From the NCBI GenBank assembly GCA_013002205.1, contig JABDKN010000150.1:1-40378 (forward strand): 40,378 nucleotides of DNA, given 5' to 3'. The translations under genes and the position numbers were made by a program. This document shows positions 1 to 40,378 of the stretch, one piece after another; position 1 is the first letter of the stretch, and each line of letters opens with the position of its first letter. Origin of the DNA: Granulosicoccus sp. GTDB lineage: Bacteria; Pseudomonadota; Gammaproteobacteria; Granulosicoccales; Granulosicoccaceae. The notes beneath the pieces are model-generated. The model did not search any database and had not been told where the DNA came from. It worked only from the letters and a program-made list of their open reading frames with translations.

Positions 1-958
1 GTATGAATGGCGCCGGGCGAGCACCGATATCATCATCAACAACGAGAGTCAGTTCTACCTGGACGTCCTGGGATTCGATGCAGCCCTGCGTGACACCTGG
101 AGCCCGTTCGAATTACTGAAATCAGGAGATGACGGTTACCTGGTCATCAAGGCGGCCAAGAAGAACGTGCTGGACGACGCCTCCTCGGTGCCTGTCGTCA
201 ATGGGTCGGCCCTTGCCGGCCAGGATTATCTGTCCGGTGTTCTCACCACCTTCGGCAAGTACTCGCTGTCACCGTCGTCGAACGGAAAAGTGGTGATCGA
301 GATCAGAGCCAGGATGCCTCGTGGCCAGGGTGTGTTTCCCGCAGCCTGGCTTTACAACGAGAGCTTCTTCAATGTCAACCCGGAGATCGATATCTTCGAG
401 TACATCGGGCAGTCACCGGATCCTGATGAACCTGGAAGCTGGTTGAGACCTGTGGATTCAAGTTGCGGGCAGCCCTGTATCGACGCTTATCGAGAAAACT
501 ATGACACCTACCATACCCAGTATCACAATTACTACAAATCCGAGAAGAACAAACTGAAGGGACTGGGAGCAACCAGCCTGGACAACGATGGCAATAACAC
601 CAATGCCGTCTACACCAACCCGGATGCGGGCACCTGGTGGAGGGGTGCAACCTGGGCTGGCTGTGCCATCGATTTTTCAGAAAAGTTCCATATCTACACT
701 ATCGAGTGGTCTGCGGATGCACTGGTCTGGTATGTCGATGACATCGAAGTGCTGAGACTGGATGAAACAGCGGACAGTGGCGGCAACCTGCCGCGCGTTA
801 ATTTCGTGCCGATCGATACTCGGTCCATGTACCTGACACTGAATTTCGCCCTTGGAAGCCTGAACAGCTACATCGGTTCGCCCGATGACTACACCGAGAT
901 GTCTATGGATAAGGGTGAACTGCAATACATCATAGACTACATCAAGGTCTGGCAGTAA
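1..958 (+). CDS. GH16 family glycoside hydrolase (laminarinase/beta-glucanase-like), 5' end cut by window
   Basis: The frame is open from base 2, so the 5' end lies outside the window. The signature EIDIFE (codons at 383-400) is the GH16 catalytic motif E-x-D-x-x-E, giving nucleophile, helper Asp and acid/base Glu. The upstream segment with RARMPRGQGVFPAAWL matches the family's K/R-x-P-x-G-x-G-x-W/F-P-A-x-W strand, and the C-terminus IDYIKVWQ is the usual last beta strand of the jelly roll. GH16 members hydrolyse beta-1,3/1,4 glucans or galactans; the substrate cannot be set from sequence alone, though laminarin is a common one. An insert of about 80 residues after the active-site strand (Tyr/Asn-rich) is longer than in minimal GH16 enzymes. 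It is convergent with the MFS gene that follows. Confidence 0.9.
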   Translation, partial: YEWRRASTDIIINNESQFYLDVLGFDAALRDTWSPFELLKSGDDGYLVIKAAKKNVLDDASSVPVVNGSALAGQDYLSGVLTTFGKYSLSPSSNGKVVIEIRARMPRGQGVFPAAWLYNESFFNVNPEIDIFEYIGQSPDPDEPGSWLRPVDSSCGQPCIDAYRENYDTYHTQYHNYYKSEKNKLKGLGATSLDNDGNNTNAVYTNPDAGTWWRGATWAGCAIDFSEKFHIYTIEWSADALVWYVDDIEVLRLDETADSGGNLPRVNFVPIDTRSMYLTLNFALGSLNSYIGSPDDYTEMSMDKGELQYIIDYIKVWQ

Positions 959-1022
959 AAGGCATTCGCTCCAAGTGCGAGAAAGCGCTCACCAAGGTTG
1001 GTAATCCCGAGCGGTAGTCTGT

Positions 1023-1038
1023 CCGGGCATCAGCCCGG
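1023..1038. terminator. Hairpin across the MFS stop codon, possible weak terminator
   Basis: A perfect inverted repeat CCGGGC-ATCA-GCCCGG covers the stop codon of the minus-strand MFS gene, 65 bases after the GH16 stop on the other strand. There is no T-run on either side, so it is not a textbook intrinsic terminator. It sits where a shared terminator between convergent genes would be expected. Confidence 0.3.
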
Positions 1039-2286
1039 CTGCGGTGATTCTTCTTCCAGCCCCGTGAGAAAACTCGCCAGGATGACCGTGGCACCCGACA
1101 CGCACATGACAGCCATGATCCAGTAGCCATGAATGCCCAGTCGCTGGTAGAGCATGCCGGAGAGTATCAGTGCGACAGCCAGGGCGCCAGTGGTCAAGGT
1201 GGCGTAGAGCGACTGGGCCCTGGCCGCATTGGTATCGTCTACCCGCCTGGCAATGAAACTGACGGTGGCAACGAACAGCAGACCAAAACTCAGGGCGTGC
1301 AATGTCTGCAGAAAAAACAGTGCAATCACCGGCAGCGCGAGCGTGGATAGTCCCCACCGCAGCAGTCCGCTCAAGGCCGCAACCAGCATGCAGTACCGGG
1401 CCGAGAACCGCCTGGAGAGCGCAGCAAACTTCCACATCAACAGGATCTCTGCGATCACGGCACTGGCAAACAGCATGGAAGCGGTCGACTTGCTGATACC
1501 GCTGTCCAGCCACTGCAATATGCCGAAACCGACGAAGAAGGCGTGCGATGCATTGATCAGCGCCGCCCCGATAAGCACCAGCAAAAAACCGGTATAGCGC
1601 AGTTCCCCCTGCAACGATGGACTGGTAAAACTTGCCGTGGAGGACGCCAGATTACCTGATGGGGCTGACAGGTTCGCCACTGTCACCGGCTCATTCACCA
1701 GGGTCTCGGCGAACAGAACCGGTTCGCGATCGATCGTTGCCGGTTCGCGGAATCGTGGCAGCCTGGTCGACGCGATGGCCCTGATAGCCGCCCCACTCAC
1801 CAGCAGAACGATGAACTGTTCGAAGCCTACGGCATCGAACAGCCGACCTGCCAGCAATAGCGCTCCCACGAAACCGACCGATCCGATCGCCCGAATGCGA
1901 CCGTATTCACCGCCCTGACGTCTCAGGACACTGCATGTGGCAGCATCGACGATGGGAATTTTCGCAGCCACAAGTAGCCCGGTAAGCGTCCATACCACCA
2001 CAATATCCAACACTTCACTGCGAAACAACAGCCAGCTCAACAGCACGAGGACAGCACAGTCGCTGGCTATGATGGCCGTACGCCAGTCGTTCAACCGGTC
2101 GGCCAGGCTCCCCAGATAAACCGTGGTAAGCACCATGGCGATGGACGGTAGTGCAACTATGACCCCGGTCAGTTTTGCATCCACACCAAGACTCGCAAGC
2201 CAGGGTGTAAAGAAGGGACTGGTCATGCCCATCGTACCGAACATGATGGCGTAGTAGATGGCCAGACGTCGTTCGTGATGAGCCAT
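1030..2286 (-). CDS. MFS permease, HcaT/MFS_1-like (3-phenylpropionate transporter type)
   Basis: A 418-residue protein with about 12 hydrophobic segments and the usual MFS loop between TM2 and TM3 (GSLADRLNDWR). The N-terminus (R-x-x-x-YYA-x-MFG) and overall length fit the MFS_1-like/HcaT and nucleoside:H+ symporter branch, which takes up aromatic acids or nucleosides in characterised cases. It starts at ATG 2286, five bases after the stop of the hydratase gene, and is the last gene of the sox operon on this strand. The operon position suggests uptake of a substrate handled by the upstream enzymes, but the ligand is unknown. A broken relative lies at 15362-15595. Confidence 0.87.
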   Translation of the reverse strand: MAHHERRLAIYYAIMFGTMGMTSPFFTPWLASLGVDAKLTGVIVALPSIAMVLTTVYLGSLADRLNDWRTAIIASDCAVLVLLSWLLFRSEVLDIVVVWTLTGLLVAAKIPIVDAATCSVLRRQGGEYGRIRAIGSVGFVGALLLAGRLFDAVGFEQFIVLLVSGAAIRAIASTRLPRFREPATIDREPVLFAETLVNEPVTVANLSAPSGNLASSTASFTSPSLQGELRYTGFLLVLIGAALINASHAFFVGFGILQWLDSGISKSTASMLFASAVIAEILLMWKFAALSRRFSARYCMLVAALSGLLRWGLSTLALPVIALFFLQTLHALSFGLLFVATVSFIARRVDDTNAARAQSLYATLTTGALAVALILSGMLYQRLGIHGYWIMAVMCVSGATVILASFLTGLEEESPQPG

Positions 2287-2291
2287 GAGTA

Positions 2292-3260
2292 TCAGAACGT
2301 GGCACTTGCCTGCATCGCTAACTGTCCGTCAGCCTTTCTCGCGGATACACTGATTAACGGACCCGCCTCATGGGCCTCGATGTCGAAGACATCGGTATCC
2401 AGCAACGGAGCCAGGGCCCTGAAGTCGAAGGAACTCAGGGGCTTGCCTCCGACAGATTGCGCCAGATGCGCCATCAGCGTTGCAGTCAGGGGACCATGGA
2501 AGACCAGACCTGCATAATGTTCTTCGTTGCGGCAGTAGTCCCGATCGAAATGGATGCGGTGCGAATTGAAGGTCAGCGCCGAATAACGGAACAGTGCGCT
2601 GACCGATGGCCTTACCTTCAGGGAGTGCGGCGAGCTGCGTTCCAGCAAGGCACCTGCGGCGCGTACCTTACCTGAGACCGGCAAATCCCGGGGGTCATCC
2701 ACAGGTGCAGATGTCGCCGCGACTTCTGGCGCGGCTTCCGGCGCAACTTCCGGCACAACTCCCGGCGCAGCTTCGGCCGCAGCTTTAGGCGCAGCTTCGC
2801 GATAGACGATGTCATGCTCCTCCACCAGCGAAACCCGCTGCTGCTGACGAACCGTGTGCTCGACGGTCACGAAACACAGCTCACCGCTACGTCCACTCTT
2901 GCGCACCACGCTGGTGATACGCGATTCCCGACTGGCCTCCATGCCGATGAGTAATGGCGCTTTGAAACGTAGTCGACCGCCCGCCCACATGCGTCGCGGC
3001 AAGGCGACCGGAGGTAAAAACCCGCCCAGACGCGGATGACCGTCATTGCCCAGTTCGGATGTGCTGACGGCATCATGAAAGAAAAGCCAGTGCCACAAGG
3101 GCGGCAACGGCGCTGCGTCTGTCAGATCCGGATCAAGACCCACGGTAGCCGACATGCGTTGACAAGTGTGCAGCGAGATGACATCGGAGGCATGCTGAGT
3201 GCGCCCAAGCCACTCCTGCAGCCTGCCCTCATCGAGCGTCAGATCATAATCGGCGATCAT
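2292..3260 (-). CDS. Double-hotdog acyl-CoA hydratase, mesaconyl-C4-CoA (3-methylfumaryl-CoA) hydratase-like
   Basis: A 322-residue protein with an N-terminal FAS1/HTD2-like hotdog (residues 1-155; PLWHWLFF, HPRLGGFLPPV, PRRMWAGGRL, EEHDIVYRE) and a C-terminal MaoC-type hotdog (about 215-322; FRYSALTFNSHRIHFDRDY and GLVFHGPL). This arrangement is that of 3-methylfumaryl-CoA hydratase of the 3-hydroxypropionate cycle and its many relatives, which hydrate branched or dicarboxylic enoyl-CoAs. The domains are joined by an Ala/Pro/Glu repeat (residues 156-186) encoded by a 12-bp minisatellite. ATG 3260 is two bases after the soxG stop; a TTG at 3266 would overlap soxG by four bases. Its place inside a sox operon is unusual and its substrate here is not known. 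Confidence 0.82.
   Translation of the reverse strand: MIADYDLTLDEGRLQEWLGRTQHASDVISLHTCQRMSATVGLDPDLTDAAPLPPLWHWLFFHDAVSTSELGNDGHPRLGGFLPPVALPRRMWAGGRLRFKAPLLIGMEASRESRITSVVRKSGRSGELCFVTVEHTVRQQQRVSLVEEHDIVYREAAPKAAAEAAPGVVPEVAPEAAPEVAATSAPVDDPRDLPVSGKVRAAGALLERSSPHSLKVRPSVSALFRYSALTFNSHRIHFDRDYCRNEEHYAGLVFHGPLTATLMAHLAQSVGGKPLSSFDFRALAPLLDTDVFDIEAHEAGPLISVSARKADGQLAMQASATF
2717..2800 (-). repeat. 12-bp degenerate minisatellite inside the hydratase gene
   Basis: Seven head-to-tail 12-bp units of the type GCGCAGCTTCCG run from 2717 to 2800, with 2-5 changes between units. The repeat keeps the reading frame and encodes a four-residue period (E-A-A-P and variants) that forms the linker between the two hotdog domains. 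Confidence 0.85.
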
Positions 3261-3262
3261 GG

Positions 3263-3949
3263 TCAACGCAGGTCATGCTCCCTGCCGGCTCGTTGCAGCC
3301 ACAACCACAGGTAGTCGGCAAAGCTGCGTCGAACGATGATTTCATAACGATCGGATTCGACACACCTCAGTACGACCTGCGCTTTGGCCATCAGGGTGTT
3401 GACCACCTTACCTGGCATGAAATTATCCGGATGCACATCGTAGGCAGTACTTTTCTTCAACACATTCTGCGCGGCACTGCCCGACAGGTTCAGGATACTG
3501 TAACCACCGGATACATTGACGATGGCGATATGACCATCGATGGCCGAACGCAGGCGACATTCGAGATCGAAGGCGTCCTGCAACGGACAGGACAGCAGCC
3601 ATTCGTCCGGCGACATCCAGCGAACGCACACTTCATTACCAGCCGACTCAGAGGACAGGCGCTCGGGCAGGACCAGGCCCAGCGTCGCAGAAAGTGCAGT
3701 AGCCAGCGATTCCCGGTGCGCCCCGGCACGCAATGTAAGCAGCCCGGTAACCGGCTTCTCTTCCAGACTCAGCGCGCCATCGGCAGTATGCCTGGCCGGA
3801 TTCCCGTCATCCCCGGCACCAGATTCACTGGCATGGCGCACAGCCGGCGCCACATGGGCCAAGGCCGTTCGTGGTCGTTCCATGGCGGGCGCCGTATCCG
3901 CGCGCAGGTACTGATCCATCACCGCGACATCCGCTTGCTTGTTGCTCAT
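3263..3949 (-). CDS. soxG: Sarcosine oxidase gamma subunit
   Basis: A 228-residue protein. The C-terminal 150 residues match SoxG: W-x-x-PDEWLL, a VNVSGGYSILNLSG segment, a DVHPDNFMPGKVVNT segment and the IIVRRSFADYLWLWL end. The first 60 residues are poorly conserved and rich in Ala, Arg and His, so the family core begins late. SoxG is a structural subunit of heterotetrameric sarcosine oxidase and shares the fold of the GcvT-like half of SoxA. Its ATG overlaps the soxA stop (ATGA), which fits translational coupling. Order and partners (B-D-A-G) leave little doubt. Confidence 0.95.
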   Translation of the reverse strand: MSNKQADVAVMDQYLRADTAPAMERPRTALAHVAPAVRHASESGAGDDGNPARHTADGALSLEEKPVTGLLTLRAGAHRESLATALSATLGLVLPERLSSESAGNEVCVRWMSPDEWLLSCPLQDAFDLECRLRSAIDGHIAIVNVSGGYSILNLSGSAAQNVLKKSTAYDVHPDNFMPGKVVNTLMAKAQVVLRCVESDRYEIIVRRSFADYLWLWLQRAGREHDLR

Positions 3950-6900
3950 GCCTTTTGCCTGATTCCCTGCGGATCGACGAACACCGGATCACAGATGACG
4001 GCTTCCACCAGCTCACCGCCCGCCAACGGGAAATAGACTTTCTCACCCATTCTCTGTAAACCGTCCTTGATCACGGCCATGGCTATGCGCCTGCCGAGAA
4101 ACGCGCTGTGGTAGCTGGACGTGACATGTCCCACCATGGTCATCGGGATGGGTTCCGCCGGATCACGTACCGCCTGCGCACCTTCGGGTAACAGCGCTGA
4201 TGGATCCGTCGTCATCAGCCCAACCAGTTGCTTGCGATCTGTGCGCAGGCAATCCGAGCGGTTCATGCCGCGTTTGCCGATGAAACTGAACTCCTTGTTG
4301 TTGGCGACCGCCCAGCCATGGTTCATATCGTAGGGTGTCATCGATCCGTCCGTATCCTGGCCAACGATGATGAACCCTTTCTCAGCCCGCAATACGTGCA
4401 TCGTTTCGGTGCCGTAAGGTGTCAAACCGAACGCCGCACCGGCTTCGAACAGCGCTTCCCAGAGCGCCAGCCCATAATGCGCTGGCACATTGATCTCATA
4501 GGACAGATCACCGGTGAAGGATATCCTGAATATGCGCGCCGGTATTCCCGCCACGGTGGCTTCGCGCCAGTCCATGAAGCCGAATGACTCTGCGGAGAGG
4601 TCCAGGTCGGTCAGTGTTGCCAGCAGGTTACGACTATCCGGGCCGGCAATGCTCATGGTCGCCCAGTGATCGGTCACACTGTTGAAAAAGACCTCCAGCT
4701 CAGGCCATTCCGTCTGCTGGTAGATCTCCAGCCAGGACAGCACATGCGCCGCACCCCCGGTGGTGGTGGTCATCAGGAAATGATTCTGTGCAAGGCAACT
4801 GGTCACACCATCGTCCATGATCATCCCATCCTCGCCACACATCAGTCCATAGCGACAGCGCCCCGGCGCCAGTTTGGCCCAGGCATTGGTGTATACACGA
4901 CCAAGGAATTCACGTGCATCGCGCCCCTGTATGTCGATCTTGCCGAGCGTCGAGGCATCCAGTATCCCTACCCCGTTTCTGGTGGCAAGCTGCTCACGAA
5001 CAATGGCCTGGGCCATGGACTCATCACCCTGTGGGAAATACAGAGGGCGTTTCCACTGTCCCACGTTTTCAAATACCGCTCCGCGTTGCAGGTGCCAGGC
5101 ATGCATTGGCGTAAAACGTTGCGGATCGAACAGCAGATCGGTGCTGGCACCGGCCACCACACCAAAGCTTACCGGTGTGTAGTTGGGTCGAAACACGGTC
5201 GTGCCGGTTTCAGCCAGGGTTTTGCCCAGTGCATGAGCGACGATGGCCATGCCATTGACATTACCAGTCTTGCCCTGGTCGGTACCAAAACCCAGTGCGG
5301 TGTAGCGCTTCACGTGTTCGATGGATTCGAAACCCTCTTGCGTGCTCATCTGGATACCCGCGGCCGTGACATCGTTCTGCATATCGACGAATTGCTTGGG
5401 AGCGCGGCTGCTGGGCAGTGTGTGTGGTACCAGGAATACAGGCATGGCGGCGCAAACGTCCTCCTGTCCCGAGGCGCTTGCCGGTATCTTCATTATCCTG
5501 TCCGATGACAGGTGATGGGCCGCCGTGGCTGCCTCGCTACCAGCATGAACACCCTCTGCCAGACACTGGTCCAGCGACAGCGTGCCATTGATGGCACCGG
5601 CACAGAAGCGGGCCTCAGAGGTGCTGCCCGGCACGAAACCCAGCTTCTCATCCGACCACACCGGACGGCTGCCGGTATGACAGGACAAATGCACGACCGG
5701 ACTCCATCCACCACTGGTGGCAATCGTGTCGCAAGGCAGCAGCCGCAATTCACCGGTGACAAAGGTGGCTGCTGCATTGATCGGTGACACCACAGCGCCG
5801 CTGACCCGATGTCTGCCGCGCGCTTCTATGAGGGCTGAGCCTGTGATCAGCGTCATCCCGCGTTGCCGGGCCATCTGCGTCACCGCACCGTCCGGATCGC
5901 GCCGAGTGTCCACGATGGCAACGAGCTTACGCCCCGCATCAACCCAGTCAAAAGCCGCCTGGTAAGCACTGTCATTGCTGGTCATGACCACCAGCTGCGT
6001 CCCCGGCACCACGGCAAATCGCTGGATGTAGTGCGATACGCTCGAGGCCAGCATGCAGCCTGGCAGATCGTTGTTGGCAAACACCAGTGGTCTTTCGTGG
6101 GCACCCGTTGCCAGCACGACACTGCCGGCACGTACCTTGTGCAGGCGTTGCCTGGACATGTGTGCAGGTGCGCGATCACCCAGATGATCGCTGCGCCGCT
6201 CACTGATCGTCAGAAAATTGTGATCGTGATAACCGGTGACGGTCGATCGTGCCAGTCGCGTGACCGAGTCACTGGCATCGAGCTCTGTCACCACGTCAGC
6301 CACCCATTCCATGGCAGGCTTGCCCTCGATACTGTCCCGGCTGAACAGCAGCGAGCCACCCGCTTCACTGCGTTCATCGGCCAGCAGCACTCGTGCACCC
6401 TGACGGGCGGCGCTGAGAGCGGCCATCAGACCTGCCGGGCCTGCGCCCACCACCATTACATCGACATGGTGGTGCATATGATCGTATCGATCGGCATCCG
6501 GCAGTGTCGGACTGCGCCCGAGACCGGCGGCCCTTCTGATGAACTTCTCGTATGTTTCCCATTGGGATTTCGGCCACATGAAGGTCTTGTAGTAGAAACC
6601 GGGCGACATCAGCGCACCACCCAGTCGGCCTAATACGCTCATGACATCGGTATTTACCGACGGCCAGCCATTGACCGGCCGGCAGACCAGCCCCTCATAC
6701 AGCGACTGTTCGGTAGCCTTGATATTGGGCGTCTGAGTTGATTCGGTGGCACCTGTCTGAAGTATCGCATTGGGCTCTTCAACACCGGCAGTCATGATGC
6801 CGCGTGCGCGCGAATATTTGAAACTGCGGCCAACGACATCCACGCCGTTGGCCAGCAGTGCTGATGCCAGCGTATCCCCGGCATAGCCCATCAGTCGACG

Positions 6901-6999
6901 ATCAGCGAATAGGAAAGAGAGCGGCTTGTCGCGTTCAATCCGTCCACCGCTATCCAGTCGGTTTTTCTGCTGCAGCCTGAGCTGGTGCGCATTCAACAT
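3946..6999 (-). CDS. soxA: Sarcosine oxidase alpha subunit
   Basis: A 1017-residue protein, the usual SoxA size (about 1000). It has an N-terminal Fer2_4-like domain (about 1-110), an NAD-binding Rossmann motif GAGPAG at 185-190, a middle BFD-like/A3 domain near 535-600 and a C-terminal GcvT-like folate-binding aminomethyltransferase region from about 620 to the end. SoxA carries the NAD+ site and the tetrahydrofolate site, where the methyl-derived C1 unit becomes 5,10-methylene-THF. With SoxB, SoxD and SoxG it turns sarcosine, O2 and THF into glycine, H2O2 and methylene-THF in the cytoplasm. ATG 6999 shares a base with the soxD stop (TAATG). Confidence 0.97.
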   Translation of the reverse strand: MLNAHQLRLQQKNRLDSGGRIERDKPLSFLFADRRLMGYAGDTLASALLANGVDVVGRSFKYSRARGIMTAGVEEPNAILQTGATESTQTPNIKATEQSLYEGLVCRPVNGWPSVNTDVMSVLGRLGGALMSPGFYYKTFMWPKSQWETYEKFIRRAAGLGRSPTLPDADRYDHMHHHVDVMVVGAGPAGLMAALSAARQGARVLLADERSEAGGSLLFSRDSIEGKPAMEWVADVVTELDASDSVTRLARSTVTGYHDHNFLTISERRSDHLGDRAPAHMSRQRLHKVRAGSVVLATGAHERPLVFANNDLPGCMLASSVSHYIQRFAVVPGTQLVVMTSNDSAYQAAFDWVDAGRKLVAIVDTRRDPDGAVTQMARQRGMTLITGSALIEARGRHRVSGAVVSPINAAATFVTGELRLLPCDTIATSGGWSPVVHLSCHTGSRPVWSDEKLGFVPGSTSEARFCAGAINGTLSLDQCLAEGVHAGSEAATAAHHLSSDRIMKIPASASGQEDVCAAMPVFLVPHTLPSSRAPKQFVDMQNDVTAAGIQMSTQEGFESIEHVKRYTALGFGTDQGKTGNVNGMAIVAHALGKTLAETGTTVFRPNYTPVSFGVVAGASTDLLFDPQRFTPMHAWHLQRGAVFENVGQWKRPLYFPQGDESMAQAIVREQLATRNGVGILDASTLGKIDIQGRDAREFLGRVYTNAWAKLAPGRCRYGLMCGEDGMIMDDGVTSCLAQNHFLMTTTTGGAAHVLSWLEIYQQTEWPELEVFFNSVTDHWATMSIAGPDSRNLLATLTDLDLSAESFGFMDWREATVAGIPARIFRISFTGDLSYEINVPAHYGLALWEALFEAGAAFGLTPYGTETMHVLRAEKGFIIVGQDTDGSMTPYDMNHGWAVANNKEFSFIGKRGMNRSDCLRTDRKQLVGLMTTDPSALLPEGAQAVRDPAEPIPMTMVGHVTSSYHSAFLGRRIAMAVIKDGLQRMGEKVYFPLAGGELVEAVICDPVFVDPQGIRQKA

Positions 7000-7328
7000 T
7001 AACCGGACCTCCGGTTGAGTGCGGAACCGGTAGCACCTGCCTGGGGATCATCCCCGAGATCCAGAGTGTCGCCCACCTTGTAGGTGGCATAGATTTCATA
7101 GGTTTGGGTATTGCGCGCCACATTGAAGTATTTACGACAGCCGGCAGCATGCACCCACAGCTCACGGTGCTCTCCACGGGGGTTCTTGCGAAAATACAGG
7201 TAGTCACCCCACTGTTCATCCGTCATTGCGTCCGGGTCGGGAGGGCGAGGCAGATGCGCCTGCCCGACCGCATGAAATTCGTCCTCTTCGCGGTGTTCAG
7301 CGCAATAGGGGCAATGAATCAGGAACAT
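6999..7328 (-). CDS. soxD: Sarcosine oxidase delta subunit
   Basis: A 109-residue protein. The zinc ligands expected for SoxD are present: Cys6 and Cys9 in CPYC, His60 and Cys64 in the VHAAGC segment, followed by KYFNVARNT, a strongly conserved SoxD stretch. SoxD is a small zinc-binding structural subunit of the heterotetramer. It begins 33 bases after the soxB stop and its own stop overlaps the soxA start by one base. Length is normal for the family. Confidence 0.96.
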   Translation of the reverse strand: MFLIHCPYCAEHREEDEFHAVGQAHLPRPPDPDAMTDEQWGDYLYFRKNPRGEHRELWVHAAGCRKYFNVARNTQTYEIYATYKVGDTLDLGDDPQAGATGSALNRRSG

Positions 7329-7361
7329 GGCAGTGTGTACTCAGTCAGGTGTCGTGCTGGA

Positions 7362-8615
7362 TCAGTGAGCAACGCCTGCGGCGCCGTGTTCATCGATCAG
7401 GGCCCCGGTGTGGAATCGCCAGTAATCGAACGCGCGACTCAGTGCATTGGGCTGGCCCGTGGCCAGCATGTCGGCAAAGACATGGCCCGAGCCGGGGGTC
7501 GCCTTGAATCCACCGGTTCCCCAGCCACAGTTGAAGAACAGATTCTCCACCGGAGTTCTGGAAATGATCGGGCAGGCATCCGGTGTCGTATCGACGATTC
7601 CGCCCCACTGCCGGTTCATGTGTACGCGCGAGACCACGGGAAACAATTCCAGTATCGCCTGCATCGTATGTTCGATCACCGGATAGGAGCCTCTCTGCCC
7701 GTAACCCACATAGCCATCGATACCTGCACCAATGACGAGATCCCCTTTGTCCGACTGTGACATGTAGCCATGCACGGCGTTGGACATCACCACTGTGTCC
7801 AGGATGGGTTTGACCGGTTCCGACACATAGGCTTGCAGGGGATGGGACTCTATGGGGAGCTGGAATCCGGCATAGCCTGCGAGCACACCTGAATTGCCCG
7901 CCGCCACACAGCCGATCCGGTCAGCTTTGATGAGCCCGTGCCGGTCGGTCTGCACGCCGACCGCCGCGCCATCCTCGACGAGGATATCAGTGACTTCGGT
8001 CTGCTGGATGATATCGACACCGTAGCTGTCCGCAGCACGGGCAAATCCCCAGGCCACCGCATCATGTCTGGCCACACCGGCTCGCGGCTGCCAGGATGCT
8101 CCCAGAACAGGATAGCGCGGACTCCCCGTGCAGTTCATGATGGGCACGATCTCTGCGCATTGACGTGCATCGAGCACCTCGCCGTCGATGCCATTCAACC
8201 GGTTGGCGTTCACACGGCGCTGGATGTCACGCATGTCCTGCAGCGTATGCCCCAGGTTCATGACGCCGCGTTGCGAGAACATCACATTGTAATTGAGTTC
8301 CTGCGACAGGCCTTCCCACAGCTTCATCGCATGTTCATACAAACGAGCGGCCTCATCCCACAGGTAGTTGGAGCGTACGATGGTCGTATTGCGCCCCGTA
8401 TTGCCACCACCTATCCAGCCTTTTTCAATGACGGCAACGTTGACCTTATCGTGCAGCTTGGCCAGGTAGAATGCGGTGGCCAGTCCATGCCCGCCGCCCC
8501 CGACGATCACGATGTCGTAGTGCTTTTCAGGTATCGGGTTGCGCCACATGCGCGGCCACTGTTCCTGGTGGCGCAACGAATGCTTGAAGAGTGCGAATCC
8601 GGAAAATCGGTTCAT
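7362..8615 (-). CDS. soxB: Sarcosine oxidase beta subunit (flavoprotein)
   Basis: I chose ATG 8615 (417 residues) because family members begin about 35 residues before the dinucleotide-binding motif; the frame also allows a TTG at 8642. Motifs: [15 protein letters not shown] at about 39-53 (FAD-binding Rossmann), [10 protein letters not shown] after it, and ARHDAVAWG, whose His184 corresponds to the histidine that carries covalent FMN in characterised enzymes. SoxB holds the sarcosine oxidation site with FAD and FMN. It is the first gene of the operon soxB-D-A-G-hydratase-MFS. The 145 bases upstream should hold the promoter, but I see no convincing -35/-10 pair or riboswitch. Confidence 0.96.
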
Positions 8616-8757
8616 GGTGATCTGCGTCTGGGGGACAGGCAATTGCTACCCGGTATTGTGGCCATGTCGAGGTCTACGCACCTGACCATTCACGTACATC
8701 TTTTGCCAGTTTACGCCAATAGTTTCACCTTGCGACACCCAAATCGTCTCCCGGATT

Positions 8758-8773
8758 GGCTCAGGGCTGAGCC
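8758..8773. terminator. Hairpin at the stop of the receiver gene
   Basis: An inverted repeat GGCTCA-GGGC-TGAGCC overlaps the stop codon of the minus-strand response regulator gene. It lies between that gene and soxB, which run in the same direction. No T-run follows, so it may attenuate rather than terminate; function is unproven. Confidence 0.3.
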
Positions 8774-9144
8774 AGCACTGCAGCCACCTCATCGCGAAGC
8801 CTGGTCAGGGAGATTGGTTTCTTGATATACCTGCAGATTTCCAGGTGACGTGTCTGCTGCCGCAGCAGGCCCAGGTTGTTGCCGGAGCAGAACACGACCT
8901 TGCAATCATTCCTCAATGCCTTGGCCCGCGTGGCCACATCGATTCCACTTCTGTGCTCACCCAGGTCCCAATCGGTTATGAGCACCTCGGGAGCACTGTG
9001 CGTAACGGCTTCCAGGGCTTCGTCTATACTGCAGGCTCCTCGCGGCTCATACCCCATACGCCTTACCAGGCTCATCAGTGCAGTGTGAGTCTGCTCATCA
9101 TCCTCGACAATCAGAATATCGATCTGTGCGGCACTCTGGCTCAT
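8761..9144 (-). CDS. Stand-alone response regulator receiver protein
   Basis: A 127-residue protein consisting only of a CheY-like receiver. Seen: acidic pair ED(D) at 14-16, phosphoacceptor Asp58 in ITDWDLGEHRSG (aligned with CheY SDWNMPNMDG), Ser in the switch position (CSGNN) and the conserved Lys in KKP near 106. There is no output domain, so it should work through protein contact, as CheY, SpoIIE-type or phosphorelay receivers do. No histidine kinase is in the window. It lies upstream of soxB on the same strand (118 bp between stop and the soxB TTG) and divergent from the DUF2254 gene. Its job may belong with the two regulators at 10750-13523 rather than with sox. Confidence 0.9.
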   Translation of the reverse strand: MSQSAAQIDILIVEDDEQTHTALMSLVRRMGYEPRGACSIDEALEAVTHSAPEVLITDWDLGEHRSGIDVATRAKALRNDCKVVFCSGNNLGLLRQQTRHLEICRYIKKPISLTRLRDEVAAVLAQP

Positions 9145-9330
9145 GGACTGCTAACCCGGACTGGCCAGGATTCCACCAGTTCCTTCTGGACGGAGGGCAC
9201 CGCGTATACCGTTCGTCGCTGCAATGTTCGCGTAAGCTTTCTCCACACCTGCACGTTAGTTCAAAATAATTGCATGGCTACTGCCTTGTAATAATTTACC
9301 ATTGACCAAATTCCCGGGATAACCGTCAGC

Positions 9331-10719
9331 ATGCGTGCGCGACTGATCAAATTCTTGAACGATGTTCGCGCCAGTTACTGGTTCATACCACTGTGCATGA
9401 TGCTCAGTGCAATGCTGCTGGCCTTACTCATCAGCTGGGTGGACGAAGGGGTCTCGCTGGAGTGGCTACCCTGGAACATCGCGGCCAGCACCGACGATGC
9501 GCGGAGTATCCTGAGCGTGATCGCCACCTCGGTACTGGGAGTTGCGGGTGTCACCTTCTCGATCACCATCGTGGCGGTGTCCTTTGCCAGTGCCAACTTT
9601 GGGCCGCGCCTGATCAATAATTTCATGAGCGACAGGGGGAGTCAGTACACCCTGGGTACGTTCATCGCAACCTTCGTCTACTGCCTGACCGTGCTGACCA
9701 ACGTCCACGGCTCGACCAATATCGAATCCGGGGGAACAACCGATGCGTTCGTTCCGCACCTGAGTATCGCCGTTGCGCTGCTCCTGACATTCGCATCGAT
9801 AACGGTGCTGATCTATTTCATTCATCACATCACTGAAACCATTAATATCGAGAATATCATCGCTGATATCGGCAGCTCGCTGGTCAGTGGAATGGCTGAT
9901 TTACGGACGGCGCCGGATGAGTTGAGATCGGAGCTCTCCGAGTCCTTCGATACGATGGTCAAAGGTAAACTGTTGCGCGAGGTTCCGGCCGGTTGCATCG
10001 GCTATGTCCAGACCATCGACCTGGAACGCCTTGCCAGCATCGCAGAAGAGGAGAATCTGCTGATCAGGGTCCACTACCGCCCGGGGGATTTCACCAGCAC
10101 ACACGACTGCCTGCTCAGCGTGTGGACGTCTACCCTGGAACAATTTCCGGAACAATCACTACGCGAGTGCTTCGCTACCGGACAGGAACGCACCGTGCAC
10201 CAGAACGTGTTGTTCCTGGTCGAACAGCTCGGTGAGGTCATCGCACGTGCATTGTCACCCGGTATCAATGATCCGTTTACAGCCATCAGCTGCATGAACT
10301 GGTTCCGTACCGCATTGATGGAATACCTGGCGCGCGCAGCCGAGCGGGGCTCGCAACACGGTGAACAGGACGTTGCCGAGGAATACTCCCGCGTGCAGTT
10401 GACGCCGATCACGCTGTCGCGCTTGTGCCAGGTCATGTTCGACCAGACGAGGCAGTACGTGAGTGCGGACCGAAACGTGACGCTGCATGTGATGGCGCTG
10501 CTGTGCGAATGTGCCTGGTTTGCCGGTGAAGGTCCCGCCAGAACCCTGTTCATGGAGCATCTGGACAAACTGTACAAGAGCAGCACTCGCCAACTGAGCG
10601 ACGCCGGTGAGGATGCAGCAGTGGGTGAACGTTACGCCCAGGCGCTGGATGTCATCGCTGCTGAATCGGACAAGGACCGCATTCGCGCGCAAGCCGACTG
10701 GTTCGGTGGCAGCGCATGA
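9331..10719 (+). CDS. DUF2254 family predicted membrane protein
   Basis: A 462-residue protein. Four hydrophobic segments occupy roughly the first 170 residues, with the family-typical stretch VAGVTFSITIVAVSFASANFGPRL at the second segment followed by a large soluble C-terminal region that carries LSPGINDPFTAI, also typical of DUF2254. The family is found in the inner membrane and has no established function; some authors expect a channel or sensor role, which this sequence cannot test. It is the only plus-strand gene between two minus-strand regulator genes and ends 30 bases from the convergent regulator. The upstream 186-bp divergent region holds a loose TGTAA-n-TTACC element near 9287-9300. 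Confidence 0.85.
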   Translation: MRARLIKFLNDVRASYWFIPLCMMLSAMLLALLISWVDEGVSLEWLPWNIAASTDDARSILSVIATSVLGVAGVTFSITIVAVSFASANFGPRLINNFMSDRGSQYTLGTFIATFVYCLTVLTNVHGSTNIESGGTTDAFVPHLSIAVALLLTFASITVLIYFIHHITETINIENIIADIGSSLVSGMADLRTAPDELRSELSESFDTMVKGKLLREVPAGCIGYVQTIDLERLASIAEEENLLIRVHYRPGDFTSTHDCLLSVWTSTLEQFPEQSLRECFATGQERTVHQNVLFLVEQLGEVIARALSPGINDPFTAISCMNWFRTALMEYLARAAERGSQHGEQDVAEEYSRVQLTPITLSRLCQVMFDQTRQYVSADRNVTLHVMALLCECAWFAGEGPARTLFMEHLDKLYKSSTRQLSDAGEDAAVGERYAQALDVIAAESDKDRIRAQADWFGGSA

Positions 10720-10749
10720 ACATTCATGGTCATGCCGAACACGCCGCGC

Positions 10750-12153
10750 TCACACAGTCGCAATATTACTGAGCTGCTCTTCGTAACTATTGAGTCTGTT
10801 GTACAAGGTTTTCAGGCTGATGCCGAGTACCTTTGCCGTCTGGCTCTTGTTGTTGTCGTTGGCATCCAGGGTCGCCAGGATCAACTGTTTCTCGACTTCG
10901 CGAAAAGTCTGGCCAATGAAAGGCGCAATCAGGTCATTGACGCCAGTCTCACTTTCCACGAACAGCGACGGGTCGGCGGCAATCTCGTCTCCCGCCTCAG
11001 TCAGGCGATAGGCGGTGAGCAGGGCATTCTTCAGTTCAACCTGGTTGCCCGGCCAGTAGTGTGCACTGAGTTGTTCAATCATGCCCTGCGACAGGCTTTT
11101 CTCGGTATCGAACACCTTGTTCAGCTGATCCACTGCGCAACGTGCAAAGTAGGCGATGTCCTCGCGACGCTCCACCAGTGGTGGTACATGTATGGTGTTG
11201 CTGGCCAGCGAAAAATACAGGGAATCGTACAGGCGGTTGCCAGAGAGCGCCTCAGCGACCGGTTCGCGCAATATACCCACGACCGAACACTGGTACCTGT
11301 CGGGTGTCAGTGCGCTACCTGCCAGAACCTCTCCCGTGGTGATGAAGTTATCCAGCCGTCGCTGTATTTCCATGGGCAGGGAAGATACGTCGTCCAGTAC
11401 CAGCGTGCCACCGTCGGCCTTTTTCAGGTACGACTCGGTACGCGCCGCGGTCCCAACATCACCCGGGCGCCCGTCATGACTCCCAAAAAACCGGTCGACG
11501 GCCTGCTGCCCTGACTCGCTGGCACAATTGACGATTATCGCCCGGCCCTGTCGCTCGCCATAGTGATGCAGCAGGGCGGCAATGTCAGCCTTGAGCACAC
11601 CGGGCTGCCCTGTGATCAATGCATGTGATGGTGTCGCCCTGGCGACTTGCCGCAGCAGCTTGATCAACTTCTGGCTGGCCGCCGACCTACCTTCCAGCGC
11701 ACCAAATCCGGGCCTCAATTCCGGTGGGTACTCGCGGGAGGTCACCGTTGATTGATGTCTGAGGCTATCGGCCCGACGTACAGCGAGCATCAGTTCTCTG
11801 GATTGCACTGGTTTGACCAGAAAATCGAATACCCCGGCCCGCAGACACTTTCGCGTACGCTCCGCATCATCCGTTCCGCTGACCACTATGATCTTCTCGA
11901 CGCCGGACGCTTTCAGTTCCTTTATGGCATCCACTCCATCGCCGTCAGGCAACGACAGGTCGAGCAATACGATTGCCGGTGACTGCGTCCGGACCCGCTC
12001 CATTGCTTCACTCAGGCAGCTGACGTGATCAGCCGTATAGTCCGCCCTTTCCAGCACCCGCTGAAGAGCCGATGCAGTGTCGGTATCGTCCTCAACGACC
12101 AGGATATCCAGCGCAACATCGCTGTAATCGGCACTCTTGCTCATTTTGTTCAT
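10750..12153 (-). CDS. NtrC-shaped response regulator with degenerate AAA+ domain (copy 2)
   Basis: Three parts in 467 residues: receiver (1-125; Asp65 in LLDLSLPDGDG, Lys114), an AAA+-like middle (about 155-385) and a Fis-type HTH at the end (about 415-455; TAKVLGISLKTLYNRL). The receiver and HTH look intact. The AAA+ part does not: the P-loop reads GQPGVLKA instead of GESGTGKE, GAFTGA is absent from the region near 224-240, Walker B ends in DD rather than DE, and the arginine-finger segment reads YDSLYFSL instead of FREDLYYRL. It is therefore unlikely to drive sigma-54 polymerase and may act as a plain phosphorylation-controlled DNA-binding protein. ATG 12153 follows a GAAAGAG ribosome site that overlaps the stop of the preceding paralogue; a TTG at 12156 is also possible. 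Confidence 0.88.
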   Translation of the reverse strand: MNKMSKSADYSDVALDILVVEDDTDTASALQRVLERADYTADHVSCLSEAMERVRTQSPAIVLLDLSLPDGDGVDAIKELKASGVEKIIVVSGTDDAERTRKCLRAGVFDFLVKPVQSRELMLAVRRADSLRHQSTVTSREYPPELRPGFGALEGRSAASQKLIKLLRQVARATPSHALITGQPGVLKADIAALLHHYGERQGRAIIVNCASESGQQAVDRFFGSHDGRPGDVGTAARTESYLKKADGGTLVLDDVSSLPMEIQRRLDNFITTGEVLAGSALTPDRYQCSVVGILREPVAEALSGNRLYDSLYFSLASNTIHVPPLVERREDIAYFARCAVDQLNKVFDTEKSLSQGMIEQLSAHYWPGNQVELKNALLTAYRLTEAGDEIAADPSLFVESETGVNDLIAPFIGQTFREVEKQLILATLDANDNNKSQTAKVLGISLKTLYNRLNSYEEQLSNIATV

Positions 12154-12161
12154 CAACTCTT

Positions 12162-13523
12162 TCAGTATGCGCTCATGCGGTTGTAGAGCGTCTTCAGACT
12201 GACACCCAGTATCTGCGCCGTCTTTTCCTTGTCGCCCTCGAAATGTGCCAGGGTTGCATTTAGTAGTTGCCTCTCCAGCTCCCAGACGGTAGTGCCCACC
12301 CAGGGCTGGATGTCGGAGCGCGATGCTTCACCAGAGCGCACCACCTCATCGCTCGAGATGTCGACGGCCTGGCCCGGAGGCGTCGCGGCCAGTGCCTGCT
12401 CTATGACGCTGCGCAATTCACGCACGTTTCGCTTCCACGTCCTGTTCTCCAGACACACCCGACTCTCTGCAGAGAACTGCGGCGCATCATCTCGTTCGAT
12501 GCTCGCCTGGGCAAGCAGCAGGTCGGCGATAGCGTGAATATCATCCATGCATTGACGCAGATTCGGCACCGCCAGGGTCGTCTGTGCGAGGCGGAACAGA
12601 AAATCCGTGCGCAGTGCACTCTCATCGACATCGGTAGTACCGGAGTCCCTGGCAATCCCGATGACCGACAGATTTGCCTGGGCCGCGCGATCACCGTCCA
12701 CGCGCCTGAACGTTCCGGAGTCAAGAAACGGCAGGAAGCGGCTCTGTACATCCTTCGACAGTTTTTCCACGTGATCCAGAATCAGCGTGCCGGCAGCCGC
12801 CTGTTCCAGGTAGCCCCGATGGATAATCTCTCCTGTCGCCGGATCTTCCTGGCCGAACAGCCTGACCAGTCCCAAGGGTCCGCTTACCTCGTTACAGTCA
12901 ACCAGCAGGCAGCGTCCGGCACGCCGCCCTCTTGCATGAATCGCCCGCGCGACCTCTATCTTCTCCACACCCGGCTCACCGGAAATCAGCGCGTGGCCAC
13001 GGCGCCGCTCCGAGCTGTAGCTCATCGCCGTGCGCAGTGCACTCAGGGAGTGGTGCCTGCCCGCGCTGATCCACACCGCACGCACATCCACATCATCGAC
13101 ACCGGCCCCGGCTGACGGGTCACCCGTTGCCTCTTTGATCCCGGCTGGTAAGAGCTGATCCCGGAGCGTGGACAAGTCAACCGGCTTGAGTAGTAATTCG
13201 ACAGCGTGATTGCGAATGCTCTTGATCGCTGCCCGTTGTGAATCATCCCCGCTGATCACGATGAAACGGCCGCGCGTGTCACTACGCAGTTCGTCCATCA
13301 GATCCAGGCCATTGCCATCAGGCAGATCGATGTCCACCAGCATGAGTTCAGGTGCCTGGTCACGAATGGCCACCCTGGCTTCATCGATTCTATGAGTCAG
13401 GATGACCTCGTACCCCAACGACTCGAGCACGCGCTTATAGGTGGCAGCCAGCGTCTCGTCATCTTCCAGGACCAGGGAGCATGGGCGGACGGCCGGGGTC
13501 CGCACTGTGTGTTCGCTATTCAT
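12162..13523 (-). CDS. NtrC-shaped response regulator with degenerate AAA+ domain (copy 1)
   Basis: A 453-residue paralogue of the next gene. Receiver: Asp64 in LVDIDLPDGNG, Lys113. AAA+-like centre: P-loop GEPGVEKI at 182-189 keeps Lys but replaces the second glycine of GxGK, GAFTGA is replaced by DPATGE, and Walker B reads LILDH. The arginine-finger segment (LRTDFLFRL) and a WKRNVRELRSVIEQA sensor II helix are kept better than in copy 2. The Fis-like HTH (AQILGVSLKTLYNRM) closes the protein. It is the first gene of a two-gene operon; eight bases separate it from the ATG of copy 2. The motif at 13562-13576 lies about 40 bases upstream of its ATG. No sigma-54 activator function is expected. 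Confidence 0.88.
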   Translation of the reverse strand: MNSEHTVRTPAVRPCSLVLEDDETLAATYKRVLESLGYEVILTHRIDEARVAIRDQAPELMLVDIDLPDGNGLDLMDELRSDTRGRFIVISGDDSQRAAIKSIRNHAVELLLKPVDLSTLRDQLLPAGIKEATGDPSAGAGVDDVDVRAVWISAGRHHSLSALRTAMSYSSERRRGHALISGEPGVEKIEVARAIHARGRRAGRCLLVDCNEVSGPLGLVRLFGQEDPATGEIIHRGYLEQAAAGTLILDHVEKLSKDVQSRFLPFLDSGTFRRVDGDRAAQANLSVIGIARDSGTTDVDESALRTDFLFRLAQTTLAVPNLRQCMDDIHAIADLLLAQASIERDDAPQFSAESRVCLENRTWKRNVRELRSVIEQALAATPPGQAVDISSDEVVRSGEASRSDIQPWVGTTVWELERQLLNATLAHFEGDKEKTAQILGVSLKTLYNRMSAY

Positions 13524-13561
13524 GGTCAGGATTATGCTCCCGGTGGCGCCGTCATCGAACG

Positions 13562-13576
13562 ACTGTAAATTTTACA
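13562..13576. promoter_or_regulatory. Near-palindromic motif upstream of the twin regulator operon
   Basis: The sequence ACTGTAAATTTTACA contains a perfect TGTAAA-T-TTTACA palindrome 41-53 bases before the ATG at 13523. The same 15 bases occur with one change at 14226-14240. Position and symmetry suit an operator. The binding protein is not known; the regulators encoded downstream are natural candidates. Confidence 0.5.
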
Positions 13577-13657
13577 CGGTAGTTACCCGATCTCCGGTTA
13601 CAGGGCGATCAAGAACCAGTTGTCGGTGACACATGCTGGAGCTGGACGCCACTACAC

Positions 13658-14164
13658 TCAGATCACGGGTGGCACAGCCTCGATCTCACCCCGGACTTCC
13701 AGCTCTGGAAATTCGTTGCGCAGCCGGTGGGCTACGCTGGTGACCTGGTCCTCATCGAGCTGCACGATAATCAACAGTTCCCCGCGAGCGATGGCATCCT
13801 CGTACTCCCTGATCTGGCTATTGGGCACAGAGGAGCCGATCAGGGACGATGAGAGCACGCCGAAGGTTGCACCACCTGCGGCTGCCAGAGCCAGCGCCGC
13901 ACCGCCTATGGCCAGTCCCGGAGCAATCACCATGGCACCGAGTCCAGCCAGCAGACCAGTGGCGCCGCCGAACAATGCCCCCCGCTGGGCCGCCGGCTTC
14001 ACGTCGTTTTCGAACTCACCCGCATCCGGCAACTGCGCAAGCTCCCCGGCATCTTTGCCGACCACGCTGATCCGCTCCTCTCCCACTCCCTGATTCTGCA
14101 GGGACCGGACGACCCGGATCCCGGTCTGATCGTCACTGACGGTAAACACCAACTTGCTGGACAT
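13658..14164 (-). CDS. Glycine-rich stress-type membrane-associated protein (DUF1269/YflT-like)
   Basis: 168 residues from ATG 14164, which has AGGGGAA six bases upstream; an in-frame GTG at 14170 is less well placed. The N-terminal 50 residues (VFTVSDDQTGIRVVRSLQNQGV, then ISVVGKD) look like the alpha/beta half found in heat- or general-stress proteins. A Gly/Ala-rich hydrophobic hairpin follows at about 63-112 with repeated small residues (glycine-zipper type), and the C-terminus returns to a beta-alpha-beta ACT-like pattern (GELLIIVQLDED). Such proteins are often stress-induced and sit at the membrane; no biochemical role is known. It is divergent from the YihY gene and is preceded by the shared motif at 14226-14240. 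Confidence 0.7.
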   Translation of the reverse strand: MSSKLVFTVSDDQTGIRVVRSLQNQGVGEERISVVGKDAGELAQLPDAGEFENDVKPAAQRGALFGGATGLLAGLGAMVIAPGLAIGGAALALAAAGGATFGVLSSSLIGSSVPNSQIREYEDAIARGELLIIVQLDEDQVTSVAHRLRNEFPELEVRGEIEAVPPVI

Positions 14165-14225
14165 ACGCACTTCCCCTGTTGAAAAGCAATGAGCTTACTA
14201 ACCAGGCCAGAGAGTGAACCCAGGC

Positions 14226-14240
14226 ACTGTAAATTCTACA
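14226..14240. promoter_or_regulatory. Second copy of the near-palindromic motif, between the DUF1269-like and YihY genes
   Basis: ACTGTAAATTCTACA differs from the copy at 13562-13576 by one base. It lies 62 bases before the minus-strand ATG 14164 and 84 bases before the plus-strand ATG 14325, so it could serve either gene. Confidence 0.5.
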
Positions 14241-14324
14241 AACCTGCGTGATGTTCGCCTCTGCAGTTGCCTGCTGTGATGCAATTGCCCGACAGTTGAA
14301 ACTGGACACCAGAACCGGGCGCCC

Positions 14325-15308
14325 ATGAATCCCACTGAAGAGCAAACTCGACAGGAAAAACAACGCGGCCGCCGCGCCCGCGTCCCGTATCGCATACAAC
14401 TGATCGGTTGGTGGGACATCGCCCGCCGACTGTTCAAGTCCATCGGTGAGCAGAACATGTCGATACTGGCAGCGGGTGTGGCGTTCTACGCCTTACTGGC
14501 CATATTCCCGGCCCTGGCGGCCATGGTCACAATCTATGCGTTGCTGTCCGATCCGCAAACCGTGGCGGATCATGTGACCAGAGCCCAGGTCTTCCTGCCT
14601 GCAGATGTCGTGAAGTTCTTCAATGAACAATTGAGAACCCTGAGCGCGCAACCGGTCGAAGGTCTTTCACTCAATCTTGTGTCAGGCATCCTGTTCGCCA
14701 TCTGGAGTGCGCACAAAGGGGTAGACGCGCTCGTCAGGGCAATCGGGGTGGCTTACCACGAACCGGAGACCCGGGGCCTGGTTCGTCTCAACCTGCTCAC
14801 CTACCTGCTGACATTTGCTGCCATCATGTTCGTTGTGATCGTACTGATACTGATGGTCGTACTGCCCTCGGTCACTGCTCTGCTGACGCTGCCGGCCTGG
14901 TGGGATACGTTCGTACCGATTGTTCGCTGGCTGGTCTTCATTGGCGTGGTGTCGCTGGCCATTGCCACGTTGTATCGGTATGCCCCGGCCAGAAGACCGG
15001 CGAAGTGGAGATGGTTGTCCACAGGTGCCGTCGTCGCCACCATCCTGTGGGTTATCGGTTCCGCGCTGTTCTCCTATTATGTCAGTCAGTTCGGTACCTA
15101 CAACGAGACCTACGGTGCCCTCGGGGCAATCATCGTGCTGCTCCTGTGGTTCTACATAAGCAGTTATGCCGTCATCGTCGGGGCAGCTCTGAACGCAGAG
15201 ACGGAACACCAGACCTTGCGTGATACCACGACGGGGAAAGCAAAGCCAATGGGCAAGCGCGGAGCCATCGTGGCAGATACCATCGGGGCCATCCCATCCT
15301 CCGACTGA
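14325..15308 (+). CDS. YihY/BrkB family inner-membrane protein
   Basis: A 327-residue protein with six hydrophobic segments after a basic N-terminal 40 residues. The family hallmarks are present: AAGVAFYALLAIFPALAA near 45-62, the SAHKGVDALVRAIGVAYHEPETRG segment in the middle, YRYAPARRPAKWRW before the fifth segment and TYGALGAIIVLLLWFY-S near the C-terminus. The family was once called ribonuclease BN and a serum-resistance factor (BrkB); the RNase assignment has been withdrawn and the true role is unknown. The gene is divergent from the DUF1269-like gene across 160 bp. A small GC hairpin after the stop (15325-15343) has no T-run. Confidence 0.9.
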   Translation: MNPTEEQTRQEKQRGRRARVPYRIQLIGWWDIARRLFKSIGEQNMSILAAGVAFYALLAIFPALAAMVTIYALLSDPQTVADHVTRAQVFLPADVVKFFNEQLRTLSAQPVEGLSLNLVSGILFAIWSAHKGVDALVRAIGVAYHEPETRGLVRLNLLTYLLTFAAIMFVVIVLILMVVLPSVTALLTLPAWWDTFVPIVRWLVFIGVVSLAIATLYRYAPARRPAKWRWLSTGAVVATILWVIGSALFSYYVSQFGTYNETYGALGAIIVLLLWFYISSYAVIVGAALNAETEHQTLRDTTTGKAKPMGKRGAIVADTIGAIPSSD

Positions 15309-15361
15309 TCCAGAGACTGCTTTGGCGGGTTCGCTAATCCCGCAGCGAGTTCTGCGTATCG

Positions 15362-15595
15362 TCACGTGGATGAAGGCAGTTCTTCAAAACTGAATTGATA
15401 GCTGATTGCCAGGGTTGCTGCACCACACAGGCAGCACAGGCACATCAACAAGACCGCGGCGATGATGCCGATCAGCGAGGGGCTTTATCCCGCATGACTC
15501 ATCCACAAGGCTGCAAACGGCCCGGTCGCGCCAATGGCGCCGAACATGGCGGCATAATAGAATGAGAATCGGCCTTCGCTGGAGAGGAGCGGCAT
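15362..15595 (-). pseudogene. MFS permease remnant (HcaT/MFS_1-like) with in-frame stop and large internal deletion
   Basis: Reading from ATG 15595, the first 36 codons give R-x-x-FYYA-x-MFGAIGATGPF-x-x-LW, which matches the first membrane segment of the intact permease at 1030-2286 (RLAIYYAIMFGTMGMTSPF). A TAA stop follows. After it, the same frame continues with SPSLIGIIAA, the start of the second conserved segment, and then passes directly into a hydrophobic stretch and an acidic end (FEELPSST) like the last segment of an MFS protein. About 330 residues are thus missing. This is best read as a decayed gene with an internal deletion; it has no expected product. Confidence 0.75.
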
Positions 15596-15724
15596 TGAAG
15601 GCTCAGCAAATGCGGCGGAAAATTGGAACGAGGCGCTAGAAAATACGCGGCTTCTTTCCAATTTGCCATCACTATGGCGTCTGTTGGGCTTACACTGCGC
15701 TGCAGAATTTCTCGGATGACGCTC

Positions 15725-16363
15725 ATGTCAAAATCTGCTCAAAGTCTCACGATCCACCGCTGCCTCACTCTGGCATTCTTTTTATCGGCAGCGTCGGCCA
15801 ATCTCATGGCACAACAGGATGTACAGGTCAGTGAACGCGACGGGCTACTGTCGGTGCAGGCCAGCAATACGTCGGCGAGTCACCTGGCTGAAGTGTTGGC
15901 CGAGCGGCTGGGCATCAGCGTCGTGGTCACCGGCGACACCGAGGCTCTGGTGAATATCGACATCGTCGATGAACCTCTGGCCAAGGCACTGGCCAAACTC
16001 AGCCCCAATCACATGCTGGTACGCAGCAGCAAGCTTGCCGACAGCAGCATCGTCGAAGTCGTACTGATGATGGGTGAAGAAGGTTCATCACAGGACTCCG
16101 GGGGGAGTGATGATCAATTCCTGCCCAGTGGTTCTCCGGCGGATGATGTGGTGGTTATCGATGATCAACAGTCGACGCAGGATGGTGCAGACCCACTCGA
16201 TCCGAACGGCGCCGCAGCTGCCAGTGAGAGCATTGAGGCTAGCTCTGGTGATTCTGCCGGCCAGCCTGCGGACGCTGCAGAAGGCTATCCGGCACCCGAT
16301 TCATTCGATCCTGTCACTGGCCTGCCCATCGACCCGGCAACCGGATTGCCGGTAGAACAGTAG
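15725..16363 (+). CDS. Exported STN/secretin-N-like small protein with Asp/Ser-rich tail
   Basis: I chose ATG 15725 because it places a signal peptide directly at the N-terminus (charged start, LTLAFFLSAASANLMA, then QQD); upstream in-frame ATGs at 15716 or 15623 would add an unlikely leader. The mature part begins with an approx. 70-residue alpha/beta domain (LLSVQASNTSASHLAEVLAERLGISVVVTGD... NIDIVDEPLAKALAKL) shaped like the STN/secretin short N-terminal domain. The remaining 100 residues are low-complexity, rich in Asp, Ser, Ala and Gly, ending in a repeated DPxTGLP motif. There is no secretin or TonB receptor attached. Its last 63 bases overlap the 3' end of the opposing protease gene. 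Function unknown. Confidence 0.72.
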   Translation: MSKSAQSLTIHRCLTLAFFLSAASANLMAQQDVQVSERDGLLSVQASNTSASHLAEVLAERLGISVVVTGDTEALVNIDIVDEPLAKALAKLSPNHMLVRSSKLADSSIVEVVLMMGEEGSSQDSGGSDDQFLPSGSPADDVVVIDDQQSTQDGADPLDPNGAAAASESIEASSGDSAGQPADAAEGYPAPDSFDPVTGLPIDPATGLPVEQ

Positions 16364-17626
16364 CAGTGCCAGCACAAACAGGAGCCACGTTGCTGCACCG
16401 CCATTCAGGGACGTACTGAACACCGGGGCCAGCGGATCTTCCACGGCACTGGCAGCCGCCAGTGCCGGTGCCGGGTTGCCTGATTTGTCAGCGTTGTTGC
16501 CCGGGTTGTCGTCAGGCGTCTTGGAGCTGACAACCGCCGTCAGTTCCTCGACGGCAAGTCGACGATCCAGATCCAGGACCAGGATGCTGCTGCTGCTGGC
16601 GGGAAGTCGTTCCAGCAGGCAGGACACCCTGCCGGAATCCGCTGAACTGCATTGCCAGCCATTGTCGCTGTGACCCAGCAGCCTGCCCTCACCGAAGGTG
16701 ACCGACAGTTCAATGGTGTGAGCGCCCTGCGCGTGGTCATTGCTTACCTGAATGGTCGCCTCGGAACTCTGCCCGTCGGTGTACACATGAGTGACGACCG
16801 ACAGATCAGAGGCGTACAGATTCGCAATGGCCGCCAGGTCTCCCGGGCTGGGGCTCCTTCGCTGCCCGATAGTGTCCGCAGAGCCGACCAGTGGCGTGAT
16901 CGTCGGTTTACCATTGAGTGTGAAGTTGTTGGGACCGTAATGCATGATCGAGGAGTAATCGTATTCTCCCAGCACGCGCGATCCGGCATCGGCAATGTTG
17001 AAGTTGTGCCGTTTCTCCGGATCGATGTTGTCCCAGTGAATAGTGATGAACTGATCCCGATCCGGTCTGGTGTGTTCATGTTCAAGGCCGAGCGCGTGTC
17101 CAATCTCATGCATCACACTGCCTGCCGCACAATTGGACGCTACCCATATTTCCTGAACACCGCCACGCCTACCTACCCATGAAGCGCAGCCCGGGCCCGG
17201 CTGAAACAATATGGAATCGGCCGGCGTGGCCGCCCCACCACCCCACTGCTGCAACGGCAGCAGAGTGACGCCGCTGGCCCTGTTCCAGTGCTCCACGGCG
17301 GTCTCGATAGCGGCGACACTGGCCTCGGACAGTGCCGGATCGATGGCAAACGGCACGATACCGTCCACCCAGAGCTGAACGTTCGCCGGCAGGGCAATCG
17401 ATCGCCGCTTGTGTGACTGTTCCACCAGGATATCGCCTTCGATCAACTCAGGCGCTGACCATTCGACCGGGGTATCAGCGCCGGCAAATGAGGCCATCGT
17501 CACCAGCTGTAGTGCACCGCCGAGAAAAACCGCAGTTGACCAGAGCGAGTGCGGGCGCGATGCAGTCTGACAAGCATCGTCCACACTGGGCCGATGGGAC
17601 TGAGTGCACGTTCGCGACACGGACAA
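16301..17626 (-). CDS. Secreted astacin-type (M12A) zinc metalloprotease with GlyGly-CTERM-like tail
   Basis: Numbered from TTG 17626. A signal peptide (hydrophobic stretch about 30-48, AGA-DT) precedes a catalytic domain with HEIGHALGLEHEHTRPDRD at 173-191, the astacin zinc site HExxHxxGxxHExxRxDRD, and the Met-turn SIMHY at 226-230. After about 275 comes a beta-rich DUF11/CARDB-like domain. The C-terminus has GG at 409-410, a hydrophobic helix and basic residues, resembling a GlyGly-CTERM sorting signal for rhombosortase, though 15 residues follow it. The start is uncertain: TTG 17626 and GTG 17620 are both possible. It should act on proteins or peptides outside the cell. The 3' end overlaps the convergent STN-like gene by 63 bp. 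Confidence 0.85.
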   Translation of the reverse strand: MSVSRTCTQSHRPSVDDACQTASRPHSLWSTAVFLGGALQLVTMASFAGADTPVEWSAPELIEGDILVEQSHKRRSIALPANVQLWVDGIVPFAIDPALSEASVAAIETAVEHWNRASGVTLLPLQQWGGGAATPADSILFQPGPGCASWVGRRGGVQEIWVASNCAAGSVMHEIGHALGLEHEHTRPDRDQFITIHWDNIDPEKRHNFNIADAGSRVLGEYDYSSIMHYGPNNFTLNGKPTITPLVGSADTIGQRRSPSPGDLAAIANLYASDLSVVTHVYTDGQSSEATIQVSNDHAQGAHTIELSVTFGEGRLLGHSDNGWQCSSADSGRVSCLLERLPASSSSILVLDLDRRLAVEELTAVVSSKTPDDNPGNNADKSGNPAPALAAASAVEDPLAPVFSTSLNGGAATWLLFVLALLLFYRQSGCRVDGQASDRIE

Positions 17627-17757
17627 ATCTCGAAAAAGATGGCTTGTGTCTCAAATCGGCCAGATTGATCGAATCTTGAACCGTGCCAGGTGCCAACCCC
17701 GCCCGCACCGCCTCTGACGATGACTGCAGTCTTCACTTCCAGCCCGTCAACATGGGC

Positions 17758-18585
17758 CTATAACCGGTTGTGAGCCTTCGTCCGATTGACGATCATTGCC
17801 CCGATTTCCTCCACTGACATGCGAGTGGTATTCAGATATGGCACCTGGTGCGAACGAAACAGCGACTCTGCCTGGGCTATCTCTCGCTGGCAGGTTGCGG
17901 CCGTACTGTAGGTGGAACCCTGATAGCGCTGCTGGCGGATTTGCAACAGCCTGAAGGGATCGATGGTCAGCGCGAACAGCTTGTCACGGAACGGCAGCAG
18001 TGCCTGGGGTAACTCCCTGGACGACAGCTCATGACTGGTCAGCGGATAGTTGGACACGTACAGTCCGTAGTGCAGTGACAGGTACAGTGAAGCCGGCGTC
18101 TTGCCGCAACGCGACACACCCACGATGATCAGGTCAGCCTGCCCGTAGTGGTCGGTTTCCATGCCGTCATCGGTCTGCAACGCAAAGTGCACGGCGGCTA
18201 TGCGCGACGTATACGCCTTTTCATCCTTGACGCCATGCGACTTGCCGATCGTATGCGAGGATTTGACTCCCAGGTGTTTTTCCATGGGACCGATAAAAGT
18301 GTGGAACAGATCAAATACTTCTGTATCAGACTGATTGAAATGCTCTCTTAGTTCATCATTGACCATGGTCAGGAATATCAGTGGCGCGGTACCTGTCTGC
18401 GTGCGAATCAGATTGCAGCGCCGTACCAGCTCCAATGCCTTGTCGGTGGAATCGACGAACGTAAAAGTTTCTATGTTGAAATCGATACCGGGAAATTGAC
18501 TCAACAGGCTGTGTGCCATGGCTTCGGCGGTCAATCCCGTGCGATCCGAGACGATGAACGCATGGCGTTTGCGTGGATTGGGCAT
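17758..18585 (-). CDS. ppsR: Phosphoenolpyruvate synthase regulatory protein (bifunctional kinase/pyrophosphorylase)
   Basis: A 275-residue DUF299 protein. The P-loop GVSRCGKT lies at 156-163, the N-terminal FIVSDRTGLTAEAMAHSLLSQF is typical, and the Ser/Thr segment SYTSRI-like (AYTSRIAAVHF) before the P-loop is conserved. PPSR switches PEP synthase off by ADP-dependent phosphorylation of a threonine near the catalytic histidine and switches it on again by Pi-dependent removal. It is divergent from ppsA across 197 bp, the common arrangement in gammaproteobacteria, which supports both assignments. Confidence 0.96.
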   Translation of the reverse strand: MPNPRKRHAFIVSDRTGLTAEAMAHSLLSQFPGIDFNIETFTFVDSTDKALELVRRCNLIRTQTGTAPLIFLTMVNDELREHFNQSDTEVFDLFHTFIGPMEKHLGVKSSHTIGKSHGVKDEKAYTSRIAAVHFALQTDDGMETDHYGQADLIIVGVSRCGKTPASLYLSLHYGLYVSNYPLTSHELSSRELPQALLPFRDKLFALTIDPFRLLQIRQQRYQGSTYSTAATCQREIAQAESLFRSHQVPYLNTTRMSVEEIGAMIVNRTKAHNRL

Positions 18586-18782
18586 GACAAGCAGGTCTCG
18601 TGGCTAACGTGTACGGGTATTTCCTTTACTATGGTGCCCACTTTGCGTCACTGCGGTTTTTCAAGCAAGTTTCATGCGGGTCGCTATAGTGTTCGCAGGG
18701 GTTCACCTCCGGGACGGTCCTCATCACCATTCCTGCAGCAGATCGACGGCCAGCCTCGCACGGCCGATGAACGGGAGTTCAA
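18586..18782. promoter_or_regulatory. Divergent ppsR/ppsA promoter region
   Basis: This 197-bp gap must hold both promoters. A TATAGT hexamer near 18692 could be a ppsA -10 element, but no -35 sits at 16-18 bp. I see no clear operator palindrome. Confidence 0.4.
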
Positions 18783-21149
18783 GTGACTCAATACATCCGC
18801 TGGTTCAAAGAACTGGGTATGAACGATGTACCCGAGGTCGGGGGCAAGAATGCATCGCTGGGCGAAATGATCGCCAACCTGTCTACGCTCGGTATCACGG
18901 TACCGGACGGCTTTGCCACCACGGCCGATTCGTATCGCGAACATCTGCGACACGGTGGCCTGGATGCCCGAATCAATGCACGACTGGACGAGCTGGATAC
19001 CAACGACATGCAGGCGCTGGCGAGCACCGGTGCCGACATTCGGCAATGGATCATCGATGCCCCTCTACCCGATGGACTCGTCAACGCCGTCAGCGAGGCA
19101 TGGAATTCGATCCGTGAGGCCACAGGCGGTACGATTGCCGTTGCGGTGCGCTCTTCGGCAACGGCCGAGGACCTGCCGGAAGCCTCCTTTGCGGGACAAC
19201 AGGAAACCTTCCTGAACGTCCGGACGCTGGACGAGGTATTGCAGAGAATCCGCCAGGTTTTCGCATCTCTTTACAATGATCGAGCCATAACGTACCGCGT
19301 TCACCAGGGATTCACGCATGCCGAGGTAGCCCTGTCCGCCGGTATCCAGCAAATGGTCCGCAGTGATATTGGCGCCAGCGGTGTCATGTTCACCATCGAT
19401 ACGGAATCAGGATACAGCGACGCGGTGTTCATCACCTCATCATGGGGACTGGGTGAGTGTGTGGTCCAGGGTTCAGTCAATCCCGATGAGTTCTATGTAC
19501 ACAAACCGACGCTGGCGGCAGGCAGACCTGCCATTCTCAAGCGCAGCAGAGGCAGCAAACGCATCAAGATGGTCCATGGCCAGACCACGGCTGTGGATAC
19601 CGTCGATGTGGACACCTTCGATCAGCTGCGTTTCTCGCTGACTGATGACGACGTGCAATCCCTGGCATCGATGGCCGTCACTATCGAGAATCACTACGGC
19701 AGACCCATGGACATTGAATGGGGAAAGGATGGGGGAGATGGCAGGCTCTACATTCTGCAGGCACGTCCGGAAACCGTCGAGTCCCGCGCCAACCGCAATG
19801 TCATTACACGTTACCGACTGGACGAACACAGGGCAACCGTGCTCGCCAGCGGTCGGAGTATCGGACAGCGCATCGGATCCGGTGCGGTGCGTCTGGTCAG
19901 CAGCATCCGGGAGATAGGCAGCGTCCAGTCCGGGGACGTACTGGTCACCGACATGACGGATCCGGATTGGGAACCGGTGATGAAAAAAGCCTCGGCGATC
20001 GTCACGAACCGGGGTGGCCGGACATGCCATGCTGCCATCATCGCCCGTGAACTGGGAGTGCCTGCCGTTGTCGGCTGTAACGATGCCACCAGCAGACTCA
20101 CAGACGGCCAGACGGTGACCGTCAGCTGTGCCGAGGGGGACACCGGCTACGTCTATGAGGGTGATCTGTCATTCGACGTCACGGAAACGCAGCTTGACAA
20201 GTTGCCTGAACTGCCTTTCAAGCTCACGATGAATGTCGGCAATCCCGAGCGTGCCTTTGGCTTCAGCCGGTTGCCGCATCACGGAATCGGCCTGGCTCGG
20301 CTGGAGTTCATCATCAGTAATACCATCGGCGTCCACCCTAAGGCGCTGCTCAATCACGACGCCATGCCGGAGGACGTCCAGCAGCAGATTGCTGAACGCT
20401 CCGCCGGCTATGCCGACCCGGTCAGCTTCTACGTCGACAAGATCGCCGAAGGAGTGGCCATGCTTGCGGCTGCCTTCGCACCGCACCCGGTGATCGTTCG
20501 ACTGTCCGACTTCAAATCCAACGAATACCACAACATGATCGGCGGTTCACTGTTCGAACCGGACGAGGAGAACCCGATGATCGGTTTCCGCGGGGCTTCC
20601 CGATACCTGTCCTCGTCGTTCTCCGATTGCTTCGAGCTGGAGTGCCGCGCATTGAAGCACGTCAGAGAAGACATGGGGTTTCGCAACGTCGAACTGATGG
20701 TGCCGTTCGTTCGGACACTGGACGAAGCCGATCAGGTCCTGGCGCTGATGGCGGAACACGGATTGCAGCGTGGCCAGCAGGATCTTCGCGTGGTGATGAT
20801 GTGCGAGGTACCGAGCAATGCGATCCTTGCGGATGAATTTCTCCACAGATTCGACGGTTTTTCCATCGGGTCGAACGATCTGACCCAGCTCACGCTGGGC
20901 CTGGACAGGGACTCGGGACTGGTGGCTCACTTGTTCGATGAACGTGACCCGGCAGTGAAAAAATTGCTGGCCCTGGCTATCAGTGCGGCTCGCCAGCAGG
21001 ACAAGTACGTCGGCATCTGCGGACAGGGACCGTCTGATCATCCGGATCTGGCGCGCTGGCTGATGGAGCAGGGAATTTCCAGCGTATCACTGAACCCGGA
21101 CACGATCGTCGAGACCTGGCAATTCCTGGCAGAGCAGACGTCCGCCTGA
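18783..21149 (+). CDS. ppsA: Phosphoenolpyruvate synthase
   Basis: A 788-residue protein, normal for the family. It starts at GTG 18783 with GGGAG five bases upstream; the N-terminus ([23 protein letters not shown]) is that of PpsA. Domains in order: ATP-grasp nucleotide-binding domain (about 1-340), swivelling phosphohistidine domain with GGRTCHAAI and catalytic His416 preceded by the threonine that PPSR modifies, and the PEP/pyruvate-binding TIM barrel with [17 protein letters not shown] and [11 protein letters not shown]. The enzyme makes PEP, AMP and Pi from pyruvate, ATP and water for gluconeogenesis. The KOW-like gene starts 17 bases after the stop. Confidence 0.97.
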
Positions 21150-21166
21150 GGGATACCGTTGTCGCC

Positions 21167-21595
21167 ATGAGCAAACCTGAAGACAAAGACCCGGCGGACA
21201 AGCGTTTCTGGCGAGCAATGCAAAAGGAGGCACCTGCGCCTCGCAGGACGCAGACGCCCGGAGTGGTTGACCTGACCGCTGACCTCTCCTCTCTCAGCGT
21301 CGAGGAGCTTGCGCATCGCCGCCGTGCACTGCGCTCCATGCTCGCGGCCAGTGAAGCGCGCCAGCAACAGGTATTGCGCAGCCGACTGCCAGCCCTCACT
21401 CAGGGCCTCGTGGTGCGAATCAAGAGTGGAAAATTCAAGCATCGCCAGGGTACCGTGGTGGATGCGGACTACATCCGGAGTCGTGTACTGTTGAACATCC
21501 AGGACGAGGCCGAGTCCCAGTGGCTTGAGTTCGCCAGGATTACCGCCGTGAGCGACGACGACTCTGCTGACACGGCAGACGAAAGTAGTCAGTAG
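21167..21595 (+). CDS. Small KOW-like protein of unknown function
   Basis: A 142-residue hydrophilic protein. Residues about 80-115 (GLVVRIKSGKFKHRQGTVVDADYIRSRVLLNI) resemble a KOW motif: a basic strand, G-x-x-x-x-x-x-G-T-V-V and a following strand, as in ribosomal L24/NusG-type proteins. A helical segment rich in Arg and Ala precedes it and both ends are charged. The gene lies between ppsA (17 bp) and the HTTM-DCC gene (12 bp), so it is probably co-transcribed with them. RNA or ribosome contact is possible but unproven. Confidence 0.7.
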   Translation: MSKPEDKDPADKRFWRAMQKEAPAPRRTQTPGVVDLTADLSSLSVEELAHRRRALRSMLAASEARQQQVLRSRLPALTQGLVVRIKSGKFKHRQGTVVDADYIRSRVLLNIQDEAESQWLEFARITAVSDDDSADTADESSQ

Positions 21596-21607
21596 AGGAA
21601 GTCCGCG

Positions 21608-23434
21608 ATGTACCTCGTCAGACGTGTGTTCAGCCTGGATCTGCGATCGATAGCGCTGTTCCGTATCCTGCTTGCACTGCTGTTGCTGACAGATCTGCTG
21701 CTGCGCAGCGTCGACATGTCCACTTTCTATACCGACGCCGGCGTGCTGCCGCGACTGCAGTGGCTGGAACTGACACATGGCTGGCACTGGTCCATTCACG
21801 CGGCCAGCGGCGAACTCTGGTGGCAGGCACTGCTGTTCCTGATGGCCGGGATCGCAGCCACGGCACTGCTGTTCGGTTATCGCAGTAAACTGGCGGCACT
21901 CGCCTCATTCATCCTGCTCACCTCGTTGATGAATCGCAATGGATTGTTACTGCAAGGCGGTGACAACCTGCTGGTCGTGATGAGCTTCTGGGCACTGTTT
22001 CTACCGCTGGGCGCTCGCTGGTCGTTTGACAGCGCACTGCAACCGGTGCTGGCGGACAACCCCAACGCCCTGCCCTCCACCGCAAACCGGGAGCAGCCGT
22101 ATTTTTCAGTAGCCACCATTGCAATCGTCTTCCAGGTGCTTTACCTGTACGTCTTCACCGCCATGATGAAGACGGGTGATGCCTGGGTAACCCGCTTCGA
22201 CGCGGCCTATTACGCGGTCAGTCTCCAACACTTTGCCACCCCCGTCGGTGACTGGATTCGGCAATTTCCCGGCTTGCTGAAACTTGCCACCGTCTACGTG
22301 CTGTCAGTGGAATTCGTTGCGCCATTTCTGGTCCTGTGTCCATTCATGTGGCCCTGGGTTCGAGTGAGCGGCTTGCTGCTGCTGGCCTCACTGCATGCAG
22401 CCTTTCTGCTGATGCTGCACATCGGACTGTTCCCACTGATAGATTTCATGGCGCTGAGCCTGCTTATCCCGGGGGCCGTATGGATCAGAGTGCGCAGCAG
22501 CGAGCGCCAGCTGGCCTTGCAACGACGGCTGCAATCGATCGTCATGTACTTCGACGAGGACTGCGGTTTCTGTCTGAAAATGTGCCTGATTCTGCGAGCT
22601 TTCCTGTTACCACAACGTGTGCAGATAATACCGGCGCAAAACCATCCCGACATTCATGCTGTCATGGAACGCGAGAATTCCTGGGTCATCCGTGATGCTG
22701 AGGGCAAACTCTACACGCACTGGCATGCCATGGCCTTCCTGTTCTCCCAGCGCTGGCCATTCAAGCCACTGGGCTGGCTCATGTCGCATCCACCTCTGAT
22801 CGGGATGGGCAATGGCATCTATCGCTGGGTAGCATCGAACAGGGGGCTGATGGGGTCCCTCACCAGCCAGGTACTGCCGTACCGCGTACTGCGCGTCAGG
22901 CCTTCACTGGCAGGTTCCGTGCTGGCCGGGGTGTGCTTCTACGTCGTTACCGCGTTCAATGTCTACGAACTGCCCGGGTACCGAGGCCAGATGCCCCAGC
23001 ACGTCAATCACCTGGCTCGTGCCCTGCGACTGGACCAACGCTGGGACATGTTTGCCCCATTCCCACTGACCAATTCCTCATACCTGCTGATACCAGGCAC
23101 GCTCAGGAGTGGCGAGCAGGTTGATCTGTACACCCTGACCTCGAGCAAGCCGGCGTGGCAGGCCCCCGAGCGCTTCTACCCCCTGTATGACAGTTATCGC
23201 TGGCGCAAATACCTTGGGCGCGTCGATGGCCACAGTAACAACGCCGTGCGCCTGGCCCTGGGCAGCTATCTGTGCAGGCAGTGGAACGAGCAGCCCAGGG
23301 CACGCGAAACTCAACTGGCCACTCTCGAAATTTTCGTGGTCAAATTGCAGACAAACACGCAGGGAGCGCCAAAGGTCGAGTCGCGTCGCAGAATCTGGAG
23401 ACACTGGTGCTACGCCGAGTTTGCAGATCCCTGA
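21608..23434 (+). CDS. HTTM membrane protein fused to a DCC1-like thiol-disulfide domain
   Basis: A 608-residue protein. Residues 1-300 form an HTTM (vitamin K-dependent gamma-carboxylase-like) domain: FRILLALLLLTDLLLR, YTDAGVLPR, a HGWHWSIH segment and several membrane helices. Residues about 310-405 form a DCC1/DUF393 domain with YFDEDCGFC, redox pair Cys319 and Cys322, and later W-x-H-W. The last 170 residues include one more membrane helix (about 440-460) and a soluble region with a W-x-MFAPFPL motif seen in other HTTM proteins. Redox work on an envelope substrate is likely; vitamin K chemistry should not be assumed. It is convergent with the thioesterase, ten bases apart. Confidence 0.85.
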   Translation: MYLVRRVFSLDLRSIALFRILLALLLLTDLLLRSVDMSTFYTDAGVLPRLQWLELTHGWHWSIHAASGELWWQALLFLMAGIAATALLFGYRSKLAALASFILLTSLMNRNGLLLQGGDNLLVVMSFWALFLPLGARWSFDSALQPVLADNPNALPSTANREQPYFSVATIAIVFQVLYLYVFTAMMKTGDAWVTRFDAAYYAVSLQHFATPVGDWIRQFPGLLKLATVYVLSVEFVAPFLVLCPFMWPWVRVSGLLLLASLHAAFLLMLHIGLFPLIDFMALSLLIPGAVWIRVRSSERQLALQRRLQSIVMYFDEDCGFCLKMCLILRAFLLPQRVQIIPAQNHPDIHAVMERENSWVIRDAEGKLYTHWHAMAFLFSQRWPFKPLGWLMSHPPLIGMGNGIYRWVASNRGLMGSLTSQVLPYRVLRVRPSLAGSVLAGVCFYVVTAFNVYELPGYRGQMPQHVNHLARALRLDQRWDMFAPFPLTNSSYLLIPGTLRSGEQVDLYTLTSSKPAWQAPERFYPLYDSYRWRKYLGRVDGHSNNAVRLALGSYLCRQWNEQPRARETQLATLEIFVVKLQTNTQGAPKVESRRRIWRHWCYAEFADP

Positions 23435-23444
23435 AGGCGGCAAC

Positions 23445-23957
23445 TCAGCTCACGATATAACTGCCATGGCCTATGGCAATCAGCGACTGCTCATCATTCG
23501 TCAGCTTCATGCTGCACACGGCCACCCGTCGGCCAAGCCGCACGACCTCGGCTTCGGCGGTGAACTGCTTGCCGATACCCTGGCGCAGGAAATCCACCCG
23601 CAGGTCGATCGTGGCCAGCCTGGAGAATCGCTGCAGGATCTCCGCGCTGGTTTCGCTGGTGTGAAATCGGGAAATTCCCATCATCACTGCCAACCCACCC
23701 GCCACATCCAGAACCGAGGAGATGACACCACCGTGCAGTCGTCCGAACAGGTAGTGCCCGATCAGCTCAGGTCGCATGCGAAACCCTACACGCACGGGAC
23801 CAGGTTCCAGTTGTTCTATCGTAAAACCAAGAAATTCATTGAACGTGATCTTGTGCTCGAATAATGTCGTTATATCGCTGACAAGTTGCTGATGTTCACG
23901 CGCTGATCGACTCGCAGACGACACAACGTCGCTCGGGTTACCAGAAGTGGTTGTCAC
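23445..23957 (-). CDS. Hotdog-fold thioesterase (YigI/PaaI-like)
   Basis: A 170-residue single hotdog domain. The central helix GRLHGGVISSVLDVAGGLAVM carries the HGG and the conserved Asp of the PaaI/YigI thioesterase group, and the C-terminal strands (EAEVVRLGRRVAVCSMKL, IAIGHGSYIV) fit too. Such enzymes hydrolyse medium- or long-chain acyl-CoAs in the cytoplasm. Length and motif order resemble E. coli YigI. The first 25 residues are variable; an internal start is possible but none is clearly better. Confidence 0.85.
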   Translation of the reverse strand: MTTTSGNPSDVVSSASRSAREHQQLVSDITTLFEHKITFNEFLGFTIEQLEPGPVRVGFRMRPELIGHYLFGRLHGGVISSVLDVAGGLAVMMGISRFHTSETSAEILQRFSRLATIDLRVDFLRQGIGKQFTAEAEVVRLGRRVAVCSMKLTNDEQSLIAIGHGSYIVS

Positions 23958-24185
23958 GGTTAGACGTAATTCTCAAAAAATCGACCTCTACAGCATAGCA
24001 GCACCGTTGCTGATTACGTGCGTGGGTGAATCTGCAATGAAATGAGCCGATAGCTGAATCATGACAGCAAGGCTGGCTCCCCGAGCGAGCAACCCGGATT
24101 ATTCATGAAATCACCAGATCCTTCCGCATCCCCTTCGTTCGTCGCGGATTTCGTTGAGTCGGCAAACCCATAACGGTCATCAGTA
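23958..24185. other. Intergenic region between thioesterase and DUF4124 genes
   Basis: 228 bp between divergent starts. It contains an in-frame mini-ORF (24105-24173, 22 codons) without a ribosome site and no obvious terminator or operator. I take it as a divergent promoter region only. Confidence 0.4.
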
Positions 24186-25082
24186 ATGGCAACGGACGGG
24201 TTCACAAGGCGCAGTCTGTGTACGGCGCAGTCGGTGTGGCACTGGTTTCACGGCCAGCTGTCACCGGTCGCATTCTGCCTGTGCCTGATCGCAGCAGCCA
24301 TCGCCCAGACAAGCAGCGTGGAAGCGGCGATCTACAAGTGTGTGGATGCAGCCGGCAACACCACCTACACCGGTTATGCCTGTGAGCAGGACGAATCCAC
24401 CCGGCGAATATCCAAGGCCGCCACCGCAGTGCCCGGGTTCGATTGTCGAATAGCAGAAAAACTGGCGATCGATACAGCGCGGCGCATGCAGGCAGGTGAA
24501 ACTTCGGCAACGCTCTATGATAGCCACGGTGGCATGAACAGTCTCTCGCCACTTGCCATCGGACTGATCAGTTACATCTACGGGTTCGATGGCAACACCA
24601 CGGCCTCCTTCAGTCGGATAGCCACCCTTGCAACCGAACGCTGCAGGGTAGGCTCGTTTGGCAACAATCCACGCAGCTGTGATGCCTATCCACGTGACTT
24701 CATCGAGTCATTGGGAGGGTGCGAGTCTGCCCAGGGAAAAATTGACCAGGAGGTCAGTGTCATCTCCGGCGAAACACCCACGAGCCGACCTCCGACCATG
24801 AATCTGGACGGCTATGCGCTTCCGGAACTCGGTGAGGCTAATCCAGCGGTTCCTGTGACCTATGCAAAGCCGTCGACACCATCGAATGGACGCCAGATTC
24901 GACATGCCGACGACGCAGGTGCGGCGGTTGGCATCAGCCAGGCCAGGGCATCGTGTCTGTCGAGACTCAACGAGAGCCTGGAAGAGACAGTACGGCAGAT
25001 GAGAGCATCGCAGAGTGTCGCAACCCAGGAGCGACTGCGTGACCGGCAGCGCCAGTTGAAGAAGCAGCTGTCGCGCTGTTGA
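24186..25082 (+). CDS. Exported DUF4124 domain protein
   Basis: A 298-residue protein. A hydrophobic stretch at about 27-42 (PVAFCLCLIAAAIAQTSSVEA) acts as signal peptide or anchor and is followed at once by IYKCVDAAGNTTYTGYAC, the DUF4124 signature (Y-x-C-x-D-x-x-G-x-x-x-Y). The rest includes a conserved-looking block near 85-170 with several cysteines and a C-terminal helix rich in Arg, Gln and Glu that may be a short coiled coil. DUF4124 proteins are periplasmic and common in gammaproteobacteria; function is unknown. No good ribosome site precedes the ATG, so the start could lie a few codons further in. Confidence 0.75.
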   Translation: MATDGFTRRSLCTAQSVWHWFHGQLSPVAFCLCLIAAAIAQTSSVEAAIYKCVDAAGNTTYTGYACEQDESTRRISKAATAVPGFDCRIAEKLAIDTARRMQAGETSATLYDSHGGMNSLSPLAIGLISYIYGFDGNTTASFSRIATLATERCRVGSFGNNPRSCDAYPRDFIESLGGCESAQGKIDQEVSVISGETPTSRPPTMNLDGYALPELGEANPAVPVTYAKPSTPSNGRQIRHADDAGAAVGISQARASCLSRLNESLEETVRQMRASQSVATQERLRDRQRQLKKQLSRC

Positions 25083-25164
25083 TAGTGAATCCCCGTCATC
25101 GATGCACTGTATCGGTATAATTTAACCCCGGCGATCGCGCACGCCAGTATTCGACAATGCATGT

Positions 25165-26484
25165 TCAGACGACGGAATTGATCGCTGTATCCAGCTTGCT
25201 GACCACTTCATCGATCTGACTGTCGGAAATAATGAACGGTGGCGCCAGAAGTATGTGATCCCCGTTTTGCCCATCGATCGTGCCGCCCATGGGATAACAG
25301 ATCAGGCCGGCGTCAAACGCGGCCTTCTTGATGTGCTTGTGGATCTGTCTGTCAGCTGCAAAAGGCTTCTTACAGTCCCTGTCTTCTTCTATTTCCAGAC
25401 CCAGGAATAGTCCGCGCCCCCGAATATCACCCACGTGAGGATGCTGGCCGAACTGACGGCTCAATTCGGACTTCAGTTTCTCCCCCATGGAGTTCACGGC
25501 ACCCAGGAGGTCTCGCTCTTCGATGGAGCTCACCACCGCCAGAGCTGCCGCACAGGCGGTGGGATGCCCGATATAGGTGTGCCCGTGCTGGAAAAAACCC
25601 GATCCCTTGCTGATGGCCTCGTAGATGCCAGACGTACACAGCATGGCGCCGATGGGCTGATAGCCAGCGCCCAGACCCTTGGCAATCGTCAGGATATCCG
25701 GTGCAATACCTTCCTGTTCGCAGGCATAGAGCGAGCCGGTTCGACCCATGCCGCACATCACCTCATCCAGGATCAGAAGAATACCGTACTGGTCGCAGAT
25801 CTCGCGAATACGCTTGAAATAGCCTTCCACTGGCGGGACAGCCCCGAGAGTCGCACCGACAACCGGTTCGGCGATGAAGGCCATCACGGACTCCGGGCCG
25901 AGACGCAGGATTTCCGCCTCCAGTTCATTGGCGACACGCCGGCCATAATCAATCACACTTTCGCCCCCTGATCGGCCCCGGTGTTCATAGCATGGCGAGA
26001 TGTGGCTGGTTTCAATCATCAACGGGGAAAACGGCTCGCGGCGCCACAGATTGCCACCGGCAGCCAACGCCCCCAGGGTATTGCCGTGATAGCTCTGGCG
26101 ACGAGCGATGACACGATGCCTGGAGGATTGCCCGATTTCGAGACAGTATTGCCGGGCAAGTTTCAAAGACGCTTCTACCGCCTCTGACCCACCGGATACG
26201 AAATACACGCGATCCAGGTTACCCGGGGCACGCTTTATCAGAAAGTCCGCCAGTTCTTCCGCCGGTTCGGAGGTGAAGAAACTGGTGTGCGCATAAGCCA
26301 CCTTGTCCAATTGTCTCCTGATCGCGGCGATGACCGCCTGGTCGCCATGACCAAGGCAGGAGACTGCGGCTCCTCCCGAGCCGTCGAAATACCGTTTGCC
26401 AGCGGTGTCGACCAGATAGCAACCTTGGCCCGAGGCGATGGTTGGTAGTTCACTTTTGGTATGCCGTGGAAAAACGTGTGACAT
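25165..26484 (-). CDS. Class III PLP-dependent aminotransferase
   Basis: 439 residues from ATG 26484; a TTG at 26499 would add five residues. The fold-type I signature is complete: GGSEAVEASLKLAR near 98-111, SYHGNT at 131-136, LILDEV with Asp240, and TIAKGLGAGYQPIGAM with Schiff-base Lys269. Members transfer amino groups from omega-amines or amino acids (GABA, beta-alanine, taurine, diamines) to pyruvate or 2-oxoglutarate; the substrate is not fixed by motifs alone. The gene is divergent from a DctPQM TRAP operon and shares a 308-bp regulatory region with it, so the transported compound or its product may be the amino donor or acceptor. It does not look like bioA or argD. Confidence 0.9.
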   Translation of the reverse strand: MSHVFPRHTKSELPTIASGQGCYLVDTAGKRYFDGSGGAAVSCLGHGDQAVIAAIRRQLDKVAYAHTSFFTSEPAEELADFLIKRAPGNLDRVYFVSGGSEAVEASLKLARQYCLEIGQSSRHRVIARRQSYHGNTLGALAAGGNLWRREPFSPLMIETSHISPCYEHRGRSGGESVIDYGRRVANELEAEILRLGPESVMAFIAEPVVGATLGAVPPVEGYFKRIREICDQYGILLILDEVMCGMGRTGSLYACEQEGIAPDILTIAKGLGAGYQPIGAMLCTSGIYEAISKGSGFFQHGHTYIGHPTACAAALAVVSSIEERDLLGAVNSMGEKLKSELSRQFGQHPHVGDIRGRGLFLGLEIEEDRDCKKPFAADRQIHKHIKKAAFDAGLICYPMGGTIDGQNGDHILLAPPFIISDSQIDEVVSKLDTAINSVV

Positions 26485-26792
26485 TGCTGGAGGTCTCAAT
26501 CAACGATGATGAACTCGAGGTCAGTAGAACATATTGAATCGTCCACCTGCATCACTCTGTCGGTGCCGGTCGGGACCGCTATCGGCAAGGCGCCGGCACC
26601 CGGTGGATCAACTGCGCAGGCGTTGTTTACGTGGCGAACGGCTCGTGTAACTGAAACAGCGGCTCAATTAAGGTTGCATACTAGTATGGTAACGTGGTAA
26701 AAATTGCGGGATCCGGTGCAACTCTCAGAATGTCGAACACCCGAACGCTGCACCTGTCGTCACTCACTCGTTACCAATTGGAGTCGCTTTTA
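26485..26792. promoter_or_regulatory. Divergent regulatory region, aminotransferase / TRAP operon
   Basis: 308 bp without a gene. The notable element is the perfect 12-bp palindrome at 26677-26688 described separately. A GGAG sits ten bases before the dctP ATG at 26793. Confidence 0.5.
26677..26688. promoter_or_regulatory. Perfect palindrome CATACTAGTATG, candidate operator
   Basis: CATACTAGTATG is fully self-complementary and lies about 105 bases before the TRAP start and 193 bases before the aminotransferase start. Flanks (GTTG left, GTAAC right) add partial symmetry. GntR-family (FCD type) regulators of TRAP and catabolic genes often bind sites of this build with a CTAG or similar centre; the regulator itself is not in the window. 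Confidence 0.5.
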
Positions 26793-27791
26793 ATGAAAAT
26801 CCACGCATTCAAATCGCAGCGGTGGACATCCGTACTCGCTCTGTCGCTGGTCAGTATGGCCATCACTGCCACTTCAGCGCAAGCACAATGGCGGGGCTGG
26901 AACATTCACGTCGAGGACTATCCCGTCTCACATGGCATGGAACAGTTCGTCGAGGATATAGCCGAGCAGACAGAGGGCAGGGTCACCGGCAAGGTGTTTC
27001 ACGGTGGCGTGCTGGGTTCACAGCCCGATGCCATCCAGCAGGTACAAGTCGGCGCACTGGACTTCGCTGTGTTCAGCCTGGGCCCAATGGGACAGATCGT
27101 TCCGGAATCGAATGTGGTTTCGCTGCCGTTCATCTTCAAGAGCATTCCCCAGATGTACAGACTCATGGACGGTGAGGCGGGCGATGCGATCGACGCCGGA
27201 CTGCAGAAGAAAGGCATTGTAGCGTTGGCCTGGTACGATGCCGGTGCGCGTTCTTTCTACAACTCGATAAAGCCGATCAATACGCCAGCGGATGTTGAAG
27301 GACTCAAGGTCCGGGTCATGAACAATGACCTGTTCGTTGGCATGGTTGCCTCGATGGGTGGTAATGCAACGCCCATGGCCTTTGCCGAGGTCTACCAGTC
27401 TCTTAAAACCGGCGTGGTCGATGGTGCCGAGAATAATCCACCATCGTATGAATCGACCAACCACTTCGAAGTGGCCAAGTATTACTCATTATCCGAGCAC
27501 CTGATCATTCCCGAATGCCTGTGCGTAAGTCTCAAAGCATGGGAAAAACTCTCCCCTGAAGACCAGGCGATCGTCAAGGCTGCAGGCCGGGCCAGTGCCG
27601 AGACACAGCGCGCCCTGTGGCAGGAGCGTGAGAAGGCCAGCCTGCAGAAGGTCATCGATGCTGGCACAGAGGTCAATGAAATTGCGGACAAATCCGCGTT
27701 TCAGGCGGCCATGGCACCGGTTTACGATCAGTTCCTGAGTGACAACCCGGATCTGACGGATCTGGTTGACCTGATTCGTAACGCCGACTAA
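26793..27791 (+). CDS. TRAP transporter substrate-binding protein, DctP family (system 1)
   Basis: ATG 26793 was chosen because it starts a signal peptide (basic MKIHAFKSQRW, hydrophobic core, SAQA-QW cleavage), giving 332 residues; the open frame extends 33 codons further upstream without purpose. The DctP fold is clear: MEQFVEDIAEQTEGR, GALDFAVFSLGPMG, GLKVRVMNN with carboxylate-binding Arg174, and VDGAENNPPSY near 210-219. The Arg indicates an organic acid ligand. It works in the periplasm and delivers to the DctQ-DctM pair encoded directly downstream. Ligand identity is unknown. Confidence 0.93.
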   Translation: MKIHAFKSQRWTSVLALSLVSMAITATSAQAQWRGWNIHVEDYPVSHGMEQFVEDIAEQTEGRVTGKVFHGGVLGSQPDAIQQVQVGALDFAVFSLGPMGQIVPESNVVSLPFIFKSIPQMYRLMDGEAGDAIDAGLQKKGIVALAWYDAGARSFYNSIKPINTPADVEGLKVRVMNNDLFVGMVASMGGNATPMAFAEVYQSLKTGVVDGAENNPPSYESTNHFEVAKYYSLSEHLIIPECLCVSLKAWEKLSPEDQAIVKAAGRASAETQRALWQEREKASLQKVIDAGTEVNEIADKSAFQAAMAPVYDQFLSDNPDLTDLVDLIRNAD

Positions 27792-27818
27792 GCGTCAACG
27801 GTAACCCGTCGAATACCG

Positions 27819-28355
27819 ATGCGTAATCGCGACGCATTCCTGGCACGCCTGCCGGCCCGGCTTCACTGGGTGCGGCAGGCCCTGGTCGTGGTGACCAGCG
27901 TGTCGCTGGTGACGCTGGTGGTCATCTTTGCCTGGCTGGTATTCGGCCGCTATGTACTCAACCAGACCCCCACCTGGGTTGAGCAGGCCGCGCTCGTGCT
28001 CATTTGCTATATCACGTTCCTGGGTACCGCTGCCGGCGTTTACGACAACACTCATCTGTCGGTGGATTTCATCCGTGAGTCACTGCCAGCGCCCATTCGG
28101 CACGTCATGCGACTCGCAGCGGACCTGACGATCTGCGGATTCGGCGTGGTCATGGCACTGGCAGCAACTGAGCTGTTTGGCGTTGGCTGGACGACGCAAC
28201 TGCCCATGCTTGGCGCGCCTGAGAGCGTCAGGACCCTGCCGATGATCATCTGCGGGATTCTCATCGCACTGTTCTCCGGCACACGATTCCTGCTGCGCCT
28301 GTTCGATCTGCCAGACGATGAGATGAACCTCAAACTCGATAGCTGGGAAGAATAG
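27819..28355 (+). CDS. TRAP transporter small permease, DctQ family (system 1)
   Basis: 178 residues with four membrane segments and the family stretch FGRYVLNQTPTWVEQAAL followed by FLGTAAGVYDNTHLSVDF, the typical DctQ core. It pairs with the large permease in the inner membrane. It begins 27 bases after the dctP stop and ends six bases before the dctM start. The acidic C-terminal tail (DLPDDEMNLKLDSWEE) is cytoplasmic by the positive-inside pattern. Confidence 0.92.
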   Translation: MRNRDAFLARLPARLHWVRQALVVVTSVSLVTLVVIFAWLVFGRYVLNQTPTWVEQAALVLICYITFLGTAAGVYDNTHLSVDFIRESLPAPIRHVMRLAADLTICGFGVVMALAATELFGVGWTTQLPMLGAPESVRTLPMIICGILIALFSGTRFLLRLFDLPDDEMNLKLDSWEE

Positions 28356-28361
28356 AGCACT

Positions 28362-29645
28362 GTGGGTCTGACAATACTACTCGGGATGTTCGCGGCTGGC
28401 CTGCTGCTCGGCATTCCTGTGGCGTTTGCCATGGCTATCTCGGCCATTGCTGCATTCTTATACGAAGGGTTTCCGTTGCTGATCGCCTTCCAGCGAATGA
28501 GCTCTGGCATTACCGTGTTCTCCCTGCTCGCCATTCCGTTTTTCATCTTTGCCGGAGAACTGATGCTGCACGGTGGTATTGCCGCCCGACTGGTCAAGTT
28601 TGCTTCCACACTGGTTGGACACCTGCGCGGCGGACTGGCGTCAGTCAACATCTTTTCCAGCATGCTCTTCGGTGGTATCTCCGGCTCAGCCGTTGCCGAT
28701 ATTTCAGCACTGGGTTCCCTGCTGATACCCGTGATGAAAGAAAAAGGCTATCGCGGTGACTATGCCGTCAACGTAACGGTCACCTCCTCGATCGCCGGCG
28801 TGGTTATTCCGCCGAGTCACAACATGATCATCTACTCGGTGGCCGCCGGTGGTGGAATCTCGATTTCGCAGCTGTTTCTGGCAGGCGTCGTTCCGGGTTT
28901 GCTGATGTGTATCTGCCTGGCAATCGCCGCCTATATCATTGCTGTGAAGCACAAGTATCCGTCCGAAGCCTTTCCCGGGCTGCGTGCGGTGTTGCTTTCT
29001 GCAGTGTCCGCCGTGCCGGGACTGATTACTGCCGTCATCATCATTGGTGGCGTACTTTCCGGTGTGTTTACTGTAACCGAGTCGGGTGCATTCGGTGCCA
29101 TCTATGCACTGCTACTCACGGCCTTTGTCTATCGATCGCTCAGCTGGGACAGCTTCAGGATAGCCGTGATCAATTCGGTGCGTACCACGGCCATGGTCAT
29201 GATCCTGATTGGTGCGGCCAACGCATTCGGTTACCTGCTGGCCTTGTACCAGGTTCCCGCCGTGTTAAGCAGCTTCCTGCTGTCCATTTCCGAAAATCCT
29301 TACATGATCATTCTCATGATCAACATCATGCTGCTGTTACTGGGCATGATCATGGACATGGCGGCCCTGATACTGATCTGCACGCCCATTTTCCTGCCCA
29401 TCGCAGTGGCTACTGGCATGGATCCCATCCAGTTCGGCATCATGATGCTCATGAACCTCGGACTTGGCTTGTGTACGCCACCTGTCGGGGTCTGCCTGTT
29501 CGTTGGCTGTGCAGTCGGCAAGGTGCCTATCCAGGATGCCATTCGCAGCATCTGGCCGTTCTACCTTGCAATTTTACTGGCATTGCTACTGGTGATATAC
29601 CTGCCAGTGATATCGATGGGCCTGCCGGGACTGATAGGCAGCTAG
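28362..29645 (+). CDS. TRAP transporter large permease, DctM family (system 1)
   Basis: 427 residues, standard length, with about 12 membrane segments. It starts at GTG 28362, just past the dctQ stop. Typical DctM features: IPFFIFAGELMLHGGIA near 62-78, GGISGSAVADISALGSLLIP, IPPSHNMIIYSVAAGGGIS and the C-terminal LGLCTPPVGVCLFVG. It forms the Na+-driven channel of the TRAP system. The gene is followed by repeats at 29670-29711 and the convergent pgm gene. Confidence 0.94.
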   Translation: MGLTILLGMFAAGLLLGIPVAFAMAISAIAAFLYEGFPLLIAFQRMSSGITVFSLLAIPFFIFAGELMLHGGIAARLVKFASTLVGHLRGGLASVNIFSSMLFGGISGSAVADISALGSLLIPVMKEKGYRGDYAVNVTVTSSIAGVVIPPSHNMIIYSVAAGGGISISQLFLAGVVPGLLMCICLAIAAYIIAVKHKYPSEAFPGLRAVLLSAVSAVPGLITAVIIIGGVLSGVFTVTESGAFGAIYALLLTAFVYRSLSWDSFRIAVINSVRTTAMVMILIGAANAFGYLLALYQVPAVLSSFLLSISENPYMIILMINIMLLLLGMIMDMAALILICTPIFLPIAVATGMDPIQFGIMMLMNLGLGLCTPPVGVCLFVGCAVGKVPIQDAIRSIWPFYLAILLALLLVIYLPVISMGLPGLIGS

Positions 29646-29669
29646 CGAATCAGGCCCACCACCTTGACA

Positions 29670-29711
29670 TTCAGTGCACTTTAATCCGTGCACTTGAATC
29701 CGTGCACTGAA
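29670..29711. repeat. 14-bp tandem repeat with 10-bp terminal inverted repeat between dctM and pgm
   Basis: GTGCAC recurs exactly every 14 bp (29674, 29688, 29702); the first two units, GTGCACTTTAATCC and GTGCACTTGAATCC, differ by one base. The ends form an inverted repeat TTCAGTGCAC / GTGCACTGAA with a 22-nt loop. It lies between convergent genes and may work as a transcription barrier, but no T-run is present on the plus strand. Confidence 0.6.
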
Positions 29712-29730
29712 AACAAGGAATCTGCACGGT

Positions 29731-31389
29731 TCACCCCAATGCAGCGGAGACCACCTCGCGGGCTTCGGCCTGCACCTGCGCCAGATGATCGGGCCCCAGG
29801 AACGATTCAGCATAGATCTTGTATACATCCTCGGTGCCCGATGGACGAGCAGCGAACCAGGCATTCTCGGTGACGACCTTCAAACCGCCGATTTTGGCAC
29901 CATTGCCAGGTGCTTCAGTCTGTCGCGCAATGATGTTCTCGCCGGCGAGCATGTCTGCCTTGACATCAGAAGGTGACAGGGACGCCAGCTTCGACTTCTG
30001 TTCACGATTGGCTGGCGCATCGATCCGCGCATAGCTCGGTGAACCGAATCTCCCGGCAAGTTCTGCGTAGTGCTGACTTGGACTGCGTCCAGTGGTGGCC
30101 TGAATCTCGGATGCCAGTAACGCAAGCAGAATGCCGTCCTTGTCGGTACTCCACACACCGCCATCGCGACGCAGGAACGACGCACCGGCCGACTCTTCTC
30201 CACCAAACGGACCGGAACCATCGAGCAGGCCGGGTACGAACCACTTGAAGCCAACCGGTACTTCCACCAGTCGTCGGCCCAGGGACTTGGCAACCCGATC
30301 GATCATGGAACTGCTGACTAGCGTCTTGCCGATGAACCCGTCAGCCGGCCATTGATCGCGTGCACGATACAGGTAGTCGATGGCCACGGCCAGATAGTGA
30401 TTCGGATTCATCAGGCCCGCGTCCGGCGTGACGATGCCGTGGCGGTCCGCATCGGCGTCGTTGCCGGTTGCAATGTCGAAGCGATCACGCTGTGCGATGA
30501 GGCTGGCCATGGCGTTGGGTGAACTGCAGTCCATGCGGATTTTTCCATCCCAGTCGAGTGTCATGAAGCGCCAGGTTGCATCGAACAGCGGATTGACCAC
30601 CGTGAGTTCTAGTCCATGACGCTCGCCGATAGCACCCCAGTAGTCAATGGAGGCGCCGCCCATCGGATCGGCACCGATACGTACACCCGCCGAGCGGATC
30701 GCTTCCATGTCGATGGCGTTCGGCAGGTCATCCACGTAGTTACCCAGGAAGTCGTAGGACACCGCTTTCGCGCGCGCTTGCACGAACGGCACGCGACGTA
30801 CCTCTTTCAGCCCCGCGCGGATCAGCGAATTTGCGCGCTCGGCGATCCAGCTCGTTGCATCGGTATCGGCAGGTCCACCGTGTGGCGGGTTGTATTTGAA
30901 GCCACCGTCCGAGGGCGGATTGTGCGACGGTGTGACGACGATGCCATCGGCCAGACCTGAGCCGGCGGGCAAAGCGTCCACGCTTTGAATGCGACCACGG
31001 TTGGCGCCCAGAATGGCATGCGAGATCGCCGGCGTAGGCGTGAAACGATCAGCCGCATCGACATGCACCGCCACATCATTGGCAATCAGTACCTCAAGCG
31101 CAGTTGTCCATGCCGGCTCGGACAAAGCATGCGTGTCACGGCCCATGAACATCGGGCCGTCGAAACCCCGGGTACGTCGATAGTCACAGATCGCTTGCGT
31201 GGTGGCGAGGATATGCGCTTCGTTGAAGGAGACGCGCGTACTGCTGCCCCGATGCCCGGAGGTGCCGAACACTACCTGCTGCGTCACGTCTTCAGGATCC
31301 GGTTCGAGCGCGTAATAGGCCGTCACGAGGTGCGACAAGTCGACAAGGTCAGAAGGTTCGGCTAACTGTCCTGCGCGTGAGTGGGTCAT
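29731..31389 (-). CDS. pgm: Phosphoglucomutase (alpha-D-glucose-specific)
   Basis: ATG 31389 has GGAGA five bases upstream and gives 552 residues, close to E. coli Pgm (546); the longer frame to 31446 starts poorly. Key sites: FGTSGHRG near 41-48, phosphoserine loop TPSHNPP with Ser155, metal-binding DADADRH, sugar loop [15 protein letters not shown] and phosphate-binding RPSGTED at the end. The enzyme interconverts glucose 1- and 6-phosphate for glycogen, UDP-glucose and cell-surface sugar synthesis. It stands alone, convergent with the TRAP operon. Confidence 0.96.
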
Positions 31390-31474
31390 TTGGTCTCCAT
31401 GAGCGATACTTTTTTGCCATGATAGTGCGCACAACTCTTCGCGCATACCCCCCGACCGGAGAAATGCGCAATTT

Positions 31475-31678
31475 TTACGCTGGTTGCTTCCTGCGCCGTT
31501 TGCCAGTCAACTGTAGCGCCAGTGCCTGGACCGTTCGGTGGCCGATGATCCATAGCGCCAGAAAGCCACCAAGCTTCCAGTGACTCCAGGGACTCCAGGG
31601 ACTCCAGGGACTCCAGGGACTCCAGCCAAGTGTGACCGACAGGACAGGTAGAACGGCAAGGTGACGAAAAACAGACAT
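31475..31678 (-). CDS. Possible small membrane protein containing the WSP repeat
   Basis: 67 codons from ATG 31678. A hydrophobic N-terminus ([16 protein letters not shown]) is followed by four WSP units from the 9-bp repeat, a second hydrophobic stretch ([22 protein letters not shown]) and a basic end. This pattern fits a two-helix membrane protein, but the ribosome site is weak and an alternative frame across the same repeat (31507-31740, PGV units) is also open. I do not recognise the family and it may be non-coding. Confidence 0.3.
31582..31626. repeat. 9-bp minisatellite (GACTCCAGG)x5
   Basis: Four identical copies of GACTCCAGG run from 31582 to 31617, followed by a fifth with one change (31618-31626) and preceded by a degenerate copy. 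The unit is a multiple of three, so copy-number change keeps any frame. It reads as WSP or PGV in two minus-strand frames. Confidence 0.9.
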
Positions 31679-31736
31679 CTCTTGCCCCGACCAGGAACAG
31701 TCTGACGGCAGAGAGAGTGTTGATCGTCCGGCTTTT

Positions 31737-31880
31737 TCAAATGAACTGCAGGGCCAGGCCGGTATTCATGATTCGGTTCAAACCAAGTCTGGCCCCGAGC
31801 CAGCCACTGACGAGGTTGGCGTAGCCGAATTCATCGTCTTTCCGGGCACGAAACTTCACACGCGTCTTGTTGATCACCAT
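31737..31880 (-). pseudogene. 47-codon ORF, possible C-terminal remnant of a lost gene
   Basis: From ATG 31880 the frame reads MVINKTRVKFRARKDD, then EFGYANLVSGWLGARLGL and ends TGLALQFI. Alternating hydrophobic residues and the aromatic end recall a C-terminal outer-membrane beta strand, but I recognise no family. In-frame stop lies nine codons upstream and there is no ribosome site, so a remnant is more likely than a working small gene. Confidence 0.3.
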
Positions 31881-32004
31881 TGCTGACCAGGTAACGATGA
31901 CAACTCATTATCAGCGGCCTGTTGCAGCAACCGTGTCACCCGGGTGACCAATGTGGGCAGGCTTTTTATCCACGCACACCGTAGCAGGGAAGCTGGACAG
32001 GGCT

Positions 32005-32388
32005 CTACAGGCGAACCGACTGCGCGGACAACTTTACGTTTACCGTAAGACTTCCTTCATTGACCAGCCAGCGTCTCAGCGTGTACTCGCGTGTACCGCT
32101 CGCGTGCATAGGATCGGACTCGGCCAGCTGCCGGGCCGCCTCCAGTGATTCAGCTCGATAGATGATCATGCCCATCCCCTGCATCTGCTCACCGGCAAGA
32201 TCAGACAATGGCCCTGCAAAAACCAGCGAGCCGGACTGTTCGAGCTGTGCCTGATAGGCTAAATGCCCAGGCAACTGTGCCTTGAGTATGTCCGGAGGTT
32301 TTACGGGTGTGCTGATAGCGACGAACAATTCAAGTGCCAGTGACCCGCGTTCAAGTGCAGCTTTCTTGTAATCGACCCATGCCACCAT
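32005..32388 (-). CDS. YciI-like protein
   Basis: 127 residues from ATG 32388, with GGAG eight bases upstream; a GTG at 32397 has no room for a ribosome site. The core LPGHLAYQAQLEQSGSLVFAGPLSD, followed by GMGMIIYRAESLEAARQLAESDP, is the YciI ferredoxin-like fold with its His and Asp pair. Such proteins occur with muconolactone isomerase-like or dehydrochlorinase-like enzymes; activity is mostly untested. The 30-residue N-terminal extension is unusual for YciI. The gene is divergent from the RutE-like gene. Confidence 0.82.
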   Translation of the reverse strand: MVAWVDYKKAALERGSLALELFVAISTPVKPPDILKAQLPGHLAYQAQLEQSGSLVFAGPLSDLAGEQMQGMGMIIYRAESLEAARQLAESDPMHASGTREYTLRRWLVNEGSLTVNVKLSAQSVRL

Positions 32389-32414
32389 AGCGAGCACTCC
32401 AGAATATTATCGAT

Positions 32415-32439
32415 ATTATTTGACTTAATAACAAATAAT
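32415..32439. promoter_or_regulatory. AT-rich inverted repeat ATTATTTG-n9-CAAATAAT, candidate operator
   Basis: Two perfect 8-bp half-sites separated by nine bases lie between the divergent YciI-like and RutE-like starts, in clearly AT-rich DNA. A second inverted repeat, CATGCT-n8-AGCATG, sits at 32469-32488 nearer the RutE-like gene. Both fit dimeric repressor sites; the regulator is unknown. Confidence 0.45.
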
Positions 32440-32529
32440 CGGCAAAAATGTCACATCAGAATTTGACACATGCTAACGTGCCAGCATGACACGAAACAGC
32501 CAGGTGCCGGTTATCGGAACACGACGCGA

Positions 32530-33207
32530 ATGAACACTGAGGTCAATGCGCCAACCGGTGACGCGCTGGAACAGGCGCGGCGCGATGCACAGGCAGATTT
32601 CAGGGATTTGAAAGCGCGTCTGCCCAGGCTGAGTGATGATGCGATAGACCTTATTCTGCGTGACGCTCGATCGCACTACTCCTGGAAGGACATCCCCGTC
32701 TCGGATGAGCTGTTGCATACCCTGTACGAGATCACCGCCGCAGGCCCTACCAGCATGAACACATGTCCGGCCCGGTTCGTATTCGTGACCAGTACCGAGG
32801 GCAAGGCGCGATTGGCCAAGTCACTGAAGGCGAAGAATGTAGACAAGATGCGTAGTGCACCGGTCACCGTCATCATTGCCTATGACACGGCCTTCTGGGA
32901 ACATCTTCCTTACCTCTTCCCGCATGAAGATCGCCGTGGACTGTTCCGTGGTAAACCGGAATACACACTCAGTACGGCCTTCAGGAATTCGACTCTGCAG
33001 GGTGCATACCTGATGATTGCAGCACGGGCATTGGGCCTCGATGTCGGTGCCATGTCAGGATTTTCCAACGCTGCCGTGGACGAGGAGTTTTTTCCAGGTT
33101 CCACACTCAAGTCCAACTTCCTGTGCAATCTCGGCTACGCAGACGAAAGCGCGCTGTTTCAGAAGCTACCGCGATTTTCCTTCGACGAGGTATGTTCCTT
33201 TGCCTGA
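32530..33207 (+). CDS. Nitroreductase-family protein, RutE-like (malonic semialdehyde reductase type)
   Basis: 225 residues from ATG 32530. The sequence follows RutE closely: RLSDDAIDLILRDARSHYSW, PVSDELLHTLYEITAAGPTSMN, SAPVTVIIAYDT-x-FWEHLPYLFPH, FRNSTLQGAYLMIAARALGLD and SGFSNAAVDEEFFP, then LCNLGY. RutE reduces 3-oxopropanoate to 3-hydroxypropanoate with FMN and NAD(P)H in pyrimidine breakdown. No other rut gene is here, so the substrate may differ. The product would suit the second TRAP operon 201 bp downstream, but that link is only positional. Confidence 0.87.
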   Translation: MNTEVNAPTGDALEQARRDAQADFRDLKARLPRLSDDAIDLILRDARSHYSWKDIPVSDELLHTLYEITAAGPTSMNTCPARFVFVTSTEGKARLAKSLKAKNVDKMRSAPVTVIIAYDTAFWEHLPYLFPHEDRRGLFRGKPEYTLSTAFRNSTLQGAYLMIAARALGLDVGAMSGFSNAAVDEEFFPGSTLKSNFLCNLGYADESALFQKLPRFSFDEVCSFA

Positions 33208-33252
33208 ACACCAACACCAGGCGCCTCGCTTTCCCAGTGCAGTGCAAACCGC

Positions 33253-33302
33253 GAATACGACAGGATATTTGCCCTTGGAATACGACAGGATGCTTGGCCT
33301 TA
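33253..33302. repeat. 25-bp direct repeat upstream of TRAP system 2
   Basis: Two adjacent 25-bp units (33253-33277 and 33278-33302) share GAATACGACAGGAT exactly and most of the remainder. They lie 107-156 bases before the dctP ATG at 33409. A direct-repeat operator for an activator is possible, or a recent duplication. Confidence 0.7.
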
Positions 33303-33408
33303 GCAACTGACGGAACGGCGGCCTGGACCGACATCGGATAAAGTAGATCAATAAAAAATGGCCCGGGAATAATTCACGGCCAGACTACATCAGAGAGGAA
33401 TATACACC

Positions 33409-34491
33409 ATGAACAATCGACACTTGTCCTGCCTCCTGGCAGCGACACTCCCAGCACTGACGGCACTGGCGGCTTTTCCGGCGCACGCCACTGAAACCAT
33501 CAAGGCGGTGGTCATCGACGGCTATCCGGCCAAGGCCATGTGGGTCCGCGAATTCACCGACTTCTTCATTCCTGAAGTTGACAAGCGGTTGGCAGAATCC
33601 GGCAACTTCAAGATGCAATGGCAGGAAAGTTACGGCGGCAGTATCGTCAAACCCAAGGGCGTGCTGGAAGGCATCGAACTGGGTCTGGGTGATATCGGCA
33701 TCGTGACGACTATCTTTCACTCATCAAAATTGCCCAGTCAGGCATTATCGGCCGTCACGCCATTTGTCGCCTCCGATGCGCGCGCCGTGGCCAGGGCGGT
33801 GGACGAAATTGCCAAAGAATTCCCGGCCATGCAACGCGAATTCGAGAAGCAGAACCAGGTGTATCTTGCCACAGGCGTAGTCCTGGACACCTACCAGGTG
33901 TTCAGTCGGGAACCGATCTCGTCGGTGAACGACCTGAAAGGTGCGAAAGTGGCTGGTGCCGGCATGAATTTACGTTACCTGGAAGGTATCGACGGTGCGG
34001 TGGGGGTACGCGGAGGTCTGACCGATTTCTACTCCATGCTGCAGACAGGCCTGGTGGATCAGGCCATGCTCTGGCCAGAGGCTGCTGCCACCTTCAAGAT
34101 CGCGGAGGTTGGACCCTATATGCTTCAGGCCGATCTTGGCGCGGTGAATACCAAAACGGTGACGGTCAACGCAGACTACTGGAAAAAACTGCCCGATGAA
34201 GTCAAAAACGTGATGGGCGAAGTGGCAGTGGCGTATCGTGATCACATTGCCAGTATTGCCATGGACAACGCCGCAGCCAGCCGCAAAGCCTATGTAGACG
34301 CGGGCGGAACCATCGTCGAACTCGATGAGGCCGAACGCGTTGCCTGGGCCAACGCGATGCCCAATATAGCCCTTGAATGGGCGGCAGAACTCGACGGAAA
34401 GGGCGAAGCGGGAACTGACATGCTCAAAGCCTACCTGGCCAAACTCTCTAAGGCGGGTTTTACACCGTTACGTGACTGGTCGGTGAAATAA
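33409..34491 (+). CDS. TRAP transporter substrate-binding protein, divergent DctP type (system 2)
   Basis: 360 residues; ATG 33409 has GAGAGGA nine bases upstream. Signal peptide 1-27 (AHA-TET). The fold is DctP-like (GIELGLGDIGIVTT, LPDEVKNVMGEV, DLKGAKV), but where system 1 and classical members have the carboxylate-binding Arg (GLKVRV), this protein reads GAKVAGAGMN with Ala182. It belongs to a separate branch that probably binds another ligand type or uses other residues. It shares little sequence with the protein at 26793-27791. It is the first gene of a three-gene operon. Confidence 0.88.
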   Translation: MNNRHLSCLLAATLPALTALAAFPAHATETIKAVVIDGYPAKAMWVREFTDFFIPEVDKRLAESGNFKMQWQESYGGSIVKPKGVLEGIELGLGDIGIVTTIFHSSKLPSQALSAVTPFVASDARAVARAVDEIAKEFPAMQREFEKQNQVYLATGVVLDTYQVFSREPISSVNDLKGAKVAGAGMNLRYLEGIDGAVGVRGGLTDFYSMLQTGLVDQAMLWPEAAATFKIAEVGPYMLQADLGAVNTKTVTVNADYWKKLPDEVKNVMGEVAVAYRDHIASIAMDNAAASRKAYVDAGGTIVELDEAERVAWANAMPNIALEWAAELDGKGEAGTDMLKAYLAKLSKAGFTPLRDWSVK

Positions 34492-34616
34492 GCTGGCTTC
34501 CTGACGATCAAGGCTGACTGTATTGCCATCGACGCCGCCAGGGCATCGAGCGTCACAACCATGCCACGCACAATGCCGACAGTATCTCGCCAGCACGGGT
34601 ACCAGGTGAACTGACG

Positions 34617-35153
34617 ATGGACTTCCTGCAAAAAGTGAGTCAGACAGCCACGATCATCGCGGTGGCTGCCAATGCCCTGGGTACGCTGGTAGTACTGGCG
34701 CTGGTTGCGGTGGTCAACTACGATGCAATCGCCCGCGGCGCCCTCAACAGACCATTCATGGGCGCCGTGGAAGTCGTGCAGTTTTCCATGGTACTGATTG
34801 TCTTCCTGCAGTTGCCGGATGTGATTCGCGTTAACCGGCTGACCCGTTCGGATGGGTTTCTTATCCTGATCGGCAAGCGCTGGCCTGTGCTATCCCGGGT
34901 TCTCGGTCAGATCCTGAATGTCATCGCCTGTGTGTTCATGTTACTGGTGGCTGTTGCCATCTGGCCTGAGTTTCTGGACATGCTGGAGACACGGGATTAC
35001 TTTGGAATTCCGGGAGTCTTCACTGCGCCCTGGTGGCCGATCAAACTGGTTGTCTTCCTCAGCGCCAGCCTGTGTTGCCTGCTGTTTGCCCTGAAGGTAC
35101 TTGCAGGCCAGGACACATTTCCAACTCCTGCAGACAGCCATATAGTCGACTGA
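34617..35153 (+). CDS. TRAP transporter small permease, DctQ family (system 2)
   Basis: 178 residues with four membrane segments. The conserved DctQ core appears as ARGALNRPFMGAVEVVQFSM followed by IVFLQLPDVIRVNRLTRSD. It lies 125 bp after dctP and seven bases before dctM. The gap before it contains no recognisable gene. Confidence 0.87.
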   Translation: MDFLQKVSQTATIIAVAANALGTLVVLALVAVVNYDAIARGALNRPFMGAVEVVQFSMVLIVFLQLPDVIRVNRLTRSDGFLILIGKRWPVLSRVLGQILNVIACVFMLLVAVAIWPEFLDMLETRDYFGIPGVFTAPWWPIKLVVFLSASLCCLLFALKVLAGQDTFPTPADSHIVD

Positions 35154-35160
35154 ATCGACT

Positions 35161-36465
35161 ATGGATCCCATTCAAATAGGATCGCTTTCGGTCGTTGCCA
35201 TCATATTCCTGATATACCTGGGACTGTATATCCCCATTGCCCTGGGCATCGTCTCGTTTGTCTCAATCTGGTTGATGCGGGACAACTTCGATCTGGCCAT
35301 GAATCTGCTGAAGATTGCCATCAGCGACTCGGCCATGGAATATACCTTTGCAACGGTACCACTGTTCACCTTCATGGGGCTCGTGGTGTCGAAGGCAGGT
35401 ATGGGTACCGATATATACGAGGTCATGAATGCCGCATTTCAGCGAATCAGGGGTGGCATCGGCATGGCTACCGTGGGCGCCAACGCGGTATTCGCTGCCG
35501 TCACTGGCTCCTCGATTGCCTCTGCATCGGTATTCGCCACCGTGGCCGTTCCACAGATGCTGCGCTATGGTTATAACCGACGATTTGCCGTGGGCGTAGT
35601 AGCCGGTTCTTCAGTTCTGGGGATGATCATTCCGCCCTCGGCGATGCTCATCATTTATTCGTTCGTGGCTGAACAATCGGTGGGGGACATGTTTCTGGCC
35701 GGCATCCTGCCAGGACTCATACTGGCAATCGCCTATGTGCTGGCCATCGCAGTGACCGGCCGACTTGCCCCGACGCTGATCGGAGAAGTGACTGTCGAGG
35801 AAGGCACTCGCCTGTCAGCCGGCGAGTACGCGAGCAAGACCCTACCTCTGGTACTACTGGTAACCGTGGTACTGGGTGGTATTTACACCGGCTGGTTGAC
35901 CCCGGTAGAAGCAGGCGCTGCAGGTGCCCTGCTCGGCCTACTGATCGCACTGGTTCGCCGTCGGATGACTGTCAGAACTTTCTGGGAAGCATTGCTGGAA
36001 ACCGGCCATATCACTGCCGCCATACTGTTTCTGATAACAGCTGCCTCCATCTACAGTCGTATGCTGGGCCTGGCAGGTCTGCCCAATATGCTCGGCGAGC
36101 TCATCGCGCAAAACCAGCTGGGCTTCATTGCCATCATGATCATCTACGTCAGCCTGATGCTGTTCCTGGGCACACTGCTGGATACTGCCTCGATCATATT
36201 GATCGTGGTACCGCTGTTCCTGCCTCTAATCGAACCGATGGGTCTCAGCCTGGTGTGGTTCGGCATCGTCACCGTGGTCGGTGCCGAAATAGGACTGCTG
36301 ACGCCACCACTGGGAATCAGCTGTTTTGTCATCAAATCCACACTCAATGATGATCGTATCAGTCTGATGGATGTATTCCTCGGTGCATTGCCCTTTGCAA
36401 TGATCATGCTGTGTGTACTGGTACTCCTGATCCGCTTTCCGCAACTCAGCACAGCCCTGCTGTAG
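35161..36465 (+). CDS. TRAP transporter large permease, DctM family (system 2)
   Basis: 434 residues with about 12 membrane segments. DctM hallmarks: VPLFTFMGLVVSKAGMG, AAVTGSSIASASVFATVAVPQM, GMIIPPSAMLIIYSF and GLLTPPLGISCFVI. Together with the small permease it forms the membrane part of TRAP system 2. The gene closes the operon; 125 bp separate it from ygiQ. Confidence 0.93.
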   Translation: MDPIQIGSLSVVAIIFLIYLGLYIPIALGIVSFVSIWLMRDNFDLAMNLLKIAISDSAMEYTFATVPLFTFMGLVVSKAGMGTDIYEVMNAAFQRIRGGIGMATVGANAVFAAVTGSSIASASVFATVAVPQMLRYGYNRRFAVGVVAGSSVLGMIIPPSAMLIIYSFVAEQSVGDMFLAGILPGLILAIAYVLAIAVTGRLAPTLIGEVTVEEGTRLSAGEYASKTLPLVLLVTVVLGGIYTGWLTPVEAGAAGALLGLLIALVRRRMTVRTFWEALLETGHITAAILFLITAASIYSRMLGLAGLPNMLGELIAQNQLGFIAIMIIYVSLMLFLGTLLDTASIILIVVPLFLPLIEPMGLSLVWFGIVTVVGAEIGLLTPPLGISCFVIKSTLNDDRISLMDVFLGALPFAMIMLCVLVLLIRFPQLSTALL

Positions 36466-36590
36466 CCTTGCTGCCACCGATGGCCGATCACGTAGGACAG
36501 AAGGATCATTCACAGGCTGGCGCCTCGAGTCGTTTTCGTCACGGAATCTCGTAAACGGTTACCATACGGTTTCACACCGAGATCAGTGTC

Positions 36591-38885
36591 ATGTCTGCAC
36601 GGCCGCTAAGCACGCCTTCCCGAGCGTTGTTCGATTATCCTGCGTATTGGGCAGAATGCTACGGGCGAGCCCCGTTCCTGCCCATGAGTCGCACCGAAAT
36701 GGACGAACTGGGCTGGGACAGTTGCGACATCATCATCGTCACGGGCGATGCGTATGTCGATCATCCGAGCTTTGGCATGGCCATCGTCGGCCGCCTGCTG
36801 GAGGCTCAGGGATTTCGCGTCGGTATCATTGCACAGCCGGACTGGCACGATGCCGAGGCGTTCAAGGCACTGGGTGCCCCCAATCTGTTCTTCGGCATCA
36901 CGTCCGGCAATATGGACTCGATGATCAACCGCTACACGGCGGACCGCAAGCTACGCTCGGATGACGCCTATTCGCCGGATGACATCGGCGGCAAACGACC
37001 GGATCGCAGCACTATCGTCTATTCGCACCGTTGCCGCGAGGCATTCCACGGCGTCCCGATTGTCATCGGTGGTATCGAGGCATCCTTGCGTCGTATCGCC
37101 CATTACGACTACTGGCAGGACAAGGTGCGCCGCTCGATTCTCACCGACGCCAAGGCGGACCTGCTGGTTTACGGCAACGGTGAACGGGCGATCGTCGACA
37201 TAGCGCATCGGCTGGCAGCTGGCCACGCGATACAGGAAATTCAGAATATTCGCGGAACCGCCATGATGCTCGATGACCTGCCGTCGGACTGGATCGTTAT
37301 CGATTCCAGCAAGGTCGACAAGCCGGGCCGGGTCGAGCAGCCCATCAATCCGTACATCGTAGCTGCGGAAGAAACCGAGGGCTTCGCAGGCTCACCGTGC
37401 CAAAGCGCTGACGACAGCGCTGACCAGAGGACTGGCCAGAGCGCCGACCCGGCTGGATCAGGTTCAACCGCCATGCCGCCCATTCGGCCGATGGATGGCA
37501 ATTCACAGGTACTGAAATTCATGAGCCGTGAAGAACGGCAGGCTATTCGCCAGCAGGTGCGTGACAAAACCGTGTTGCGCCTGCCCTCGTTCGACATGGT
37601 CAGGAACGACAAGGTACTGTATGCACATGCCAATCGGGTGCTGCACCTGGAAACCAACCCCGGCAATGCCCGTGCGCTGGTGCAGAACCAGGGAGGGCAG
37701 AAACTGTGGCTGAATCCGCCACCTCTCCCATTGACCACGGAAGAGATGGATTACGTGTTCGACCAGCCCTACGCACGGGTCCCGCATCCGAGCTACGGCA
37801 AGGCACGAATTCCCGCCTATGACATGATCCGCTTCTCCGTCAACATCATGCGTGGATGTTTTGGTGGTTGCACTTTCTGCTCGATTACCGAACATGAAGG
37901 CCGTATCATCCAGAATCGCTCGGAAGATTCGATCATTCGGGAAATTGAGACCATCCGGGATGAGGTACCAGGCTTTACTGGTGTGATATCCGACCTGGGC
38001 GGTCCGACTGCCAACATGTATCGCATTGCCTGCAAGTCGCGGGAGATTGAATCCAGTTGTCGCCTTCCCTCCTGCGTATACCCGGACATCTGTTCGAACC
38101 TGAACACGGATCATTCATCACTCATCAGCCTGTACAAGCGGGCTCGTGAGCTACCAGGCATCAAGAAAGTCCTCATTGCATCGGGCTTGCGTTATGACCT
38201 GGCTGTGAAATCTCCCGAGTACGTCGAGGAGCTGGTCACGCATCACGTAGGTGGTTATCTCAAGATTGCTCCGGAACATACAGAACGGGGGCCGCTGGAC
38301 AAGATGATGAAACCGGGAATCGGTGCCTATGATGAATTCAAGTCCCTGTTCGACAAATTCACTAGAAAGGCCGGCAAGCAGCAGTTTCTCATCCCCTACT
38401 TCATCGCAGCGCACCCGGGCACTACCGACACGGATATGATGAATCTGGCGTTGTGGCTGAAACGAAATGGGTTCAAGGCGGATCAGGTGCAAAACTTCTA
38501 TCCCTCGCCCATGGCTAGCGCCACGGCGATGTACTACACCGGCAGAAATCCGCTCAAGCGGGTACGCCGTGACGGAGAGGAGGTTGCCGTTGCCAAATCC
38601 GGCACTCAACGAAAATTGCACAAGGCATTTCTGCGTTATCACGACCCGCAGAACTGGCCACTATTACGCGACGCCCTCAAAGCCATGGGCCGCAATGATC
38701 TGATCGGAAATGGCAAACAGCACCTGGTGCCGCTGTTCCAGCCCAAAGACGAGGGTTATAAAAGTTCCCGGCCTAAGAACAGCACACCGGTCGACAAACG
38801 GCAGGGACGAGCTACTCCTGCCAGGGTTCGTCGCGGCCAGATACTGTCACAGCACACCGGACTGCCACCGCGCAATTCCGGCTGA
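36591..38885 (+). CDS. ygiQ: YgiQ family radical SAM protein
   Basis: 764 residues, near the family norm of about 740. The N-terminal UPF0313 domain begins at SARPL...[12 protein letters not shown] and includes [20 protein letters not shown]. The radical SAM centre has the 4Fe-4S motif CFGGCTFC with Cys423, Cys427 and Cys430, then a [15 protein letters not shown] segment and a TIM-barrel body. The C-terminus is basic and low-complexity. YgiQ enzymes are widely conserved but their reaction is unknown. Residues about 268-296 form an Asp/Ser/Gln-rich insert not expected in the core fold. The gene stands alone. Confidence 0.93.
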
Positions 38886-38887
38886 AA

Positions 38888-38904
38888 AGTCTGCGCGGCA
38901 GACT
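38888..38904 (-). terminator. Intrinsic terminator for the DUF2059-like gene
   Basis: AGTCTGC-n3-GCAGACT forms a 7-bp stem with a 3-nt loop. Read on the minus strand it is followed by TTTT, 95 bases past the stop of the gene at 38999-39907. On the plus strand it starts just after the ygiQ stop, so it may serve both genes. Confidence 0.55.
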
Positions 38905-38998
38905 CCTGGAGTTACAGATTCAAGCTCGCTGAGACAAACATTGCTGTCTGACAATCATCTTTGATCATCATCGAGATCTACTGGCAGGACAGCAGCTG

Positions 38999-39907
38999 TC
39001 AGACACCCAGCCCGTTCCGCTGGGCCACGATGGGCGTCATTGATTGACCCAGCGCATTGGCAGCGTCGAGCATGCCTCGGCTCAGTCCCAGGTTAACAGC
39101 CCTGACATAGCGTTGCCCCGCTGCGGTATTCAGCATGGCCGTGAACTTCTGAAGGGTGTCGACCGATGAATCCTGGAAGACAAATGCCAGGGTTTCCAAC
39201 GAACTACCATGGTATTCGCGTGTCAATTGCGCCCGCTGCGACCTGGCAGCAATAATCAACTGTTCGGCATCCAGCCGCTGCTCCGGTGGCAAGGCCGGTG
39301 TCAGCGCAACCTGTAGGGCCACCTGCATGCCTATGAGGGTATCCACGGCCGCCTCGGTTGCCTGCAGCGCCCGTTCGAGCTCGTCGATCACCCTGGAACG
39401 AGCGGGTGTCAGGCTGCGAATTCCGTGGTCATCATACCAATGAGCAAAACGATCAGCATTGGTCAGAATGGAATTTCGCACCTCTGCCTCGCTGACTTCC
39501 TGCCCACTTTCACTCTGGTAGAAACGGGCCAGGCTGCGCACGTCCTCGCCGGAAAGATCTGCATCGAGCTGCAGCACCAGGGATGCATGCAATCTCTCGC
39601 TGTTGAATTCTTCGGCGAGCGCTGCGCTCAAGGCCGGGATATCGATGTTCTGGAAAATGCCCGGCAACGCGCCGAAGCGTAAGGATCTTTCGAAACTCAG
39701 GATGACAGCCGAGGGCAATGCATCGATCTGTGCACTCATGCCACTCAGTTGCAGTAACCAGGCAATGGTGTCTGCCTGGATCTGGCTCTGACTCTGGCTC
39801 TGGGGAATCTGCGGGAACGACTCAGCGGCAGTGGCCGGTTGAAAGAAGGAGAAAATTGCCAGCAACGTCCCGGTCGCTGGCGAAATGCACTGCGTGCGGC
39901 TGATCAT
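38999..39907 (-). CDS. Secreted DUF2059-like protein of unknown function
   Basis: 302 residues; ATG 39907 has AGAGG seven bases upstream. A signal peptide (ISPATGTLLAIFSFFQPATA-AES) is followed by a short Gln/Ser repeat (QSQSQSQIQ) and a mostly helical protein. The block LSGEDVRSLARFYQSESGQEVSEAE recalls DUF2059 (L-x-x-ed-l-x-x-i-x-FYxSexGqk). A second similar block near the C-terminus (LQKFTAMLNTAAGQRYVRAVN) suggests an internal duplication. It is periplasmic or outer-membrane facing by prediction. Function unknown. Confidence 0.7.
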   Translation of the reverse strand: MISRTQCISPATGTLLAIFSFFQPATAAESFPQIPQSQSQSQIQADTIAWLLQLSGMSAQIDALPSAVILSFERSLRFGALPGIFQNIDIPALSAALAEEFNSERLHASLVLQLDADLSGEDVRSLARFYQSESGQEVSEAEVRNSILTNADRFAHWYDDHGIRSLTPARSRVIDELERALQATEAAVDTLIGMQVALQVALTPALPPEQRLDAEQLIIAARSQRAQLTREYHGSSLETLAFVFQDSSVDTLQKFTAMLNTAAGQRYVRAVNLGLSRGMLDAANALGQSMTPIVAQRNGLGV

Positions 39908-40148
39908 TTTCCGCGCCTCTTGTTATAGTTTTTCTCAGCCTGACAGACACCTCGTCAAGCTGTAAAACCACTAACGGCTGAATGGTGAATTAGCCGACTC
40001 TTGTAATCACTTAATGTGCTCGATGCACGTCCAGTGTGTATCGATTGCAACGATGTTCACAGAGTACAGGAGGCAGGTAGTGCGCTCCGACACACTTGAC
40101 CCGTATCAAGTTGCCGGAGCGTCGATGAGACTGAAAGACTCTCAGAAT
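39908..40148. other. Intergenic region before the right-edge gene
   Basis: 241 bp. A perfect AGGAGG near 40068-40073 precedes a GTG at 40081 whose plus-strand frame stays open to the window end, in conflict with the minus-strand ORF below. Nothing else stands out. Confidence 0.4.
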
Positions 40149-40378
40149 TTACTCAGCCAGTTCCTGGATATCCAGCTGCTTTGGCTGCAGGTTGACTCGA
40201 TAGGCGAAATCGGCAATTCCGTTTTCCAGTGTCACTTTCCACAGATCACCAAAGTTCTTGACTTTGATGCTGTCATCGATCGGATAGCGTGTCTGGTCGC
40301 AGGTCCCAACGGTTTCCTCCAGACAGACATCCATCAGCCCGATACCCGCCATTATGTCGTAGAGCGTACTACTGTGAC
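40149..40378 (-). CDS. C-terminal fragment of an unrecognised protein, cut by window end
   Basis: The minus-strand frame runs open from the window edge to a TAA at 40149-40151, giving about 75 residues (includes VCLEETVGTCDQTRYPID, two cysteines, and FAYRVNLQPKQLDIQE). An internal ATG at 40352 is possible but an upstream start outside the window is more likely. The amino-acid mix is that of a normal soluble domain. I do not recognise it. A competing plus-strand frame from GTG 40081 covers the same DNA. Confidence 0.45.
   Translation of the reverse strand, partial: HSSTLYDIMAGIGLMDVCLEETVGTCDQTRYPIDDSIKVKNFGDLWKVTLENGIADFAYRVNLQPKQLDIQELAE

Follow-up and report, generated by a model that had tools for sequence, protein, structure and literature searches.

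A conserved pair of NtrC-type response regulators in Granulosicoccus with unequal active-site losses and a predicted TGTAN5TACA operator

What do two adjacent response regulators of NtrC architecture do when the AAA+ domain of each lacks the parts expected of a sigma-54 activator? This question is raised by two genes, here called A and B, on a stretch of 40,378 nucleotides from a Granulosicoccus sp. genome (contig JABDKN010000150.1; the window). The explanation that we favour, and consider fairly probable, is that A and B are phosphorylation-controlled, sigma-54-independent response regulators of envelope and stress genes, which act via TGTAN5TACA and derive from a sigma-54 activator. The genes and their P-loops are located as follows:

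12162 to 13523, minus strand: gene A (copy 1 of the original prediction), 453 aa; receiver (D21, D22, D64, S91, K113), AAA+ domain without GAFTGA, Fis-type helix-turn-helix (HTH)
12957 to 12980, minus strand: P-loop of A, GEPGVEKI; Lys188 kept, the preceding glycine replaced by Glu
10750 to 12156, minus strand: gene B (copy 2), 468 aa counted from a TTG; receiver (D66, K115), Fis-type HTH and, between them, an AAA+ domain that lacks GAFTGA, the arginine finger and the sensor II arginine
11587 to 11610, minus strand: P-loop of B, GQPGVLKA; Lys189 kept, the preceding glycine replaced by Leu

That these are adjacent paralogues with a normal receiver and a Fis-type HTH, as originally predicted, is borne out, as the coordinates are right and both proteins score above the Pfam cut-offs for the receiver, Sigma54_activat and HTH_8; the lid of the sigma-54-type AAA+ domain is present as well, and A and B thereby combine the three domains of the NtrC family. 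The genes are separated by 5 bp on the same strand and are probably co-transcribed. Counted from the TTG, the phospho-acceptor aspartate of B is D66; an ATG one codon downstream would make it D65. Among PDB sequences NtrC4, NtrC1, LuxO and NtrX match best, and the scores of both proteins against NCBIfam equivalogs (NtrC, NtrX, a PEP-CTERM regulator and others) are far under the cut-offs. AlphaFold2 models of A and B (mean pLDDT 84.7 and 86.7; alignments A4 and A5 of 26 rows each, some family members being left out) have NtrX of Brucella, LuxO, NtrC4, NtrC1, FleQ and VpsR as top Foldseek matches. The whole-chain superpositions are loose (TM by query approximately 0.44–0.49 in the top rows), as expected if the domain orientation differs, and the models suggest that the domains of A and B keep the family fold. 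The sequence LFRS in front of the AAA+ domain, which we take to be a FleQ-type cyclic di-GMP motif, was found in C28 of the same genome and in neither A nor B.

Motif columns were read from an alignment of the family with three canonical proteins that the same genome encodes, the positions bearing their customary names (finger, sensors). With respect to the receiver, the columns of D64 and K113 are conserved in all 22 full-length family members (described below) and the acidic pair in 20 of them, the exceptions being N in B of genome G002 and R in the single relative of G017, so that the phospho-aspartate, acidic pair and lysine of a two-component response regulator are in place. The GAFTGA loop is absent from all 22 members, as had been predicted for A and B, and the combination of a missing contact loop with a conserved DNA-binding domain places the family among the GAFTGA-less NtrC relatives. 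The aberrant P-loops read from the window were likewise correct, with the refinement that the lysine stays (22/22) while the glycine before it is lost (0/22). No member possesses the Walker B glutamate or DE; alignment with the canonical proteins confirmed the predicted ends DH in A and DD in B, the glutamate position being occupied by H (6), Y (2) or D (1) in the nine A orthologues and the DD being present in all nine B orthologues. At the arginine finger A reads LRTDFLFRL and B LYDSLYFSL, and at sensor II NVREL and NQVEL, respectively. The asymmetry noted originally for the finger extends to the orthologues: the first finger arginine is kept in 9/9 and the second in 8/9 A proteins, and the sensor II arginine in only 5/9, whereas both finger arginines and the sensor II arginine are absent from every B (9/9). 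The sensor I T/N is missing from A and B alike. Judged by these residues, the pair cannot work as a normal sigma-54 activator, and the loss in the aligned sequences is unequal, as A is without the Walker B glutamate but retains the finger and B retains DD but has lost finger and sensor II.

The family was delimited by a profile built from 16 members and searched in 27 genomes of the genus, which are referred to by handles such as G002. Twenty-two members score 502–636 bits, the next best protein 277; 16 of the 22 match by construction, and the other six (from G018, G392 and G390) reach 516–624 bits. An adjacent A-B pair occurs in nine of the 27 genomes, in the same order each time (9/9) and never one gene alone, while three genomes carry a single relative (S) and 15 no member. 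G002 has a third copy (T) near its pair, and G003 two further relatives without receiver (X), arranged tail to tail. Outside the genus, a class-level survey of 369 genomes, in which the best four candidates of each were scored, gave five proteins with 391–326 bits as best matches (G197 C172, G237 C162, G108 C14, G370 C4 and G388 C12). In contrast to the family members, all five are intact in Walker A, the GAFTGA-type loop, DE, finger and sensor II; their HTH is similar to that of A and B, and four of the five are located near histidine kinase or AI-2E genes; the reading frame of the G237 protein extends beyond the homologous end. Relatives on plasmids (best identity 31.5% among the matches listed) and a search of GTDB contigs by peptide pattern (at least two weak matches) led nowhere.

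In a maximum-likelihood tree of 43 rows (midpoint-rooted; G037C13 and G032C2 left out), the nine A proteins make up a clade, as do the nine B proteins, and with S, T and X they are joined in one group (100/100) opposite 19 other rows. Among the latter are C298 and C50 of the own genome, which are likewise GAFTGA-less and sit on long branches. The S proteins do not group together: those of G003 and G017 join A (95/92), and that of G014 is, like T and X, placed near B without good support (80/52). By parsimony on this midpoint-rooted tree, the ancestor would have been a sigma-54 activator from which the loop that contacts sigma-54 disappeared, together with the P-loop glycine and the catalytic glutamate, before the split into A and B, with B afterwards losing the arginine finger and the sensor II arginine.

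The losses are accompanied by constraint. Among G012, G018 and G392, dN/dS of the AAA+ domain is approximately 0.04–0.05 for A and 0.04–0.08 for B, values to be read with dS exceeding 1 even in these three genomes and being nearly saturated in most pairs, and 50 of 241 AAA+ positions in A and 56 of 241 in B are invariant across the nine orthologues. By these measures, A and B are under purifying selection and are not pseudogenes. The check that had been proposed, a comparison with homologues in related genomes, thus shows the losses to be common to the orthologues with receiver and HTH conserved, which fits a selected new function, and a member with intact motifs, which would have pointed the other way, was found in none of the 27 genomes (0/22).

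If A and B bind DNA, where would they do so? A palindrome precedes A, and a second one lies in the adjoining region of the window:

13564 to 13576, no strand: putative autoregulatory operator, the palindrome TGTAAAATTTACA upstream of A
14228 to 14240, no strand: putative operator, the palindrome TGTAGAATTTACA flanked by the divergent YflT-like and BrkB genes

Upstream of A in the nine pair loci the palindromes are TGTAAAATTTACA in the window, TGTATATATTACA in four genomes and TGTAAAAATTACA, TGTAAAAGTTACA, TGTAATTTTTACA and TGTAAAAATGACA in the remaining ones. An exact TGTAN5TACA is found in eight of the nine, at −51 to −90 from the chosen start codon, and with one mismatch at −126 in the ninth, G002. 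For A of G023, G012 and G392 a start codon was chosen downstream of that of the longest reading frame, which in G392 (554 aa) would include the palindrome. In the background, sampled as 155 mostly coding windows of 300 bp each, an exact match occurred once and a match with one mismatch 16 times, so that the G002 site taken by itself carries little weight. An exact site was not found upstream of the three S genes and T. The two sites of the window amount to four strand matches against 0.17 expected (0/100 shuffles). In the own genome the pattern occurs at 15 places and is rarer than its reversed control (62); of the 14 places inspected (C144 was left out), four are intergenic according to a crude longest-ORF call, namely both window sites, a third located 103 bp upstream of a hemerythrin gene and a fourth located 153 bp upstream of the rpoN frame. 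The TyrR box has the same half site with wider spacing. A consensus scan of positions 13400–14400 recognized no sigma-70 promoter near the sites. The best sigma-54 −24/−12 match in the nine upstream regions of A and the five of BrkB, itself a putative target, has, as a raw count, two mismatches of 11. The conserved palindrome before A and BrkB, with no close sigma-54 match, fits sigma-54-independent DNA binding.

The genes around the pair in the window are in the order receiver, DUF2254, B, A, YflT, BrkB:

8761 to 9144, minus strand: single-domain receiver (Pfam)
9331 to 10719, plus strand: DUF2254 membrane protein, co-occurring neighbour without a conserved site upstream
13658 to 14170, minus strand: YflT-domain protein, proposed target (Pfam 27.6 bits, cut-off 26.2)
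14325 to 15308, plus strand: BrkB/YihY family membrane protein (Pfam), proposed target with the palindrome upstream

Sites before BrkB, DUF2254 and DUF4331 genes were scanned with tblastn anchors and null windows away from the fetched sites. Of the 11 BrkB orthologues found, the five with 70% identity or more, that of the window among them, all have the palindrome 53–97 bp upstream. As BrkB is located 1.43 Mb from A-B in G023 and on another contig in G392, G012 and G018, with a YflT homologue beside it in these four genomes, the palindrome seems to follow its putative target even away from the regulators. Among the six more distant orthologues no convincing site was detected, with one weak candidate in G002 (p 0.015). 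The DUF4331 gene has an exact site at three of ten loci with upstream sequence (G015, G392 and G018), an arm mismatch in G012 and none at the main copy in G023; the gene divergent from the G015 site encodes an ECF-like sigma factor. DUF2254 is not supported as a conserved target, as only one of 13 loci, in G015, has the exact site. Homologues of the single-domain receiver adjoin DUF2254 in G023, G012, G392 and G018 (58–62%), and one is found beside A-B in G390 (44%). Genes for related histidine kinases are found close to A/B or S in G014, G015 and G390, as are AI-2E family genes in these three and in G007; in G390 the kinase gene and A are transcribed divergently, and the palindrome lies between them. 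For the pair in the window no cognate kinase was found.

Counts across the genus point in the same direction, with a considerable background. In the nine pair genomes the strict pattern stands to its reversed control as 26:8; the three S genomes give 8:3 and the 15 non-carriers 24:26 (Fisher, p 0.008 for pair genomes vs non-carriers, p 0.005 with S included). When the seven A operators that had suggested the pattern are set aside, the comparison is 19:8 vs 24:26 (p 0.049). A looser pattern gives 67:17 in pair genomes vs 119:125 in non-carriers, both strands being counted. By crude ORF-based calls, 11 of 27 strict matches in carriers, A operators set aside, and seven of the 20 inspected in non-carriers (of 24) are intergenic (p 0.46), and with the shares so alike many matches will be background. 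Uncorrected for shared ancestry and incomplete assemblies, DUF2254 occurs in 12/12 family carriers vs 1/15 non-carriers, BrkB in 10/12 vs 1/15 and DUF4331 in 9/12 vs 0/15. Cumulatively, A and B probably act on TGTAN5TACA, the predicted operator, before their own genes and before envelope and stress genes. A histidine kinase would phosphorylate the receivers of A and B and so change their oligomeric state, and both proteins would bind the palindromes through their nearly identical recognition helices (SLKTLYNR) before their own operon and YflT/BrkB, and in some species before DUF4331. From there they would repress or activate ordinary sigma-70-type promoters without ATP hydrolysis or sigma-54. 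The original suggestion that the proteins were rebuilt as sigma-54-independent DNA-binding regulators is in this respect strengthened, as the losses are shared, receiver and HTH are conserved and the palindrome comes without a close sigma-54 match, and is retained as the probable interpretation.

Local decay or a sequencing error can practically be dismissed, as nine species have the same losses in open frames under purifying selection. Loss of sigma-54 itself is not the cause either, because rpoN is present in the own genome (Sigma54_DBD match). The presence of rpoN would rather suit the view that A and B still activate the sigma-54 holoenzyme through an altered loop, and a passage in PMC12421884 describes DNA-binding mutants of the Caulobacter NtrC, a protein without GAFTGA, that activate some sigma-54-dependent flagellar genes; with loop, P-loop glycine and catalytic glutamate lost in 22/22 members and no close −24/−12 element upstream of A and BrkB, this is nevertheless highly improbable. 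The palindrome itself may be the site of a different transcription factor, one with control over both A-B and the stress genes, and A and B would then regulate something else. The site is short and AT-rich, 16 of the 27 other strict matches in carriers are inside genes by the crude call, the S and T loci are without an exact site, and the non-carrier G022 has the site-like GGTAATATTTACA 256 bp upstream of BrkB, above every null window. On the other hand, enrichment over the reversed control is confined to carriers and the site precedes A in eight of nine pair genomes, with a mismatched one in the ninth, so that we regard this alternative as doubtful, albeit one to be reckoned with.

Not opposed to the favoured sigma-54-independent regulators, but a sharper form of them, is an obligate A-B hetero-oligomer that would be a ring or a dimer and have a single composite pocket for a nucleotide, to which B would contribute the P-loop lysine and the Walker B aspartates and A the arginine finger, and in which binding and not turnover of the nucleotide would gate DNA binding. 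A heteromer, as brought up in the original prediction, is suggested by the invariable pairing and the unequal losses in the nine genomes, where the finger is kept in A 9/9 and B 0/9, DD in B 9/9 and A 1/9 and the P-loop lysine throughout, and interacting paralogous activators are reported in a passage on Azotobacter in PMC9542535. An obligate composite pocket is nevertheless unlikely, as both proteins lack the P-loop glycine and the sensor I T/N and as S stands alone in three of 27 genomes, two of the three S proteins having DD and at least one finger arginine within one chain. Taken further, and less likely still, the pair might be a split pseudo-AAA+ switch, in which neither subunit would hydrolyse ATP, the finger of A and the P-loop of B would form one sensing pocket, and the heteromer would read both phosphorylation and nucleotide to control a sigma-54-independent envelope-stress regulon via TGTAN5TACA.

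Two adjacent paralogous activators that act jointly are also found in HrpR/HrpS; these proteins are without receivers and have kept sigma-54 activation. According to a passage of PMC3162934, loss of GAFTGA goes with action on sigma-70 in TyrR, DhaR and HupR, and VpsR and YplP are proposed to be of this kind as well; a section of PMC10274813 gives the same for the NtrC proteins of R. capsulatus and Caulobacter, speaking for the former of ‘ATP binding rather than hydrolysis’. As portrayed in these passages, TyrR, DhaR, HupR, VpsR and the two NtrC proteins resemble A-B in being NtrC-type AAA+ proteins with a deleted or altered contact loop that descend from sigma-54 activators; A-B are set apart from such descriptions by the absence of P-loop glycine and Walker B glutamate from every member and by being a twin with unequal losses. 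Among the titles retrieved on Granulosicoccus and response regulators, on DUF2254 and response regulators and on GAFTGA, with subscription journals mostly outside their scope, none concerned the A-B pair. GAFTGA-less NtrC relatives are thus already known, and the conserved twin with unequal active-site loss is new. The series from intact outgroup proteins via the single S to the twin A-B illustrates how an ATP-driven sigma-54 activator can become an ordinary DNA-binding regulator, and comes with a testable predicted operator and candidate targets. Annotation of A- and B-like proteins as sigma-54-dependent regulators is probably wrong.

In the genome of the window itself, the predicted operator palindrome TGTAN5TACA is found as TGTAATCGTTACA at contig C129:46246-46258 (L221:1497), and the rpoN reading frame starts 153 bp further on. 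This site could link the adjacent NtrC-type pair A-B to sigma-54 supply, or else its position could be due to chance. In two related genomes of the genus, DUF4331 and a divergent sigma-factor-like gene flank the palindrome (L172, G015 contig C77; L184, G392 contig C2), with the sigma-70 regions of the divergent gene tested against Pfam in G015 only and the G392 gene assigned by eye.

In G023 and G012, A-B is adjoined by homologues of both an astacin (M12A) peptidase and a frame of the window:

15623-17626, reading frame without Pfam family, overlapping the astacin (M12A) peptidase gene tail to tail

The A/B clade includes a second twin in the related genome G003, one P-loop of which retains GTGK:

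L057:5143-6225 and 6235-7218 (contig C24), tail-to-tail, both without receivers

Two more NtrC-type proteins of the window's genome, on contigs C298 (L056:2044-3408) and C50 (L055:4994-6316), likewise lack GAFTGA and possess altered P-loops (GESGSGR, GERGTDR); neither belongs to the A/B clade, and their branches in the tree are long.
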